Origin: Anaeromyxobacter terrae
GTDB taxonomy: Bacteria > Myxococcota > Myxococcia > Myxococcales > Anaeromyxobacteraceae
DNA length: 64,000 bases
Assembly (NCBI RefSeq): GCF_022690685.1
Contig: NZ_JALCYY010000031.1
Coordinates: 1-64,000 of the forward strand
Reading direction: 5' to 3'
Position 1 is the stretch's first letter. Every line of letters starts with the position of its first letter. Shown one piece after another: positions 1 through 64,000 of the stretch. Made by a program: the position numbers and the translations under genes. Below the pieces are notes generated by a model that worked only from the letters and a program-made list of their open reading frames with translations, was not told the origin of the DNA and did not search any database.

Positions 1-135
1 CCCCCCAGCACAATGTCAGACAGGTGTGATACCAACCTCTGTTGCCCGACCACCCCTGTGAGGCGAGCGCGTATTCTTGCTCGCGGCCTTCTGCGTGGTA
101 CACGGGGACGGTTGGGCGATATCGGAGGATTTCGG

Positions 136-312
136 ATGGGGAAGGCGCAGTCGTCCCAGGCTTCGATCTCGACGCGGACGCAGGAGTTCACCCCGCGCGA
201 GCTTCCGCTGAAGGTCCCCGAGAACCCACCCCGTCAGGCACCGCGTCCTCCGCGGCGCCCGGCCGACCGCATCAAGGAAGCCCTGCTCCGCTGGCTCGAG
301 GAGGAGATGTGA
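136..312 (+). CDS. Small basic Pro/Arg-rich protein of unknown function
   Basis: A 58-residue product starting at an ATG preceded by a good ribosome binding site (GGAGG about 8 bases upstream). The frame stays open further upstream, but that part looks non-coding, so the ATG at 136 is preferred. The protein is rich in Pro and Arg in its middle and ends in an acidic amphipathic stretch (ALLRWLEEEM). No domain is recognised. The stop codon overlaps the ATG of the next small gene by one base (TGATG), which suggests translational coupling and a shared role. Function is unknown; that both are real genes is inferred from the ribosome binding site and the coupling. Confidence 0.55.
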   Translation: MGKAQSSQASISTRTQEFTPRELPLKVPENPPRQAPRPPRRPADRIKEALLRWLEEEM

Positions 313-473
313 TGCTGGAGTTCCTGCCCTTCGACGACGAGTCACCCTCCCTCATCGACGAGCTCGTGGAGGAGATCGACGCTGCAGTGGACGCGTCGTT
401 CCTCGCGGACATGGCCGAGGCTTTCGAGCGGGTGAAGCGCGCGCGCGAGCAGGTCGCCGCCGCGATCGCCTAG
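312..473 (+). CDS. Small acidic helical protein of unknown function
   Basis: A 53-residue acidic protein translated from an ATG that overlaps the stop codon of the preceding small gene by one base. The sequence (for example DELVEEIDAAVDAS followed by MAEAFERVKRAREQ) is predicted to be almost wholly alpha-helical. With its basic upstream partner it could form a small two-protein unit, perhaps toxin-antitoxin-like or a regulatory pair, but nothing in either sequence names a family. The gene ends four bases into the convergent membrane-protein gene on the opposite strand. Confidence 0.5.
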   Translation: MLEFLPFDDESPSLIDELVEEIDAAVDASFLADMAEAFERVKRAREQVAAAIA

Positions 474-1552
474 TCCTTCGGCAGCCTGGCCGCGCCGGCT
501 CCGTCCGCCGCGGCCTGGTAGTCGGCCTCCTCGGCGTCTAGGCCCGCCTCGATCGCGCCCGGAGCGGCGAAGATCCGCCCGAGCTGGATGTGCCGCGAGA
601 AGAGGAAGAAGAGCCCGAGCCCGACCTGCTGCGCGAGCTGCACCGCCCAGATCACGTTCGCGTACGCGACCCCCCGCGTCGCCACGGCCTCGCGCGACGC
701 GAAGAGCGACAGCCCGAGCACGATCGCCCCCTGGAACGTGCCGATCATGCCGGGGCCGGCGGGGATCATGACGCCGATGACGAGGACGCCGAGGAGCGTG
801 CAGGCCTCGATCGCGCCGAGGTCGAAGCCGAACCCGCGCGCGAGGAGCGCCATCCCCCACGCGTTGAGTCCCCAGTAGCCCGCGGTGAGCAGGAAGAACA
901 GCACGAGCTTGCGCCGGCTCGGCACGAGCCGCAGCCCGTGGATGAACGCGTCGAGCATCCCAGACGCCCGCGCCGCGAGGCGGGGCGAGAACGGCTGGAG
1001 GAGCGCCGCGGCGATGCGCACCGCGAGCCCGCGGTTCCGGTAGGCGACGACGAGGAACGCGAGCAACCCGAGGAACGCGAGCGACACGAAGACGCCGCCG
1101 GTCCGGAGGAGCCGCACGCCGGGCGCGCCGTCCGGAACGGCGAGGAGGGTCACGACGAGCAGGAGGCCGGTGAACACCCCGTCCACCACGCGCTCGACCA
1201 CGACCGAGGAGAGCGCGGACGAGACCCGCAGGCGCGGGCGCTCGGCCACGAGGTACGGGCGGGCGAACTCGCCGAGCCGGAACGGCAGCACGACGAGCGC
1301 CATGATCCCGACCGCAGAGACCGCGTTGAGCCTCGAGAAGGGCAGCTTCGCGACGGGCTCGAGGAGGATCCCCCAGCGCACCGTCCGCGCGAGGTGGATG
1401 CAGAGGAGGGTGAGCACGTACGGCGCGAGGTAGCGGTAGTCCGCGGCGCGGATCTCCTGCGCGATCGCAGACACGTCCTTGCCGCGCAGGGTGAGCCACA
1501 GCGCCGCCCCGGAGATCGCGATCCCCACGAGCGCCTGCACGATGCGTCTCAC
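470..1552 (-). CDS. Lysylphosphatidylglycerol synthase transmembrane-type (UPF0104/AglD-like) membrane protein
   Basis: A 360-residue integral membrane protein with about eight hydrophobic segments, beginning VRRIVQALVGIAISGAALW. It resembles the flippase-like transmembrane half of MprF (UPF0104/COG0392), without the catalytic synthase half. Family signs are the ARTVRWGILLEP loop near residue 60 and the RLGEFARPYLVAERPRLRVS segment near residue 95. Such proteins are often linked to lipid or glycolipid translocation in the inner membrane; the substrate cannot be told here. The start is a GTG at 1552 with GGAGGAG five bases upstream, preferred over a longer reading with a Gly/Arg-rich N-terminus. 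Confidence 0.8.
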   Translation of the reverse strand: MRRIVQALVGIAISGAALWLTLRGKDVSAIAQEIRAADYRYLAPYVLTLLCIHLARTVRWGILLEPVAKLPFSRLNAVSAVGIMALVVLPFRLGEFARPYLVAERPRLRVSSALSSVVVERVVDGVFTGLLLVVTLLAVPDGAPGVRLLRTGGVFVSLAFLGLLAFLVVAYRNRGLAVRIAAALLQPFSPRLAARASGMLDAFIHGLRLVPSRRKLVLFFLLTAGYWGLNAWGMALLARGFGFDLGAIEACTLLGVLVIGVMIPAGPGMIGTFQGAIVLGLSLFASREAVATRGVAYANVIWAVQLAQQVGLGLFFLFSRHIQLGRIFAAPGAIEAGLDAEEADYQAAADGAGAARLPKD

Positions 1553-1697
1553 GCGAACTCCTCCAGGGCGAGGCCGCGCCGCGAGCGCGGCGCGCGGCCG
1601 TCCGCCGGTCCCACCGGCACCGCCGCGGGTGGGCGGTGATATCACGCGGCCGGCGCCGCGGCCAGCGGACCCGGGGCGCTCCCCCTGCCCTCGTCCC

Positions 1698-2639
1698 TCA
1701 GGCCACCGGGTACCGCGGCGGCTCGCCGCGGGCGACGCGGGCCACGTCCTCGAGGACCCGCCGCGCCATCGCCGCGCGCGTCTCGCGCGTGCCCGAGCCG
1801 AGGTGCGGCGTGAGCACCACGTTCGGCAGGCGCAGGTACGCCTCCGGCACGCGCGGCTCGTCGGGGAAGACGTCCAGCCCCGCCGCCCCCACCCGGCCGG
1901 CGGCGAGCGCCTCGGCGAGCGCCGCGTCGTCGACCACGCCGCCGCGCGCGGTGTTCACCACGATGGCCCCGGGCTTGAGGCGCGCGATGCGCTCGCGCGA
2001 GAGGAGCCCGCGCGTCTCCGGGGAGAGCGGCACGTGCAGGGAGACGAAGTCGCTCTCCGAAAGCAGGCGGTCGAGCGGCACCCGCTCCGCCCACCCGAGG
2101 CCGGCGTCGGCCGGGCTCGCGTACAGCACGCAAAGCTCGAACCCGCGCGCGCGGCGAGCGAACGCCTGGCCGATGCGGCCAAAGCCGATGACGCCCACCG
2201 TCTTGCCGGTCACCTCCGTCCCGAGCATCCAGCTCGGGTCCGCCTCGGTCCAGCCGCCGGCGCGGACGATCCGGTCCGCCTCGACGATGCGGCGCGCGGC
2301 CGCGAGGAGCAGCGCCATGGCGTGATCGGCGGTGGCGTCGGTCACGACCTCGGGCGTGTTCGTGACGAGCACCCCGCGCCGCCGGCACGCGTCGAGATCG
2401 AGGTGGTTCACGCCGACGCCGTACGAGGCGACGTGCCGGAGCGCCGGGAGCGCCTCGACGAGCGCGGCGTCCACGCGGTCGAGGTAGGTCGGTACGAGCA
2501 CCGTCGCGTCGCGCGCCTCCTCGAGGAGCCGCTCGCGAGGCGGCGGCCGGGGCGCGCCGCCGCGGATCTCGAAGACCTCGCGGAGCGGCACGAGATCCGC
2601 GCCCGGGAGGGCGCGGACGAGGTAGAGCACCGGCTTCAC
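1698..2639 (-). CDS. D-isomer-specific 2-hydroxyacid dehydrogenase (glyoxylate/hydroxypyruvate reductase type)
   Basis: A 313-residue NAD(P)-dependent dehydrogenase of the D-2-hydroxyacid family, which reduces 2-oxoacids such as glyoxylate or hydroxypyruvate. The Rossmann motif is GFGRIGQAFARRA, followed by the catalytic Arg in NTARGGVVDD, the Glu in DVFPDEPRVPE and the catalytic His in LTPHLGSGTRETR. Length matches the family. The GTG start overlaps the stop of yacG by four bases, so the two are co-transcribed and probably translationally coupled. Exact substrate and cofactor preference are not visible. Confidence 0.88.
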   Translation of the reverse strand: MKPVLYLVRALPGADLVPLREVFEIRGGAPRPPPRERLLEEARDATVLVPTYLDRVDAALVEALPALRHVASYGVGVNHLDLDACRRRGVLVTNTPEVVTDATADHAMALLLAAARRIVEADRIVRAGGWTEADPSWMLGTEVTGKTVGVIGFGRIGQAFARRARGFELCVLYASPADAGLGWAERVPLDRLLSESDFVSLHVPLSPETRGLLSRERIARLKPGAIVVNTARGGVVDDAALAEALAAGRVGAAGLDVFPDEPRVPEAYLRLPNVVLTPHLGSGTRETRAAMARRVLEDVARVARGEPPRYPVA

Positions 2640-2836
2640 GCGTCGTCCCCATCGGGCTCGGACGGTGGCGCCGGCACCTCGACGCCGTCCCCCGCGCGCG
2701 GCCCGGGGACGCGGTACTCCTCCCCGAGCCACTTGCCGAGATCGAGCAGGCGGCAGCGATCCGAGCAGAACGGGAACGCGCGGTTCTCGGTGCGGGGCGG
2801 GACGGGCTTTCCACAGATCGGGCAGGCGCGCGGCAC
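2636..2836 (-). CDS. yacG: DNA gyrase inhibitor YacG-type zinc finger protein
   Basis: A 66-residue zinc finger protein of the YacG family, whose E. coli member binds GyrB and inhibits DNA gyrase. The four-Cys site is clear: CPICGKPVPP near the N-terminus, then FCSDRCRLLDLGKWL. The GKWL-x-EEYRVPG segment after the finger is the family signature. The acidic C-terminal tail (EPDGDDA) is typical. It lies first in a two-gene unit and overlaps the dehydrogenase start by four bases. The role as gyrase inhibitor is taken from the family. Confidence 0.88.
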   Translation of the reverse strand: MPRACPICGKPVPPRTENRAFPFCSDRCRLLDLGKWLGEEYRVPGPRAGDGVEVPAPPSEPDGDDA

Positions 2837-2902
2837 GCCCGAGATCTACCGCGACCGCCCGGGCGCGTGCATCTGGATCCTCGCCCGCCCGGTCGCCCGC
2901 CG

Positions 2903-3418
2903 TCACGAGCCCGGACAGCTCGCCGGGAGGAGCGGACGGATCGCCTCCTCGAGCTCCGCGCCGCGCATGCCGCCCTCGAAGACGTGCCGCACCTTGCCCT
3001 CGGCGTCGAGCACGTAGGTGCGCGGATAGCCGCGCACGCTCCACGGCTCCAGCGCCTGGGCGCGCTCGTCCACGAGGATCGGGTACGGGATCTGCGCCGC
3101 GAAGCGCGCGACGTCCTCCCGCGCGGACTCCTCCGCGACGCCGAGGATCTCGAAGCAGCGGCCGCGGTGCGCGCGCCAGACCTCGGCGAACTCCGGGATC
3201 TCCTCCCGGCACGGGCCGCACCAGGTGGCCCAGAAGTTCACGGCGACGACCTTCCCGCGCAGCGCGGTGAGATCGACCGGCCGCCCCTGCAGGTCGGGCA
3301 GGACGAGCGGCGGCGACGGCTCGCCGGAGCCGCCGGATCGCCCCGCCCCGCGGAGGAGGAGCTGCGTGACGACGAGCGCGGCGACCGCGACGATGACGAG
3401 CTTCAGCCAGTTCCGCAT
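2903..3418 (-). CDS. TlpA/ResA-like membrane-anchored thioredoxin
   Basis: A 171-residue periplasmic thiol-disulfide oxidoreductase. An N-terminal signal anchor (MRNWLKLVIVAVAALVVTQL) is followed by a thioredoxin fold with the redox motif FWATWCGPCREE and a cis-proline region (VRGYPRTYVLD). TlpA/ResA proteins reduce periplasmic disulfides, often for cytochrome c maturation; the specific partner is not shown here. The ATG at 3418 is preferred because upstream residues have no signal character. The gene is divergent from the TonB-dependent receptor gene, 56 bases apart, so the promoters lie in that short gap. Confidence 0.85.
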   Translation of the reverse strand: MRNWLKLVIVAVAALVVTQLLLRGAGRSGGSGEPSPPLVLPDLQGRPVDLTALRGKVVAVNFWATWCGPCREEIPEFAEVWRAHRGRCFEILGVAEESAREDVARFAAQIPYPILVDERAQALEPWSVRGYPRTYVLDAEGKVRHVFEGGMRGAELEEAIRPLLPASCPGS

Positions 3419-3474
3419 GGGCCTCGAAAGTATAGGCGCCCCCCGGCGCCAGACCGTAAGATCCACGCGCCTCG

Positions 3475-6057
3475 ATGAGGATTCACGCGCTACTCCTCGG
3501 AGCGGCCCTCGCGGCCTTCCCGGCCGCGGCCCAGACGGCGCCGAACGCCGAGGAGCCCCCCGCGGCGGGCGTGCTGACGCGCGCGCCCGAGCTCATCGCG
3601 TTCGTCCCCGCCGAGTACCCCCCTGACGCCGAGGCGGCCGGCATCGAGGGCTCGGTCGAGCTCTCCATCGTCATCGACGAGCACGGCGAGGTGCAGCAGG
3701 CGGTGGTGGTGGACCCCGGGCCGCACCCGGGCTTCGCCGCCGCGGCGCTGCACGCGGTGCAGCAGTTCCGGTTCCGGCCCGCCGAGATCGACGGCAAGCC
3801 CGCGCCGGTGGAGATCGCCTACCGCTACGACTTCGTCCTGCGACGCGCGCCTCCGCCCCCGCCGGTCGAGGCGCCGGTGATGCTCACGGGGCGCGTCATC
3901 GAGCGCGGGACCCGGACGCCGGTGGCGGGCGCCTCCGTCGACGTGGGCGGCGTCGCGACCGAGACGGACGCTGACGGCCGCTTCGCGGTGCGCGGGGTCG
4001 CGCCCGGGCCGGCGCAGGTTCGCATCGTCTCGGCGGAGCACGAGACCTTCACGGTCACGGAGACGATCGAGGCCGGTAAGCAGCTGGAGGTCGAGTACCG
4101 GCTCTCGCGCCGGAGCTACGATCCGTACGAGGCGGTGGTGCGAGGCGAGCGGCCGCGGCGCGAGGTGAGCGTCCACACGCTCGAGGTCGAGGAGATCCGG
4201 ACCATCGCCGGGACGCAGGGCGACACGCTGAAGGTCATCCAGAACCTGCCGGGCGTGGCGCGCAGCCCGTTCGGCATCGGGCTGCTCGTGGTGCGCGGCT
4301 CGGAGCCCGCCGAGACCAACGTCTACCTCGACGGCATCCCGGTCCCCCTGCTCTTCCACTTCGGCGGCATCACCTCGGTCGTCTCCTCCGACGTGATCGA
4401 GTCGCTCGAGTTCCTCCCCGGCAACTTCGCGACCCGCTACGGCCGCGCGCTGGGCGGCACCGTGGATCTGCGCACGCGCGAGGGGCGCGACGCCTTCCAC
4501 GGGGCGGCGCAGCTCGACGTGTTCGACGGGCGCGTGGAGCTCGAGGGACCGCTCGCGGGCGGGACCGGGTTCCTCGCGGTGCGGCGCAGCTGGGTGGACG
4601 CCGTCCTCGCAGTGGTCCTGCCGCGCGTCGCCCCGGACACCGCCAACGAGCTCCGAGTCGCGCCGCGGTACTGGGACTACCAGGGGAAGTGGTCGCGTCC
4701 GCTGCTCGGCGGCACCCTCTCGCTCCTCGCCTACGGCTCGGACGACAAGCTCGAGTTCGTCGACCGCAGCGAGTCCTCCGGGCGGCCCACCTTCTACCTC
4801 TCGACGGTCTTCCACCGCGTCGGCGCCCGCTGGCGGCGGACGATCGGGCCGGCGCGCAACGACCTCGTCGTGGCGCTCGGGCGCGACAGCTTCGACGTGC
4901 TCCAGTCGTCCAATTTCGGGATCCTCTCCGAGATCCGCTCGCTCACCCTGCGCGACGCCCTCACCTGGCGCGCGTCGGAGCGGCTCACGCTCGAGGCCGG
5001 GGTCGACGGGATCTTCCGCTCGTTCGACTACTCCATCTACGCGCCGCCCCTGAACGCGCCGGGCTCGATCGATCAGCAGGGCCAGGAGCGGCCCGAGGCG
5101 ACCGTCGGCGAGAGCGCGCGCGGCTCCTGGCTCGCGCCGGCCGGCTACGTGGAGGCCGACTGGCGCGCGACGACGCGGCTCCGGCTCGTCGCTGGGTTGC
5201 GCCTCGACGGCGACTCGCGGCTGCGGGGGCGGAAGACCTGGCTCGACCCGCGGGTCTCCGCGTTCTACGACCTCCGCGCGGGCACGCTCCTCACCGCGGC
5301 GGCCGGGCTGTTCGGCTCGGCGCCCCAGGTGCAGGACCTCACCGAGAGCTTCGGCAACCCGGAGCTCGGCGCGCAGCACGGGCTCCACCTCTCGCTCGGC
5401 GTCCGCCAGGCGCTGCCGTGGTCGGCGCGCCTCGAGCTCACCGGCTTCTACAAGCGGCTGTGGGACCTCGTCGTCCCGACGCGGGCCACCGACGCGCAGG
5501 GGAACCTCGAGCAGCTCTCGAACCGCGGCCACGGCCGGGCGTTCGGCCTCGAGGTGCTCCTCCGCCGCGAGCTCGCGCGGGGCCTGTTCGGCTGGCTCTC
5601 GTACACGTGGTCGCGCTCGGATCGCCAGGACGACCCGACGATGCCGTCGTACCCGGAGTGGCACCCGTTCCCCCTCGACCAGCGCCACATCCTCGCGCTG
5701 GTCCTCTCGTACCGGCTGCGCGGCGACTGGATCCTCGGCACGCGCGTGCGCGGGGTGAGCGGCAACCCGTACACGCCGCTCGATGGCAGCGTGTACGACG
5801 CCGACTCGGGACGCTACCAGTGCATCCCCGCCCCCGGCCGGTACTCCGGCCGCCTGCCCGGGTTCTTCCAGGCCGACGCTCGACTCGACAAGCGCTTCGT
5901 GTTCCGCTCCTGGATGATGTCCGTTTACGTGGACGTGCAGAACGTCACGAACCGCGAGAACGCCGAGTTCCGCTTTCCGAGCTACGACTGCTCGCAGACC
6001 GTGGCGATCCCCTCCGTCCCCGTCCTTCCCGCGCTCGGGCTCCGCGCCGAGTGGTGA
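3475..6057 (+). CDS. TonB-dependent outer membrane receptor with N-terminal TonB C-like domain
   Basis: An 860-residue secreted protein with a signal peptide (MRIHALLLGAALAAFPAAAQ). Residues about 45-125 resemble a TonB C-terminal energy-transducer domain (EYPPDAEAAGIEGSVELSI, then AVQQFRFRPAEIDGKPAPV). Residues about 140-210 form a carboxypeptidase-regulatory-like beta-sandwich, and about 225-345 the plug (QNLPGVARSPFGIGLLVVRG, NVYLDGIPVPLLFHFGG). The rest is a beta-barrel ending in an aromatic Trp. It should import a large ligand across the outer membrane using TonB energy. The ligand is unknown. Having a TonB-like domain on the receptor itself is unusual outside myxobacteria. A small lipoprotein gene follows four bases later, suggesting an operon. 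Confidence 0.88.
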   Translation: MRIHALLLGAALAAFPAAAQTAPNAEEPPAAGVLTRAPELIAFVPAEYPPDAEAAGIEGSVELSIVIDEHGEVQQAVVVDPGPHPGFAAAALHAVQQFRFRPAEIDGKPAPVEIAYRYDFVLRRAPPPPPVEAPVMLTGRVIERGTRTPVAGASVDVGGVATETDADGRFAVRGVAPGPAQVRIVSAEHETFTVTETIEAGKQLEVEYRLSRRSYDPYEAVVRGERPRREVSVHTLEVEEIRTIAGTQGDTLKVIQNLPGVARSPFGIGLLVVRGSEPAETNVYLDGIPVPLLFHFGGITSVVSSDVIESLEFLPGNFATRYGRALGGTVDLRTREGRDAFHGAAQLDVFDGRVELEGPLAGGTGFLAVRRSWVDAVLAVVLPRVAPDTANELRVAPRYWDYQGKWSRPLLGGTLSLLAYGSDDKLEFVDRSESSGRPTFYLSTVFHRVGARWRRTIGPARNDLVVALGRDSFDVLQSSNFGILSEIRSLTLRDALTWRASERLTLEAGVDGIFRSFDYSIYAPPLNAPGSIDQQGQERPEATVGESARGSWLAPAGYVEADWRATTRLRLVAGLRLDGDSRLRGRKTWLDPRVSAFYDLRAGTLLTAAAGLFGSAPQVQDLTESFGNPELGAQHGLHLSLGVRQALPWSARLELTGFYKRLWDLVVPTRATDAQGNLEQLSNRGHGRAFGLEVLLRRELARGLFGWLSYTWSRSDRQDDPTMPSYPEWHPFPLDQRHILALVLSYRLRGDWILGTRVRGVSGNPYTPLDGSVYDADSGRYQCIPAPGRYSGRLPGFFQADARLDKRFVFRSWMMSVYVDVQNVTNRENAEFRFPSYDCSQTVAIPSVPVLPALGLRAEW

Positions 6058-6061
6058 CCCC

Positions 6062-7045
6062 ATGCCCCGCCCCGTCACGCTCGCCGCGGCCCTCGCCCTC
6101 GCCCTCTCCGCCTGCAACACCGGCTTCGCGCCGCAGTATCTCGTCGCCGACCTGCGCATCCTCGCGGTCCGCTCGCAGGTGACGGGGAGCCTCGCGGCGG
6201 ATGCCCGGCTCGGCGACACCGTGCGGCTCACGGCGCTCGTCGCGAACCCGCTCGGCCGCGCGCCCCTGCGCATCCGCTGGGCGACCTGCATCCCGGACGG
6301 CACCGAGGCGCTCCCGCCCTGCCTCGACCCGGAGGCCCTGAGAGACGTCGACAGCCTCCTCGCCGCGCCGGGCGTCGTCGCGCTCGGCGAGGGGAGCTCG
6401 ATCGAGGTGACGGTGCCGGAGGTCGCGGGCGCCTTCGACCGGCTCATCGCGCGCGCCGAGGCGGAGCCCGCGCTCGCGTGCCGCCTCTACCTCGAGCTCC
6501 CCGTGCTCGTCGTCGCCGACGCGGGCGGGAAGCGCGAGGTGGCCGTGAAGCGCGTCCGGCTCATACCCGGGAGCGAGATCGCCGCGACCGAGCTCGCCGG
6601 CGCGTACGTGACGAACTCGAACCCGGTGCCGCTGGCGGTCCGGCGCGTGCCGAGCGAGGACGTGCCGTGCGGCGAGGGCGTCCCGGTCCTGGTGCCGTGC
6701 TGGGACGCCACCGCCTGCGACGCAGCGGGGTGCGGGGCCGACGGCTTCTGCGCCGCGGGCTTCCCGGCGGGGCGCGGCGTGCTCTGCGCCCGCGCGGACC
6801 CGGGCGCGGCGGATCCGCCCTACTACCAGTGCGCGCCCGACGGGGCGCGCACGCCGTTCTTCGAGTCGCTCGACTGGCAGTGGTACGTGACCGCGGGACG
6901 GTTCCCCGAGTTCACCGGCGTGGGGAACGCGACGGGCGACGCGGTGGAGTTCGAGGCGCCCGCGGGGCCATTCACGATCTGGGTCATCCTGCGCGACGGC
7001 CGCGGCGGCGAGGCGTGGTTCGAGCGCCAGGTACCTGGCGGGTGA
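6062..7045 (+). CDS. Cys-rich lipoprotein accompanying the TonB-dependent receptor
   Basis: A 327-residue predicted lipoprotein with a lipobox (LALALSAC, Cys near residue 18). It starts four bases after the receptor stop, so the pair is probably co-expressed. The N-terminal half looks beta-sandwich-like. The second half has a Cys-rich loop (WDATACDAAGCGADGFCAAG) that probably forms disulfides. Its position suggests a surface or periplasmic accessory of the receptor, for example in ligand capture; this is inferred from context only. It is convergent with the mlaD-like gene, 21 bases away. Confidence 0.7.
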   Translation: MPRPVTLAAALALALSACNTGFAPQYLVADLRILAVRSQVTGSLAADARLGDTVRLTALVANPLGRAPLRIRWATCIPDGTEALPPCLDPEALRDVDSLLAAPGVVALGEGSSIEVTVPEVAGAFDRLIARAEAEPALACRLYLELPVLVVADAGGKREVAVKRVRLIPGSEIAATELAGAYVTNSNPVPLAVRRVPSEDVPCGEGVPVLVPCWDATACDAAGCGADGFCAAGFPAGRGVLCARADPGAADPPYYQCAPDGARTPFFESLDWQWYVTAGRFPEFTGVGNATGDAVEFEAPAGPFTIWVILRDGRGGEAWFERQVPGG

Positions 7046-7066
7046 CGGGACGCGGCGTCGCTGCTG

Positions 7067-8791
7067 CTAGGGCACCGCGCTCGCCGCGCCGCTGACGCCC
7101 GACCCGAGGAGCGTCTTCACGTCGTCGTCGGTGAAGTACAGGCCGCCGCCGAAGAAGACGTCCGTGCCGACGTTGAAGCTGCGGCCGCCCGGGTACTTGC
7201 CGGTCTCCCACTGGTTCAGGAAGTCGTCGACGCCGGTCGTGACGTAGAAGTGCTGGAAGAAGTGGTAGTTCGCCCAGATCTTCGCGCGCGGGTAGACGGA
7301 GCGGCCGGGGCGCGAGAACTGGTACATGTTCACCGACAGCTGGAGCGCGTCCTGGAGGAGGTGCAGGTCCGAGCCGACGCCGCCGGAGCCCTCGATGATG
7401 CCAGCGCGGAACGTGACGGGCCCGTAGCGCTTCGCGAGCTCCAGCGACAAGCTGAGCTTCTCCTCGTTCAGCGTGCGCGTGACGAGCGTCGTGCTCTCGA
7501 CGTTCGAGCCCGGCGGTCGCGTGGTGATCGTCTCGGTCGTGACGGTGTTCACGCCGCGTGGATCGGAGACCAGCTCGATGAGGTAGTACTTGTCGGGCCG
7601 CGGCATGAGCCGCGCGCCGAAGTAGATCTTGGCGCCCGGCCGCCCCTCGGAGACGGTCTGGTTGAGCAGCCACTCGGAGCGGAGCTGGAGCTGGACCTGC
7701 AGCTTCACGAGCCGGTCGACGTAGTCGCTGAGCCCCTCGACCGCGTCGCCGACCTTGCGGCCGAGGCGCTCGTCGACGAGGAGCTTGCCCGCAGGGCTCT
7801 TCCCCTCGTTGACCTTCTCGAGCATCGAGTCGAGCTTGCCGAGGCTGCCGTTCAGCCGGTCCACGGCCTGCTTCACGCCGCCGACCTGGGCCTGGGCGAT
7901 GGCGCGCTGCTCGGGGGTGAGCAACGATCCGCTCGGCGCGCCCGCGACCCCAGGCGCTCCCGCGACCCCTGGCGCCCCTGGCGCCCCCGGCACGCCCGGC
8001 TCGCCGCGGGCCCCCGGCGCGCCGCCCCGGCCAGTACCCTGCGGGTCGATGATGTCCTGGACGCTCGCGAGGACGACGTTGAGGCGCGCGGTGAGATCCT
8101 CGACGTTGCGCGCGATGTTGTGGATCCGCTCCTTGTCGCGGCCGGAGATCTCGGAGATGTCGCCCGTGAAGTCGCGGGTGTTCTGGAGGATCTGCGAGAG
8201 CGTCTGACCGTTCTCGGAGACGACCTGGTCCACCTCGCGCGTGATCCGGGCGAGGTTCTCGATGATCTCGCGCAGGCTCCCCTGGTTGCCGCTCACGGTC
8301 TTCGCGAGGTCGCCCGTGACGGCCTGGACGTCGATGGCGATCTTCGCCATCGCGTCCATGAGCTCCTGGGTCGTGGCCGCCGCGCGCGCGCAGACGATCT
8401 CGCGCTTCTCCTCGGGGAGGTTGCGGAGGAGCGGCGTCGCCTCGGTGCCCGGCGTCGCCTCGAGGGTGGCGTCGGGGAGGAGGGCCGACGGATAGGTCTT
8501 CGTGAGGCACGCGTCCGTGTGCAGCTCGATCTCGTTCTTGACCCGGATCTCCAGGCGCGCGCGGGCGCCCTCGAGCCGGATCCCGTCTACCTCGCCGATC
8601 TGGATGCCGGCGATCTGCACGCGGCTCTTCCAGGTGAGGCCGGTCGCGTCGCGGAAGTACGCGTGGACGACGTAGCTGTCCCGGTCGGAGAACCCGCCCT
8701 TGCGGAAGAAGGTGAGCGCGATGAGGAACGCGATGCCGGTGACGGCAGCGAGGATGCCCACGGCGAGCGCCCTGTTGACTACCGGCTTCAA
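7067..8791 (-). CDS. MCE/MlaD-family lipid transport protein with collagen-like spacer and beta-rich C-terminal domain
   Basis: A 574-residue protein, far longer than E. coli MlaD (about 180). It has an N-terminal transmembrane anchor, then an MCE domain (GLTWKSRVQIAGIQIGEVDG), then a helical stretch to about residue 250. Next come ten uninterrupted Gly-X-Y triplets at residues about 257-286 (7934-8023), then another helical region. The last 200 or so residues are beta-rich with alternating aromatics (AKIWANYHFFQHFYVTTGVD). MCE proteins bind lipids for the MlaFE transporter; the tail could reach or enter the outer membrane (inference). The TTG at 8791 overlaps the mlaF stop with GAGGA upstream; an ATG at 8827 is the alternative. 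Confidence 0.82.
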   Translation of the reverse strand: MKPVVNRALAVGILAAVTGIAFLIALTFFRKGGFSDRDSYVVHAYFRDATGLTWKSRVQIAGIQIGEVDGIRLEGARARLEIRVKNEIELHTDACLTKTYPSALLPDATLEATPGTEATPLLRNLPEEKREIVCARAAATTQELMDAMAKIAIDVQAVTGDLAKTVSGNQGSLREIIENLARITREVDQVVSENGQTLSQILQNTRDFTGDISEISGRDKERIHNIARNVEDLTARLNVVLASVQDIIDPQGTGRGGAPGARGEPGVPGAPGAPGVAGAPGVAGAPSGSLLTPEQRAIAQAQVGGVKQAVDRLNGSLGKLDSMLEKVNEGKSPAGKLLVDERLGRKVGDAVEGLSDYVDRLVKLQVQLQLRSEWLLNQTVSEGRPGAKIYFGARLMPRPDKYYLIELVSDPRGVNTVTTETITTRPPGSNVESTTLVTRTLNEEKLSLSLELAKRYGPVTFRAGIIEGSGGVGSDLHLLQDALQLSVNMYQFSRPGRSVYPRAKIWANYHFFQHFYVTTGVDDFLNQWETGKYPGGRSFNVGTDVFFGGGLYFTDDDVKTLLGSGVSGAASAVP

Positions 8792-9555
8792 GCGGATCGG
8801 TCCTCGGAGGCCTGCTTCTCGAACCACATCGAGAGGAACCGCTGCACGTATGGGTCCTTGCTGTCCCGCACCTCGGCGGGGGTCCCCTCGGCGGCGAGGT
8901 GCCCATCGTAGAGCACCGCGAGGCGGTCGGCCACCTTGAAGGCGCTCGCGATGTCGTGGGAGATGACCATGCTCGTGATCCCGAGCGCCCGCTTCGCGTT
9001 CAGTATCATCCCGTCCACGTAGTCGGTGGTGATGGGGTCGAGGCCGGTGGTCGGCTCGTCGTAGAGCACCACCTGCGGGTCGGAGACGAGGGCGCGGGCG
9101 AGCGCCACGCGCTTGCGCATGCCGCCGGAGAGCTCGGACGGCCAGCGCGGCAGGACCTCCTCGCCGAGATCGACGACGCGAAGCTTCTCGATCACCCGCC
9201 GGCGCACCTCGTCCGGGGCGATCCGCTCGCCGCGCCGCTTCTCGGTGAGCGGAAACGCCACGTTCTCGTACACCGTCATCGAGTCGAAGAGCGCGGCGCC
9301 CTGGAACACCATCCCGAACAGCTGGCGCGCCTCGGTGAGCGCCTTCCCGTGGAGGGAGGAGATCTCGATCCCGCCGACGTGCACCGACCCGCGATCGGGC
9401 TTGAGGAGCCCGATGACGTGCTTCATGAGGACGGTCTTACCCGAGCCCGACCCACCGAGCACGACGTACGTCTGCCCCTTGGGGATCTTGAGCGTGATCC
9501 CCTTCAGCACGTGGTTCTCGCCGAACGACTTCCAGAGCTCGCGGACCTCGATCAC
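8788..9555 (-). CDS. mlaF: MlaF-like ABC transporter ATPase for lipid transport
   Basis: A 255-residue ABC ATPase. Walker A is LGGSGSGKTVLMKH, the Q-loop lies in FGMVFQGAALFDSMTVYENV, the signature is ELSGGMRKRVALARAL, and Walker B is VVLYDEPTTGLDP followed by the His switch in VISHDIASAF. The AALFDSMTVYENVAFPL segment and LSGGM signature are typical of MlaF/MkL proteins that power lipid movement through MlaE and MCE partners. It sits between mlaE (three-base gap) and the MCE gene (four-base overlap), so all three form one operon. Direction of lipid flow cannot be told. Confidence 0.92.
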   Translation of the reverse strand: MIEVRELWKSFGENHVLKGITLKIPKGQTYVVLGGSGSGKTVLMKHVIGLLKPDRGSVHVGGIEISSLHGKALTEARQLFGMVFQGAALFDSMTVYENVAFPLTEKRRGERIAPDEVRRRVIEKLRVVDLGEEVLPRWPSELSGGMRKRVALARALVSDPQVVLYDEPTTGLDPITTDYVDGMILNAKRALGITSMVISHDIASAFKVADRLAVLYDGHLAAEGTPAEVRDSKDPYVQRFLSMWFEKQASEDRSA

Positions 9556-9558
9556 GGC

Positions 9559-10311
9559 TCAGGTCCCCACCGAGACGAAGGTGATCGCGTAGTCGGCGAG
9601 CAGGATGAAGATGGAGCTCGAGACGACGCCGCGGGTCGTCCCCTCGCCCACCCCCCGCGCGCCGCCCGTCGCCGCGTAGCCGCGCCAGGTGGTGATCACC
9701 GAGACGATGAGCCCGAACACCACCGCCTTGAGCAGGCCGTGGAGGATGTCGCTCACCTTCATGAACTCCTGGGTGTGAGCGAGGTACGGGCCGATGGGGA
9801 TCCGCGCGACGTACACGCCCATCACGAACCCGCCGGCGTAGCCGAGCGCGTTGAAGAGCATGGTGAGCATCGGGAACATGAGCAGCGACGCGATCACCCG
9901 CGGCACGACCAGGTACTGGATCGGGTTCACCGCCATCGACTCCATCGCGTCGATCTGCTCGGTGACGCGCATGGTGCCGAGCTCGGTCGCGATGGCGCTG
10001 CCGGCGCGGCCGGTGACCATGAGCGCGGTGAACACCGGCGACAGCTCGCGGGCGAGCGAGAAGGCGACCGAGCCGCCGACGTAGCCCTCGGCCGCGAACT
10101 GCTTCATCGCGAAGTTCATCTGCAGCGCGAACACCATGCCGGAGAACGTGCCGGTGACGCCGACGATGAAGGCGGAGCCCACGCCGATGAAGGCCATCTG
10201 GGCGAGCACGAGCTCGGGGCGGAACGGCGGCCGGAAGACCCACGCGACCATCTCGACCGCGAACAGGAGCATCCGGCCGAAGTCCTCGAGGGCGGCCTTG
10301 AGACGATCCAT
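9559..10311 (-). CDS. mlaE: MlaE-like ABC transporter permease for lipid transport
   Basis: A 250-residue inner membrane permease with about five to six hydrophobic segments. Family landmarks are GTFSGMVFALQMNFAMKQFA, the ARELSPVFTALMVTGRAGSA loop, and the EQIDAMESMAVNPIQYLVVP motif characteristic of MlaE/YrbE permeases. It is the first gene of an mlaE-mlaF-mlaD-type operon and would form the membrane core of the transporter. Upstream it is divergent from a small zinc-ribbon gene, with 90 bases between the two start codons. Confidence 0.92.
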   Translation of the reverse strand: MDRLKAALEDFGRMLLFAVEMVAWVFRPPFRPELVLAQMAFIGVGSAFIVGVTGTFSGMVFALQMNFAMKQFAAEGYVGGSVAFSLARELSPVFTALMVTGRAGSAIATELGTMRVTEQIDAMESMAVNPIQYLVVPRVIASLLMFPMLTMLFNALGYAGGFVMGVYVARIPIGPYLAHTQEFMKVSDILHGLLKAVVFGLIVSVITTWRGYAATGGARGVGEGTTRGVVSSSIFILLADYAITFVSVGT

Positions 10312-10363
10312 CGGCGCGCACTATCGCATGCCGGCGACCGCTGCGCCGCTTTCCCGAGGCGGG

Positions 10364-10391
10364 TTGCGGGCCGGCGGCCCATCGCTATACT
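10364..10391 (+). promoter_or_regulatory. Predicted sigma70-type promoter of the zinc-ribbon gene
   Basis: TTGCGG at 10364-10369 and TATACT at 10386-10391 are separated by 16 bases and stand out in very GC-rich sequence. Transcription would begin near 10398, only a few bases before the ATG at 10402, so the message would be leaderless or nearly so. Confidence 0.5.
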
Positions 10392-10401
10392 CGCGCGCCC
10401 C

Positions 10402-10812
10402 ATGGTCAAGGTCGGTGGCGAGGTCGATGCGTTCTGCACGAAGTGCCAGCTCATGCTCGCGCACACCGTGCACGCAGTGGTGTCGAGCAGGCCGGTGAAG
10501 GTCGAGTGCAACACCTGCCACGGCGTGCACCGCTACCGCGATCCGCCCGGCAGCTCGGCCCCTCGTCCCGCCGGAGCGCGGGCGGAGCGCCCGGCGCGCG
10601 AGAAGGCGGTGGTGGTCGCGTTCGAGGACCTCCTCGCCGGCAAGGATCTCTCCGGCGCGCAGCCCTACTCCCCGAAGCGCACCTACGGCGTGAACGACGT
10701 CGTCGACCACCCCACGTTCGGCCGCGGGTTCGTCTCGGCGGTCCGCGACGCGGGCAAGATCGAGGTGACGTTCCGCTCGGACGTGAAGCTGCTCGTCCAC
10801 GGACGGGGCTAG
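10402..10812 (+). CDS. Zinc-ribbon protein with C-terminal CarD/Tudor-like segment, unknown function
   Basis: A 136-residue protein. Its N-terminus carries a four-Cys zinc ribbon (DAFCTKCQLMLAHTV, then KVECNTCHGVHRY). A low-complexity Pro/Arg/Ala linker follows. The C-terminal 45 residues (YGVNDVVDHPTFGRGFVSAV and following) look like a small beta-barrel of the kind used to bind protein or nucleic acid, with the pattern VxHPxFGxGxV. A DNA- or RNA-linked role is plausible but not shown. The start is the ATG directly after the predicted promoter; the longer open frame upstream covers the opposite-strand mla genes and is not coding. Confidence 0.75.
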   Translation: MVKVGGEVDAFCTKCQLMLAHTVHAVVSSRPVKVECNTCHGVHRYRDPPGSSAPRPAGARAERPAREKAVVVAFEDLLAGKDLSGAQPYSPKRTYGVNDVVDHPTFGRGFVSAVRDAGKIEVTFRSDVKLLVHGRG

Positions 10813-10818
10813 CCCCCC

Positions 10819-11529
10819 TCACCCCGCCCGCAGCGCCTCGATCGCCCCGGCCATGTCGTCGGGCAGCGGCGCATCGAGGACGAGCGGGGCGCCCGTCGCG
10901 GGGTGGCGGAGCTCGAGCCGCGCCGCGTGGAGCGGCGTCCTCGCGAGGAGCAGCCGTGCGTCCGGCCCGAGGAGCGGACCCTCGTCGCCGTAGTCGGGGT
11001 CCACCGCGAGCGGGTGGCCGGCGTGCATGAGGTGGACGCGGATCTGGTGCGTGCGCCCGGTCTCCGGCAGCGCCTCGACGAGCGCGAGCACGCCGCCCGC
11101 CCAGGCCCGCGGCGGGAAGACCTCGAGCCGCCGGATCACCGTCGCCGCCGCCTTGCCGCGCGCGTCGCCGGGCCGCGCGGGGCGCATCCGTCCCCGGCGC
11201 GCCGGGGCGATCGCCGCGTCGAGGCGCGCCTCCTCGGGCGGCGTCCCGCGCACGAGGGCGAGGTAGCGCTTGCGCGGCTCGCCCCGATCGAACGCGAGGT
11301 TCAGCGTCCGGTGCGCCTCGGCGGAGCGCGCGAAGACGAGCACCCCGGTCGTGCCGCGATCGAGCCGGTGCACGACCCACAGCCTCCCGTGGGCGGCCTC
11401 GAGCTCCTCTCGCAGGCTCCGCTCGTCGCCCCCGCGCCCGGGGATGACGATGCGCCCGGCCGGCTTGTCCACCGCGAGCAGCGCGGCGTCCTCGTGGAGG
11501 ACCCGGAGGTCCCCTGCCCCGGCGCTCAC
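10819..11529 (-). CDS. RluA-family pseudouridine synthase
   Basis: A 236-residue RNA pseudouridine synthase of the RluA/RsuA-like superfamily. The catalytic Asp lies in VHRLDRGTTGVLVFARS, with DKPAGRIVIPGRG before it and the conserved ETGRTHQIRVHLMHAGHPLA after it. It lacks an S4 domain at the N-terminus, as in RluA and TruC rather than RluD. The substrate RNA position cannot be assigned. The GTG start overlaps the stop of the upstream M16 peptidase gene by four bases, which supports the short reading and an operon of three genes. Confidence 0.85.
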   Translation of the reverse strand: MSAGAGDLRVLHEDAALLAVDKPAGRIVIPGRGGDERSLREELEAAHGRLWVVHRLDRGTTGVLVFARSAEAHRTLNLAFDRGEPRKRYLALVRGTPPEEARLDAAIAPARRGRMRPARPGDARGKAAATVIRRLEVFPPRAWAGGVLALVEALPETGRTHQIRVHLMHAGHPLAVDPDYGDEGPLLGPDARLLLARTPLHAARLELRHPATGAPLVLDAPLPDDMAGAIEALRAG

Positions 11530-12845
11530 ACCATCTTCCTCGCGGGGACGACCGACACCGGCCCGAACCGCTCGAGCGCCGGCGCGATCGCCTTCGCCGG
11601 GCCGACCGCCACGACCACGCGCCGCTCGAGCGGGAAGTAGCGGCGCGCCGCGAGGCGGCACTCGTCCGCCCCGATCGCGCGGACGTGATCCCGGAACAGC
11701 CGGATGTCGTCGTCGGGGAGATCGAAGAGGGCGAGGTCCGCGAGCTTCTCGGCGAGCTGGTCGTGCGTCTCGAGGGAGAGCGGGAAGAGGCCGCAGAGAT
11801 AGCTCTTCGTGCGCTCCAGCTCCTCGGCCGTGGGCCCCTCGTCGCTGAAGCGCGCCGTCTCGTCGAGCGCGACCTGCACGATCTCGCCGGTGGTCTCGAC
11901 CTTCGTGAAGGTCGAGATGAAGAAGACGCCGCCCGACGCGCTCGTCGAGAACCGGCTGCGCACCCCGTAGGAGAGGCCGCGGTTCACCCGGATCGCCTCC
12001 ATGAGCCGCGAGGTGAAGCCCCCGCCGAGCAGGGCGCTCGCGACGATGCCGGGGACGTAGTCCGGGCTCTTGCGCGGGAACCCCTGCGACGCGATGCGCA
12101 CCTGCGACTGCGTGATGTCCGGCTTGTCCACCACCACCACCCGCGTCTCGGGCGCCGCGGGGGCGCGCACCGGCGGCTCCGCGCCCTCCGGCCCGCGCCA
12201 GGCGCCGAAGCGCTTCCGCACGAGCGCGAGCACCTCCCCGAGCTCCACCTTGCCCACGACGACGAGGATCGCCTCGGAGGGCCGGTAGTGGCGGGAGTGG
12301 AACCCGACGACGTCGCCGCGGCTCGCCTCGGTGAGGTCCCGGACGCGCCCCTCGGGCGAGTGGCCGTACGGATGATCGCCGAAGGCGGCGGAGAGCATGG
12401 CGCGGTCGGCGACCACCGACGGCTCGTCGAGGTCGTGGGCGAGCGCTGCGACCTCGCGCCGCTTCAGCCGCTTCACCTCGGCGGGCGGGAAGATCGGGTG
12501 CGTCGCCACGTCCGCGAGGATGTCCATGCAGCGCGGGAGCTCCTCGACCGGGGCCGAGAGGCCGAAGTAGGTCGCGTCCTCGTCCACGCCCGCGCCGAGC
12601 TCCGCGCCGAGCGACTCGACGGCGAGGTCGATCTCGGGGCCGGTGCGACGCCGCGTCCCACGCCGCGCGGCGAGCGCGACGAGGTGGGCGAGGCCGCTGC
12701 GGCGCGCGGGGTCGAGCGACGAGCCGCCGCGCAGCACGAGGCGCACCGCCGCGAGGGGGACCCCCGGGCGCTGGGCGACGACGACGGAGAGCCCGGTCGG
12801 CAGGGTCTCGCGGTGGATGGCCGGCAGCGCGATGGGCGTGCTCAC
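11526..12845 (-). CDS. M16-family peptidase-like protein lacking the zinc motif (partner subunit)
   Basis: A 439-residue M16 (insulinase/processing peptidase) fold protein. The place where active members have HxxEH reads GLAHLVALAARRGT, so the zinc ligands are missing. The second-half M16 domain with the substrate-binding Arg/Tyr region is kept (NRGLSYGVRSRFSTSASGG). It lies directly downstream of an M16 protein with an intact motif and overlaps it by four bases. By analogy with bacterial and mitochondrial M16 heterodimers, this is probably the non-catalytic partner. The GTG start at 12845 is chosen because of the overlap; the frame upstream is a shadow of the partner gene. Confidence 0.85.
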   Translation of the reverse strand: MSTPIALPAIHRETLPTGLSVVVAQRPGVPLAAVRLVLRGGSSLDPARRSGLAHLVALAARRGTRRRTGPEIDLAVESLGAELGAGVDEDATYFGLSAPVEELPRCMDILADVATHPIFPPAEVKRLKRREVAALAHDLDEPSVVADRAMLSAAFGDHPYGHSPEGRVRDLTEASRGDVVGFHSRHYRPSEAILVVVGKVELGEVLALVRKRFGAWRGPEGAEPPVRAPAAPETRVVVVDKPDITQSQVRIASQGFPRKSPDYVPGIVASALLGGGFTSRLMEAIRVNRGLSYGVRSRFSTSASGGVFFISTFTKVETTGEIVQVALDETARFSDEGPTAEELERTKSYLCGLFPLSLETHDQLAEKLADLALFDLPDDDIRLFRDHVRAIGADECRLAARRYFPLERRVVVAVGPAKAIAPALERFGPVSVVPARKMV

Positions 12846-14128
12846 CGCTTCACCTCGGGGTCGAGCGCGACGACGTTGCGCCGGGAAGGATCCAGGTACT
12901 CGGCGGCGACCCTTCTCACGTCGCGCGGACCGACCGCGGCGTAGTGCTCGAGGGCGTGCCCAGCCTCGCGCCAGTCGCCGAGCAGCGCCTCGGCCTGTCC
13001 GAGCGCGTGCGCGATCCCGTGGTGAGTCGCGAGCTCGTGCAGGACCGAGCTGCGGAGCAGCGCCTGCGCGCGCCGCACCTCGGCGCCCGAGACCCCCTTC
13101 GTCGCGACCCGGTCGAGCTCCTCCCAGAGGATCGCCTCGGCCCGGGCGCTCTTCACCTTCGGCGCGAGCTCCGCGAAGGCGAGGAACACCCCCGGGTCGA
13201 TGCGCCAGCCCCAGCCGATCGACACCGACACGGCGACCTCCTCGTCCTGCACGAGGCGGCGGCGGAGCCGCGACGACTCGCCCACGGCGAGGCACACCTG
13301 GAGGACGTCGAGCGCGGCCGAGTCCGAGCTGCGGGCCGCCGGCCCCCTCCAGCCGGCGAGGAGCGCGGGCGCCTGGGCCGGGTAGCGGACGACCGCGCGA
13401 CGCTCCCCGCGCTGGGGCGGCTCGCCCTGCGGGACCGGGGCGGGCCGCGGGCCGGCGGGGATGTCGGCGTAGTGGCGCTCGAGGAGCTCGAGCGTCGCGT
13501 CCGGGTCCATGTCGCCAACGACGTACACCGCCGCGTTGTTCGGCGCGTAGTAGGTGCGGAAGAACGCCTCGCAGTCGTCCCGCGTGATGCGCTCGATGTC
13601 GTCCATCCAGCCGATCACCGGCCAGCGGTACGGGTGGGCGAGGAAGACGAGCGACTCGAGCTGCTCCTCCATGAGCCCGAAGATCGAGTTCTCCGTGCGC
13701 AGCCGGCGCTCCTCCTTCACGACCTCGCGCTCCTGCTCGAGCGAGTCGGTCGTGAGCCGGAGCGAGCGCATCCGGTCCGACTCGAGGTCGATGACCGTCT
13801 CGAGGGCGTCGGGCGCGAAGTCCTCGTAGTACGCGGTCACGTCGTTCGACGTGTAGGCGTTCGAGTGACCGCCGCGCGACTCGAGGACGCGATCGAACTC
13901 CTTCGGCCCGTACTTGGCCGCCCCGTTGAACATCATGTGCTCGAACAGGTGGCTGATGCCGGTCGTGCCGAGCCGCTCGTTGCGCGAGCCGACCTGGAAG
14001 AACGTGTAATAGCTGAGCGTCGGCGCGCTCCGGTCATGCAGGAGCCGGACGCGGAGGCCGTTCGGGAGCGTGTGCGCCCTCACCTGCTCGAGGTCGAGGA
14101 CGCCGGTGTGCGCGGGGGGGGTCGCCAT
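12842..14128 (-). CDS. M16-family zinc peptidase, catalytic subunit
   Basis: A 428-residue processing-peptidase-like metalloprotease. The inverted zinc motif is intact (ISHLFEHMMFNG) and the third ligand Glu lies about 75 residues later in TVIDLESDRMRS. The N-terminal line LPNGLRVRLLHDRSAPTLSY is typical. No signal peptide is visible with the ATG at 14128, so it may act in the cytoplasm or be exported by a route not visible here. It heads a three-gene unit with the inactive M16 partner and a pseudouridine synthase, all joined by four-base overlaps. Confidence 0.88.
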   Translation of the reverse strand: MATPPAHTGVLDLEQVRAHTLPNGLRVRLLHDRSAPTLSYYTFFQVGSRNERLGTTGISHLFEHMMFNGAAKYGPKEFDRVLESRGGHSNAYTSNDVTAYYEDFAPDALETVIDLESDRMRSLRLTTDSLEQEREVVKEERRLRTENSIFGLMEEQLESLVFLAHPYRWPVIGWMDDIERITRDDCEAFFRTYYAPNNAAVYVVGDMDPDATLELLERHYADIPAGPRPAPVPQGEPPQRGERRAVVRYPAQAPALLAGWRGPAARSSDSAALDVLQVCLAVGESSRLRRRLVQDEEVAVSVSIGWGWRIDPGVFLAFAELAPKVKSARAEAILWEELDRVATKGVSGAEVRRAQALLRSSVLHELATHHGIAHALGQAEALLGDWREAGHALEHYAAVGPRDVRRVAAEYLDPSRRNVVALDPEVKR

Positions 14129-14369
14129 GTGCGCGCGCGAACATAGCCGCCGGGCGGCGCAGCGTCCACGCGCGAGGTCGGGGAAGCGGGGCGAGACTCG
14201 GATGTTCCTGTGAGTGGAGCCCCCCGCCCGGAAGTGCGTCACCCCTCGTCTGGAGGCTGGACGCATGGTCCGTGGATCGCGGCACCGTCTCGCCCTAAAG
14301 GAGTCGGTCCTTTTCGCTAGAGCGGGTCGTTATTGTGTTTCTCGACACCTCGAGGAGAGCGCACCGAGC

Positions 14370-14615
14370 ATGGCCAGCAAGAACAAGCCACAGCGTGACC
14401 CCCGCCGCGAGGAGCTGCGACGGCTCGGGGAGCGCGTTCGCGAGGAGCGCCGCAGCCGCGGCCTCACGCAGGAGGCGCTCGCCGAGGCGCTCGACCTGTC
14501 GGTCGCGTACGTGAGCCTCATCGAGCGGGGCGGCCGCAACCCGCCCTACACCACCGTGGTCGCGATCGCGCGGGCGCTCGGCGTCCCGGCGTCGCGCATG
14601 GTGGCGGACGAGTAG
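14370..14615 (+). CDS. XRE-family helix-turn-helix regulator
   Basis: An 81-residue protein made almost entirely of one HTH_3 (Cro/C1-type) domain: GERVREERRSRGLTQEALAE, then LDLSVAYVSLIERGGRNPPY and the closing helix AIARALGVPASRM. It has no effector domain. It probably binds DNA as a dimer; targets are unknown. The ATG at 14370 has GGAG about 14 bases upstream and a second purine-rich stretch nearer. The gene stands alone between the divergent M16 operon and a small convergent zinc-ribbon gene. Confidence 0.85.
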   Translation: MASKNKPQRDPRREELRRLGERVREERRSRGLTQEALAEALDLSVAYVSLIERGGRNPPYTTVVAIARALGVPASRMVADE

Positions 14616-14683
14616 TCTCCTGCGGAGAGCCGGGTGGTGTGGCCCCGACGATGGCGTCGGCGGGGCGGGAGCGCAGTTCGCGT

Positions 14684-14902
14684 CTAGAGGGAGTCCAGCG
14701 GGCGCCCGCAGCTGGCGCAGCGCCCCGCGCGCCGCCGCAGCGGGAGGCCGCAGCCGGGGCAGCGCTTCACCTCGCGAGGCCGCTTCACGCGCGCGGCGCG
14801 TCCGTCGCCGGGAGGAGCGCGGCCGGCCTCGAGCCGGGCGATGCGATCCTCGAGCTGCTCGATACGGGCGGCGAGCTCGGTGAGGGTGAGGCGCCTCGGC
14901 AC
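14684..14902 (-). CDS. Small coiled-coil zinc-ribbon protein
   Basis: A 72-residue protein with an N-terminal coiled coil (ELAARIEQLEDRIARLEAGR) and a C-terminal four-Cys zinc ribbon (KRCPGCGLPLRRRAGRCASC). The arrangement suggests a dimer or trimer carrying zinc ribbons. No named family is recognised. It is convergent with the XRE gene and divergent from the 5'-nucleotidase gene. Confidence 0.65.
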   Translation of the reverse strand: MPRRLTLTELAARIEQLEDRIARLEAGRAPPGDGRAARVKRPREVKRCPGCGLPLRRRAGRCASCGRPLDSL

Positions 14903-15027
14903 GTTGGCGCGAGCGTGCCACGCACGCCACCCCGGTCAACTTTCCCGGCGGGCCTCACGCCCGCCGGCTCGCCGGCCCGCGCGATCATTTGAGCCCGCGG
15001 ACGGGGCGGGTTATCACGGCCACCGAC

Positions 15028-16680
15028 ATGCCAACCGCCAGAGGGGGCGCCCCGGCGGGCGCCGGCGCGCACGCCGCGCCCGTCACGCCGGCCGCGGGGC
15101 GCGCGTACGAGGCGCCCGAGATCCTGTCGCTGCTCGCCGCGCCGCACGTCGGCCACCGCGAGGTGCCGCGCGCCCGCCAGATCTTCGTCAACCGGAACCT
15201 CCGAATGGACAAGATCGAGCTCGTCGGCTTCGACATGGACTACACGCTCGCGATGTACCACCTGCAGCAGCTCGAGGAGCTCGCGTTCGGGATGACGCTC
15301 GCGCGCATGATCTCGGCGCTCGGGTACCCGCAGCAGCTCGGCGCGCTCCACTACGACCCCGCCTTCGTCATCCGCGGGCTCGTGATGGACAAGCTGCACG
15401 GCAACATCTTCAAGATGGACCGCCACAACCACGTGGGCCGCTGCTACCACGGGCGCCGCCCGCTGCCGCACGAGGAGCTCCGCCGCCTCTACCGCGACGA
15501 GAAGGTCCACCTCTCCTCCCCGCGCTTCGCCTGGATCGACACGCTCTTCGCGCTGCCGGAGGCGAGCCTGTTCGCCGGGATCATCGAGCTCCTCGAGGGC
15601 GAGGGGCAGACCATCGACTACGAGAAGCTCTGGGCGGACATCCGCGAGTCCATCGACACGGTGCACCGCGACGGCACGCTCAAGGCGGAGGTGAAGAAGG
15701 ACCTCCCGCGCTACCTCGTGAAGGACCCGGAGCTCGGGCCCGCGCTCCACAAGCTCCGCTCCGGCGGGAAGAAGCTCTTCGTCCTCACGAACTCGCTCTG
15801 GGACTACACCGACGCGGTGATGTCCTACGTCCTCGACGGCGTCCTCCCCGAGTACCCGAGCTGGCGGAACTACTTCGACGCGGTGGTGACCGGCGCGGCG
15901 AAGCCGGCGTTCTTCTCCGAGCGGCGACCGCTCTACGCGCTCGCGCCGGACGGCGCGCGCGCGGGCGAGGCGACCTCCATCGAGCGCGGCCGCTGGTACG
16001 AGGGCGGCGATCTCCCCACGCTCGAGCGGCTCATCGGCATCGGCGGCGACCGGGTCCTCTACGTCGGCGACCACATCTACGGCGACATCCTGCGCTCGAA
16101 GAAGAGCTCGCTGTGGCGCACCTGCATGGTCGTCGAGGAGCTCGAGCCCGAGCTCGCCTGGCTCGAGAAGAACCAGGACGCGCTCGCCGAGATGGCGCGG
16201 CTCGAGGCGCTGCGCGTCCGGATCGAGGACGAGATCTCGGTGCACCGCTCGGCCCTGAACGCGCTCGACCGGCGCCTCGACCGCGTGGGCGACCCGGCCG
16301 AGCGCGAGCGGCTCGAGGCCACGCGGCGGCGCGACAAGGCCGAGCTCGAGGTGCTCCGCCGCGCCCGCCGGGACGCGGACGAGCGAGTGCACGAGCTCGA
16401 GCGCGCCCTCGAGGAGGGCTTCAACCCGTACTGGGGGCTCACGTTCAAGGAAGGACACGAGAACTCGCGCTTCGCCGAGCAGGTCGAGAACTACGCGTGC
16501 GTGTACACGAGCCGCGCGTCGAACTTCGTCTTCTACTCGCCGATGCAGTACTTCCGCTCGCCGCGCGCCGCGATGCCGCACGAGCTCGCCGCCGCGACCC
16601 GTATGTCGCCCTGGGGCGACGAGCACGGCGCGCCCCTCGCCGGCGACCGCCCGTCGCGGGTGTCGAAGGCGTCGAAGTAG
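15028..16680 (+). CDS. HAD-family 5'-nucleotidase (cN-II-like, HAD-IG)
   Basis: A 550-residue HAD phosphatase related to cytosolic purine 5'-nucleotidase (cN-II), which hydrolyses IMP/GMP. Motif I is GFDMDYTLAMYH with the nucleophile and acid Asp residues; motif II is FVLTNSLWDYTD; motif IV is YVGDHIYGDILRSKK. After the HAD core there is a long charged helical stretch around residues 380-460, followed by the conserved end with NPYWGLTFKEGHENSRFAEQ. Length matches the bacterial cN-II-like group. The ATG at 15028 is preferred to a TTG at 14989. A GC-rich hairpin follows the stop. Confidence 0.85.
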   Translation: MPTARGGAPAGAGAHAAPVTPAAGRAYEAPEILSLLAAPHVGHREVPRARQIFVNRNLRMDKIELVGFDMDYTLAMYHLQQLEELAFGMTLARMISALGYPQQLGALHYDPAFVIRGLVMDKLHGNIFKMDRHNHVGRCYHGRRPLPHEELRRLYRDEKVHLSSPRFAWIDTLFALPEASLFAGIIELLEGEGQTIDYEKLWADIRESIDTVHRDGTLKAEVKKDLPRYLVKDPELGPALHKLRSGGKKLFVLTNSLWDYTDAVMSYVLDGVLPEYPSWRNYFDAVVTGAAKPAFFSERRPLYALAPDGARAGEATSIERGRWYEGGDLPTLERLIGIGGDRVLYVGDHIYGDILRSKKSSLWRTCMVVEELEPELAWLEKNQDALAEMARLEALRVRIEDEISVHRSALNALDRRLDRVGDPAERERLEATRRRDKAELEVLRRARRDADERVHELERALEEGFNPYWGLTFKEGHENSRFAEQVENYACVYTSRASNFVFYSPMQYFRSPRAAMPHELAAATRMSPWGDEHGAPLAGDRPSRVSKASK

Positions 16681-16707
16681 GCGGCCCGCGTGCGGCGGAG
16701 GGCCGCC
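16680..16707 (+). terminator. GC-rich hairpin after the nucleotidase gene
   Basis: A perfect 8 bp stem (16680-16687 with 16700-16707, arms GGCGGCCC and GGGCCGCC) begins on the last base of the nucleotidase stop codon. There is no T-run, so if it terminates it may act with Rho or as an mRNA end stabiliser. Confidence 0.4.
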
Positions 16708-16746
16708 GTGTCCGCGGCGCCTCCGCCACCGCGGCGGCTGCGCCGC

Positions 16747-16775
16747 TTGACGGTGCCGGGCGCTGCGCATACACC
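16747..16775 (+). promoter_or_regulatory. Predicted promoter of the tRNA-Sec gene
   Basis: TTGACG at 16747-16752 is a good -35 element. A weak -10 (TACACC at 16770-16775) lies 17 bases away, placing the start near 16782, directly before the mature tRNA 5' end. Confidence 0.4.
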
Positions 16776-16782
16776 CTTGCGC

Positions 16783-16878
16783 GGCAGAGCGTCCTAGGCT
16801 GGTGCCGGGCCCGGTCTTCAAAACCGGTGGATGGTGCTGAGAGGCGCTGTTGGGGGGTTCGATTCCCCTGCTCTGCCG
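16783..16878 (+). tRNA. selC: Selenocysteine tRNA (anticodon UCA)
   Basis: A 96-base tRNA with the special features of tRNA-Sec. The acceptor stem is eight base pairs (GGCAGAGC at 16783-16790 with GCTCTGCC at 16870-16877). The anticodon stem is CCGGT/ACCGG and the seven-base loop CTTCAAA carries TCA at 16818-16820. A long variable arm (about 16830-16850) folds into a stem of about eight pairs including wobbles with a GAGA loop. The T arm has the canonical GGTTCGATTCC loop region, and 16878 is the G discriminator. The gene implies that the organism makes selenoproteins; selA, selB and selD are not in this window. Its 3' end is the integration site of the island that follows. Confidence 0.93.
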
Positions 16879-16880
16879 TT
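16857..16880 (+). repeat. Left attachment site repeat (attL, inside tRNA-Sec)
   Basis: The 24 bases from the T-loop through the discriminator of tRNA-Sec and two bases beyond are repeated exactly at 24978-25001. This copy belongs to the intact tRNA gene. Confidence 0.85.
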
Positions 16881-17208
16881 TCGTGTCTTTTCGTTCAAGT
16901 CCTCGTTGTTCAACGGGATTTCCGACGAATTCGGCCCAGACACTGAGTACGCTGTGACGGTAACTGTGACGGTCCGAAATCAGGCCCACTCGGCAGCCAA
17001 CCCACTGAATTTGCTGCTCTCCCAACGCATACAGCTGGGGAGTTTCGTTCAAACGTAATTCGTCTTCCGAACTTCACTCGCAAAACCTGAACCGTCGGTC
17101 CCCAGTCAGAGCGCCAGGGTATACGCGCCAGTCACGGACTGTGAAGAGAGGGCACGCGACCGCGCACGTGCGGCGGTCGATCCCTCGGAAAGACCGCGGA
17201 GGGATCCC
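16881..17208. other. Gene-free left end of the island
   Basis: Between the tRNA and the first island gene no supported coding sequence is seen. It is comparatively AT-rich. A short open frame running out of the tRNA gene has no ribosome binding site and no family resemblance. A paired CTGTGACGGT motif lies at 16952-16973, and a GGAGGG ribosome binding site for the next gene lies at its right end. Confidence 0.6.
16952..16973 (+). repeat. Paired CTGTGACGGT motif near the island's left end
   Basis: CTGTGACGGT occurs twice, separated by AA. Nearly the same pair occurs in inverted orientation at 24844-24861 near the right end. Mirrored paired motifs close to both attachment sites resemble arm-type recombinase binding sites; the function is inferred. 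Confidence 0.45.
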
Positions 17209-19488
17209 GTGACCGACGGGACTGCTGGACAGGCTGCACCCTGGCGTCGGCGCGTGAACTTGGCGCGCGCCGCGGCTTCTCGCGCGCTCGCCCGGGCTAC
17301 TGCTCGGGGATGGTTAGCTTGGTATCGCCTTCAAGCGCGAATATCTGTCGTGAAGCAGCGCGACGCTGCGAAGGCAACCTCGTTGATCCTTCTCGCGGCG
17401 GTCGCGCTCAGCGTCCTGGTGTTGCAGAGATTTCGGGTCCACCTGGATGCTTACTTCGCTGCCGACCAGCGTTTCGCGGTTCTGCAAAACGTCCTGGTTG
17501 CTGTCGGGAGTGCGCTCATCGGCGCCGCCGCCATCGCGTTCGCGCTGATCGTGTTCGCGGTTCAAGTGAACATCGAGCGCATGCCGCACGCCATGTTCCG
17601 GCGATTAAGTTCCGATCGCGGGCTACTGGGTTCATTTCTCGGCGCGTTCAGCCTCGCGATTGGGATCGCCTCGGCAGCCCTTCTTTTCGACAGGCGGTGG
17701 CTGACGGTCATGACACTTGGAGCAGGCTGGGCGACGCTTCTCATCCCGGCCCTCCTGCTTTACGCCTACAACCGGGCGCTCCGCCTCGTCGCGCCAACAC
17801 ACCACCTCCAATTCGTTGTTGCGGATGCCACTCGGAGTCTGAGTGATTGGGCCCGCCGTGCATCTCGAGCGGCGCCTCTCTTCGAGACTCCTGAAGCCGA
17901 GCGGCCCCCGCTGCGGATGAAGCACGATCACGCGGCGACCACATTCTTCCGACTGAACGCACACTGGACGGCTCGCGCCCTCGACGATTTGCGGTATGCA
18001 GTCTCGTTCGCCCGCCGGTACGTTGAGCGTCGGGACCATTCAGCTGCACGAGACGCGCTGACAGCGGCTGTCGCGATCAACGCGGCTTATATCCGAGCCA
18101 AGGGTAAGACCTTCTACCCAGTCGTCCCATTCTTCGATCATCCGCTCGCCGTAGATGGATTCATCAACGAAACGCTGGAGCAACTTCGTCAGGAGATCAG
18201 CGCAGCGACTGCACGACAGGATGAGCCTGCGGTCGAGATCATGATGCGGTGCATGTCGGACTTGGCTCGGCTCTACACGAACATCGACTACGGCACCGAA
18301 GGGGCATCCAGGTACCATTCCGTTCTCGCTGCTGGATACCTGAGCGGCGCCCTCGAAACCACCATCCAGCGTGAGTTCACAGACGTCGCGATGGAGGGTG
18401 TGCGCCTGCTCGGCGCGACCGGGCAGGCATTGCTGAGTCGCGGGAACTCCGCCGACGCCGACCACATCATCAGCAAGATCGCCTCAACAGCCGGCGCCAG
18501 TTTCGGGAGAGAGAGCACACGCCCGGTCGTTCGAACGTGCGTGGAGGAACTGTCGAAGCTCGCCGTGACAGTCCTCGTGAGTCGATCGCCCGACCCGAGA
18601 CACATCGCGGCCGCGGTCACGCAGGCCGTGTATCGCGTCGCGCTCATCGTCTTGACGCTGCCTGCTCATCCGCTCAGCGACCCGCACGGACAACACCTAG
18701 ATCCGTACTTCTCCGCATCAAGTGCGACTGCGCTGCCGAAACAACTAACGGATCTCGGCAACCAGCTCATCGAAGCTAAGCCAGATAACATTTCGGCGCG
18801 CGACGTCATCCAGAACGTCCTGGTATGGGCGGAAGGCCTGGAGGACGCGCACCGCGACTTGCTTATTGCGGCGGTGAAGTCACGAAGCATCTTCGCCCTC
18901 TCCCTCGTTCAGTCGTCGAACCAGATCGCGCGAGTGCTTTTCGCCCTGACGAGAGCGCCAGCAGCCAGAACTGAAGCGAAGTCGGCGTTGGAGCAGGCAG
19001 CTCTCGGACTCATCGCAGGGTGGTCGTGGGTCCCGGCTGACCGAGAGACGGTCGGGTTTGTGGAGTCGTTCAGGGTCGCGGATCACCTCTTCGAGGTCGC
19101 GATGGAGGCCCACCTCCGGGGCTGTTCGGACGCGGCACTTCGCGCTCTCGACGTTCTCCTCGGCTGGGGCTTCCAGGCCAGCCAACATAATATCGGCCTC
19201 GGCAGCTTCGAGAGCTCACTCATGGCCACCGTTGCCTTCACTCTAGCGACGAATGGCGACATGAAGCGGCAGTTGGCCAATATCGTCGTGCGGCTTGGGA
19301 AGGCGGACGCCCCCGCGCAAGACATGAGGAGGCGCGCAGCGCGCGAGATCAGCGAGCGCGCCGCGTCCGCTCGCCGGAGAGGGTATTCACTCTCGGCGAT
19401 TGACCAAGTCCTCATGGAACTCGATCCCGCTGCGGTGCATGCGGCGGTAGACGCGTTGGCCAAAGTGCTGACGGGGGCAGCGCCGTGA
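17209..19488 (+). CDS. DUF2254-like membrane protein with long helical cytoplasmic part
   Basis: A 759-residue protein. Four transmembrane segments lie at about residues 57-74, 95-119, 140-160 and 165-187. The stretch FALIVFAVQVNIERMPHAMF, followed by the SDRGLLGSFLGAF line, resembles DUF2254 membrane proteins. The remaining 570 residues are soluble and strongly helical, with repeat-like Ala/Leu-rich helices, and resemble no family I know. The GTG start at 17209 has GGAGGG eight bases upstream. It is the largest island gene and is less GC-rich than the chromosome, consistent with transfer. The role is unknown; an island cargo function such as defence or stress response is possible but unproven. 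Confidence 0.75.
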   Translation: MTDGTAGQAAPWRRRVNLARAAASRALARATARGWLAWYRLQARISVVKQRDAAKATSLILLAAVALSVLVLQRFRVHLDAYFAADQRFAVLQNVLVAVGSALIGAAAIAFALIVFAVQVNIERMPHAMFRRLSSDRGLLGSFLGAFSLAIGIASAALLFDRRWLTVMTLGAGWATLLIPALLLYAYNRALRLVAPTHHLQFVVADATRSLSDWARRASRAAPLFETPEAERPPLRMKHDHAATTFFRLNAHWTARALDDLRYAVSFARRYVERRDHSAARDALTAAVAINAAYIRAKGKTFYPVVPFFDHPLAVDGFINETLEQLRQEISAATARQDEPAVEIMMRCMSDLARLYTNIDYGTEGASRYHSVLAAGYLSGALETTIQREFTDVAMEGVRLLGATGQALLSRGNSADADHIISKIASTAGASFGRESTRPVVRTCVEELSKLAVTVLVSRSPDPRHIAAAVTQAVYRVALIVLTLPAHPLSDPHGQHLDPYFSASSATALPKQLTDLGNQLIEAKPDNISARDVIQNVLVWAEGLEDAHRDLLIAAVKSRSIFALSLVQSSNQIARVLFALTRAPAARTEAKSALEQAALGLIAGWSWVPADRETVGFVESFRVADHLFEVAMEAHLRGCSDAALRALDVLLGWGFQASQHNIGLGSFESSLMATVAFTLATNGDMKRQLANIVVRLGKADAPAQDMRRRAAREISERAASARRRGYSLSAIDQVLMELDPAAVHAAVDALAKVLTGAAP

Positions 19489-19765
19489 CGTGCCGGCTCA
19501 AATCTCGTTCGTGGCGAGTTCGCACCCAGAGCCCGGCTGGCGAGAAGTAACCACCCGAGGAACGACGTGTTGACGGCCCCGGTGTTGGCGGCGTGGCGTG
19601 ACGCCGACCGGGCAGGAAGGCGTCAGCTCAGTGGTCGCGCGGTGCGCCGATGCAGCAGTGGCTCACGGTCGTGCAGCGGAGGTCGGCGACAACCGGAAGA
19701 CGAATCGCGCAGCAGAGGCCATCACGCTATCTCTCGGGAACTTCGCGGGCGGCAACATCATCGCC

Positions 19766-20152
19766 CTAGAGTGCCTTTCCATTGATGACCTGGATATCTA
19801 GCGAGAGCACATCAAGGTCATGAACGCAGCCGAGGTTGACCCGATAGTCCCCCGGCCTTGCGGGTCCTTGATAGTCGGGTGGCACGGAGGCCACCGTGCT
19901 GAACGGGAATATGCCGCAGGTGCGGCAGAAGAAGTGGTTCACGTTCTTGTCCCCGAACTGATACAGGGCTAGGCGCTCTTCACCTTCCACCTCGACATCC
20001 GATGGGCGGAAGTAGTTCGAGGACATGACCGCCCCTTTGCGGATGCAGATGGAGCAGTTGCATCTTCGGCCGCTCGTGATCTCCTCGCAAGTGAACGTGA
20101 AACGGATGGCCCCACAATGGCAACTGGCACTGTAGGTTCTCGGTGTCGTCAT
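19766..20152 (-). CDS. GFA/CENP-V-fold family protein
   Basis: A 128-residue protein of the glutathione-dependent formaldehyde-activating (GFA) fold. Its zinc-binding cysteines are visible in order: SASCHCGAIRFTF, then RRCNCSICIRKGAV, then HFFCRTCGIFPFST. These are the two zinc centres of the family. Family members include S-hydroxymethylglutathione synthase, but most GFA-fold proteins have unknown substrates, so the enzyme activity is not claimed. The ATG at 20152 is preferred; an upstream in-frame start adds eight residues of no clear value. It is a lone gene inside the selC island. Confidence 0.82.
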   Translation of the reverse strand: MTTPRTYSASCHCGAIRFTFTCEEITSGRRCNCSICIRKGAVMSSNYFRPSDVEVEGEERLALYQFGDKNVNHFFCRTCGIFPFSTVASVPPDYQGPARPGDYRVNLGCVHDLDVLSLDIQVINGKAL

Positions 20153-20554
20153 GTTCGTTCCTCGTCCCGCGACCAAAGCCGCCGAGAGTCAGCACGCACA
20201 GCCACACCAGCGGGAAGCCGGCTGGCGAATGTCATCTGACGGGCCATTGATGTGTCCGACACTCCAGATTCCTGGGTCCACCTCCGGACTTAACCGTACG
20301 GATGTCCCCAAGGATCTTTCGGGAGGCATTGGCTTCGCCAAGTCGTCGAGAGTTTCGGGGTACTGCCCGACCTCGCCCTTGTACAGGGTGGATGCAGTTC
20401 TCGATCATCTGCATGTCCGTCTTTGCCTGGCTGATCGCGTGGTACCGCCGCAGAGCAGCGCGCAGCTGGCGAGCAGCGCCATAGAGACAGGTAGCCTTAT
20501 ACGGGCCGGGCACACTGACATCCAACGATCATACCGCTTCGCCGTCGGCCCGGA
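20153..20554. other. Gene-free stretch between GFA gene and IS66 unit
   Basis: No convincing coding sequence, RNA or clear repeat is seen here. Short open frames on both strands lack ribosome binding sites and family resemblance. The left terminus of the IS66-type element should fall in its last part, but an inverted repeat matching the right side was not found by eye. Confidence 0.5.
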
Positions 20555-22039
20555 TCAGGCCGACGGCTCGCGTTGTGGTGGCGTCCAGTTGTGCGGCAGC
20601 AGTACGTCGATGCGCGCGGCCGGGTGCGTCTGCACGCGGAGCAGGACGTCCGCGAGGTACGCCACTGGGTTCACGTCGTTCGCCTCGCACGTCGCGATGA
20701 GCGAGTAGAGGCCGGCCAGGTTCTCGCCGGCCTCGTCGTGCCCGACGAAGAGAAAGTTCTTCCGCCCGAGCGCAGCGACGCGGAGCGCACGTTCCGACGC
20801 GTTGTTGTCGACCGGCAGGTGCGGGTCGATGAGGAACAGCGTAAGCGCGTTCCACTGCCCGAGCGCATAGGTGATCGCCTCGCCCATCGGGCCGCGTGGC
20901 GGGTGCCTTGGGCGCTCGGCGTCGAGCCACACCTTGAATTCGTCCATCACCGCACGGCTGCGGGTCTGCCGCATCGCGAGGTGCTGTGGCGTGCCCAGGA
21001 GGTCCGCATCGAGAGCGGCGCGCTCGATCCGGTAGACCTCGAGGATGAAGTCCATCGCGCGCTTCGCGGCGTCGGGAGCCGCTGACTGCGCGTCGAAGAA
21101 CTTGCGCCGGAGGTGCGCGAGGCAGCCGGCGCGCTCGCGGCAACCGGGAAGCGTGACCTTGTTGTAGCCGGAGTAGCCGTCGACGAGCAGCTTGCCGATG
21201 GTGTCGGAGAGCACGCGCACCGGCGTCTCGCCCGAGCGGCTCCGCGAGAACACGTACGCGATGATCTCCTTCTCGGCCTCCTCGCGCGCGATGAAGCTCC
21301 AGAGCCACGCGGTGCGCGTCTTGTCCTTCGCCTGCACGCGGTGCGTGGTCTCGTACGCGAGCACGATCTCCTTCTCGGCGACGAGTTGTAGCAGCCGATC
21401 CGAGAGCGGCTTCGTGAGCTCGGCCGTGCGGTGGAAGAGATCGCCGAGCGTCGAGTCGTTCACCTGCACGCCGACGCGCCGGTACGCCTTCGCCTGCCGA
21501 TGCAGAGGCAAGGAGTCGGCGCACTTCGAGACCACGACCTGCGCCATGAACGTCGGGCCGAAGCGCGCCTTGTCGTAGACCTTCTCCGGCCCGTCGGCGG
21601 TCACGATGCCCTCGCCGCAGCGACAGCGGAGCTTCTCCTGGATGTGGAGCTGACGCTCCACCATCGCCGGTACGAGCTCGTACAGCTCCGTAATCGCGCC
21701 GGCGCCGAGCGGCGTGAAGTCGCGCCCGCCGCAGCTCGGGCAGACCCTCTGGTCGTCGCGGACCTTGTGCTCGATTTTCCGGGTGACGAGCTGGCGCTTC
21801 TTCTCGGCGTTCTCGCGCCGCGTCTGGAGCGCCGCGAGCCGGTCGGCCTCTGCGCGCGCGGGATCGCGGAGGGCCTCCGCGACTGGCGGCATCTTCTCTG
21901 ACCGCTTCCCGAAGACGTGGCGCTGTAGCGCTTCGAGCGTCCCCTTCATCGACGCGAACTGCTCGCGCATCTCGCGGAGGTCGCCTTCGAGCGCCTCGGC
22001 CCGCTCGCGCCATTCGCAGCGATGATCGTCGCCACCCAT
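20555..22039 (-). CDS. tnpC: IS66 transposase (TnpC)
   Basis: A 494-residue transposase, near the usual length of about 510 for the family. An N-terminal coiled-coil region leads to RHVFGKRSEKMPP, the line typical of TnpC. Zinc-binding cysteines follow in VCPSCGGRDF and CRCGEG. The RNase H-like DDE core includes VDGYSGYNK and the CLAHLRRKFFDAQ motif, with the final Glu region around LPVDNNASERALR. The C-terminus YLADVLLRVQTHP followed by LLPHNWTP is the IS66 C-terminal mini-domain. It would catalyse transposition of the element with TnpA and TnpB. Confidence 0.93.
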   Translation of the reverse strand: MGGDDHRCEWRERAEALEGDLREMREQFASMKGTLEALQRHVFGKRSEKMPPVAEALRDPARAEADRLAALQTRRENAEKKRQLVTRKIEHKVRDDQRVCPSCGGRDFTPLGAGAITELYELVPAMVERQLHIQEKLRCRCGEGIVTADGPEKVYDKARFGPTFMAQVVVSKCADSLPLHRQAKAYRRVGVQVNDSTLGDLFHRTAELTKPLSDRLLQLVAEKEIVLAYETTHRVQAKDKTRTAWLWSFIAREEAEKEIIAYVFSRSRSGETPVRVLSDTIGKLLVDGYSGYNKVTLPGCRERAGCLAHLRRKFFDAQSAAPDAAKRAMDFILEVYRIERAALDADLLGTPQHLAMRQTRSRAVMDEFKVWLDAERPRHPPRGPMGEAITYALGQWNALTLFLIDPHLPVDNNASERALRVAALGRKNFLFVGHDEAGENLAGLYSLIATCEANDVNPVAYLADVLLRVQTHPAARIDVLLPHNWTPPQREPSA

Positions 22040-22053
22040 CCACGATCGTCAGA

Positions 22054-22455
22054 TCATGTCGGGGGCGGCTTGTCCATGGGGCGAGTGCCCTGACGATCCA
22101 CCTGGGATGGGGGCGTCCAGTGCTCGGGGCGGCGGACGCGGCCGAAGTCGATCCCGTCGAGCAGCATCGCGAGCTGCGTAGCGTCGATCTCGACCGCCAT
22201 CGACGAGGCGTCCATGTGCGGGAGCTTGAACTGGCCGCGCTCGAGCCGCTTGTAGATGAGCACGAAGCCGCCCTTGTCCCAGGTGAGGATCTTCGCCCGA
22301 TCGCAGCGCCGCGACACGAACACGAAGAGGTGGCCCGAGTACGCGTCCTTCTCGAGCTCCTCCTGCACGATGGCCATGAGACCGTCGATGGACTTCCGCA
22401 TGTCGATCGGTGTCGAGCCGATGAAGATGCGGACCGACCGCGGGATCGTGATCAC
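22054..22455 (-). CDS. tnpB: IS66 accessory protein TnpB (Orf2-like)
   Basis: A 133-residue IS66 Orf2-like protein. The family lines RIFIGSTPIDMRKSIDGLMA, LFVFVSRRCDRAKILTWD and GGFVLIYKRLERGQF are all present. It is required with TnpA and TnpC for IS66 transposition in studied elements; its biochemical role is not settled. Start is a GTG six bases after the tnpA stop; it ends 14 bases before tnpC. Confidence 0.93.
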   Translation of the reverse strand: MITIPRSVRIFIGSTPIDMRKSIDGLMAIVQEELEKDAYSGHLFVFVSRRCDRAKILTWDKGGFVLIYKRLERGQFKLPHMDASSMAVEIDATQLAMLLDGIDFGRVRRPEHWTPPSQVDRQGTRPMDKPPPT

Positions 22456-22461
22456 GCTGAG

Positions 22462-22845
22462 CTACAGCGCCGCGGCGAGAGCTCGGAGATAGCCGACGTC
22501 CGTACCGGCCGGGAACCGCACGCGCGTGCCGGAGGGCAGGGCGAGCTCGAGGAGGTCGTCGGCGCCGGCGGCGACGAGCGCCCGCCGCGACTCCGTCGCG
22601 GACGCCACCACGCGCACCGGCACGAGACGCGAGCCTCCAGGTTCAGCGGCTCGCGCAGGGGCTTGACCCGACGACTTCGTCTCCTCCGCGACGAGCGGCC
22701 GAGACTCCTTCCGCAGCCGATAGAGCCAGTTGCGCAGGTTGCTGAAAGAGACGCCACGCTCCGTCGCGAACTCGCGCTGCGTCAGGTCACTCGACTCGAA
22801 GTCCGCGACGAGCTTCACCCACCGCGCCCGCTCCTGGTCGTCCAT
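22462..22845 (-). CDS. tnpA: IS66 accessory protein TnpA
   Basis: A 127-residue protein with an N-terminal helix-turn-helix (LTQREFATERGVSFSNLRNW) and a C-terminal beta hairpin (LELALPSGTRVRFPAGTDVG). This layout is standard for IS66 TnpA (Orf1), which probably binds the element's ends. It is the promoter-proximal gene of the three-gene IS66 unit and has the ATG start expected for it. Confidence 0.9.
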   Translation of the reverse strand: MDDQERARWVKLVADFESSDLTQREFATERGVSFSNLRNWLYRLRKESRPLVAEETKSSGQAPARAAEPGGSRLVPVRVVASATESRRALVAAGADDLLELALPSGTRVRFPAGTDVGYLRALAAAL

Positions 22846-22969
22846 GTGTCTCCTCCGCGTTGAGACCGCGGAGGATCACGCGGGCGGACGGCCGCTGCTA
22901 CACGGGGTCCGTCGGGCGGTTACGGCGAGAAACGTCTGCCGTATCGGCTCATCGTTTCGGCCGTACGAC

Positions 22970-23130
22970 GTCCCGTAGCCGATCCAACCAGAAGGCGGCG
23001 CCAACACGTCCCTGGGAAAGCGGGCCGGCAGGTTCTTCCAACCGTTTAGACAAAATGACCCACGCGTCGAAACACTCGCGATCATCCGCTCGAGGTCGCC
23101 CCCGCGACGACGCTCGGGCGCCCGTGTGCC
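22970..23130 (-). pseudogene. Decayed IS5-type transposase fragment, copy 1
   Basis: Read on the minus strand this gives pieces of an IS5/IS427-type transposase N-terminal part: RGRPRADDRECF, then in another frame GWKNLPARFP, then FWLDRLRDVVRP in a third. It is clearly homologous to the longer copy at 24492-24851 (same order, same strand), but has frameshifts and a deletion of about 30 bases. It is a dead relic immediately downstream of the ATPase gene. Confidence 0.7.
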
Positions 23131-23139
23131 CGCACGAAT

Positions 23140-24474
23140 CTACTTGAACAGCGGCGGCTTCTCCGCGATGGCCGGAGGCAACCCCGCGGCGATCAACAGG
23201 TCCTCAAGATTCTGCTGCTTCAGCCAGATCAGGAAGCCGCGATCCACAACGTTCAGCAGCCGGGCGGACTGGTGGTAGTCCAAGATGATCGGCTTGATGT
23301 TGAGCGCCACCTGGAGCGCAGCCGCCGACTGAAGTGCCTGCGTAAGGTTCCCGGCGTTCAACGCAGCACCTTCAGGATGGTGCGCCGTGATCGCCTTGTA
23401 GACGACGTTGTACTTGAGACCGCGCTCAAGCAACTGGGGCGGCGCCGTCAACACGGGGACGAGCAACCACTTGTACATCTCGAGCTGCGTCTTCTTGAAA
23501 CCGCCCGCGAAGTTCGAAATGAATGTGTTGTAGCGCGCAGACTGCGTGTCAACGACCGCCCTGATCATCTCTGTGGCGGAGACGCCGTCGCCGACCCGCC
23601 TCTTCTCCGGCTTCTTGAAGTACACCTTCGCGGCGTCGCAAGCGCGGTAGCAGGCCTCCTGCACGACGTACACGCTCTCATAGCAGCCCGTCACCAGCCC
23701 CTGCTTGAACTCTGAGTCAAATTCGATATTCAACAGCTCCTCGCCCTTCGCGATGACCTGCAGCAGCTCGGCCTCGGACCATTCGTCCGCGTTCACCGCG
23801 ATAACACGACCGGACAAGTCCCCGTTCCACTGGATAAGCCGGTTCTCGTCAAGCCAGACGCCGACGACGATGAACGAGAAGTCCGAGCCCTCATGGAACG
23901 CCTTCAGGGCGACCGCGAAGTCCTTCTGCGTTTCCTCTGGAAGGTAGTGAAAGTCCTCCAACACGACGAACCGGTCGAACTCGATCTTCTTCAGCGCCGC
24001 GATGATGTCGTTCACGTCCGCCGGATCGAGTTCCAGCGGCTCGGTCGTGACCTGAAGCCTTTCGTCGCCCGCCTTCTCGCCGCCGACTTCCGCGGCCGCC
24101 TCCACTCCGGGGATCTTCCCCACTGCCGGCCAGCCAACCTTCGCCCCCAGCTTCGCGGTGATCTTGTGCCCGCCCCCCACCGTCCGCGTCGTTGATTGCT
24201 CGACCGTATATCCCGCCTGCTTGAGGATCGCGGCGTGGAGCTGTCCGAGGTCCCACTTATTCGAGCAAGTAACGACGATGTAGTCTTGCTCCTCCAGGTT
24301 CCACTTCCGAAGGCACGTCTTTCCCTGCTTCGAGCTTCCGTGGATGACGATGTGCTTGCGGCGCGTCAGGGCGTCGAGAAGCTCACCATCGACCTCCGGC
24401 CGCGTTACGTAGTTCAGCGGGACGTCTCGCGAGATGCCGTATACGTCCGTGAGCCGGACCTCTTCGTCAGCCAC
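23140..24474 (-). CDS. Orphan P-loop ATPase of unknown function (AAA/STAND-like)
   Basis: A 444-residue protein with Walker A in IVIHGSSKQGKTCLRKW (residues about 42-58) and a Walker B-like line RFVVLEDFHYLPEE. The region between them holds a Gly/Ala-rich segment (AKLGAKVGWPAVGKIPGVEA). The second half is helical, with no nuclease, protease or transmembrane domain recognised. The first residues (YGISRDVPLNYVTRPEVDGE) resemble the linker that precedes NTPase domains in STAND-like proteins. GTG start with GAGGTGAG upstream. It lies between two decayed transposase remnants in the selC island. Defence or stress cargo is a reasonable guess; no function is assigned. Confidence 0.7.
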   Translation of the reverse strand: MADEEVRLTDVYGISRDVPLNYVTRPEVDGELLDALTRRKHIVIHGSSKQGKTCLRKWNLEEQDYIVVTCSNKWDLGQLHAAILKQAGYTVEQSTTRTVGGGHKITAKLGAKVGWPAVGKIPGVEAAAEVGGEKAGDERLQVTTEPLELDPADVNDIIAALKKIEFDRFVVLEDFHYLPEETQKDFAVALKAFHEGSDFSFIVVGVWLDENRLIQWNGDLSGRVIAVNADEWSEAELLQVIAKGEELLNIEFDSEFKQGLVTGCYESVYVVQEACYRACDAAKVYFKKPEKRRVGDGVSATEMIRAVVDTQSARYNTFISNFAGGFKKTQLEMYKWLLVPVLTAPPQLLERGLKYNVVYKAITAHHPEGAALNAGNLTQALQSAAALQVALNIKPIILDYHQSARLLNVVDRGFLIWLKQQNLEDLLIAAGLPPAIAEKPPLFK

Positions 24475-24491
24475 GCCTCACCTCTGCCTTC

Positions 24492-24851
24492 CTACCGCGC
24501 CAAGCGGCTGCGCCGGATCTTACCCAAGCGCCCCCCGCGAGTCCCGGTCGGAAACGGCTCCGGCGGCCGAACCGCGTGCCAAAGCCGGTCCAGCCAGACA
24601 CCCCCTGTTCGCCATTCAGCGAGGCGGCGCCAGCAGGTCGCTGGGCTCGGGAACCTTGCTGGCAGGTTCTTCCAGCCGCGCCCAGCGACCCCAGACAAGA
24701 TGACCCACAGAACGGCCTCGAAGCACTCACGATCGTCCGTGCGAGGGCGTCCCCCACGGGACGCCGCGCGTCGCCGCCCTTGCCTGTAAGCCTCGATCAG
24801 CCGCCACTGCTCCGCGATCAACGGCGCTAGTAGTACCGACGGTACCGTCAC
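24492..24851 (-). pseudogene. IS5-type transposase N-terminal fragment, copy 2
   Basis: A 119-residue open frame with the N-terminal line of IS5/IS427-type transposases: LIAEQWRLIEAYRQGRRR, GGRPRTDDRECFEAVLWVIL, GWKNLPARFPSPATCWRRLA, then GGVWLDRLWHAVRP. The catalytic DDE part is absent, since the frame stops just after this and no continuation is seen in the ATPase gene that follows. It is best read as a truncated relic rather than the first gene of a two-frame element. It lies upstream of the ATPase gene and could contain its promoter. Confidence 0.7.
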
Positions 24852-24861
24852 ACCGTCACAG
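24844..24861 (-). repeat. Inverted partner of the paired CTGTGACGGT motif
   Basis: Read on the minus strand this is CTGTGACGGT followed directly by GTGACGGT. It mirrors the pair at 16952-16973 and lies 117 bases from the right attachment site. See that entry for the possible meaning. Confidence 0.45.
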
Positions 24862-24888
24862 TCTGGCGTGCACGAATCGGCACGAGAA

Positions 24889-24934
24889 GACACGAAGGGA
24901 ATGTCACTTCGGCTGAATCCGGGCCCTTCGTGTC
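24889..24934. repeat. 11 bp perfect inverted repeat near the island's right end
   Basis: GACACGAAGGG at 24889-24899 pairs perfectly with CCCTTCGTGTC at 24924-24934 across a 24 base loop. It lies between the IS5 relic and the right attachment repeat. It could be a protein-binding dyad of the mobile element or a transcript hairpin. Confidence 0.4.
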
Positions 24935-24977
24935 CGAACCGCAACGAAGAGGCACGAGGAGGCACCGGTTTACGGGC

Positions 24978-25001
24978 GTTCGATTCCCCTGCTCTGCCGT
25001 T
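24978..25001 (+). repeat. Right attachment site repeat (attR)
   Basis: An exact 24 bp copy of the tRNA-Sec 3' end (compare 16857-16880), without the rest of the tRNA. It marks the right boundary of the island. The metal-resistance operon ends 113 bases further right. Confidence 0.85.
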
Positions 25002-25114
25002 CTTGCCGATCGCGCCCCGCCACCGAAGGGCACATCAGGTCAACGCCGGCGGGCGGCCTGCCGAACGAGTTTGGCGACGGCCTTACGCGGATGAAGGCGG
25101 CGAGGAGCGGGTGC

Positions 25115-25837
25115 CTATTCGACCTGCTTCCGCTCGCACCCATCCGTGCAGCCTCGCCCCTCTCCCGCCCCCAGACCCGCCGGCGAGACATCCTCGACCT
25201 TCCCCGAACAGTCGCAGTCCTCGCCACGCCACGCCTCGCGCGCCTCCTTGACGATGAACCACGTCATCGCGAGCGCCGCGACGGGATCCGCCCACCACCA
25301 GGCGAACGCGGCGTTCAGGCCGATGCCGGCGAGCGTGATGATCGAGAGCCAGAAGCACGCCGTGGTCTGGAACGCGTCGGCTTCGAGGGCGCGGCTCCCC
25401 AGGCGGCGCGCGGCCCGTCTCTTGGCGCGGGCGAGCCACTGCATCGTGACGATCGAGACGGCCGTGAGGACGATGCCGACGGTCGACGGCCGCGGGGCCT
25501 CCCGGTTCCACAGCGCCGTCCCCGCCTCGACGGCGATGTAGGCGCCGAGCAGGAACAGCGACGCGCCCACGAGCCTGTGGGCGCGCCCGTCGAGACGCTC
25601 CACCTCCTCCTCGTCCATCCCGCGCCGCTCCGCGACCAGGCGCCAGATGAGGACGGCTCCGGAGGCGCTCTCGACGAAGCTGTCGATCCCGAAGCCGAGG
25701 AGCGCCACGCTGCCCGCGAGCACGGCCGCCGTGACCGCAATCACGCCCTCGACCACGTTCCAGCCGACCGTCAGGTACTCGAGACGCAAGGCGTACCCGA
25801 CGGATTCCGAACGGTTCCGCGCAGTCACCTCGTTCAT
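25115..25837 (-). CDS. Cation diffusion facilitator-like metal transporter
   Basis: A 240-residue membrane protein with about five to six hydrophobic segments, smaller than typical CDF proteins (about 300). The lines LLGFGIDSFVESASGAVLIW and ALEADAFQTTACFW stand where CDF proteins have their metal-site Asp/His residues. The extramembrane C-terminus is short and Cys-rich (CDCSGKVEDV, then GCTDGCERKQ). It would exchange divalent cations across the inner membrane. It is the last gene of the czc operon and overlaps czcC by four bases (ATGA). Metal specificity (Co/Zn/Cd) is inferred from context. Confidence 0.8.
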   Translation of the reverse strand: MNEVTARNRSESVGYALRLEYLTVGWNVVEGVIAVTAAVLAGSVALLGFGIDSFVESASGAVLIWRLVAERRGMDEEEVERLDGRAHRLVGASLFLLGAYIAVEAGTALWNREAPRPSTVGIVLTAVSIVTMQWLARAKRRAARRLGSRALEADAFQTTACFWLSIITLAGIGLNAAFAWWWADPVAALAMTWFIVKEAREAWRGEDCDCSGKVEDVSPAGLGAGEGRGCTDGCERKQVE

Positions 25838-27078
25838 CTCGCATCTCCTCCGAAGGGCGCTTCGGACCCCATCGCCCGGGCGAGCTCCGCCTCGGCCTCC
25901 GCGAGCTCCCCGAGCGCCTCGACATGCTCCCGCCTCGCCTCGACGGCGCCGCGCCGGATGAGCAGCAGCTCGGCGATGCCGATCTTTCCGGCGTCGTACG
26001 CCCTCGTCGCGAGCGTGACGTTCGCCTCGGCCCCGGCGAGGGCCTCGCCCTCGAACGCCTGGGCGGCCTCCGCGGCAGTCTCGAGCCGCGACACGGCCAG
26101 CCCTACCTCCTCACGGACGCGCCGCTCCGCGGCCGCGACCTCAGCCTGGGCCCGCGCCAACCGGGCGGAGGCGATGCCTCGTCCCCCCTGGTTACGGTTG
26201 AAGACCGGCAGATCGAACGTGAGCGTTCCGAGGACGATGTCGGCACCCTCCTCGCGGGAGTACCTGGCGCCGATCGCCGGAGCGGGGAGCGACTCGCGTT
26301 GCGCGAACCGCACCTCGCCCTCGGCGGCGGCGAGCTCGCGCCGCGCGGCGACGAGATCCGTCCGCGCCGCGAGCGCCCGGTTCACGAGCGCCTCGGCGTC
26401 CAGGGTTGCGGCGCTGCTCGCCCGTGGCAGCTCGCCTGCGAGCTCGAGCGGCGCGCCGGGTTCGCTACCGAGCAGGGTCCGCAGCTCGGATCGAGCGGAC
26501 GCTGCGCGCCGAGACGCGACGGCGACCGCCCGCGCAGAACGACCGCCCTCCGCGCGCGCCGCGTTCACCTCGAGCTGCGTCGTCGCGCCGAGCTCGAAGC
26601 GCCGCTCGACCGCGCGCACGGCGTCGCGGGCCACCGTGAGGTCCTCGCGTGCGAGCGCGACCAGCCGGTCGGCCGCGAGCACGCGTGCGAACGACGAGCG
26701 GACCTCGGCGGCGAGCCCGACGCGGCGCGCCGCGACGCGTGCCTCGGACGCGTCCCGCTCGGCCGACGCCACGTCGATCCGCGCGCCGCGCTGACCGAAG
26801 AGCTCGACGCGTTGGGAGACGGAGACCTCGACGTCGGTCGTGCGCCGATCACCCCGGCTTCGTGGCCCGGCGCCCGCGGAGACCTCCGGATTCGATTGAA
26901 GCGGGAGCTCCGCGCCGACGAGCCGCGCGCGCGCTGCCCGGGCGTCCGCGGCGAGCGCAGCGAGCTCCGGGTTCCGCTCCAGCGCGATCGCGACCGCGCG
27001 ATCGCTCGTGAGTGGCTCCGCCCCGGCCGCCGACGCCATGCAGACGGTCACCGCGGCCGCGATGAGCTTCGTGTTCAT
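25834..27078 (-). CDS. czcC: CzcC-like outer membrane efflux factor (TolC family)
   Basis: A 414-residue TolC/OEP-family protein with a signal peptide (MNTKLIAAAVTVCMASAAGA). Two OEP repeats are visible: ALERNPELAALAADARAARA in the first half and ALAARTDLVAARRELAAAEG in the second, each followed by long coiled helices and a beta strand pair. It forms the outer membrane exit duct for the CzcCBA metal efflux complex. ATG start with GGAGGAG upstream, overlapping the czcA stop by four bases. The frame continues far upstream within czcA but is non-coding there. Confidence 0.9.
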   Translation of the reverse strand: MNTKLIAAAVTVCMASAAGAEPLTSDRAVAIALERNPELAALAADARAARARLVGAELPLQSNPEVSAGAGPRSRGDRRTTDVEVSVSQRVELFGQRGARIDVASAERDASEARVAARRVGLAAEVRSSFARVLAADRLVALAREDLTVARDAVRAVERRFELGATTQLEVNAARAEGGRSARAVAVASRRAASARSELRTLLGSEPGAPLELAGELPRASSAATLDAEALVNRALAARTDLVAARRELAAAEGEVRFAQRESLPAPAIGARYSREEGADIVLGTLTFDLPVFNRNQGGRGIASARLARAQAEVAAAERRVREEVGLAVSRLETAAEAAQAFEGEALAGAEANVTLATRAYDAGKIGIAELLLIRRGAVEARREHVEALGELAEAEAELARAMGSEAPFGGDAR

Positions 27079-30000
27079 GCCCGCTCCTCCCGTGCCGCCG
27101 CGAGCCCAGGCCGTTCGGCGTCGCGCTCCGTCCCCGAGTCCTCCTCTCGCTCGCCGCGCTCCGCGTCGCCCTTCGCGCGCAGCGCCGTGAACAGGACGGG
27201 CAGCACGAGCAGCGTGAGCACGGTGGACGACAGGACACCGCCGATGACGACGGTCGCGAGCGGTCGCTGGACCTCGGCGCCCGGTCCCGTCGCGAGCGCC
27301 ATGGGGACGAACCCGAGCGATGCCACGGACGCGGTCATGAGCACCGGCCGAAGCCGGGAGATCGCCGCCTCTCGGACCGCCTCGACGAGCGCGACGCCGC
27401 GATCGAGCAGCTGCCGTACCCGGGAGACGAGGACGAGCCCGTTCAGCACCGCCACGCCGAAGAGCGCCACGAATCCGACCGCCGCCGAGATCGAGAACGG
27501 CAGCCCGCGCAGGGTCAGAGCCAGGATGCCTCCGACGAGCGCGAAGGGTACGCCGCTGAAGATGCGCAACGTATCGAGCAGCCTCCCGCTCGAGACGTGG
27601 ATCAAGAGGAACACCAGCGCGAGCGCGATGGGCACCACGACGAGGAGCCTCGTGCGGGCGCGCTCCAGGTTCGTGAACTGCCCGCCGAAGCGCACGAAGT
27701 AGCCCTCGGGCAGCTCCACCCGCTCGCCGATCGCCTTCTGGGCCGCCGCCACGAAGGACCCGAGATCGCGGCCGTGCACGTTCGCCTGGACCACGACGCG
27801 CCGCTTGCCCCACTCCCGCTGGATGGTCGTGGGGCCGGAGTGCTCCTCGACGTGCGTGAGCCGCGAGAGCGGGATCCGCTCGCCGGCGGGGCCCGGCACC
27901 TGCACGGCCCCGAACGCGTCGGGATCTCGGAACTCCTCGGAGAGGCGAACGCCGAGCGCGAAGCGGCGGTCCCCCTCGCGGATCTCTCCCACGTGGCGGA
28001 TCCCGACAGCCTCCGTGGCGTCGAGCACGCTGCGGGCGGGGATCCCGTACCGGGCGATGGCGTCGCGGTCCACGGTGACCTGGAGCACGGGCTGCCCGGT
28101 CACCTGCTCCACCGTCACGTCCGCGGCGCCCGGGATCCCCCGCAGCACCGTCTCGACCTCGCGTGCCTTCGCGCGGAGGAGGTCGAGATCGTCGCCGAAC
28201 AGCTTCACGCCCAGGTCGCTGCGGATGCCGGCGACCATCTCGTTGAGCCGCATCTCGATGGGCTGCGTGAAGGCGAGCCGCTCGCCCGGGAGGACTTCGA
28301 GCTCCTTCCGCATCGCCTCGACGAGCTCGGCTTGCGTGTGCGCGCGCTTCCAGCGTTCCCGCGGGCGGAGCGCCACGAACACGTCAGAGAGCTCGACGCC
28401 CATCGGATCCGTCGCGACCTCCGGCGTGCCGGTGCGCGTCCACACGCGCTCCGCCTCGTCGGGGAACTTCGCCAGGATCACCTTCTCGATCCGCTCGCCC
28501 ATCCGGACGGACTCGTCCAGCGAGACCTCAGCGAGGCGCGCGACGTTCACGACGATCGTCCCCTCCGACAGCCGCGGCACGAACTCGCTCCCGAGCCGGA
28601 GCGCGCCGATCGCCGCCACCGCGATCAGCGCGGCGGCGACGCCGAGCATCCACCGGGAGTGCGCCAGGGTCCACGCGAGGATCGGCTCGTACTTCCGCTT
28701 CAGCCACCCGACCCACCGCGGCTCCCGGTGGGCACCCTCGCGGAGCGCCAGCGACGCGAGCACCGGCGCGAGCGTCATCGACAGGAGGACCGAGCCGAGC
28801 AGCGCGAGCACGACCGTGAGCGCCATCGGCCGGAACAGCTTCCCCTCGACGCCCTCGAGCGTGAGGATCGGCAGGTACACGAGCGCGATGATGAGCTCAC
28901 CGAAGAGCGTCGGCTTCCGCACCTCGATGGCCGCGTCGCGCACGACCTCACGGACTGGGCGCCGCCCGCCTTCCATCCCGAGGCGGCGCTCCGCGTTCTC
29001 GACCAGGATCACGGAGCTGTCCACCACCAGCCCGAAGTCGATGGCGCCGAGGGACATCAGCGTCCCGGCGATGCCGAAACGCAGCATCCCCGTGAACGCG
29101 AAGAGCAGAGAGACCGGGATGGCGCTCGCCACGATCAGCCCGGCGCGGAAGTTCCCGAGGAACGCGAACAGCACCGCAACGACGAGCAGCGCCCCCTCGA
29201 GCAGGTTGTTCCGGACCGTCCGGAGCACGAGGTCCACGAGCTCGGTGCGCTCGTAGACCGGCTCGGCCGTGATTCCGGCAGGGAGGCTCTTCTGGACGTC
29301 CGCGAGGCGCGCCGCGAGCGCCTTCGTGACCTCGTGGCTGTTCTCGTGGACGAGCATGAAGCCCAGGCCGAGCACGGCCTCGCCCTCGCCGTCCGCCGTG
29401 ACGGCCGCGCGACGGATCTCGCGCCCGACCTCGACGCGGGCGACGTCGCGGATCCTCACCGGCACCCCGTCGTGCGCGGCGACGACCACTCCTTCGATGC
29501 CGCGCGCGTCCGTGAGCGCGCCGACCCCCAGCACGAGACGGCTCGTCCCGCCGCGATCGAGGACGCCGCCGCCGACGTTCGCGTTGTTCTTCTCGAGCGC
29601 CTCGTAGACGTCGCCGAGCGACAGGTCGAACTTCTGCAAGCGGCGCGGATCGACGACCACGTGCCACTGCTTCTCGTTGCCGCCCCAGGCGTTCACCTCG
29701 GCCACGCCGGGGACGCTCCGGAGCTGGGGCGCCACGATCCAGTCGTGCGCTGTCCGGATCTCCTCGAGCGACTTGCCCTTCCCCTTCACGAGATAGTGGA
29801 ACACCTCGCCGAGACCCGTCGCGACCGGCCCAAGTGCCGGCCGCTCGATGCTCGCAGGCAGCTCGAGCCGGGAGAGTCGCTCGGAGACCTGCTGCCGGGC
29901 GAACCACAGGTCCGTGCCGTCCTCGAACTGCACCGTGATCTGGGAGAGGCCGAACTTCGAGATGGACCGGAGATCCTCGACCTTCGGCAGCCCCGCGAGC

Positions 30001-30215
30001 ACCTGCTCGACCGGAATCGTGATCTGTCTCTCGGCCTCCAGCGGCGCCAGAGCAGGCGCGACCGTGTTCACCTGCACCTGCACCGGCGTCGTGTCGGGGA
30101 AGGCGTCGATCGGGAGCGCGCGGAACGAGAGCACGCCGGCCACCACGATCGCGGTCCAGGCCCCGACGACGGTCCAGCGATGCCGGAGGGACCACTCGAT
30201 GATTCGCGTGAGCAC
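27075..30215 (-). CDS. czcA: CzcA-like heavy metal efflux RND pump
   Basis: A 1046-residue RND transporter of the heavy-metal efflux class. The N-terminus MLTRIIEWSLRHRWTVVGAW and two sets of transmembrane segments with large periplasmic loops fit. The proton-relay motif of the class is present in TM4 as GAIDFGLVVDSSVILVENAE, with the Asp and Glu residues typical of divalent-metal pumps. A second-half marker is SISAAVGFVALFGVAVLNGL. It exports divalent cations (Co, Zn, Cd or Ni) from periplasm or cytoplasm out of the cell with CzcB and CzcC. It begins eight bases after czcB. Confidence 0.93.
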   Translation of the reverse strand: MLTRIIEWSLRHRWTVVGAWTAIVVAGVLSFRALPIDAFPDTTPVQVQVNTVAPALAPLEAERQITIPVEQVLAGLPKVEDLRSISKFGLSQITVQFEDGTDLWFARQQVSERLSRLELPASIERPALGPVATGLGEVFHYLVKGKGKSLEEIRTAHDWIVAPQLRSVPGVAEVNAWGGNEKQWHVVVDPRRLQKFDLSLGDVYEALEKNNANVGGGVLDRGGTSRLVLGVGALTDARGIEGVVVAAHDGVPVRIRDVARVEVGREIRRAAVTADGEGEAVLGLGFMLVHENSHEVTKALAARLADVQKSLPAGITAEPVYERTELVDLVLRTVRNNLLEGALLVVAVLFAFLGNFRAGLIVASAIPVSLLFAFTGMLRFGIAGTLMSLGAIDFGLVVDSSVILVENAERRLGMEGGRRPVREVVRDAAIEVRKPTLFGELIIALVYLPILTLEGVEGKLFRPMALTVVLALLGSVLLSMTLAPVLASLALREGAHREPRWVGWLKRKYEPILAWTLAHSRWMLGVAAALIAVAAIGALRLGSEFVPRLSEGTIVVNVARLAEVSLDESVRMGERIEKVILAKFPDEAERVWTRTGTPEVATDPMGVELSDVFVALRPRERWKRAHTQAELVEAMRKELEVLPGERLAFTQPIEMRLNEMVAGIRSDLGVKLFGDDLDLLRAKAREVETVLRGIPGAADVTVEQVTGQPVLQVTVDRDAIARYGIPARSVLDATEAVGIRHVGEIREGDRRFALGVRLSEEFRDPDAFGAVQVPGPAGERIPLSRLTHVEEHSGPTTIQREWGKRRVVVQANVHGRDLGSFVAAAQKAIGERVELPEGYFVRFGGQFTNLERARTRLLVVVPIALALVFLLIHVSSGRLLDTLRIFSGVPFALVGGILALTLRGLPFSISAAVGFVALFGVAVLNGLVLVSRVRQLLDRGVALVEAVREAAISRLRPVLMTASVASLGFVPMALATGPGAEVQRPLATVVIGGVLSSTVLTLLVLPVLFTALRAKGDAERGEREEDSGTERDAERPGLAAAREERA

Positions 30216-30223
30216 GGTCGCTC

Positions 30224-31789
30224 CTAGTCGTCGGCGCAGCCGGCGCCGATCGAGTCCTTCAGGATCTCGGTCTTGAGAACGAATGCCCCCGTCGTGACGA
30301 CCTCCGAACCGGGCGCGAGGCCGCCGACGACCTCCACCTCACCGCCCGCCCGCGCGCCGAGCTTGACCGACACCGGGTCGTACTGGCCCGGCGCGGTCCG
30401 CACGAAGACGAGGTCGTGCTCCTGCGCCCGCTGGATCGCGTCGAGCGGTACGAGGAGCGCGTGGCGCGGCGAGGCCACCTCGATCGTCCCGCGCACGAAC
30501 GCGCCCGCCCGCAGCACGCGGTCCTTGTTCGGCAGGTCCACGCGGACGCGGACCGTTCGCGTCCTCGGGTCGATCGACGCGGGCACGCGCGTGACACGTG
30601 CCTCCCGGACCTCGCCGGACCCGTCGACGCGCACCGTCACCTTCTGGCCTGCGCGCAGCGCTCCCGCGTGCTCCTCGGGGACGTCGAGCACCGCCCAGAG
30701 CGTGCGGACGTCCGCGATCTCGACGAGGGAATCCTCCGCCGAGACCGCCCGACCCGCGACGGCGGCCCGCGCCACCACGGTCCCATCGAAGGGCGCGACG
30801 AGCGCGTACCGGCCCCCGCCCCCCGCGTCGCCCGCGCCTGCGGCGCGCAGCTCCGCCCGAGCCGCGTCACGCTCGGCCTCCGCCGTGGCGAGCTCGGTGC
30901 GCGCCTGCTCCACGTCGCGCCGCGAGCTGATCCCGTCGCCCACGAGCGATTCCTCACGGGTGAGCGCCGCCCCCGCCGCCTGGGCGCGCGCCTCGGCCGC
31001 CGCCAGCCGTGACTGCGCGCCGCCGACGGCACCGGACGCGAGCACGACGAGCCGCTGGCCCCGGCGGACGTCCTCACCGACGTCCACCTTCACCTCGACG
31101 ACCGTCGCCTCGCCGCGCGCGGAGAGCCGCGCGAGCTTGTTCTGGTCGAACTCGAGCTGGCCGACCGCCTCGACCGTGGGCGCGAACGGACGCTCCGCGA
31201 CGCGCGTGGTCACGATCCCGGCTTCCCGCTCCGTCTCTGCGGATGCGAGGCGGATCTTCGTCCCCGGTTCCGGGAACGAGGGCAGCTCGTGCCCAGCCGC
31301 CTTCACCTTCTCGGGGTGACAGTACGGGCAGACGGACTCAGGGTAGCCGTGCTCGCGACAGTAGTCGCCGGCCTGGATGAACTTCGCGATGAGCTGCGGC
31401 CGGCACTTCGTGCACATCGCCTCCGGGACCGCGTGCTCGTTGCACCAGGGCTCGGCGTTCGGCGCGGCCTCCGGCTTCGCCGCCGTGGTGAACGTGAGTC
31501 CCGGGTTGCACTTCTTGCACTGCGATTCCGGGACCCCGTGCTCCTCGCACCAGTCCCCCATCTCCTTGAACGCAGGGATGAGATCCGGGTTGCAGCGCGT
31601 GCACAGCTCCGCCGGCACACCGTGCTCGCAGAGCTTCGGCGCGCCGGCGCTCGCGACCTGCTCCGCCCCCGCCCCGAGCGCGGACTTTTCCGGCGTCGCG
31701 CCGTGCCCTTCGACGCTCGGCGCCGAACGCGTGCAGCCTGCTCCTGCAACGACTGCGGCGAGCGCCGCCGCCAGGGCGACGCGGGTCAC
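30224..31789 (-). CDS. czcB: CzcB-like periplasmic adaptor lipoprotein with four Cys/His repeats
   Basis: A 521-residue lipoprotein (lipobox AGAGC, Cys19). The C-terminal 330 residues are a normal RND membrane-fusion protein: barrel-sandwich and hairpin (ESLVGDGISSRRDVEQARTE), APFDGTVVARAAVAGRAVS, and the final beta-barrel. Between lipobox and adaptor are four copies, at residues about 54-68, 81-95, 116-131 and 144-159, of C-x(1,2)-H-[GA]-[VY]-x(5)-C-x2-C-x-P, for example CEHGVPAELCTRCNP. These should bind metal. The same unit occurs twice in the neighbouring 88-residue protein. GTG start overlaps that gene's stop by four bases, fixing this start over a longer frame. Confidence 0.9.
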   Translation of the reverse strand: MTRVALAAALAAVVAGAGCTRSAPSVEGHGATPEKSALGAGAEQVASAGAPKLCEHGVPAELCTRCNPDLIPAFKEMGDWCEEHGVPESQCKKCNPGLTFTTAAKPEAAPNAEPWCNEHAVPEAMCTKCRPQLIAKFIQAGDYCREHGYPESVCPYCHPEKVKAAGHELPSFPEPGTKIRLASAETEREAGIVTTRVAERPFAPTVEAVGQLEFDQNKLARLSARGEATVVEVKVDVGEDVRRGQRLVVLASGAVGGAQSRLAAAEARAQAAGAALTREESLVGDGISSRRDVEQARTELATAEAERDAARAELRAAGAGDAGGGGRYALVAPFDGTVVARAAVAGRAVSAEDSLVEIADVRTLWAVLDVPEEHAGALRAGQKVTVRVDGSGEVREARVTRVPASIDPRTRTVRVRVDLPNKDRVLRAGAFVRGTIEVASPRHALLVPLDAIQRAQEHDLVFVRTAPGQYDPVSVKLGARAGGEVEVVGGLAPGSEVVTTGAFVLKTEILKDSIGAGCADD

Positions 31790-32052
31790 TTCACGCCCTC
31801 CTTCGCGAGCCTGGGGTTGCAGCTGGCGCACTGACTCTCGGGGACGCCGTGCTCCCCGCACCAGTCGCCCTTCGCCTTGAAGACGGGGATGAGCTTCGGG
31901 TTGCAGCGTGTGCAGAGCGTCTTCTTCACGCCGTGCTCGCACTTCTCAGCGGTCGAATCCGCTGCGGCGGGCGCAGCCGGCTCGCCGGCACGGCTCGGGG
32001 CGGCGAAGGTGAACAGGGCGGCGAAGGCGACCGCGAGGGCGATCGAACGCAT
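31786..32052 (-). CDS. Small secreted Cys/His-repeat protein of the czc operon
   Basis: An 88-residue protein with a cleavable signal peptide (MRSIALAVAFAALFTFAAPS, then RAGEP). The mature part is built from two copies, at about residues 38-52 and 65-80, of the same Cys/His unit found four times in the CzcB-like adaptor: CEHGVKKTLCTRCNP and CGEHGVPESQCASCNP, linked by KLIPVFKAKGDW. Each copy offers three Cys and one His, a plausible metal site. It may act as a periplasmic metal chaperone handing ions to CzcB; this is inferred. Its stop overlaps the czcB start. Confidence 0.8.
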   Translation of the reverse strand: MRSIALAVAFAALFTFAAPSRAGEPAAPAAADSTAEKCEHGVKKTLCTRCNPKLIPVFKAKGDWCGEHGVPESQCASCNPRLAKEGVK

Positions 32053-32138
32053 GGACTCTTCTCCTTCCGCGCTGTGGCGCGGACGCGTCGTGGACGACGG
32101 GACGAAGGACGAGGGAAACCCGCGTGAGCGGACACACT

Positions 32139-32155
32139 GCTCCCGTGATGGGAGC
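32139..32155 (-). terminator. Small hairpin directly after the 103-residue gene
   Basis: A perfect 6 bp stem GCTCCC/GGGAGC with a five-base loop, lying three bases past the stop codon of the Cys-rich secreted protein gene on the minus strand. No T-run follows, so it is weak as an intrinsic terminator. It could attenuate or process the message between the regulator part and the efflux part of the operon. Confidence 0.35.
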
Positions 32156-32158
32156 GCG

Positions 32159-32470
32159 TCAGGCTCTCGGCGGGTGAAACACGCCGGCCGTCAGCACCGG
32201 GAGCCGGGGCGACGCTTGCGCCACGAAGACGGTGCGCACGATCGTCGCTGCGGCTGGGCAGTGGCACGGCGTGGCCACCGTGGCGAGGGACACATGCACC
32301 TTCGCGCAGACGCCCTGGGCGCAGTTCGGAGGACAGTGCTTGCCGTCGAGCGCGCCGTCGCACGCGGCCGCGCAGTCGTCATCCATCGCGGCCGCGAGGA
32401 TCTGAGCGGCGCCCGACGTGAACGCGCTCACGGCGACGAGCACGAGCACTCGCAGGACGCGCACGCTCAC
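32159..32470 (-). CDS. Cys-rich secreted protein in the metal-resistance operon, unknown
   Basis: A 103-residue protein with an N-terminal signal sequence (VSVRVLRVLVLVAVSAFTSG). The mature part has seven Cys packed within about 45 residues (DDCAAACDGALDGKHCPPNC, GVCAKVHVSL, TPCHCPAAA), followed by a hydrophobic stretch. It may bind metal in the periplasm or be disulfide-bonded. No named family is recognised. The GTG start overlaps the arsR stop by four bases, so it is co-translated with the regulator. Confidence 0.75.
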   Translation of the reverse strand: MSVRVLRVLVLVAVSAFTSGAAQILAAAMDDDCAAACDGALDGKHCPPNCAQGVCAKVHVSLATVATPCHCPAAATIVRTVFVAQASPRLPVLTAGVFHPPRA

Positions 32471-32868
32471 CGCGTCCCTCCCCCGTCGAGCGCGGTCTCG
32501 AGTGCTTCCCGGACCCACGGGTCGGCGAGGCTGTAGTACGCGAGCCTGCCATCCATCCGGAACTTCACGAGCCCGAGCCTCCGGAGGAGCTGCAGCTGCT
32601 GCGACGTCGCGGGCATCGAGCGCCGGGCGACCTTCGAGAGGTCGCAGACGCACAGCTCGGCGCGGCAGAGCGCGTGCAGGATGCGGACGCGGGTCGGATC
32701 GGAGAGCGCCGAGAACCGCTCGGCGACCCGCCCGATGGCGGCGTCGTCCGGGGCCGCAGCGCAAACGGCGGCGACCTTGCGGGAGTCGACGCAGACGACC
32801 GCGCACTCGCCCGTCGCGTTGGCGCGCGCGGGGCGGACACGGCGGGGTCGGGCGGAGGTCACTTCCAC
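32467..32868 (-). CDS. ArsR/SmtB-family metal-sensing repressor (CadC-like)
   Basis: A 133-residue winged-helix repressor. The helix that carries the metal site reads ELCVCDLSKVARRSMPATSQ (residues about 71-90), and Cys residues also occur in the N-terminal extension (GECAVVCVDSRK). This combination, N-terminal Cys plus CxC in the DNA-binding helix, is the alpha3N site of CadC-type sensors for Cd, Pb and Zn. It probably represses the operon it heads and releases on metal binding. The frame opens with a GTG at 32868, only eight bases beyond the -10 element, so translation may be leaderless; a second GTG lies at 32862. Confidence 0.88.
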   Translation of the reverse strand: MEVTSARPRRVRPARANATGECAVVCVDSRKVAAVCAAAPDDAAIGRVAERFSALSDPTRVRILHALCRAELCVCDLSKVARRSMPATSQQLQLLRRLGLVKFRMDGRLAYYSLADPWVREALETALDGGGTR

Positions 32869-32875
32869 GGTTGCG

Positions 32876-32905
32876 AAAATAACGAAGCTCGCTACGCGCT
32901 GTCAA
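32876..32905 (-). promoter_or_regulatory. sigma70-type promoter of the arsR-czc operon
   Basis: On the minus strand TTGACA (32905-32900) and TATTTT (32881-32876) are 18 bases apart. This is a near-consensus promoter in unusually AT-rich local sequence. The spacer includes an imperfect dyad around CGAGCTTCG, a possible ArsR operator. The transcript would start at about 32869, next to the GTG of arsR. Confidence 0.65.
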
Positions 32906-32922
32906 CCGCGCGAAGGCGAACC

Positions 32923-33873
32923 TCATCGCAGCGTCTTCAGGAACAGGAGCAGATCGTCCCAGTCCTGATCGCTGAGCTGCCAGCGCGGCATCGCGGTGTC
33001 GAGCCGCTCGCCGTCGGGGTCGATGCCCTCGACCACCGCGCGGCGGATCAGGTCGTCCGTGAACGTCGGACCGCGGCTGCCGTCGGGATCGCGCATGCCG
33101 GACGGATCAGTGAGGTTCGGGTACGTGATGTTCGGCGTCGTGAACATCATGGTGCGAAGCCCCCGCCCATCCGACCCGTGACAGCCCGCGCAGCCGCTCC
33201 TCATCATCATCATCCCGAAGCCGCCGTTGCGAACGATCGGCTGTCCATCAACGCCGATCCCCCAGTTGAAGATACGCTCGCCGAGCGCGACGGGGTCGCC
33301 GCTGTTCGTTCCTCCCGCCGGTCCGCCGCATCCCGGCGCCATCGGCCCCCACCTGTATCCTCCGCCGTCGAGACCTCCCATCATCTGCCCGCAGCGGGCG
33401 TAGACCTGCGCGCCGTACGAAGCCATGACGTCGGCGTGGCGGAAGGCCTCGGCCTGGTTGTCGCTCAGGCTCGCGAAGGTGCACGCGACGCGACCGTGCG
33501 CGTCGAGGTCGGCCAGCATCGCGATCGCCACGCAGCTCATGTCCGCGTACGCGGTGCCGTCGTGCGCGCCGATGAAGCCGTCCATCGCGCCGCTCATCTG
33601 CACCATCTGCGAAACCCACGGGCGCACCTGCGCGTCGTAAGCGTCGTGCGCCGCCGGGCAACCCGCGACCGTCATGGTGGGCGCGCCCATCGCAGCGCGA
33701 TAGGAAAGCGCCGCCGATTGCACGCGTCCCGTGAGGTCCTGGTAGTTCGCGATCTGCGTCCTGTCGGACCTGTCGGCGTTCGTCGGGGTCGCGCCCGGGT
33801 TCGTGGACGAGTCTCCGCACGCGATGACGGCGAGCAGGCCTGCGCTCGCAAAGGCGAGGATTCTGGTTCGCAT
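32923..33873 (-). CDS. Lipoprotein cytochrome c
   Basis: A 316-residue predicted lipoprotein (MRTRILAFASAGLLAVIAC, lipobox LLAVIAC) with one c-type heme site, SGCAGCHGSDGRGL, near residue 205. Met-rich sequence precedes it (GFGMMMMRS). The C-terminal part (MPRWQLSDQDWDDLLLFLKT) is typical of class I cytochrome c, with the Met of AMPRW as likely heme ligand. The N-terminal 170 residues are a separate helical domain with a few Cys. It should carry electrons in the periplasm; partners are not shown. The start is the ATG at 33873; the frame upstream encodes nothing membrane-like. Confidence 0.82.
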   Translation of the reverse strand: MRTRILAFASAGLLAVIACGDSSTNPGATPTNADRSDRTQIANYQDLTGRVQSAALSYRAAMGAPTMTVAGCPAAHDAYDAQVRPWVSQMVQMSGAMDGFIGAHDGTAYADMSCVAIAMLADLDAHGRVACTFASLSDNQAEAFRHADVMASYGAQVYARCGQMMGGLDGGGYRWGPMAPGCGGPAGGTNSGDPVALGERIFNWGIGVDGQPIVRNGGFGMMMMRSGCAGCHGSDGRGLRTMMFTTPNITYPNLTDPSGMRDPDGSRGPTFTDDLIRRAVVEGIDPDGERLDTAMPRWQLSDQDWDDLLLFLKTLR

Positions 33874-34147
33874 CTCGACGCTCGTGTCGTTCGGGTTCGG
33901 CGCCGGGGTGAAGCAACATGCGCGCCTCGACCACACCAGCAGCGAATCGCCACCCCCGCCACCCGCAGGGGGGCGAAAACGATGCGGGAGGCACGGGTTC
34001 CGCGCACACATCGCGCTTCCCCCCTGTGTCCCGGAAGCAGCCAGGCACGTGGCGGCACTACTCCCGCTCGCGTGCCCGCCCGTTCACCTGATCGCTGGCG
34101 CTGACGTTTGGCCGAAGGCGACGGAGCGTCAGCAGGAAGCGCAGCCA

Positions 34148-35671
<1,524 letters not shown>

Positions 35672-35749
35672 GGTACCGCGAGCGGTCGCGGTCAGGGAAC
35701 CGTTGGCCCGTGGAGCTCCGTCCCGCCGGCGCTCCGGTCGCCGGATCCA

Positions 35750-37291
35750 TCACGGCAACCGGATGGACAGCGGGTGCCGGAACACGTCGCGGGGATCCCA
35801 GCGCGCCTTGACCCGCTGCAGCCGGGGGTAATTGCCCTTGTAGTAGAGCGTGTGCCACGGGATGCCGGAGGTGTTCCACCGCGGGTCGGCGAGATCCGCG
35901 TCCGGGTGGTTGATGAAGGCGCCGTCGGCGACCTCGCCGGGCGCGGGCACGCCGCCGCTGTCGGCGAAGAGCTCCCAGTAGAGCGCACGGACCCAGCCCA
36001 GGTTGCGCTCCTCGTCCCGCGGGTCCATCCAGCCCGCGTTGCACGCGGTGGTGAGGATCGAGTCGCGCTGCGCCGAGGCGGTCGCGTCGGGCGCCACGGT
36101 GTTGACCTTTCCTCCGTAGGTGGCGAGGCCCAGCATGCCGCCGGGCACGTCCACGTCGGTCCGGGTCAGGTGATGGTGCGCGACCTGGATCTGCCGGTCG
36201 GTGAAGCGTCTGCGCAGGAAGGCGTCCTTGATCTTGAAGCTCGCGTTCTCCGCGCCGGGCACCCGGAACAGCTCGGGGAAAGGGTTCAGGGCGAAGCGGA
36301 GCCAGGAGCTCGTCTCGAGCTGGCGGGTGCAGGGCGCGCCGACGGCCTGGTTCAGGGCGGCGAGGTGCTCGTCGCAGAGCCGCGCGGCCTCTTCACCTGC
36401 GGTGGAGAGGCCGCGCAGCGCGATCGTTCCGGACTGGCGGCGGTGGAGGAAGAGGATGCTGAAGAGCCTCGCGCCGGGAGCGTCCGGGCCGCCGTTCCGC
36501 TCGCACCACTCTCCGTGATTGCGCACGAGCCGGGCGAACGCCCGCTCGTCGAGGTCCTCCCAGCTCCACCCCACCCGGAACGTCAGCACCGACCCCGGCG
36601 CCCGGGGCAGCAGCGCGGCGGGGTCGGTCCCGCGCGCGTCCGGCGACCTGAACCAGTACCGGGTGACGATCCCGAAGTTGCCGCCTCCGCCGCCGGTGTG
36701 CGCCCACCACAGCTCGCGGTTGGGATCCGACGGCTCGCGGGTCGCCACCACGCTGCGCGCCCTGCCGGCCTCGTCCACCACGACCACCTCGACCGCGTAG
36801 AGGTGGTCCGCCGCGAGCCCGTGCTCCCGGCACAGGAAGCCGAAGGCCCCGCCCAGCACGTGCCCGCCCATCCCGATGTCCGGGCTCTCGCCGGCCGGGA
36901 GCGTCACTCCCCAGCCGAGGAACAGCTCGCGGTACACCTCGCCGACGGTGGTCCCGCACTCCACCGCGAAGGCCGCCCGCTCCGGGTCGTAGGAGACGCC
37001 TTTCATGAGGGAGGTGTCGATGAGGACGCGCACCGCCGGGTCGGCGACCAGCCCCTCCAGGCAGTGCCCCCCGCTCCGGACCGCCACCCGCAGATCCTCC
37101 TGCACCGCCTCCTGGACGGCCTGGACCACCTGCCCGGTGGAGCGGACCAGCCGCACGTAGTCGGGAGCCCCCCGGAAGCGCCGGTTGAAGCCGCGGTGGG
37201 CCAGATCCGCGTAGCGCGGGTCGTCGGGTCCGATCCGGCCGGGGTCGGCGGGACCCGCGTGCTGCGACTCGGATTCGAGGCGGGTGGTCAT
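35750..37291 (-). CDS. FAD-linked oxidase, berberine-bridge (BBE) type
   Basis: A 513-residue flavoprotein oxidase of the PCMH/BBE family. The FAD-binding line VAVRSGGHCLEG carries the His that binds FAD covalently. The second covalent site, a Cys in most bicovalent enzymes just before the GGH-x-x-GG motif, is replaced here (AGESPDIGMGGHVLGGAFGF), so FAD is probably bound through one link only. The C-terminal BBE segment (WRALYWELF-like line, then HTLYYKGNYPRLQRVKARWD) is present. Substrates of this family are sugars, alcohols or secondary metabolites; no choice can be made. No signal peptide is seen. Confidence 0.85.
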   Translation of the reverse strand: MTTRLESESQHAGPADPGRIGPDDPRYADLAHRGFNRRFRGAPDYVRLVRSTGQVVQAVQEAVQEDLRVAVRSGGHCLEGLVADPAVRVLIDTSLMKGVSYDPERAAFAVECGTTVGEVYRELFLGWGVTLPAGESPDIGMGGHVLGGAFGFLCREHGLAADHLYAVEVVVVDEAGRARSVVATREPSDPNRELWWAHTGGGGGNFGIVTRYWFRSPDARGTDPAALLPRAPGSVLTFRVGWSWEDLDERAFARLVRNHGEWCERNGGPDAPGARLFSILFLHRRQSGTIALRGLSTAGEEAARLCDEHLAALNQAVGAPCTRQLETSSWLRFALNPFPELFRVPGAENASFKIKDAFLRRRFTDRQIQVAHHHLTRTDVDVPGGMLGLATYGGKVNTVAPDATASAQRDSILTTACNAGWMDPRDEERNLGWVRALYWELFADSGGVPAPGEVADGAFINHPDADLADPRWNTSGIPWHTLYYKGNYPRLQRVKARWDPRDVFRHPLSIRLP

Positions 37292-37518
37292 CTTCGTTGC
37301 CTAACGGCCCGCCGCTCACGACCCCACTCGATTCAGGCTCGCGGGGGAAGGCGCTCGCCGCGCCCGGGCACCCGCTCGCCGACGCGCTCGAGGCACCAGG
37401 CCGTGACACGGCGGGCTCGAGGCCGGGGCGCGCGTGCGCCGGGATGCTCTCCGCCGCCCGCTCCCGTATCATCCGCGAGGTGGGCACCGATGCCCGCCCT
37501 CGCCACCGGAGCGACGCC

Positions 37519-37755
37519 ATGGAACGGCAGACCTCTCCTCCCGAACCCCAGAGACCGCCCGGTGCCCACGTGCAGCCGCCGATCGTGTACGTCGAGCCCA
37601 GGTGGGAGTACAGGCACCTCGTTCGCGACCTCGCCGAGGAGGCGACGCTCGACGAGACCGAGCTGAACGCGCTCGGGGCGAAGGGCTGGGAGCTCGTCGC
37701 CGTGCTCGCTCACGGCAGCACGGCGCACTTCTACTTCAAGCGCCAAAAGGAGTGA
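37519..37755 (+). CDS. DUF4177-like small protein
   Basis: A 78-residue protein. Its second half, WEYRHLVRDLAEEATLDETE then LNALGAKGWELVAVL and HFYFKRQK, matches the small beta-alpha-beta DUF4177 fold. The first 35 residues are Pro-rich and disordered. The ATG at 37519 is preferred, since a longer upstream frame has no coding character. Function of the family is unknown. Confidence 0.7.
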   Translation: MERQTSPPEPQRPPGAHVQPPIVYVEPRWEYRHLVRDLAEEATLDETELNALGAKGWELVAVLAHGSTAHFYFKRQKE

Positions 37756-37816
37756 CGGGCCGAACACGTCACGGCCGCGGTCGGCACCTCGCGCCGCCGC
37801 TCCGCAGGCTCCGGTC

Positions 37817-38365
37817 ATGGAGAAGCGACTCGAGGAATCCCGGCGCATCATCGCGATCGCGACGGTGGGGGACGCGGATCCCGGCGTCGTCGCACACCTC
37901 CACGGCGTGATCGAGGAGGCGTTCTGCCGGGGCATCGTCGACGCGCCCGCCCTCCCGCTCCCCAAAGGTGCCCACCGGTCCTCGCGCGGCCGGTGGCTCG
38001 CGACCGACCTCCTCGATGCGGTCGCTGCCGCGCGGTCGCAGTCGTGGGAGCGGATCCTCGGTGTCGCCGAGGTGGACCTCTTCGTCCCGGACCTGAACTT
38101 CGTGTTCGGCGTCGCGGACGCGAGCCGCAGCGCCGCGATCATGTCGCTCGCGCGGCTCGTCGCGCGCGCCGATCCGGAGCGGACGTTGCGTCGCGCCGCC
38201 ACGGAGGCCGTCCACGAGCTCGGCCACGCGTACGGGCTCGGCCACTGCCGCGACGCGCGCTGCGTGATGTGGTTCTCGAACACGCTCGCGGAGACCGATC
38301 GGAAGGGCTCGCAGTTCTGCGCCCGACACGCCGCCGCCCTCCGCCGGGCGGACGCGGGCGCGTGA
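37817..38365 (+). CDS. amzA: Archaemetzincin-family zinc metalloprotease
   Basis: A 182-residue protein with the archaemetzincin motif: EAVHELGHAYGLGHCRDARC, containing HExxHxxGxxHC, then CVMWFSNTLAETDRKG and a final Cys in QFCARH. The extra four Cys after the zinc motif that bind a second zinc are the hallmark of this family (AMZ/AmzA). The length matches archaeal and bacterial members. It is presumably a cytoplasmic aminopeptidase; natural substrates are not known. It is convergent with the PflX-like radical SAM gene. Confidence 0.9.
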   Translation: MEKRLEESRRIIAIATVGDADPGVVAHLHGVIEEAFCRGIVDAPALPLPKGAHRSSRGRWLATDLLDAVAAARSQSWERILGVAEVDLFVPDLNFVFGVADASRSAAIMSLARLVARADPERTLRRAATEAVHELGHAYGLGHCRDARCVMWFSNTLAETDRKGSQFCARHAAALRRADAGA

Positions 38366-38383
38366 GGAGCGGCGCGGTGGCCG

Positions 38384-39331
38384 TCAGCGGGCCGAGCGCG
38401 GATCGAGCCGGCGCAGCCCGGCGCGCCGCGCCGCCTCTCGCGCGCCGTGGAGCTCCGCGGCCGTGGGCCTCCTCGCGAGCGGCTCGTGCTCGAACGCCCT
38501 GAAGCACGGGCGGTACTGGTCCATGAGGTTCACGTAGGTGTCCGGCGAGATCTCCTCCGCGATGAACCTCAGCACCTCGTCGGTCCCCGAGATGCCGTCC
38601 GGGAGCACCAGGTGCCGGACGAGGAGGCCGCGCCGCGCGATGCCGTCCGCGTCGATGACGAGGTCGCCCACCTGCCGGTGCATCTCGCGCACGGCGGCGC
38701 GGTTCACGGCCGCGTAGTCGCGCACGTGCGAGTAGCGGCGCGCCAGCTCGGGGTCGGCGTACTTCATGTCCGGCATGTAGACGTCCACGACGCCGTCGAG
38801 CAGCGCGAGCGCCTCGGGGCTGTCGTAGCCGCCCGTGTTGTACACGAGCGGGAGCCGGAGCCCGCCGCGAGCGGCGATCGGTAGCGCCGCGAGCACCTGC
38901 GCGACGACGTGGCTCGGCGAGACGAGGTTCACGTTGTGGCACCCGGCGCGCTGGAGCGCCAGCATCGTGGCCGCGAGCTCCTCGGGACCGACCTCCCGGC
39001 CCGCGCCTTCCCACGAGAGCTCCCAGTTCTGGCAGTAGAGGCAGCGGAGGTTGCACCACGCGAAGAAGATCGTGCCCGATCCGGCCCAGCCCGTGAGGCA
39101 CGCCTCCTCGCCGAAGTGCGGGAAGGCGCTGTCGACCCGCGCGCGCTCGCCTGTGCGGCACACGGCGCCGCGCACGGACACCTTCCGGTTCACCCGGCAG
39201 TAGCGGGCGCAGAGGTCGCAGCACTCGAGGTGAGACGAGGCGATCAGGGCCCGCTCGTCCAGCTCGCCCGACGCGAGCAGCCGCAGGTAGGAAGGCTCGA
39301 AACGGGGAGCATCGGCGGAGCTTCGCGCCAT
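38384..39331 (-). CDS. Radical SAM protein, PflX/COG1313 family
   Basis: A 315-residue radical SAM protein of the PflA-like PflX group. The [4Fe-4S] motif is FFAWCNLRCLYCQNWELSW. It is preceded by a second Cys cluster, LECCDLCARYCRVNR, and by the line TGWAGSGTIFF. Conserved lines VNLVSPSHVV, LPLVYNTGGYDS and VDVYMPDMKY follow the COG1313 pattern closely. Members are thought to activate or modify partner enzymes through a radical, but no partner was recognised nearby. The ATG at 39331 gives a short non-conserved N-terminus. Confidence 0.85.
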   Translation of the reverse strand: MARSSADAPRFEPSYLRLLASGELDERALIASSHLECCDLCARYCRVNRKVSVRGAVCRTGERARVDSAFPHFGEEACLTGWAGSGTIFFAWCNLRCLYCQNWELSWEGAGREVGPEELAATMLALQRAGCHNVNLVSPSHVVAQVLAALPIAARGGLRLPLVYNTGGYDSPEALALLDGVVDVYMPDMKYADPELARRYSHVRDYAAVNRAAVREMHRQVGDLVIDADGIARRGLLVRHLVLPDGISGTDEVLRFIAEEISPDTYVNLMDQYRPCFRAFEHEPLARRPTAAELHGAREAARRAGLRRLDPRSAR

Positions 39332-39480
39332 GACGCCATCATTGTGTCACCGGGCCCGGTGGAAGCGACGGCGAGCGCGCTCGGCGGCTTGCCCGGCGCG
39401 TGGGCTGCTGGGGCCGCTGGAGCGCCGTCAGGGTGTCGCCGGCGCGCGAGGGCCAGTATCCGGACGTCAGGGAGCGAGAC

Positions 39481-40593
39481 ATGCCGACATTGCTGCTCGC
39501 CGGGGACGTGATGACGGGCCGCGGGGTCGATCAGATCCTTCCGAGCCCCGGCGATCCCCGGCTCGAGGAGCCGAGCGTCGACGACGCGCGTACCTACGTC
39601 GAGCTGGCGGAGGCGGCCAACGGCCCGATCCCGCGCCCGGTCGCGTTCCCGTACGTCTGGGGAGAGGCGCTCGCCGAGCCCGAGTGGTCCGGGGCCGACG
39701 TCCGGATCGTGAACCTCGAGACGAGCATCACCCGCAGCGAGGAGCGGTGGCCGGCCAAGGGCATTCACTATCGGATGAGCCCGGAGAACGTCGCCTGCCT
39801 CACGGCCGCCCGCATCGAAGTCTGCGTCCTGGCGAACAACCACGTGCTCGATCACGGCCGACCCGGCCTCCTCGAGACCCTCGACAGCCTGGGGAGAGCG
39901 GGCATTCAGGTCACGGGCGCGGGCGTCGACCTCGCGCACGCCCGCCGCCCTGCGGTCGTGGAGCTCGCCGGGGGCGGCAGGGTCGTCGTGCTCGCGTTCG
40001 GAACGAAGGAGTGCGGCATCCCTCCGAGCTGGGCCGCCACGCCTGCCCGGAGTGGCGTCGATCTCGTGCGTCGCCTCGACGACGAGACCGCGGCGGAGAT
40101 CGGCGAGCGTGTGCGGCGCGTGAAGCGCCCAGGCGACGTCGTAGTCGCCTCCATCCACTGGGGCACGAACTGGGGATGGGAGGTCCCGCCGGACCACGTG
40201 CGCTTCGCTCACCGCCTCGTGGACGCGGGGGTCGACGTCGTCCACGGCCACTCCTCTCACCACGTCCGGCCGATCGAGGTGTACCGCGGACGGCTCGTCC
40301 TCTACGGCTGCGGTGACTTCATCGACGACTACGAGGGGATCGAGGGCTACGAGACGTACCGGGACGATCTCGTCCTCGCCTACCTCGCGAAGGTCGATCC
40401 GGCTCGTGGCGAGCTGGAGCGGCTTCGGATGCGTCCGTTCCGGATCCGGAACATGAGGCTCGTCCGGGCCACCCCCGGCGAGGCGGGGTGGCTCGTGGAA
40501 ACGCTGAACCGGATCAGCGGCGGAGAATCGCGCTTCGACGTCTCCGGCGACGGCGCATTGACGCTACGCCTGCCCGCCAGGCGCAGTCCGTAA
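39481..40593 (+). CDS. CapA-family metallophosphatase-like protein
   Basis: A 370-residue protein of the CapA/PGA_cap family (calcineurin-like fold). Typical lines are MPTLLLAGDVMTGRGVDQIL at the N-terminus, VNLETSITRSEERWPAKG, VCVLANNHVLDHGRPGLLET, VVASIHWGTNWGWEVP and DVVHGHSSHHVRPIEVYRG. CapA is named for poly-gamma-glutamate capsule synthesis, but no other capsule gene lies here and no signal peptide or anchor is seen, so a different role is likely. The ATG at 39481 has GGAG about ten bases upstream. Confidence 0.85.
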   Translation: MPTLLLAGDVMTGRGVDQILPSPGDPRLEEPSVDDARTYVELAEAANGPIPRPVAFPYVWGEALAEPEWSGADVRIVNLETSITRSEERWPAKGIHYRMSPENVACLTAARIEVCVLANNHVLDHGRPGLLETLDSLGRAGIQVTGAGVDLAHARRPAVVELAGGGRVVVLAFGTKECGIPPSWAATPARSGVDLVRRLDDETAAEIGERVRRVKRPGDVVVASIHWGTNWGWEVPPDHVRFAHRLVDAGVDVVHGHSSHHVRPIEVYRGRLVLYGCGDFIDDYEGIEGYETYRDDLVLAYLAKVDPARGELERLRMRPFRIRNMRLVRATPGEAGWLVETLNRISGGESRFDVSGDGALTLRLPARRSP

Positions 40594-40671
40594 GGGCCGC
40601 GGGCCCGGGGTCGGTGACCGGTCGCGTCCGAGCTGCGAGCCTCGGTAGGACGAGGGCGGCCCAGCGCCTCG

Positions 40672-41388
40672 CTACGCTTCGGGCCGCAGCTCGCCCGCTC
40701 GCTCGGCGATCCAGCGCATGAGGTCCGTGGCGGTGACGATCCCGGACAGCTTGCCGTCCTCGGAGACGACGAGCACGCGGTGGACGCCGCGCTCCGCCAT
40801 GATCGCCGCCGCCCGCGCGACCGGCGCGTCCTCGGGCAGCGTGAACGCGGCGCGCGTCATGGCGTCGCCGACCGACTCGTAGGGCGACGGCTCCACGTGC
40901 ACGCCCGGCCCGAGCTCGACGCGGAAGTGTCCGCGGTCGACGTGCCGCCCGCGCGCGATCCCTTCGCCGGTGTCGCCCCTGGCGAGGCGTTCGTCGAGCA
41001 GGTCCGTCTTGGACGCCACGCCGACGGGACGCCCATCTTCGTCCACCACCGGCGCGCCGCCGATGCCCCGGTCGAGGAGGAGCTCCGTGAGCGCCTCCAG
41101 GCTCACCTCCGGCCGCACGGCGAACACCTGGGTCCTCATCAAGGCGGACATCGGCGTGCGGTCCGCAACGTCCCCGGCGCCCTCCCGCCGAGCCTGGCCC
41201 GCGTGATTGCAGGACGCGTAGTCGATGCGCGCCGCCGGGTCGCGCACGACGCCGCCGCCGCTGTCCTCGCACGCGAGGCACTGCTCGAGAGTCACCGTCC
41301 AGGTGCGCGCCGGACACAGTACACGGCGAACGTCGGCGGTCTGCCCGTCTCCCGAGAGGACGTGAAGCTTCCGGATCTCGAGGAGCAT
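40672..41388 (-). CDS. CBS-domain pair protein with N-terminal Cys cluster
   Basis: A 238-residue protein. Residues about 25-65 hold Cys residues in a metal-site-like layout (VTLEQCLACEDSGGGVVRDP, then IDYASCNHAG). The rest is a tandem CBS pair: the first starts at TPMSALMRTQVFAVRPEVSL, the second at DAMTRAAFTLPEDAPVARAA, ending with GIVTATDLMRWIAE. CBS pairs usually sense adenine nucleotides. Coupled to a Cys site the protein could sense redox or metal state too. It is divergent from the DksA-like gene. Confidence 0.82.
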   Translation of the reverse strand: MLLEIRKLHVLSGDGQTADVRRVLCPARTWTVTLEQCLACEDSGGGVVRDPAARIDYASCNHAGQARREGAGDVADRTPMSALMRTQVFAVRPEVSLEALTELLLDRGIGGAPVVDEDGRPVGVASKTDLLDERLARGDTGEGIARGRHVDRGHFRVELGPGVHVEPSPYESVGDAMTRAAFTLPEDAPVARAAAIMAERGVHRVLVVSEDGKLSGIVTATDLMRWIAERAGELRPEA

Positions 41389-41660
41389 TTGCGTTCCCCC
41401 CTTTCAACCGGCCTCAGCGTAGGCCTCCCGGCCACCGTGGGTGCCGGGTCCTCCGGAGTCGCCGGATCGGGGTGGGCGACAGCGCAGGCCGCCGCGCCCC
41501 CTCTCGCCGAACGAGCAGCCAGCTCGGCGCAGCGCGGGCGGCGCTCCCCCTCGCATTGCGCGCTGCCTCCTCGGCGGATCTCCGGAAACCCGGATGCACG
41601 CACGCCTGCGATGGGTCGATGCTGTCTACGCGGATTCGGCTGTCCCGCGAGGTGGGTGCA

Positions 41661-42062
41661 ATGGACGCGGTCGAACTGACGAACGCGAGGACGCGGCTCC
41701 AGCGACGCCGCCGCGAGATCCTGGAGGCCAGCCTTCGCTCGGTCGGCGCGATCGACCAGCTGCGCCGGGCGGAGCGCACCGCGGAGGCCGCGGAGGCATC
41801 GCAGAGCGAGCAGCTGCAGTACGACCTCACGCAGCTCGGCGAGGTGGAGCAACGTGAGCTCGCCCTGATCGACGCGGCCCTCGCGCGCCTCGACGCGGGT
41901 GAGTACGGGATCTGCCGGGACTGCGGCGAGGCGATCGGGCCAGGCCGTCTCGCGGCGCTGCCGTTCGTCCTCGACTGCGCCGACTGCGCGAGCCGGCGCG
42001 AGGAGGCCGCGCGCGGCGAGCGGGAGCTGAAGAGACCGCGCCGGATCATGACGCCCGAGTGA
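41661..42062 (+). CDS. DksA/TraR-family zinc finger protein
   Basis: A 133-residue DksA-like protein: an N-terminal coiled coil (RTRLQRRRREILEASLRSVG to about residue 60) followed by a four-Cys zinc finger (YGICRDCGEAIGPGRL, then LDCADCASRR). Such proteins enter the RNA polymerase secondary channel and adjust transcription, often with ppGpp. The acidic tip residues that define true DksA cannot be confirmed here. The stop is 44 bases before the phosphoribosyltransferase start, so the two may be co-transcribed. Confidence 0.85.
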   Translation: MDAVELTNARTRLQRRRREILEASLRSVGAIDQLRRAERTAEAAEASQSEQLQYDLTQLGEVEQRELALIDAALARLDAGEYGICRDCGEAIGPGRLAALPFVLDCADCASRREEAARGERELKRPRRIMTPE

Positions 42063-42106
42063 CCCGAGCCGACGGAGGGTGGAGGATCGGGCGGCGGAGG
42101 TCAGCC

Positions 42107-42799
42107 ATGATGTTCCGGGACAGAACGCAGGCGGGCCACCTCCTCGCCGGGAAGCTCGAGCCGTTCCGTGCGGAGCGGCCGATCATCCTGGGGCTCACGC
42201 GAGGAGGCGTCCCGGTCGCCGTCGAGGTGGCACGCGTCCTCGACGCCGAGCTCGACGTCCTCGTCGTCCACAAAGTCCTCGCGCCGGGCACCGACCACTC
42301 CATCGGCGCCATCGCCGAGGGCGGGGCCGTGTTCCTGAGCCGCGAGGCGCTGCGCGGCATCGGGGCCCGCGTCGATGAAGCCTGGGTCGAGGAGCTCGCC
42401 GCTCGCGAGGGGGCCGAGATCGCTCGGCGGATGCGGGCCTTCCGGGGCGACCGGCCGATGCGCGAGCTCGCGGGGAGGACCGCGATCCTCGTGGACGACG
42501 GCGTCGCGACGGGCGCTACGGCGCGGGCTGGAGCCCTCGCGGCGAGGCAGTACGGGGCCGCCCGCGTCGTGCTCGCGGCGCCCGTGATGGCCGCGGCGGC
42601 GGAGCCTGAGCTTCGATCGGAGTTCGACGCGATCGTCGCGGTGGACCTGGCGGAGCCGTTCTTCGCGGTGGGGCAGTGGTACGAGCGCTTCGAGCAGGTC
42701 TCCGACGAGGACGTGATCGCCGACCTGCACCGCGCCGGCGGTCCGGACGGCGCGGTCGAGCTCGAGCGTGAGGTTCCGGAGCCCGAGCCGAAGCAGTAG
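42107..42799 (+). CDS. Phosphoribosyltransferase-domain protein
   Basis: A 230-residue protein with a type I PRTase fold. The PRPP-binding loop is RTAILVDDGVATGATARAGA, and an early loop LGLTRGGVPVAVEVARVLDA plus VVHKVLAPG match the stand-alone PRTase group often found beside dienelactone hydrolase or stress genes. The catalytic role is unknown. The ATG at 42107 has GGAGG upstream; a GTG at 42059 overlapping the DksA stop is the alternative. Confidence 0.82.
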   Translation: MMFRDRTQAGHLLAGKLEPFRAERPIILGLTRGGVPVAVEVARVLDAELDVLVVHKVLAPGTDHSIGAIAEGGAVFLSREALRGIGARVDEAWVEELAAREGAEIARRMRAFRGDRPMRELAGRTAILVDDGVATGATARAGALAARQYGAARVVLAAPVMAAAAEPELRSEFDAIVAVDLAEPFFAVGQWYERFEQVSDEDVIADLHRAGGPDGAVELEREVPEPEPKQ

Positions 42800-42947
42800 A
42801 CCCGGCCCTCCCGCGCGCCCAGGCACGAGCGAACCACCGCGAGCTCGCCGGGCGCGTCCAGGCGCGGCGTCCGGCCGGGCGGGTGCCCGCCCCCTCCCGC
42901 TGCGCACCGGTCTGACGAGGACCAGACTTTCCTCGAAAGGACTCGCC

Positions 42948-43355
42948 ATGCGCACGCACCTCACCGTCGCCCTCGGCCTCGCCCTCGCCGCTTCAGCGTG
43001 CCGGACGGCGCAGGGCTCGCGAGCGAGCGGCGGAAGCGCCGGCCGCACGGTGGAGGGCCGCGTCGAGGAGGTCGACCGCGACGACGGGACCGTCACGCTG
43101 CGCGTCGGCGACGCCCGTCGCGAGGTCCTCGTCGCGCCGGAGGCCGAGATCAAGGTCGGCGACTTCAAGGCGACGTTCGAGGACCTCGAGGAAGGGCAGC
43201 GCGTGCGCGCGGCGCTCGACGAGTCGAGGGCGCAGACGGAGGGCTACCGCATCGAGATCCTCGACAAGGGAGTGACCGCGCCCACGAAGGTCGAGGAGCC
43301 CAAGGACGGCGGCGACGGCGCACCCTCCGCCGACCGTGAACCCGACGCACGGTGA
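42948..43355 (+). CDS. Small lipoprotein of unknown function
   Basis: A 135-residue lipoprotein with a good lipobox (LALAASAC, Cys near residue 18). The mature part is a small beta-rich domain (TVEGRVEEVDRDDGTVTLRV, then REVLVAPEAEIKVGDF) of the DUF5666-like type, with a charged disordered tail. It probably sits in the periplasm or on the outer membrane. The ATG has an AAAGGA ribosome binding site upstream. Its role is unknown. Confidence 0.75.
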   Translation: MRTHLTVALGLALAASACRTAQGSRASGGSAGRTVEGRVEEVDRDDGTVTLRVGDARREVLVAPEAEIKVGDFKATFEDLEEGQRVRAALDESRAQTEGYRIEILDKGVTAPTKVEEPKDGGDGAPSADREPDAR

Positions 43356-43527
43356 GACGCGCCGACCGGACGCCGGGGTCGGCGCCCGGTCCCCATCACC
43401 CGGGACGTGACGGTCGCCCTCCACTCGTGGAGAATGGCGCCGCCCCATCGCCCCGAGGATCGCCCTGCCCTGCCCGCGCGCCGTCGCCCTCATCGCCGCC
43501 GTCACCCTCTCCGGCTGCACCGCCGAG

Positions 43528-44175
43528 ATGGAGCTCGGGCGCGCGCGGACCCTCGACGCCGGCGAGTGGGACCTGGGCGCCGCGATCGGGTTCTCGGGCT
43601 ACGGGCACGAGCGCACGGTCCCGCAGGAGCACCCCACGGGCGACATGGTCCTACCCCTCGTCCCGGTCGCGCCCGTCGAGCTCTGGGCGGCGCGCGGGAT
43701 CGCGCCTCGCCTCGAGGTCGACGGGCGGTTGTCGGTCCTGTCGGCGCAGCTCGGCGTCAAGGCCCAGGCCGTCCGGACGCAGCACCTCGACCTGTCGCTC
43801 GCCGCGACGGGCATCGCCGCGCTGACGGGACGACCGGAGCTCGAGCCCACCACGCGGGCGCGGCTCGCGCTCATCGCTGGCGTGCCGCTCTTCGCCGGGT
43901 TCGAGCTCGACCTCGCCCCGCAGTGCAGCTGGAACGTCCATCCGGTGCACGCGCAGCCGGAGCTGTGGGGCGCGACGGGGCAGCTCCACTACGGGCCGCT
44001 CCCCGGCGGGATGCGCCGCATCGGGCTCGCGGTGTCGGTGCTCCGCTACGAACGCTCCACGGCGGCTCGCCCGGGCGACGTCACCGACGGCAGATTCGTC
44101 GGCGTCGCCCTCGTCTTCTCGGCGAGGGGGCCGCCCGTGCCCGTGGCGTCCGGCGCCGCCCTCGACGCGCCCTGA
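43528..44175 (+). CDS. Lipoprotein-like envelope protein, start unclear (possible frameshift)
   Basis: A 215-residue beta-rich protein in its clear part (GEWDLGAAIGFSGYGHERTV, then ARLALIAGVPLFAGFELDLA), looking like an outer-membrane-associated barrel. The first ATG at 43528 lies just after what reads as a lipoprotein signal (ALIAAVTLSGCTAE, Cys at 43516-43518) in the same frame. That frame stays open back to a stop near 43408 but holds no ATG, GTG or TTG; only a CTG (43465) is available. A well-placed ATG at 43434, after GTGGAG, is in another frame. An unusual start, a real frameshift or a sequence error are all possible. Confidence 0.6.
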   Translation: MELGRARTLDAGEWDLGAAIGFSGYGHERTVPQEHPTGDMVLPLVPVAPVELWAARGIAPRLEVDGRLSVLSAQLGVKAQAVRTQHLDLSLAATGIAALTGRPELEPTTRARLALIAGVPLFAGFELDLAPQCSWNVHPVHAQPELWGATGQLHYGPLPGGMRRIGLAVSVLRYERSTAARPGDVTDGRFVGVALVFSARGPPVPVASGAALDAP

Positions 44176-44207
44176 CCGGCGAGGCGGCTCGGAGCGATCG
44201 CTCGAGC

Positions 44208-44411
44208 CTACTCGAGCTTGAACCCGACCCGCAGCGTCACCTGGAACTCCGTGATCTTGCCGCCCTTGATGGCGCCGCGCTGCTCGGCCACCTCGAACCA
44301 GGCCATGTGCCGGATCGACTTCGAGGCCTCCTCGATCGCGGCGCGCGTCGCCTCGTCGAAGCCCGTGGGGGACGTGCCGACGATCTCGATCTTCTTGTAG
44401 ACCCCGGACAT
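44208..44411 (-). CDS. Dodecin family flavin-binding protein
   Basis: A 67-residue dodecin, a small protein forming a hollow dodecamer that stores riboflavin or FMN. The family line VYKKIEIVGTSPTGFDEATR, then EASKSIRHMAWFEVAEQRGA and KITEFQVTLRVGF, is nearly complete, including the Trp that stacks on the flavin. The ATG at 44411 has GAGGAG seven bases upstream. It is read leftwards, away from the DUF1992 gene's end by 110 bases. Confidence 0.93.
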   Translation of the reverse strand: MSGVYKKIEIVGTSPTGFDEATRAAIEEASKSIRHMAWFEVAEQRGAIKGGKITEFQVTLRVGFKLE

Positions 44412-44521
44412 GCGCGGCTCCTCGTCGGGCGGCGCGTCGCCGCCACGGGTGAGTGATGCCGGAACCATGGCCTCCGCCGCCGCGTCGAGCCCGGCCCACT
44501 GGGGGGAGACCACACCGGTGG

Positions 44522-44947
44522 TCACTGCGCCGCGGTGCCGGACGGGGCGAGCCTCCCCTCGCGCCAGCGCCGCAGGACCTCCTCGACGTCGAGCGGCGCG
44601 AGGGTGGTGGGCGGCCAGCCGACGAAGGTCGCGTTGAGGCGGCGGATCCTCGCGTTCAGCGCCTCGAGCCGCTCGCGGACGACGTGCTCGTCCCGCTCGC
44701 GCGCGACGGCGGCGAGGACGGCCTCGGCCTCGTGGCGGATGGCGATCGAGTCCGGGAGGCTCGACAGCTTCTCGCGCCGGAGCTTCTCCTTGATCCACCA
44801 CGCCTCGGGGAGCGCCCCGCCGTAGAGCGGCAAGGGCTTGCCCGCCCCGGAGAGCCGCTCGAAGGCGCCCTCCTCCTGCGCCTCGCGGATGAGCCGCTCG
44901 GCGTAGGACTCGAAGGTCTCTCCGGGCTTGCGGGGGCGCTCCGGCAC
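44522..44947 (-). CDS. DUF1992 (DnaJ-homologue C28-like) protein
   Basis: A 141-residue protein of the DUF1992/DNAJC28 conserved-domain family. The marker lines ERLIREAQEEGAFERLSGAG, KPLPLYGGALPEAWWIKEKL and RIRRLNATFVGWPPTTLAP are present. It has no J domain. Function of the family is unknown. Confidence 0.85.
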   Translation of the reverse strand: MPERPRKPGETFESYAERLIREAQEEGAFERLSGAGKPLPLYGGALPEAWWIKEKLRREKLSSLPDSIAIRHEAEAVLAAVARERDEHVVRERLEALNARIRRLNATFVGWPPTTLAPLDVEEVLRRWREGRLAPSGTAAQ

Positions 44948-45012
44948 CCCTCAACGATTACGAGGGCGCGCCCGCTCCGCAACCGATCGCCCGCCGGCAG
45001 GCGCGCGGAGCG

Positions 45013-46992
45013 TCAGACGCCCAGGTACGTGTAGCCCTTCATCACCGCCTCGTAGAAGTCGGCGAGCGAGACGCCCTCCTTCGGGCGGATCGCTCCCTCC
45101 TTCACCTTGCCGTCGAGCGCGCTCTTCACGCGGCGGGAGAGCTCGGCGGGCTCGTACTGGAGGCGAGAGAGCACCTTCTCGATGGTGTCACCCGGGATGA
45201 CCTCCTCGATGTAGAAGTCCTCGGGGTCCTCGTCGTCCACGAACACGTGGATCTCGTTCACCCGGCCGAACAGGTTGTGCATGTCGCCCATGATGTCCTG
45301 GTAGGCGCCGGTCATGAACATGCCGAGGTAGTACGGATCGCCGGGCTTGAGCGCGTGGAGCGAGAGCGTCTCGTCGACGCCGTCGTTCTCGATGAAGCGG
45401 TCGATCTTGCCGTCCGAGTCGCACGTGATGTCGACGATGGTGCAGTCCTTCGTCGGCACCTCGCCCATCCGGTGCAACGGGACGATCGGGAAGAGCTGGT
45501 CGAACGCCCAGTGGTCGGGCGCGCTCTGGAAGAGCGAGAAGTTCGCCATGTACTGGTCGGCGATCTTGTCGGCGAGGTCGCGCGTCTCGCGCGGGAGCCG
45601 CTTCTTGCCGCGGTTCAGGTCCGCGATCCCGCGCACGAGCTTCCAGAAGAGGCTCTCCACGACCGCCCGCTCCTCGAGGCCGAGGATGCCGAGCTTGAAC
45701 ATCTGGAGCGCCTCCTCCTTCTTCGCCGCCGCGTCGTGGTACGCCTCCGCGCGGTTCCGGGGCGTCATCGAGGAGACGATCTCGCGCATCTCCCGCACGA
45801 GCTTCGGCTCGTCCGGCCGCGGCGCCGAGGCGGCGGCGATCTCCTCCGCCGACCCGATCTCGATGTGACCGAAGACGTTCATGATGATGCAGGAGTGGTG
45901 GGCGGTGATGGCGCGCCCCGACTCCGACACGATGTGCGGCTCGGGGACGCCCTCGTTCACGCAGACGCGCTGGACGTTGTAGACGACGTCGCCGACGTAC
46001 TCGTCGAGCGTGTAGTTGACCGTCGAGGCGATGGTGCCGGGCTGGGCGTTCCCGTTCGTCTGGACGCCGACGTAGTCGACGCCCATCCCGCCGCCGACGT
46101 CGAAGTACTCGATGGGCAGCCCCATCTTGCGGAGCTTCGCGTAGACGCGGGCGCCCTCGTTGACGGCGTCCTTCACCACCCGGATCTCGGTGAGCTGCGA
46201 GCCGACGTGGAAGTGGAGCAGCTTCGCGCAGTGCTCCTTCCCCGCCTCCTTGAGGATCCGCACCGCGTGGATGAGCTCGGGGACGGTGAGCCCGAACTTG
46301 GCGAAGTCCCCGGACGAGCCCTCCCACTTGCCGGTGCCGCGGGTGGTGAGCTTCGAGCGGAGCCCGATCATCGGCTCGACGCCCATCTCCTCCCCGAGCT
46401 TCAGGAGCTGGGGCAGCTCGGAGAGCTTCTCGATGACGACGATGACCTTGCGGCCGAGCTTGCGGCCGAGCAGCGCGAGCCGGAGGAACTGCTCGTCCTT
46501 GTACCCGTTGCAGATGGTGAGCGCCTCGGGGTTGGTGTTCATCCCGAGCACCACGAGCAGCTCGCCCTTCGAGCCCGCCTCGAGGCCGTAGTTGTACGGC
46601 GCGCCGGCGTCGAGGATCTCCTCGACCACCTCGCGCATCTGGTTCACCTTGATCGGGTAGACGCCGAAGTAGCGGGCGCCGTAGCCCATCTCGGCCGTCG
46701 CCTTCGCGAACGCCTCGTTGATCTGCTTCACGCGCGCGCGGAGCACGTCCTGGAAGCGGACCACGCACGGAAAGCCGATCTTCCGCTCGCGGATGTCCTC
46801 GACCACGTCCATGAGGTCGATGACCGGGCCTGGCTGGCCCATCGGATGGACGACCACGTGGCCCTTCTCGTTCACGGAGAAGAAGCCGGCCCCCCACCCG
46901 CCGACGTTGTAGTACTGCATCGCGCGGTCGATGGACCAATCCGCAGGCGCCATCGCCGTCGTCGCGTCGCTCCGATGCTCCGGGATGTTCAT
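45013..46992 (-). CDS. speA: Biosynthetic arginine decarboxylase
   Basis: A 659-residue PLP-dependent arginine decarboxylase, making agmatine for polyamine synthesis. The PLP lysine lies in RYFGVYPIKVNQMREVVEEI, the substrate/PLP His in LLHFHVGSQLTEIRV, and the Gly-rich PLP-phosphate loop in FDVGGGMGVDYVG. The Cys-containing C-terminal half follows (TIVDITCDSDGKIDRFI), as in E. coli SpeA (about 658 residues). The start is the ATG at 46992; a GTG/ATG further in would also keep all domains. It is divergent from the ABC exporter gene, 85 bases apart. Confidence 0.95.
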   Translation of the reverse strand: MNIPEHRSDATTAMAPADWSIDRAMQYYNVGGWGAGFFSVNEKGHVVVHPMGQPGPVIDLMDVVEDIRERKIGFPCVVRFQDVLRARVKQINEAFAKATAEMGYGARYFGVYPIKVNQMREVVEEILDAGAPYNYGLEAGSKGELLVVLGMNTNPEALTICNGYKDEQFLRLALLGRKLGRKVIVVIEKLSELPQLLKLGEEMGVEPMIGLRSKLTTRGTGKWEGSSGDFAKFGLTVPELIHAVRILKEAGKEHCAKLLHFHVGSQLTEIRVVKDAVNEGARVYAKLRKMGLPIEYFDVGGGMGVDYVGVQTNGNAQPGTIASTVNYTLDEYVGDVVYNVQRVCVNEGVPEPHIVSESGRAITAHHSCIIMNVFGHIEIGSAEEIAAASAPRPDEPKLVREMREIVSSMTPRNRAEAYHDAAAKKEEALQMFKLGILGLEERAVVESLFWKLVRGIADLNRGKKRLPRETRDLADKIADQYMANFSLFQSAPDHWAFDQLFPIVPLHRMGEVPTKDCTIVDITCDSDGKIDRFIENDGVDETLSLHALKPGDPYYLGMFMTGAYQDIMGDMHNLFGRVNEIHVFVDDEDPEDFYIEEVIPGDTIEKVLSRLQYEPAELSRRVKSALDGKVKEGAIRPKEGVSLADFYEAVMKGYTYLGV

Positions 46993-47077
46993 CGCCCGCT
47001 GATCTACGACAGCGCGCCCGAGAAATCGAGCGTGTGTGCCATCGATCTCGAGCGGCGCGTGCGTTATAGCGGGCGCC

Positions 47078-48958
47078 GTGCCCGCCGCCCGTTCCCACCC
47101 CCTCCCTCCGCAGCCTCCGCGCAGCGCCGGCGAGGCGCTCCGGGAGCGGCTGCAGGGAATGCGCGTCGTGTTCCGGCAGGTGCCGGGCACGATGCGGCTC
47201 GTGTGGGAGGCCGACCGCCGTGGCGCGATCGCGGTGGGCGCGCTCACCGTCGTGCTCGCGCTCCTGCCCGCAGGCATCGCCTGGGCCGGGAAGCTCATCG
47301 TCGACGGCGTCGTCGCGGCCGCCCGGAGCGGCCTCGCCGCGGACCGGGAGCGGGTGCTGTGGCTCGTCGCCATCGAGCTCGGGCTCATGTCCGTGCAGAT
47401 GGCGGCCGGGCGCCTCCTCGCCCTGCGCCGCGAGCTGTTGCGCGGCGCGCTCGGCAACCGCATCAACGAGCGGATCCTCGAGAAGGCGCTGGAGCTCGAG
47501 CTCAGGCACTTCGAGGACGCCGACGTCTACGACCGGATGCAGAACGCCCGGCGCGAGGCCTCCTCCCGGCCGCTCTCGCTCGTGATGCAGGCGTTCTCCA
47601 TCGGGCAGAACACGGTGACCCTCGTGGCGCTCTCGGGGCTGCTCCTGCGCCTCTCGCCGGCGAGCGTCCTCGTCATCGTCGCCGCCTCGGTGCCCGCCTT
47701 CCTCGCCGAGGCGCGGCTCTCGGGCGAGTCCTTCCGGCTCTGGACCTGGCGCGCGCCGGAGGGGCGCCGGCTCAACTACCTCGAGTGGATCCTCACCCGC
47801 GACAGCCACGTGAAGGAGGTGAAGCTCTACGGCCTCGGGCCGCTCGTGCTCAGCCGCTACCGCGCGCTGTTCCGGAAGTTCTTCGACGAGGACCGCCGGC
47901 TCGCGGTGCGCCGGCTCAGGGCAGGGATGACCTTCGGCCTCGTCTCGCTCCTCGCGTTCTACGCGATGTACGCCCTCATGGCCGGGCGCGCGGCGCGCGG
48001 CGACATCTCCCTCGGCGACCTCACGCTCTACATCGCCGTGTTCCGCCAGGGCCAGGGGGCCGTGCAGGCGATCCTCTCCGGCGTGGGCGGCATGTACGAG
48101 GACGCGCTCTTCATGTCGAACCTGTTCGGCTACCTGCACATACCCACGGGCGGCGAGGCGCCGCGCGCCCTCCCGCCCAGGAGCCCTCCGCGCGGGCGCC
48201 CCGCGGAGATCGAGCTCCGCGGCGTCTCCTTCCGCTACCCCGGGAAGTCCGCCTGGGCGCTCCGCGACCTCTCGCTCACGCTCGCGCCGGGGGAGAAGCT
48301 GGGGCTCGTCGGCGAGAACGGGGCGGGCAAGAGCACGCTCGTCAAGCTGCTCCTGCGGCTCTACGATCCGACCGAGGGCGAGATCCGGTACGGCGGGGTG
48401 GACCTGCGCGACATGGACCCGGCCGACCTGCGCCAGCGGATCGGCGCCGTGTTCCAGGACTTCGTGCGCTACCAGTTCACCGCCGCGGAGAACATCGGCC
48501 TCGGCAACCCCGCATTCGTCGAGGACCGCGCCCGCGTCTCCGAGGCGGCGCGGCGAGGCGGCGCCGCAGCGCTGGTGGAGGGGTTGCCCAAGGGCTACGA
48601 CACCATCCTCGGCGGCTGGTTCGAGTCCGGCCACGAGATCTCCTCCGGGCAGTGGCAGAAGCTCGCGGTGGCGCGCGCCTTCATGCGCGAGGACGCCGAG
48701 GTCCTCGTGCTCGACGAGCCGACCGCCGCCATCGACGCCGAGGCCGAGCACGAGCTCTTCCAGCGCTTCAAGGAGCTCTCGGCCGACCGCACCGCCATCG
48801 TCATCTCTCACCGCTTCTCCACGGTCCGCATCGCGGACCGGATCGCGGTCCTCCACGGCGGCCGGCTCGAGGAGCTCGGCACGCACCGCGACCTCGTGGC
48901 GCGCGGCGGCCGCTACGCCCAGCTCTTCCGCCTCCAGGCGCAGGGCTACCTCGACTGA
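47078..48958 (+). CDS. ABC exporter, fused membrane and ATPase domains
   Basis: A 626-residue half-size ABC exporter. Residues about 40-340 form a six-helix membrane domain (IAVGALTVVLALLPAGIAWA, VTLVALSGLLLRLSPASVLV). The ATPase domain has Walker A LVGENGAGKSTLVKLL, a shifted signature HEISSGQWQKLAVARA instead of LSGGQ, Walker B VLVLDEPTAAIDAEAE and a His switch VISHRFSTV. It should act as a homodimer; the substrate (lipid, peptide or drug) is not known. The GTG at 47078 is used; an ATG at 47159 (MRVVFRQ) would skip a Pro-rich start and is equally possible. Confidence 0.88.
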   Translation: MPAARSHPLPPQPPRSAGEALRERLQGMRVVFRQVPGTMRLVWEADRRGAIAVGALTVVLALLPAGIAWAGKLIVDGVVAAARSGLAADRERVLWLVAIELGLMSVQMAAGRLLALRRELLRGALGNRINERILEKALELELRHFEDADVYDRMQNARREASSRPLSLVMQAFSIGQNTVTLVALSGLLLRLSPASVLVIVAASVPAFLAEARLSGESFRLWTWRAPEGRRLNYLEWILTRDSHVKEVKLYGLGPLVLSRYRALFRKFFDEDRRLAVRRLRAGMTFGLVSLLAFYAMYALMAGRAARGDISLGDLTLYIAVFRQGQGAVQAILSGVGGMYEDALFMSNLFGYLHIPTGGEAPRALPPRSPPRGRPAEIELRGVSFRYPGKSAWALRDLSLTLAPGEKLGLVGENGAGKSTLVKLLLRLYDPTEGEIRYGGVDLRDMDPADLRQRIGAVFQDFVRYQFTAAENIGLGNPAFVEDRARVSEAARRGGAAALVEGLPKGYDTILGGWFESGHEISSGQWQKLAVARAFMREDAEVLVLDEPTAAIDAEAEHELFQRFKELSADRTAIVISHRFSTVRIADRIAVLHGGRLEELGTHRDLVARGGRYAQLFRLQAQGYLD

Positions 48959-48991
48959 CCTTCACCGCGCGCTTGCGCGAACGGAGCCCCG

Positions 48992-49612
48992 ATGCGAGGC
49001 CTCGAGCAGATCCCCTGGCTGTACGACCTGGGCCTCGCCCTGCTCGAGCACGGCCAGCTCGGCCGCTGGCGTGCGTGGCTCGCCGGCGGCGCGCGCGGCC
49101 GCACGCTCGATCTCGGCACGGGCACGGGGCGGAACCTGCCTCTCCTGCCCCGCGGCGCCGCCGTCGCTGTCGATCCGCATCGCGCGAACCTCGCCCGCGC
49201 CCGCCGGCGCGCGCCGCAGGCGCCGCTCGTCCTCGCCCGGGCCGAGGCGCTGCCCTTCCGCGACGGCGCGTTCGACACCGTCCTCTCCGGCCTCGTGCTC
49301 TGCAGCGTCCGCGACGTCCCGGCGGCGCTCGGTGAGGTCCAGCGGGTGCTCGCGCCGGGAGGCACGCTGCGGGCGATCGAGCACGTCCGCGGGGACCGCG
49401 CCGTCGGAGCGCTCCAGGATCGCCTGCAGCCCGCCTGGACGGCGATCACCGGAGGCTGTCACCCGAACCGGGAGACGGAGCGCGCCCTCCGCGAGGCGGG
49501 GCTCGAGATCGACGCAGCGTCAAGAGAGGCGCGGGGCGTCATGCGCCGGCTCGAGGCCCGGCCGCGCGAGGGCTCGCTCCGTACGGCTCCGGCGGGGCGT
49601 CACGATCCGTGA
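48992..49612 (+). CDS. Class I SAM-dependent methyltransferase
   Basis: A 206-residue UbiE/Methyltransf_11-type methyltransferase. The SAM-binding motif I is TLDLGTGTGRNLPLL, motif II AEALPFRDGAFDTVLSGLVL and motif III RVLAPGGTLRAIEHVRG. The target molecule cannot be told. It begins 34 bases after the ABC exporter stop and may be co-transcribed with it. Confidence 0.85.
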   Translation: MRGLEQIPWLYDLGLALLEHGQLGRWRAWLAGGARGRTLDLGTGTGRNLPLLPRGAAVAVDPHRANLARARRRAPQAPLVLARAEALPFRDGAFDTVLSGLVLCSVRDVPAALGEVQRVLAPGGTLRAIEHVRGDRAVGALQDRLQPAWTAITGGCHPNRETERALREAGLEIDAASREARGVMRRLEARPREGSLRTAPAGRHDP

Positions 49613-49722
49613 CTCGAGGCCGGCGGGGCCCGCCGGGGTGCGACTCGAAGGCGTTGCGGGCGCGGCGGACGCCGCTTCATAGAACGTCCGTCGACAGTCA
49701 CCCTCGGAGAAGGGAGCACGCC

Positions 49723-50622
49723 GTGAAGCCGAACGCGATCCTCCGCCTCGTCGTCGCCTGCGCTGCCGTCCTGCTCGCCTCCGCGCAAACCGCGCGGGCG
49801 CAGCTCGACGAGGGGGCGGGTACCCGGTACGCGAAGGATTCCTACCCGACGCAGGAGCTCGTCCGTCAGCCGCTCACCCTGTCCCGCGGGCTCATCGAGC
49901 TCGGCGTCCCGGTGCGCTTCGAGATCTCCAAGACGAACGACGGCAGGGTGCCGGACTGGAGCATCCCGGCCAGCCTCGACTTCGGCGTGGCGGACGACCT
50001 TCAGGTCGGCGTCGTGCACTCCACCGGCCTGTGCTTCGGCGGCAACGGCAGCGACTGCGGCAAGGTCTACGACGACGTCGGCGGCCGCGTCCGCCTCGGG
50101 ATCCTGCGCAGCGGCCCTGCCGGCCAGCTCGCGCTCGAGGCCCGCGCGCACGTGTTCGACTTCACGGACACCGTCTGGACCGGCGCGGTGGGGCTCCTGT
50201 ACAAGTACACGCTCGGGCCGAACCTCGCCATCCTCGCGGACGCCGACTGGACCACGTTCCTCAACAAGCGGAGCGACGTCGCGTTCACGGACGCCATCGC
50301 AGGTGCGCTCGGGCTCCAGGTCCAGATCTTCCCCGGCCTCGCCGCGTTCGGGAACGTCGGCGTGGACGTCCCGTTCAACGAGAACGCCGGGTTCGACCGG
50401 AGGGTGGCCGGACCGGTGAGCGCGGGGGTCGAGGTCACCCCGGTGCACAACGTGACGCTGGGCGCCGACGTGAAGTTCTCGAACCTCGTGGGCGAGGACA
50501 ACGGGACGAGCTCCGGGTACCTGCCGCTCGAGCGGTTCCCCCGCGCCCGCGACATCGTCACCGACAACCGGGGCCGCGGCGACGAGCGCTTCCTCTCCGT
50601 CTACGCGCGCCTGTTCCTGTAG
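49723..50622 (+). CDS. Secreted outer-membrane beta-barrel-like protein
   Basis: A 299-residue protein with a signal peptide (VKPNAILRLVVACAAVLLAS, cleavage after ARA). The mature part alternates polar and hydrophobic residues in many short strands (GLIELGVPVRFEISKTN, VTLGADVKFSNLVGE) and ends in a hydrophobic strand with a final Phe-Leu, as outer-membrane barrels do. Two Cys (LCFGGNGSDCGK) may pair. It is probably a small outer-membrane channel. The GTG at 49723 has AGGGAG upstream. Confidence 0.75.
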   Translation: MKPNAILRLVVACAAVLLASAQTARAQLDEGAGTRYAKDSYPTQELVRQPLTLSRGLIELGVPVRFEISKTNDGRVPDWSIPASLDFGVADDLQVGVVHSTGLCFGGNGSDCGKVYDDVGGRVRLGILRSGPAGQLALEARAHVFDFTDTVWTGAVGLLYKYTLGPNLAILADADWTTFLNKRSDVAFTDAIAGALGLQVQIFPGLAAFGNVGVDVPFNENAGFDRRVAGPVSAGVEVTPVHNVTLGADVKFSNLVGEDNGTSSGYLPLERFPRARDIVTDNRGRGDERFLSVYARLFL

Positions 50623-50727
50623 CCGGGTCCCTGCCGCCGCCTGCGCACGCCGGGGCGCCGGCGGCGGGGTGACGCGCGGGTGTTCCACTGTCCGACGGCG
50701 CCCACGCGGGTTAACGTGCAGGCGACC

Positions 50728-51978
50728 GTGCCGCGTCGCCTGAGTGCCCTTCTCGTCCTCGCTTCGCTCGCCGCCGCGCCCGACCGGGCGTCCGCCCGGG
50801 CCGGAAGGACGCCCAGTCGGGCCCTCGAGCCCGCCGCGCCGCCCCCCGCGACGCTCGAGTCGCCCGCCCTGGTCGTCGAGCCCGCGGCCCCGAACGTCTC
50901 GTTCACACCCAGGCTGCTGCCGAAGGAGCCTCCGGAGCCGCCGGGCGCCCCTCCCCCGCAGCCCGAGGAGGGGCCCGAGAGCCCGGGCGAGCGCTCGCAG
51001 CGCAGCGACGAGGAAAACTGGCTGGACGCGAGCCACGCCTTCATCGCCGAGCGCATGCTCGCACCGGTGATCGTGTTCGATCGCTTCTTCTCCGACGAGA
51101 CCGAGCTCGAGGCCGAGCGATCGCGCTCCTTCGTTCGCTGGCGCAACGAGGTCCTGTTCCGGCGCGGCCGCGCGCCGAGCTACTCGATCGGGCTCCGCGC
51201 GGACCTGCGCCTGCCCGGCATGAGCCGCGTGCTCGACCGGTTCCGCTTCGTCGTCGAGGGGCAGACGCGGGACGCCCTCTCCGCGCTCGTGCCGACGGAC
51301 GGCGAGGAGCCCACGGACACCATCGGCAGCGGGGGCGCGGAGCTGCGGGTCCGGGTCTGGGAGGGGCTCCTCGCGCACGGCGACCTCGGCGCGGGGTTCC
51401 TGCTGCAGCTGCCGCCGGGCGGCTTCGTCCGCGCGCGGCTCCGCTGGGCGATCCCCGTGGGCCCGCTGTTCCTGACGCGCATCGCGGCGAGCGGCTTCTG
51501 GCGGACCGACACGCACCTCGGGACATCGCTCGACGCGCACGTCGAGCGCGGCATCCGGCGCTACGCGCTCCTGCGGCTCTCGGGCTTCGGGCAGCTCACC
51601 CAGCGCAGCCGCGGCGTCGAGTGGTCGAGCGAGCTCGCGGCGCTGCGCGCGTTCACGCCCACCGTCGCCGCGGCGATCGGCGTCGGCCTGGAGGGGGCCA
51701 CGCGGAGTCAGACGAGCGTGGACCGCTACCGTACGTTCACACGCTTCCGAACCGACGTGTACCGCCGCTGGCTCTTCGTCGAGGTCGAGCCCGAGGTGGC
51801 CTGGCCGTGGACACCCGAGCGCGGCCGGGAGACCGAGTTCGCCGTCACGCTCAGGCTCGAGGTGCAGTTTCGCGGCTGGGACGCGCCCCCGGCGCGCGCG
51901 GTGCGGCGCGCGTCCGAGCCGCTCGAGCCCGCCGATCCGCCGCCCGAGGTGCCCGCCGGTGCGCGCGCGCCGGGCTGA
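50728..51978 (+). CDS. Secreted beta-rich envelope protein, unknown
   Basis: A 416-residue protein with a signal-like N-terminus (VPRRLSALLVLASLAAAPDR) and a Pro-rich linker to about residue 95. From there it is beta-rich with charged turns (FRRGRAPSYSIGLRADLRLP, GELRVRVW-like strands), suggesting an outer-membrane barrel of 12 or more strands. A short Pro-rich tail ends it. No family is recognised. The start is uncertain: GTG codons at 50680, 50716 and 50728 are in frame, and the last gives the most normal signal peptide. Confidence 0.65.
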   Translation: MPRRLSALLVLASLAAAPDRASARAGRTPSRALEPAAPPPATLESPALVVEPAAPNVSFTPRLLPKEPPEPPGAPPPQPEEGPESPGERSQRSDEENWLDASHAFIAERMLAPVIVFDRFFSDETELEAERSRSFVRWRNEVLFRRGRAPSYSIGLRADLRLPGMSRVLDRFRFVVEGQTRDALSALVPTDGEEPTDTIGSGGAELRVRVWEGLLAHGDLGAGFLLQLPPGGFVRARLRWAIPVGPLFLTRIAASGFWRTDTHLGTSLDAHVERGIRRYALLRLSGFGQLTQRSRGVEWSSELAALRAFTPTVAAAIGVGLEGATRSQTSVDRYRTFTRFRTDVYRRWLFVEVEPEVAWPWTPERGRETEFAVTLRLEVQFRGWDAPPARAVRRASEPLEPADPPPEVPAGARAPG

Positions 51979-52074
51979 CGAGGCGCTTGCGGGCCCGGAG
52001 GCCTCGTTCGGGGCCGTGTAGCGCTCGCCCCCCATCCTTGCGACGGCCCCCCGCCATGGCGTTACGATCCGCGC

Positions 52075-53565
52075 GTGTTGCGCCTCGGCGCGCTCGTCGT
52101 CCTCGGATCGCTCGCGCTCCTCGGCGCGTGCGTCGGCGGAGCCCGGCCGTTCCGTTGCCCCGAGCACGGCGGCGCCGAGTGGCGCGAGCTCGCGAGCGAC
52201 CACTTCGTGCTCCGCACGGATCTCGACGCCGCCAGGGCCGCGACGCTCGTCGGCCGGTTCGAGCGGATGCGCGCGGCGGTCGCCGCGGCGCTCCCTGCCG
52301 CGCGGCCCGCACCCGGGCGCGTGGAGGTGATCGCGTTCCGCAGCGCCGCCGAGTACGCCCCCTTCGCCCCGGATGGCGCAGAGGGGTACTACCTGCGCAG
52401 CGAGGGCGGGCCGCCGCGCATCGTCCTCTCCGGCGAGATCCGGCCCGACCAGCGCGCCCTCCTCGCGCACGAGATCGCGCACCACTTCCTCGCGGGCGCG
52501 TTCGTTCGGCAGCCGCGCTGGTTCGCCGAGGGCGTCGCGGTCTCGATGGAATCGCTCGGCGCGGACGTCCCCGGTGGCGCGCTCGTGCTGGGCGCGCCGC
52601 CCGAGGCGCGCGTGGCGCGCGCGAGGCGCTCGCCCGTCCCGGCGCGCGCGCTCCTCGCGTGGGATGGGACGGCGGGGAACCGGGACGTGCTCGACTGGTA
52701 CGCGGCGAGCTGGCTCCTCGTCCACTACCTCGCCTCCGACCGCGCCGAGGCGTTCGCCGACCTCCAGCGGCGGCTCGCGGCCGGCGAGGCACCCGAGGCC
52801 GCCTGGCGCGCCGCGTTCCCCGAGTACGACCCGGCGCGCCCTGGCGCGCCCGAGGCGCTCGACGCGGCGCTCCACGCGCACGCGCGCCGGCACCTCGAGG
52901 CCGTGGTCCGCGAGGTCGCCGTGCCCGCCGCGGTGGGCTACTTCGAGCAGCGCATCCCCTCGCCGGAGGTGCACGCGATCCGCCTCGCGCTCTGGCAGCA
53001 CGGGCCGGAGAAGCGGCTGGACGCCCTGCGGGCCGAGGTCGAGGAGACGCTCGCCGAGGACCGCGCCCACCCCATCGCGCTCCAGTACCACGCGGCGCTG
53101 TGGGGGGAGGATCCGGTCCGGCTCGCGCGCGTCGCGGTGGAGGCGCACCCGCTCGATCCGCGCGCCTGGACGTTCCTCGCCCACTCGCTCCCGGGGCCCA
53201 CGGGCGCCGCAGAGCGGGAGGACGCCCTCCGGCGCGCCTCCGAGCTCGCTCCGGAGAACGCGGCCGCGCTGCACAACCTCGCCTCCGAGCTGCTCGCGCA
53301 GGGGAGATCCGGCGAGGCGCTCCCGGTGGCGCGGCAGGCCGTCCGGCTCGCGCCGTGGAGCCCGCCGATCCTGGCCGGCTTCGCCGCCGTGCTCTCCGAC
53401 CTCGGCCAGTGCGCGGCGGCGATGCCGGTCCAGCGGCGCGCCATCGACGCGCTCCCCGAGCGCGCGCCCGAGCGCGCGCGGCGCGCCTTCGAGGGGACGC
53501 TCGGCGCCTACGCGCAGCAGTGCCGCGTCGCCTCCGGCGCGCCCCCGCAAGCCCCGGTGCCCTGA
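52075..53565 (+). CDS. Lipoprotein with HExxH peptidase-like domain and TPR repeats
   Basis: A 496-residue lipoprotein (lipobox LALLGAC, Cys near residue 19). Residues about 30-270 look like a gluzincin/MA-type domain: ALLAHEIAHHFLAGAF holds HExxH, and FAEGVAVSMESLG has the Glu expected downstream. The rest is TPR-like helices (LHNLASELLAQGRSGEALPV). It is likely an outer-membrane-attached peptidase or a peptidase-derived binding protein. The GTG start at 52075 fits the lipobox. It is convergent with rluD. Confidence 0.78.
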   Translation: MLRLGALVVLGSLALLGACVGGARPFRCPEHGGAEWRELASDHFVLRTDLDAARAATLVGRFERMRAAVAAALPAARPAPGRVEVIAFRSAAEYAPFAPDGAEGYYLRSEGGPPRIVLSGEIRPDQRALLAHEIAHHFLAGAFVRQPRWFAEGVAVSMESLGADVPGGALVLGAPPEARVARARRSPVPARALLAWDGTAGNRDVLDWYAASWLLVHYLASDRAEAFADLQRRLAAGEAPEAAWRAAFPEYDPARPGAPEALDAALHAHARRHLEAVVREVAVPAAVGYFEQRIPSPEVHAIRLALWQHGPEKRLDALRAEVEETLAEDRAHPIALQYHAALWGEDPVRLARVAVEAHPLDPRAWTFLAHSLPGPTGAAEREDALRRASELAPENAAALHNLASELLAQGRSGEALPVARQAVRLAPWSPPILAGFAAVLSDLGQCAAAMPVQRRAIDALPERAPERARRAFEGTLGAYAQQCRVASGAPPQAPVP

Positions 53566-53578
53566 GGGCCGTGGCGAC

Positions 53579-54544
53579 TCACCGGCGCCGCGGCGCCGCC
53601 GGAGCTGGAGCTGCGCGGAGCACGTCGAGCGCCCGCCGGAGATCGTCCGGGAGGGGCGCCTCGATCGCCAGCCGGCGCCCGGTGCGCGGGTGATCGAACG
53701 CGAGGTGGGCGGCATGGAGCGCCTGGCGCCCGATCGCCTCGGCGGCACGCCGAACCGGGTGCTCCGGCGGGAGCCGCGCCTCGCGCCGCGTGCCCCCGTA
53801 GACCGCGTCGGCGAGCAGCGGGTGTCCGGCCTCGGCGAGGTGCACGCGGATCTGGTGCGTCCGGCCGGTGTGGAGGGTCACCTCGGCGAGCGACGCGCCG
53901 GACGCGAACGCCTCCCGGACGCGCCACTCGGTGACCGCGCGCCGCGCACCGGCGCCCCGGCCCGTGTAGCGGGTCCGATCGCGCGGGTGCCGTCCGTACG
54001 GCGTGTCGAGGCGCCCCTCCGGCGCGAGCGCCCCGTGGCACAGCGCGAGGTACCGCTTCTCGACGGTCCTCTTCTTGAACTGCGCCTGCAGCGCGGCGAG
54101 GGCCGCGTCGGTCTTCGCCACGACGAGGCAGCCGGAGGTGTCCTTGTCGAGCCGGTGGACGAGGCCGAGCCGCGCCTCGCCCTGCCCGCTCGTTCCCGGC
54201 GCCTCGCCCGCTTCCCCGGGGCCACGGGCGAGGCGGTGCAGCAGCGCGTTCACGACGGTGGAGTGGGGCGTACCGCGGGCGGGGTGGACCACCATCCCGG
54301 CGGCCTTGTCGATCACGAGGAGGTCCGGGTCCTCGTACAGCACGGCGAGCGGCAGGTCCTGGGCGACGAGGTGAGAGGGCTCGGGGGGCGGCACCTCGAT
54401 CTCGAGGGTCTCGCCGCCGCGGAGCCGGGACGCCGCCTTGGCCGGGCGCGCGCCCAGGTGGACGCGGCCGTCCTCGACGAGACGCTGCACGCGGGACCGG
54501 GAGAGATCCGGCAGGAGCCGCGAGAGCGCGACGTCGAGGCGCAC
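53579..54544 (-). CDS. rluD: 23S rRNA pseudouridine synthase, RluD type
   Basis: A 321-residue pseudouridine synthase with an S4 RNA-binding domain (RLDVALSRLLPDLSRSRVQR) and RluA-type catalytic domain. The catalytic Asp is in LVHRLDKDTSGCLVVAK, and HTGRTHQIRVHLAEAGHP follows. RluD modifies 23S rRNA helix 69 in E. coli; the same role is inferred. The GTG at 54544 is the first start codon. In-frame sequence upstream encodes RIVLVPAELAG, the usual N-terminal strand of this family, but has no ATG or GTG, so the true start may be a rare codon. Confidence 0.88.
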   Translation of the reverse strand: MRLDVALSRLLPDLSRSRVQRLVEDGRVHLGARPAKAASRLRGGETLEIEVPPPEPSHLVAQDLPLAVLYEDPDLLVIDKAAGMVVHPARGTPHSTVVNALLHRLARGPGEAGEAPGTSGQGEARLGLVHRLDKDTSGCLVVAKTDAALAALQAQFKKRTVEKRYLALCHGALAPEGRLDTPYGRHPRDRTRYTGRGAGARRAVTEWRVREAFASGASLAEVTLHTGRTHQIRVHLAEAGHPLLADAVYGGTRREARLPPEHPVRRAAEAIGRQALHAAHLAFDHPRTGRRLAIEAPLPDDLRRALDVLRAAPAPAAPRRR

Positions 54545-54604
54545 GCCCGCGAGCTCGGCGGGGACGAGGACGATCCTGCGATCGATGCGCGGTCTCCCGG
54601 GCGG

Positions 54605-54871
54605 CTACCAGATCCTCGACTTCACGTGCCCCTTCGAGCGCAGGATCACGTCGACGATCGCCCGATCGTAGAAGTTCGTGCGCGCGTACAGGTCGGGCGA
54701 GACGCGGGAGCGGTAGAGCTCTCGCCCCTCCTCCAGCTCGTCCTTGAGCACGTCGAAGAACCGGTCCTGCTCGATCCCGCGGACGATCTTCTCCTCGTTG
54801 TAGAGCGACACGTCCGAGCAGATGGCCCGGGCCAGGCGCGTGGCGGCCTCGGCGGAGTCGATGAGCGGCAT
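54605..54871 (-). CDS. Small helical protein of unknown function
   Basis: An 88-residue charged helical protein (PLIDSAEAATRLARAICSD, YNEEKIVRGIEQDRFFDVLK, ending in SKGHVKSRIW). No family is recognised. It lies directly upstream of rluD on the same strand and downstream of the MinD unit, and has coding character in its codon bias. Its length and sequence are too short for a functional guess. Confidence 0.6.
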   Translation of the reverse strand: MPLIDSAEAATRLARAICSDVSLYNEEKIVRGIEQDRFFDVLKDELEEGRELYRSRVSPDLYARTNFYDRAIVDVILRSKGHVKSRIW

Positions 54872-54931
54872 GGCCGCAGATCGTACGTGACGCCCCGGTG
54901 CCGGTCAACGAACCGGCCCTGGCGCGAATGC

Positions 54932-55777
54932 TCAGCGCCGCGGGGTCGGGCCGCCCGCTCCGGCGGCCGCCGCCATCCGCTCCAGGTACGACCGCGCGAC
55001 CTTCTGCCCGTCGAGCCGGAGCTCCCGCGCGATGCCGAGCAGGATGCCGCGCAGGTAGACGGACGCGGGCAGGAGCGAGTAGCGGTCCGCCTCGATGTTC
55101 TCGATGTGGTGGCGCGTGACCTTCGTGCGCTCGGAGATGAGCTGGAGCGAGATCCCGCGCGCTTCCCGGATCTGGCGGAGCACCTCTCCCGTCCAGGCCG
55201 TAGCGTCCGGGACGCCGACCTCGCGCGCGGGCGGGGGCGGCGCGCCGGGCGCGGGGGTGAGGGCCGGGAGCGGCGCGCGGACGGGCGGTGGCGTGCGCGT
55301 AGGCGCCGCGACCTCGCGATCGAGCCGGATGGGAGCCGCGGCCGGGCGCGGCGCTTCCGTCGGGGCCCAGGCGGCTGGCCGCGCCGGCTCGGTCGCCCCG
55401 CCGCGGGATGGCCCTGCGGACGGGACCTCGCCCTCGTCGCCTTCCTCGTCCTCGCCGCGTGCGACCGGCGCGAGCGCCAGCGCGGGGATGACGGGAGGGA
55501 TCGCGGGCGGCCATGGGCTCGGGATCGGCTCCACGGGCGCGCCGATGCGGGCGTCGTAGCGGGCGCGCGCGGCGGGGTCGAGGAGCGTCCCCCGCGCCTC
55601 CTCGAGGCGCGCGGAGAGGAGCTCCGCGTCCTCCGGAGACATGAGCGAGTAGGTGACGATCGAGCCGGGCGCGTACACCTCCCGCGCGCGGGCGTACGCG
55701 GTCTCGATCTCGCCGGCCGTGGAGTCGGCCGGGACCTCGAGGATCTCGTAGAGCGTCTGCTGCGCGAGCGGCTTCAC
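54932..55777 (-). CDS. Fusion of a J-like domain and a RodZ-type HTH domain
   Basis: A 281-residue protein. Residues about 8-75 resemble a J domain (TLYEILEVPADSTAGEIETA, then ARLEEARGTLLDPAARARYD), but the HPD motif that stimulates DnaK is missing. A long Pro/Ala-rich linker follows. The last 75 residues are a RodZ-like HTH domain (LRQIREARGISLQLISERTK, then VTRHHIENIEADRYSLLP and VYLRGILLGIARELRLD). There is no transmembrane helix. The GTG start overlaps the MinD-like gene's stop by four bases, so the two proteins probably act together. Function unknown; cell polarity or DNA positioning is a guess. Confidence 0.82.
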   Translation of the reverse strand: MKPLAQQTLYEILEVPADSTAGEIETAYARAREVYAPGSIVTYSLMSPEDAELLSARLEEARGTLLDPAARARYDARIGAPVEPIPSPWPPAIPPVIPALALAPVARGEDEEGDEGEVPSAGPSRGGATEPARPAAWAPTEAPRPAAAPIRLDREVAAPTRTPPPVRAPLPALTPAPGAPPPPAREVGVPDATAWTGEVLRQIREARGISLQLISERTKVTRHHIENIEADRYSLLPASVYLRGILLGIARELRLDGQKVARSYLERMAAAAGAGGPTPRR

Positions 55778-56760
55778 TTCGTGCTCCCCGGGCGCGTGCC
55801 GTCGAGCGCGATGAGGCCGTCCGCGATCCCCGCGAACGCCCGCGCCGCCGGAACGTCGGGCCGCTCGACGAGGAGCGGCCGGCGCGCGCGCACCGCGCGC
55901 CACATCTCGTCGTCGTAGTGGATGAACCCGAGGTAATCCATCTCGAGCCCGAAGTACTTGCGCCACGCGCCGACCACCGCCTTGCCGACGTCGGCGTCCT
56001 GCGCGGTGCGCGCCTGGTTCACGACGAGCCGCGGCCGGAACGCCGCGAGCTGCCGCGCCAGGTTCCTCCCCGCCTCGGGATCGCGCTGCGCCAGGGTCGC
56101 GACGAGCTCCACAGGGCTCTTGAACGTGCCGCTGCCCATCACCGAGCGGAGCAGCCCGTCGTACCCGAACACCTGCGCGACGTTCCGCATCCGCCGCCAG
56201 AACGCCGCCTTCACGAAGCGGTACGCGTTCTCGACCGCGGTCGGCTCGGGGACGAGCACGAGCACGCCGTGGTCCGACACGAGGAAGAAGTCGAGCACGT
56301 TCGTGTGCGTCCCCGCGCCGAGGTCGAGGATCGCGTAGTCCACGTCGAGCTGCTGCACGTGGCGCAGCAGCCGCATCTTCTGGGCGTGGCGCGGGTTCGC
56401 GACGTCGAGGTCGTCGAGCGCCCCGGACACGAGGCCGAGGTTCTCGATTCCGCTCGGCGTGATGACGTCCTCGATGCGCTCCACCTTGCGGTCGATGAAG
56501 TCGGAGAGCGTGCGCTTCGGCACGTCGAGCCCGAGCGTCGTGTGCAGGTTCGCGCCGCCGAGGTCGGCGTCGACGAGCACGACCTTCTTGCCGCGCCGCG
56601 CGAGCGCGATGCCGAGGTTCGCGGAGATGAGGCTCTTGCCGATGCCGCCCTTCCCGCCGCCCACCGAGATGATCCGGCGCGCGCGGACGGGGGCCGGCGC
56701 TGCGTGGCGGCGCGGCTCCGGGACGGTCTTCACCAGCTTGAGCGTCGGGGCGTCGCCCAT
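55774..56760 (-). CDS. MinD/FlhG-like P-loop ATPase
   Basis: A 328-residue ATPase of the MinD/ParA superfamily. The deviant Walker A is SVGGGKGGIGKSLISANLGI, Walker A' follows in VVLVDADLGGANLHTTLG, and Walker B-like AILDLGAGTHTNVLDFFL holds the Asp. It resembles FlhG/FleN or MinD proteins that place structures in the cell; no C-terminal membrane-targeting amphipathic helix is obvious. No flagellar genes are nearby. It is coupled by a four-base overlap to the J-like/HTH fusion gene. The ATG at 56760 is used; a GTG nine bases upstream is possible. Confidence 0.85.
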   Translation of the reverse strand: MGDAPTLKLVKTVPEPRRHAAPAPVRARRIISVGGGKGGIGKSLISANLGIALARRGKKVVLVDADLGGANLHTTLGLDVPKRTLSDFIDRKVERIEDVITPSGIENLGLVSGALDDLDVANPRHAQKMRLLRHVQQLDVDYAILDLGAGTHTNVLDFFLVSDHGVLVLVPEPTAVENAYRFVKAAFWRRMRNVAQVFGYDGLLRSVMGSGTFKSPVELVATLAQRDPEAGRNLARQLAAFRPRLVVNQARTAQDADVGKAVVGAWRKYFGLEMDYLGFIHYDDEMWRAVRARRPLLVERPDVPAARAFAGIADGLIALDGTRPGSTK

Positions 56761-56790
56761 CGGGGGCACATCCTAGCCGAAGCCGCCCCG

Positions 56791-57384
56791 CTACTCCAAA
56801 AGCTCGGCGTTCCAGTACGCGGCGTCCGCGAGCGACAGGAACGGGCGCCACTCGCGGTAGAGCGCCCGCCGCGCGGCGGAGCGGAACACCGGCGTCCAGC
56901 GCGGCCGTGTGGGTGAATGGAGCAGGCGCATGCGGGCCTCCTCCGGCGTGCGGCCGCCCTTGCGCAGGTTGCACGCGACGCACGAGCAGACGACGTTCTC
57001 CCACGTCGTCGAGCCGCCCCGGGAGCGCGGCACGACGTGGTCGAGGTTCAGCTCCGCGCGCCGGAAGCGGCGCCCGCAGTACTGGCAGGTGTTGTCGTCG
57101 CGCGCGTAGATGTTGAAGCGCGAGAAGCGGACGCGGGTCTTCGGCAGGTGGTCGTAGGCGAGGAGCACGATCACGCGCGGGACGCGGATGCGCCGGCTCA
57201 CGGTGCCGATGGAGTCGTGCTGCGCGGCGGCGAGCGCGCTCCAGCTCGGGAAGTCGAAGAGCTGGAACTCCTCGTCGATCGCCTTCGCCACGCCCTGATA
57301 GAGGAGCGTGAAGGCGCGCCGCACCGAGGTCACGTGGACCGGCTGATACACCCGGTTGAGGACGAGCACGCCGGTGTCGAGCAT
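56791..57384 (-). CDS. HNH endonuclease-domain protein
   Basis: A 197-residue protein with an HNH fold: TCQYCGRRFRRAELNLDHVV holds the first Cys pair and the DH of the motif, then RGGSTTWENVVCSCVACN and the last Cys pair. The N-terminal 80 residues (MLDTGVLVLNRVYQPVHVTS) match the group of HNH proteins sometimes called McrA-like or HNHc stand-alone proteins found widely in bacteria, with unknown role. It lies 30 bases upstream of the MinD-like gene on the same strand. Confidence 0.88.
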   Translation of the reverse strand: MLDTGVLVLNRVYQPVHVTSVRRAFTLLYQGVAKAIDEEFQLFDFPSWSALAAAQHDSIGTVSRRIRVPRVIVLLAYDHLPKTRVRFSRFNIYARDDNTCQYCGRRFRRAELNLDHVVPRSRGGSTTWENVVCSCVACNLRKGGRTPEEARMRLLHSPTRPRWTPVFRSAARRALYREWRPFLSLADAAYWNAELLE

Positions 57385-57485
57385 CCCGCATAACGTAGCG
57401 CCCGGCCTCCACCTCCGCACGTCCGCCGGCGCCTGGTAGCTCGGCTGCTGTCGCGGCGGCGCGGCGCACCCGGAACGCTCCCGCC

Positions 57486-59774
57486 CTACCTGCCCGCGAG
57501 CCGGAAGAGCCCGCCGGCGGGCGCGCCGCCGCCGTAGAGCAGCCGGTACGCCGCGTACGAGCGCAGCACGCGCTTCACGTAGCCGCGCGTCTCCTCGAAG
57601 GGGATCTCCTCCACGAACTCGTCGAGCTCGAGATCCCCGCGCGCCTCGAGCCAGCGGCTCACGGCGCCGCCGCCCGCGTTGTACGCGGCCACCGCGAGCG
57701 CGACCCGGCCGTCGAAGCGGCGCAGGAGCTGGCCGAGGTAGCGGGCGCCGATCCGGATGTTCAGCGGGCCGTTCATGAGGTCGGTGCGGGACGGCCGCCG
57801 GATCTTGAGCTGGCGTGCGACCTCGCGCGCCGTGGGGAGCATGAGCTGCGTGAGCCCGATCGCGCCCACCGGCGAGACGGCGCGGGGATCGAGCGCGCTC
57901 TCCTCGCGCATCAGCGCCTGGAGGAGATCGACCGGGACGCCGGCGGAGGGCGCCCAGCGCTGCACGTCGCCCCGGAACGCCGGCGGGTAGGCGATCCGCC
58001 AGACGCGGAGGTTCTCGGCGGCGGGTGCCCGGCGGAGCGCGATGCGCGCGCGGGTGCGGAGGAGCTGGTGCGCGTTCCGGTGGTCGCCGGCGCGATCGAG
58101 CAGATCCGCCACGATGAGCGCGGCGTCGGGCGCGTCCGGATCCGAGAGGCGCGCCGGATCGACGGCCGTGAGCTCGGCGGCGCCGTCGCGCGAGAGCCCC
58201 ATGCGCAGGAGGAGCACGCCCGCGCGGAAGTGCGGATCGGCGGCGAGCGGTCCGGCGTGCCATGCGGGCGGCGCGAGCTGGGCGGCCATCGCGGCGGCGG
58301 GGACGCGCGCCGCGGCCGGCAGCGCGCGGGCGGCGCCCTCCTCGTTCCCCGTGCCGCCCGCGAGCCTCGCCCGGGCGAGCAGGCCGTAGTAGTCGGCAGG
58401 GAAGCGCGTCGCGAGGTCGGTCCAGATCGCCTCGGCCGCGCGGGCGCCGGCGTCGCCGCGCCCGGCGAGGATCCGCGCCCGCCAGTACGCCGCGCGCGCG
58501 TGCTCGTAGGGATCGAGGTCGCGCTCGCCCTCCTCGATGGCGAGGAGCTGCGCGATCGCACCGTCGAGGTCCCCCGCGCGGCGCGAGAGCCAGGCGAGGC
58601 GGAAGCGCGCCTCGTCCCAGTAGTCGCCGCCCGCGTGGTCCCGGACGATCCCGGCGAGCGCCTCGCGCGCCTCGCCGTCGCGACCGGCGCGCAGGAGCAG
58701 ATCCGCCGCGGAGAACAGGGCGTCGTCGGCGAGCGGGTTGCGCGGGTAGTCGCGCGCGAGCCGCCGGTAGAGCGCGATCGCGCCGTCCTTGTCGCCCGTG
58801 TTCGAGGTCGCCCCGGCGAGCAGGAACAGCGCCTTGACGCGCACGGACGGATCGTCACAGCCCTCGACCACCGGCCGCAGCGCCTCCACCGCGTCGGCGT
58901 AGCTGCGCGCCTTGCGGTGGGCGCGCCCGAGCGCGGCGCGCGCGCGGCAGGCGAGCTCCTCGCCCGGAGCGGCGGCGGAGAGATCCGGCACCGCCTTGCG
59001 CAGGAGGTCGACCGCGCCGTCCGCGAGGCCCGCCTCGAGGAGCGCCTCCGCGCGGCGCACCTGCTCCTCGACGCCCGGCTCGCCGCCGTGAGGCGCGGGC
59101 AGCGCACGGAGCGCGGCGAGGCACTCCGCGGCCTCCGGCGCGATGGGGTGCTCCGCCCAGCACGCCGCGAACGCCCGCCTCGCGGCGGCAGGATCAGCGC
59201 CCTCGCCCTCGCCGTGGACGCGGCCGGCGAGGAGCAGCGCGCTCGCCCCGGCGTCGGTCGCGCCGGGGTCCTTCGGCGCGGGGAGGGAGACGAGCGGCGC
59301 GAGCGCCTCGAGCGCCTGGGCGCGATCGCCGAAGCGCCGGGCGAGCCGCGCGCGGGCGAGCCGCGCCTCCCCCGCGACGAGCGAGCCGTCCGGCACCGCC
59401 GCGAGCGCGGCCACTGCCTCGCGCCCGCGCCCCGCGGCCTCCAGCGCGCGGCCGCGCAGGAGCGAGATCCGGTCGGCCGCGTCGGGCAGGCGCGCCTCGA
59501 GCCCCTCGAGCGGCGCGAGCGCCTCCGCCGCGCGCCCGGCCTCGGCGAGCGCCATCGCGCGGAGGAGGCGCGCCTCGGGCGTCGCGACGTGCGCGAGCTT
59601 CGCGGCCGCCTCGGCGTGGCGGCCGGCGTCGAACGCGGCCTTCGCCTGAGCGGCGGGGCCGCCCTGGAACGCGGGGGTGAGATCGAGGACGGCGTCGGAC
59701 GGGGTGACCGACGCGAGGACGACGGCGGCGAGCGCTGCGGTGATCATCGGGGGCAGGTGCAGAGTGCGGATCAC
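57486..59774 (-). CDS. Soluble lytic murein transglycosylase with TPR-rich N-terminus
   Basis: A 762-residue secreted protein. A signal sequence (ITAALAAVVLASVTPSDA) precedes about 550 residues of TPR-like helical pairs (DGAIALYRRLARDYPRNPLA). The C-terminal 150 residues are an SLT domain with catalytic Glu at about 623 in LMREESALDPRAVSPVGAIG, then LTQLMLPTAREVA and VAAYNAGGGAVSRWLE. This is the layout of Slt70-like enzymes, which cleave peptidoglycan with formation of 1,6-anhydro ends. The GTG at 59774 or the ATG at 59747 could be the start; both give a signal peptide. Confidence 0.9.
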   Translation of the reverse strand: MIRTLHLPPMITAALAAVVLASVTPSDAVLDLTPAFQGGPAAQAKAAFDAGRHAEAAAKLAHVATPEARLLRAMALAEAGRAAEALAPLEGLEARLPDAADRISLLRGRALEAAGRGREAVAALAAVPDGSLVAGEARLARARLARRFGDRAQALEALAPLVSLPAPKDPGATDAGASALLLAGRVHGEGEGADPAAARRAFAACWAEHPIAPEAAECLAALRALPAPHGGEPGVEEQVRRAEALLEAGLADGAVDLLRKAVPDLSAAAPGEELACRARAALGRAHRKARSYADAVEALRPVVEGCDDPSVRVKALFLLAGATSNTGDKDGAIALYRRLARDYPRNPLADDALFSAADLLLRAGRDGEAREALAGIVRDHAGGDYWDEARFRLAWLSRRAGDLDGAIAQLLAIEEGERDLDPYEHARAAYWRARILAGRGDAGARAAEAIWTDLATRFPADYYGLLARARLAGGTGNEEGAARALPAAARVPAAAMAAQLAPPAWHAGPLAADPHFRAGVLLLRMGLSRDGAAELTAVDPARLSDPDAPDAALIVADLLDRAGDHRNAHQLLRTRARIALRRAPAAENLRVWRIAYPPAFRGDVQRWAPSAGVPVDLLQALMREESALDPRAVSPVGAIGLTQLMLPTAREVARQLKIRRPSRTDLMNGPLNIRIGARYLGQLLRRFDGRVALAVAAYNAGGGAVSRWLEARGDLELDEFVEEIPFEETRGYVKRVLRSYAAYRLLYGGGAPAGGLFRLAGR

Positions 59775-59904
59775 CGAGGGGTCGCGTCAAGGGCCCGCCC
59801 GGCCGCGTCGTCCCGACGCAGCACCCATCGCGCGGGATCGTCGGGACGGGCGGGCGATTCCGGGGCGGGCAACCGGCGCGGAAACCGTCTAGGATCGCCC
59901 CCGC

Positions 59905-62160
59905 GTGGACATCCGGACCCAGGCGGCGCTCCTCGCCGCGATCGTGACGCTCGCCCTCTCGGTGGCCGCGCTCCTGCGCGAGAACCGCTCGCGGGTGTTC
60001 ACGCTCTTCGCGCTCTTCGCCGCGGATCTCTGCCTCTTCTCGCTCGCGAGCTTCTTCCTGCGCTGGTCGGAGGCGTTCGCGGTCGCCTGGTGGGAGCGGC
60101 TCGCGGTGGCCTCGGGCGGCCTCATCCCGGCCGCGGCGCTCGCCTTCTTCCTCGAGTTCCTGGGCGTCGCGCGCCGGCCCGCGCGCCGGGCCCGGAACGC
60201 CATGCTCGCGGGGTCCCTCTCCGGGATCGTGGTCGCCCTCACCCCGCTCGTGCACGTCAAGGCAGCGAAGCTGCTCGTCGCGGCCTACGTCGTCGGCGGC
60301 CTCGCCGCGGTGCTCTCCGTGCTGTGGGGCAAGATGCACGCCTCGCAGACGCGGGTCGAGCGCGCGCGCCTCCAGTACCTGTTCCTCGGCGCGCTCGTCG
60401 CGGTGCTCCTGTCGACGCTCGACATGTTCCCGGGCTTCGGCCTCCCCTATCCGCCCGAGGGGCTCGGCTCGATCACCCTCACCATCTTCATGTTCTTCCT
60501 GTCGCAGACGCTGCAGCGCCACCGGCTGCTCGATCTGCACGAGTTCCTCGGGAAGATCGTCGTCGTGACCGCGCTCGGGCTCGTCCTCGTCGCGATCTAC
60601 GGCGGGCTCGTGTCGTGGGTGGGCGACCGCCCCGAGCTCTTCTACTTCAACACCATCGTCGCCTCGTTCGTGATCCTCTCCCTGTTCGAGCCCATGCGGG
60701 AGCGCGTCGAGGAGTGGGTGGTCGCGACGCTGTTCCACGAGCGCTACGAGCTCGTGCGGCGCCTCGAGGCCCTCCGCCAGCGCACGGGCAAGGTCATCGA
60801 GCCTGCCGGCCTCGCCGAGGTGGTGCTCGACGGGCTCGTCGAGACGCGCCGGGCGACCCACGCGTCGCTCTGGCTCGTGGCGGACGATCGCCCCGGCTAC
60901 CGGCTCCTCGACTTCCGCGGCCCGCCGCCGGTCCCCTTCCTCGAGCCAGCGACCGCGCGCGCCCTCCTCGGCGCGGCCTCCTCCACCCAGAAGGCCATCC
61001 TGCTCGAGAACATCGACCGCCGGGTGGCGGAGCTCAGGGCGATGTTGCCGCCGGGGCCGACGGAGCACGAGAGCCGAAGCGGGCGTGGGGCGCCCGCGGC
61101 GGTCGCGGAGGAGCTGAAGCGGCTCAGCGACGCGCGCGGGGTGATGAGCTCCATGCGGGCGGGGATCTGCATGCCGCTCCTCGCCGGCGACCGCGTGGTC
61201 GGGTTCCTCGCCTGCTGGGACGAGCGTGTCCCCGAGGCGTTCGCGTCCGACGAGATCGCCGCGCTCATCGAGGTCGCCGACCGCTGCGCCCTCGTCATCG
61301 AGAACTCCAAGCTGTACCAGCAGATGAAGGAGCGCGACCGCCTCGCCGCGCTCGGCGAGATGTCCGCCGGCCTCGCCCACGAGATCCGCAACCCGCTCGC
61401 CGCCATCAAGGGCGCGGTCCAGTTCCTCGACCCCTCGAAGCTCCCCGGCGACGACCGCGAGTTCCTCGAGATCGTGATCGAGGAGGTGGACCGCCTGAAC
61501 GGCGTCGTCACCCAGTTCCTCGACTACTCGCGCCCGCTCAAGCCCGCGCTCGCGCCGACCGACGTGAACGACGTCCTCGCGCGGACGTTCAGGCTGCTCC
61601 AGGCCGAGGTCCCGCCCACGATCTCCGTCGAGCTCGCGCTCGCGGAGTGGCTCCCCTCCGTCAACGCCGACGCCGAGCAGCTCAAGCAGGTGTTCCTGAA
61701 CCTCGCGCTGAACGCGTTCCAGGCGATGCCGACCGGCGGCAAGCTCGTCGTGTCGACGCGCCTCGCGCGCGACGAGCTCGCCTTCTGGCGGGAGGGGATG
61801 CGCAAGGCCGACGTCGTCGAGGTGCGGTTCCGCGACAGCGGTCCCGGCATCCCCGAGGAGGCGCGCGAGCGCATCTTCGTGCCCTTCTACACGACGAAGG
61901 AGAAGGGAACCGGGCTCGGGCTCGCCATCTGCCAGCGGCTCGTGAAGGCGCACCAGGGCACGATCCAGGTCCGGTCGGCGCCCGGCGAGGGCGCGGAGTT
62001 CCTCATCTCGCTGCCGGGGCTCCGGGAGGAGCGGCCGGCCGGGGTGCCGCAGCCGCCCGTCGACGAGGAGGAGAAGCGCCGGAGCCGCGAGCACCGCCGC
62101 GCCAAGGCCGCGGCGCGGCTGCGGCGGCGGCGGAAGCGTCGCAAGAAGCAGCAGGCCTGA
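59905..62160 (+). CDS. Membrane sensor histidine kinase, NtrB-like
   Basis: A 751-residue sensor kinase. About eight hydrophobic segments fill residues 1-240, followed by a GAF-like domain (ASLWLVADDRPGYRLLDF to MPLLAGDRVVGFLACWD, about residues 290-470). The HisKA motif is SAGLAHEIRNPLAAIK with His492, and the HATPase domain has NLALNAFQAM and FRDSGPGIPEEARERIF, then FYTTKEKGTGLGLAIC. The C-terminus is a Lys/Arg-rich tail. It probably phosphorylates the sigma54-dependent regulator encoded 58 bases downstream. The signal is unknown. Confidence 0.92.
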   Translation: MDIRTQAALLAAIVTLALSVAALLRENRSRVFTLFALFAADLCLFSLASFFLRWSEAFAVAWWERLAVASGGLIPAAALAFFLEFLGVARRPARRARNAMLAGSLSGIVVALTPLVHVKAAKLLVAAYVVGGLAAVLSVLWGKMHASQTRVERARLQYLFLGALVAVLLSTLDMFPGFGLPYPPEGLGSITLTIFMFFLSQTLQRHRLLDLHEFLGKIVVVTALGLVLVAIYGGLVSWVGDRPELFYFNTIVASFVILSLFEPMRERVEEWVVATLFHERYELVRRLEALRQRTGKVIEPAGLAEVVLDGLVETRRATHASLWLVADDRPGYRLLDFRGPPPVPFLEPATARALLGAASSTQKAILLENIDRRVAELRAMLPPGPTEHESRSGRGAPAAVAEELKRLSDARGVMSSMRAGICMPLLAGDRVVGFLACWDERVPEAFASDEIAALIEVADRCALVIENSKLYQQMKERDRLAALGEMSAGLAHEIRNPLAAIKGAVQFLDPSKLPGDDREFLEIVIEEVDRLNGVVTQFLDYSRPLKPALAPTDVNDVLARTFRLLQAEVPPTISVELALAEWLPSVNADAEQLKQVFLNLALNAFQAMPTGGKLVVSTRLARDELAFWREGMRKADVVEVRFRDSGPGIPEEARERIFVPFYTTKEKGTGLGLAICQRLVKAHQGTIQVRSAPGEGAEFLISLPGLREERPAGVPQPPVDEEEKRRSREHRRAKAAARLRRRRKRRKKQQA

Positions 62161-62218
62161 GCGAGGCTCCGTGGCGCCGCGCGTGCGGAGATGGCCCGAC
62201 CTGTGGTAACGCACCCCC

Positions 62219-63631
<1,413 letters not shown>

Positions 63632-63742
63632 CATCCCGCGTCGACCGCGCGAGGCGCAGGAGTCCGTCGCCGAGGCGGGGAACCGCAGCGACACGCGCCG
63701 AGGCGCTCCTTCGATGGGAGCCGCTCACGGCGGCACCTGGCA

Positions 63743-63822
63743 GTGCGCCGCAGGCGCACGGAGCGAGGACCCCCGCCGCAGGCAGGCATCGTGCGCCGGA
63801 GGCACACACCAGGCGGGGGCTC
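63743..63822. repeat. Structured intergenic element: two nested/adjacent hairpins
   Basis: Three stem-forming parts are seen. GTGCGCC/GGCGCAC (63743-63759) is a perfect 7 bp stem with a three-base loop. CCCCCGCC (63770-63777) pairs with GGCGGGGG (63812-63819), and GAG/CTC (63765-63767 with 63820-63822) extends it past a two-base bulge. Inside it lies GTGCGCC/GGCACAC (63791-63807), a near copy of the first hairpin with one mismatch. The element lies between the NtrC-like gene and the next gene and could be a terminator, an mRNA leader or a REP-like repeat. Confidence 0.55.
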
Positions 63823-63909
63823 GGCAACTTGACCGTCCAGGGGGCCGCTGCTAGCGTCGGCGCGGTTTTGCCGCGTTTTCGCGGCCTTCGCCCGCCTCAC
63901 GGAGGAGAC

Positions 63910-64000
63910 ATGCGGCGGCTTCGCCTGCGCGCCCTCACGATCTGCATCCTCGTCGCGCTCGCCGCCCCGGCCGGGGCCGCCGAGATCGCCCGCGTGGCCA
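63910..64000 (+). CDS. Start of a secreted protein gene (cut by window end)
   Basis: An ATG at 63910 follows a strong ribosome binding site (GGAGGAG). The visible 30 residues form a signal peptide (RRLRLRALTICILVALAAPA, then GAAEIARVA), with probable cleavage after Gly-Ala-Ala. The rest lies outside the window, so the product is unknown. Confidence 0.7.
   Translation, partial: MRRLRLRALTICILVALAAPAGAAEIARVA

Follow-up and report, generated by a model that had tools for sequence, protein, structure and literature searches.

The window, by which we mean the whole 64,000-nucleotide stretch of DNA that was analysed, carries an mlaE–mlaF–mlaD operon whose last gene encodes a 574-residue MCE protein. 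The explanation that we favour, and regard as probable when taken as a whole, is that the operon specifies a minimal phospholipid transporter, MlaEFD, in which a long MlaD would span the envelope with its β-domain end in the outer membrane, and that a run of collagen-like Gly-X-Y triplets within MlaD is a flexible insertion, specific to the lineage, at a site where a turn (GSGEGE) already separated two helical stretches. The route of phospholipids across the periplasm in the absence of MlaA and MlaC is an open question and, in the literature searched, localization data for a long MlaD bridge come from Veillonella parvula alone. A Myxococcota protein with the same plan, a phylum-wide tail and cultured relatives would allow the idea to be tested in a distant lineage.

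The mlaEFD operon and the layout of MlaD

The three genes lie on the minus strand in the order mlaE–mlaF–mlaD and overlap, and the assignments of the two upstream genes are supported by both Pfam and NCBIfam:

9559..10311, minus strand: mlaE, lipid ABC transporter permease, 250 residues, first gene of the operon (PF02405 MlaE, 256.9 bits; TIGR00056 above cut-off)
8788..9555, minus strand: mlaF, ATPase subunit, 255 residues, between mlaE and mlaD (ABC_tran, 115.9 bits)
7067..8791, minus strand: mlaD, long MCE protein, 574 residues, last gene of the operon (TTG start overlapping the mlaF stop)

For mlaF, the MlaF model NF008809 is among the best matches, yet it scores under its own cut-off. Translation of the window places mlaD from 8791 to 7067, so that the coordinates and length given in an earlier note on this DNA are right, with the strand now set as minus. 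The plus-strand reading of 7067–8791 is an open frame unrelated to the MCE protein. The TTG start codon at 8791 shares the sequence TTGA with the TGA stop of mlaF; a longer frame of 586 residues begins at a GTG at 8827, and the 574-residue start is supported by congeners, in which this position is likewise a start codon. A scan of the locus for promoters and terminators found none. Two plus-strand genes lie beyond the end of the operon. The nearer (window 6062–7045) is convergent with mlaD and encodes a 327-residue protein with a lipoprotein-like N terminus (LALALSAC) and no convincing family match, and the other (window 3475–6057) encodes a TonB-dependent receptor in which a TonB C-terminal domain and a carboxypeptidase-regulatory-like domain are N-terminal, ahead of the plug and the barrel.

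MlaD is, as the earlier note had proposed, an MCE protein of the MlaD type (PF02470, 41.6 bits against a cut-off of 25.1). It scores below the cut-off of the equivalog model for E. coli-type MlaD (TIGR04430, 52 bits against 135), and it is longer than the short proteobacterial form, with a long helical region as judged from a low-confidence model. Its layout, from the N terminus, is as follows:

8699..8773, minus strand: N-terminal transmembrane (TM) helix, residues 7–31 (helix in low-confidence model; hydrophobic sequence)
8504..8677, minus strand: core of the MCE (MlaD) domain, residues 39–96 (PF02470 above cut-off)
8048..8371, minus strand: predicted first helical stretch, residues 141–248 (secondary structure of low-confidence model)
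7934..8032, minus strand: collagen-like spacer of 11 uninterrupted Gly-X-Y triplets, residues 254–286 (sequence pattern; chance expectation 0)
7709..7915, minus strand: predicted second helical stretch with the conserved GKLLVDERLGRK motif, residues 293–361 (low-confidence model; orthologue comparison)
7067..7711, minus strand: C-terminal β-domain of about ten strands, residues 361–574, a putative outer-membrane barrel (models, conservation and coevolution; class precedent in PMC10665443)

MlaA (PF04333) and MlaC (PF05494) had no match in the genome, which is 99.98% complete, and both E. coli and Caulobacter controls were detected. A second MCE locus, separate from the mlaEFD operon (G000:C99:70849-74145), comprises a permease, an ATPase, an MCE protein of about 317 residues and a downstream lipoprotein-like frame; the genome therefore has two MCE systems.

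The C-terminal β-domain and a putative bridge across the envelope

The domain that begins near residue 361 was found in 168 of 195 Myxococcota genomes and also in two Nitrospirota genomes, and profile searches with it against Pfam and PDB sequences gave no family match. A tblastn search of a plasmid collection matched the N-terminal MCE/helical part only, in actinobacterial Mce proteins. AlphaFold2 models of the full-length protein and of the C-terminal domain (five sequences each) had pLDDT values of 33.5 and 37.2; both contain ten strands, with boundaries that differ somewhat between the two, and at this low confidence they offer a hint only. Foldseek returned no PDB match at E ≤ 0.001 for the model of the tail domain, a poor query. 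Among 159 distinct homologues, with strand limits drawn by hand from the models and the sequence, the predicted strands have hydrophobic faces alternating with polar ones to a greater degree than permuted strands (p = 0.0002), and the claim of a β-rich tail in the earlier note is borne out. Mean-field direct coupling analysis of the same 159 sequences (about 94 effective), with the strand limits again set by hand, gave antiparallel coevolution ladders that are stronger in neighbouring than in non-neighbouring strands (Mann–Whitney p = 0.002); a closure signal between strand 1 and strand 10 was absent at this depth. The C terminus lacks the final aromatic residue usual in many outer-membrane proteins, as it does in most members of the family. 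Taken together, these predictions fit a β-meander, and fit a barrel without proving one.

The closest precedent is V. parvula, which has MlaEFD without MlaA and MlaC, and in which the long MlaD runs from a TM helix and an MCE domain through some 150 helical residues to a ten-strand barrel (Grasekamp 2023, PMC10665443). A barrel construct of this protein fractionates with the outer membrane, and a transenvelope bridge has been proposed for it. Long MlaD proteins are widespread, and a barrel was inferred in 103 sequences; most of the long MlaD proteins surveyed lack a complete barrel, and the versions with a barrel tend to go with the absence of MlaA and MlaC (PMC10665443). The protein described here resembles V. 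parvula MlaD in its N-terminal TM helix, MCE domain, long helices, ten predicted C-terminal strands, mlaEF partners and undetected MlaA and MlaC. It differs in length (574 residues, against 419 in V. parvula) and in the collagen-like insert between the helical stretches; and whereas the V. parvula barrel has outer-membrane fractionation behind it, the tail here is a putative barrel likened to it by class resemblance. E. coli MlaD, part of MlaFEDB, shares the TM helix, the MCE domain and the MlaE and MlaF partners, but has 183 residues, without long helices or a β-tail, and works with MlaC and MlaA. In PqiB and mycobacterial Mce1, the MCE ring is continued by a helical tunnel, which provides a model for the middle part of our protein; PqiB, however, has three MCE domains and Mce1 is a heterohexamer, and no β-tail or Gly-X-Y insert like those here is described for either in the literature searched. 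The transenvelope idea is therefore already published for long MlaD as a class, of which this protein is plausibly a member by analogy.

On this basis we propose the following mechanism, in which we infer the hexamer, the tunnel, the outer-membrane insertion and the lipid direction from relatives. MlaE and MlaF would form the inner-membrane pump, and the N-terminal helix of MlaD would anchor the protein in the inner membrane. MlaD is probably a hexamer, as characterized MCE proteins are, and may form an MCE ring followed by a helical tunnel across the periplasm, with the roughly ten-strand β-domain most likely inserted in the outer membrane. Lipid would most likely travel by way of MlaE, the MCE ring, the helical tunnel and the outer-membrane end of one polypeptide. 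With an end of MlaD in the outer membrane, the MlaA/MlaC shuttle would not be needed. The earlier note had also suggested that one polypeptide may link the two membranes; this part stands as a class resemblance, through mlaEFD, the undetected MlaA and MlaC and the ten predicted amphipathic strands, and stops short of a barrel at pLDDT values of 33–37 with closure unseen.

The β-domain might instead be soluble in the periplasm, serving as a cap for the tunnel or docking onto a separate outer-membrane protein, a reading that we consider unlikely. Several of the results above would suit it, namely the lack of a recognizable Pfam outer-membrane family for the tail, the missing closure signal, the absence of the C-terminal aromatic signature from most members and the scarcity of complete barrels among surveyed long MlaD proteins (PMC10665443). 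It accounts less well for a ten-strand meander in which hydrophobic faces alternate with polar or charged ones and the strand number equals that of the V. parvula barrel, and it is left with no MlaA or MlaC found to pass lipid to the outer membrane. Alternating faces, however, occur in soluble sheets too.

The collagen-like spacer and its distribution

The ten uninterrupted Gly-X-Y triplets that the earlier note had placed at 7934–8023 are exactly there, and a GRG at 8024–8032 extends the run to 11 (7934–8032). Neither 100 dinucleotide shuffles of the 64 kb window nor 20,000 reshufflings of the residues within the insert produced a run of this length; the observed run is real and beyond chance. 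Pfam Collagen (PF01391) matches MlaD weakly (15.8 bits against a cut-off of 27.2), and a GC-rich tandem repeat signal covers 7935–7998. Bacterial collagen-like proteins, for example of the Scl type, likewise have uninterrupted Gly-X-Y triplets, but the run here is much shorter, lies inside an MCE protein, scores below the PF01391 cut-off and has no known trimerization domain. An MCE protein with a collagen-like segment was not found in the literature searched, which covered few subscription journals. The insert is thus the only part of the protein that looks new, and looks to be a modest lineage-specific variant.

Orthologues sampled at genus, family, order and phylum level locate the spacer on the tree. 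All seven Anaeromyxobacter congeners with an unbroken mlaD locus, the window included, have 7–11 triplets. Two further congeners are outside this count: contig breaks in their assemblies, G004 (contigs C22 and C56) and G008 (C70 and C405), fall within the collagen-like part of mlaD, and in the 5′ piece from G008 the Gly-X-Y pattern is not clean. In one sister genus (g6), a single species has ten triplets and two others are Gly/Ala-rich or Thr-rich (runs of 4 and 2); a second sister genus (g3) has 4–6 triplets. Beyond a few residues the insert is absent from other genera of the family, and in the rest of the order the site is a short turn, for example VGSGEGE. Most orthologues lack the spacer, and these keep the flanking helical sequence and the tail. 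Judged by these sequences, the spacer is lineage-specific and confined to a small set of soil bacteria, belonging to one genus and largely degenerate in two sister genera. On a tree built from the flanking protein, two changes are needed to explain the long-run state; a single gain with a partial loss would account for them, as would two separate expansions. The earlier note had named triplets that are absent or highly variable in close orthologues as evidence that would refute its reading; all intact congeners keep the triplets, and outside the genus they are indeed absent or highly variable. The collagen-like stretch is therefore not needed to span the periplasm, as it is missing from relatives whose helices and tail are the same. 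At the same hinge in genus g4 (locus L024), whose relatives have no insert, there is a short GPGGPGQPGQ, perhaps an independent small expansion.

Selection on the glycine periodicity was assessed on a codon alignment blind to amino acids, in which the window was compared with its two nearest relatives and those two with each other. In this subclade, glycine codons have 8–9 synonymous and 1–2 non-synonymous changes, and the other insert codons have 5–7 synonymous and 13–15 non-synonymous changes (Fisher p = 0.015, 0.006 and 0.002 for three pairs that share branches and are not independent). The same comparison in a second subclade was not significant. For some of the genus at least, the codon changes suggest that a glycine at every third residue is kept while X and Y vary.

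These results bear on two other accounts of the run. It could be neutral low-complexity drift, arising from the slippage of nine-base, GC-rich units in a permissive loop and devoid of any collagen-like property; this is a real contender, albeit less probable than the flexible insertion that we favour. The tandem repeat signal at 7935–7998 speaks for drift, as do the sub-threshold Pfam Collagen score and the hypervariable length and composition of the insert, which is Gly/Ala-rich, Thr-rich or absent in sister genera. Drift sits poorly with the mostly synonymous changes at glycine codons in the window's subclade (Fisher p = 0.002–0.015, not significant in the second subclade) and with the retention of 7–11 triplets in 7/7 intact congeners. 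The Gly-X-Y segments of the hexamer might assemble, either as triple helices (two per hexamer) or as a polyproline-II bundle of all six chains, and so stiffen or gate the tunnel; we think this very improbable. Glycine periodicity kept amid synonymous turnover would be expected of such an assembly, and an MCE ring holding six chains parallel would raise their local concentration; yet the spacer is lost in sister genera that keep the rest of the protein, and 7–11 triplets in which Pro is not hydroxylated and Ala is frequent are likely to form a triple helix of marginal stability. It is equally improbable, in our estimate, that the six segments fold into a collagen-like or polyproline-II collar in the lipid-transport bridge, although such a collar, if true, would provide a compliant or gating joint for the tunnel.

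For the flexible insertion that we prefer, we infer a spacer that is most likely extended and polyproline-II-like, lying outside the tunnel at the hinge. One genus has the insert and close relatives lack it, which amounts to a natural experiment on the length and flexibility that the bridge can tolerate. Other Gly-X-Y stretches, some of them much longer, occur elsewhere in the genome (G000:C1:28884-29182 and G000:C99:10810-10967), and collagen-like coding sequence is therefore not unique to mlaD here.
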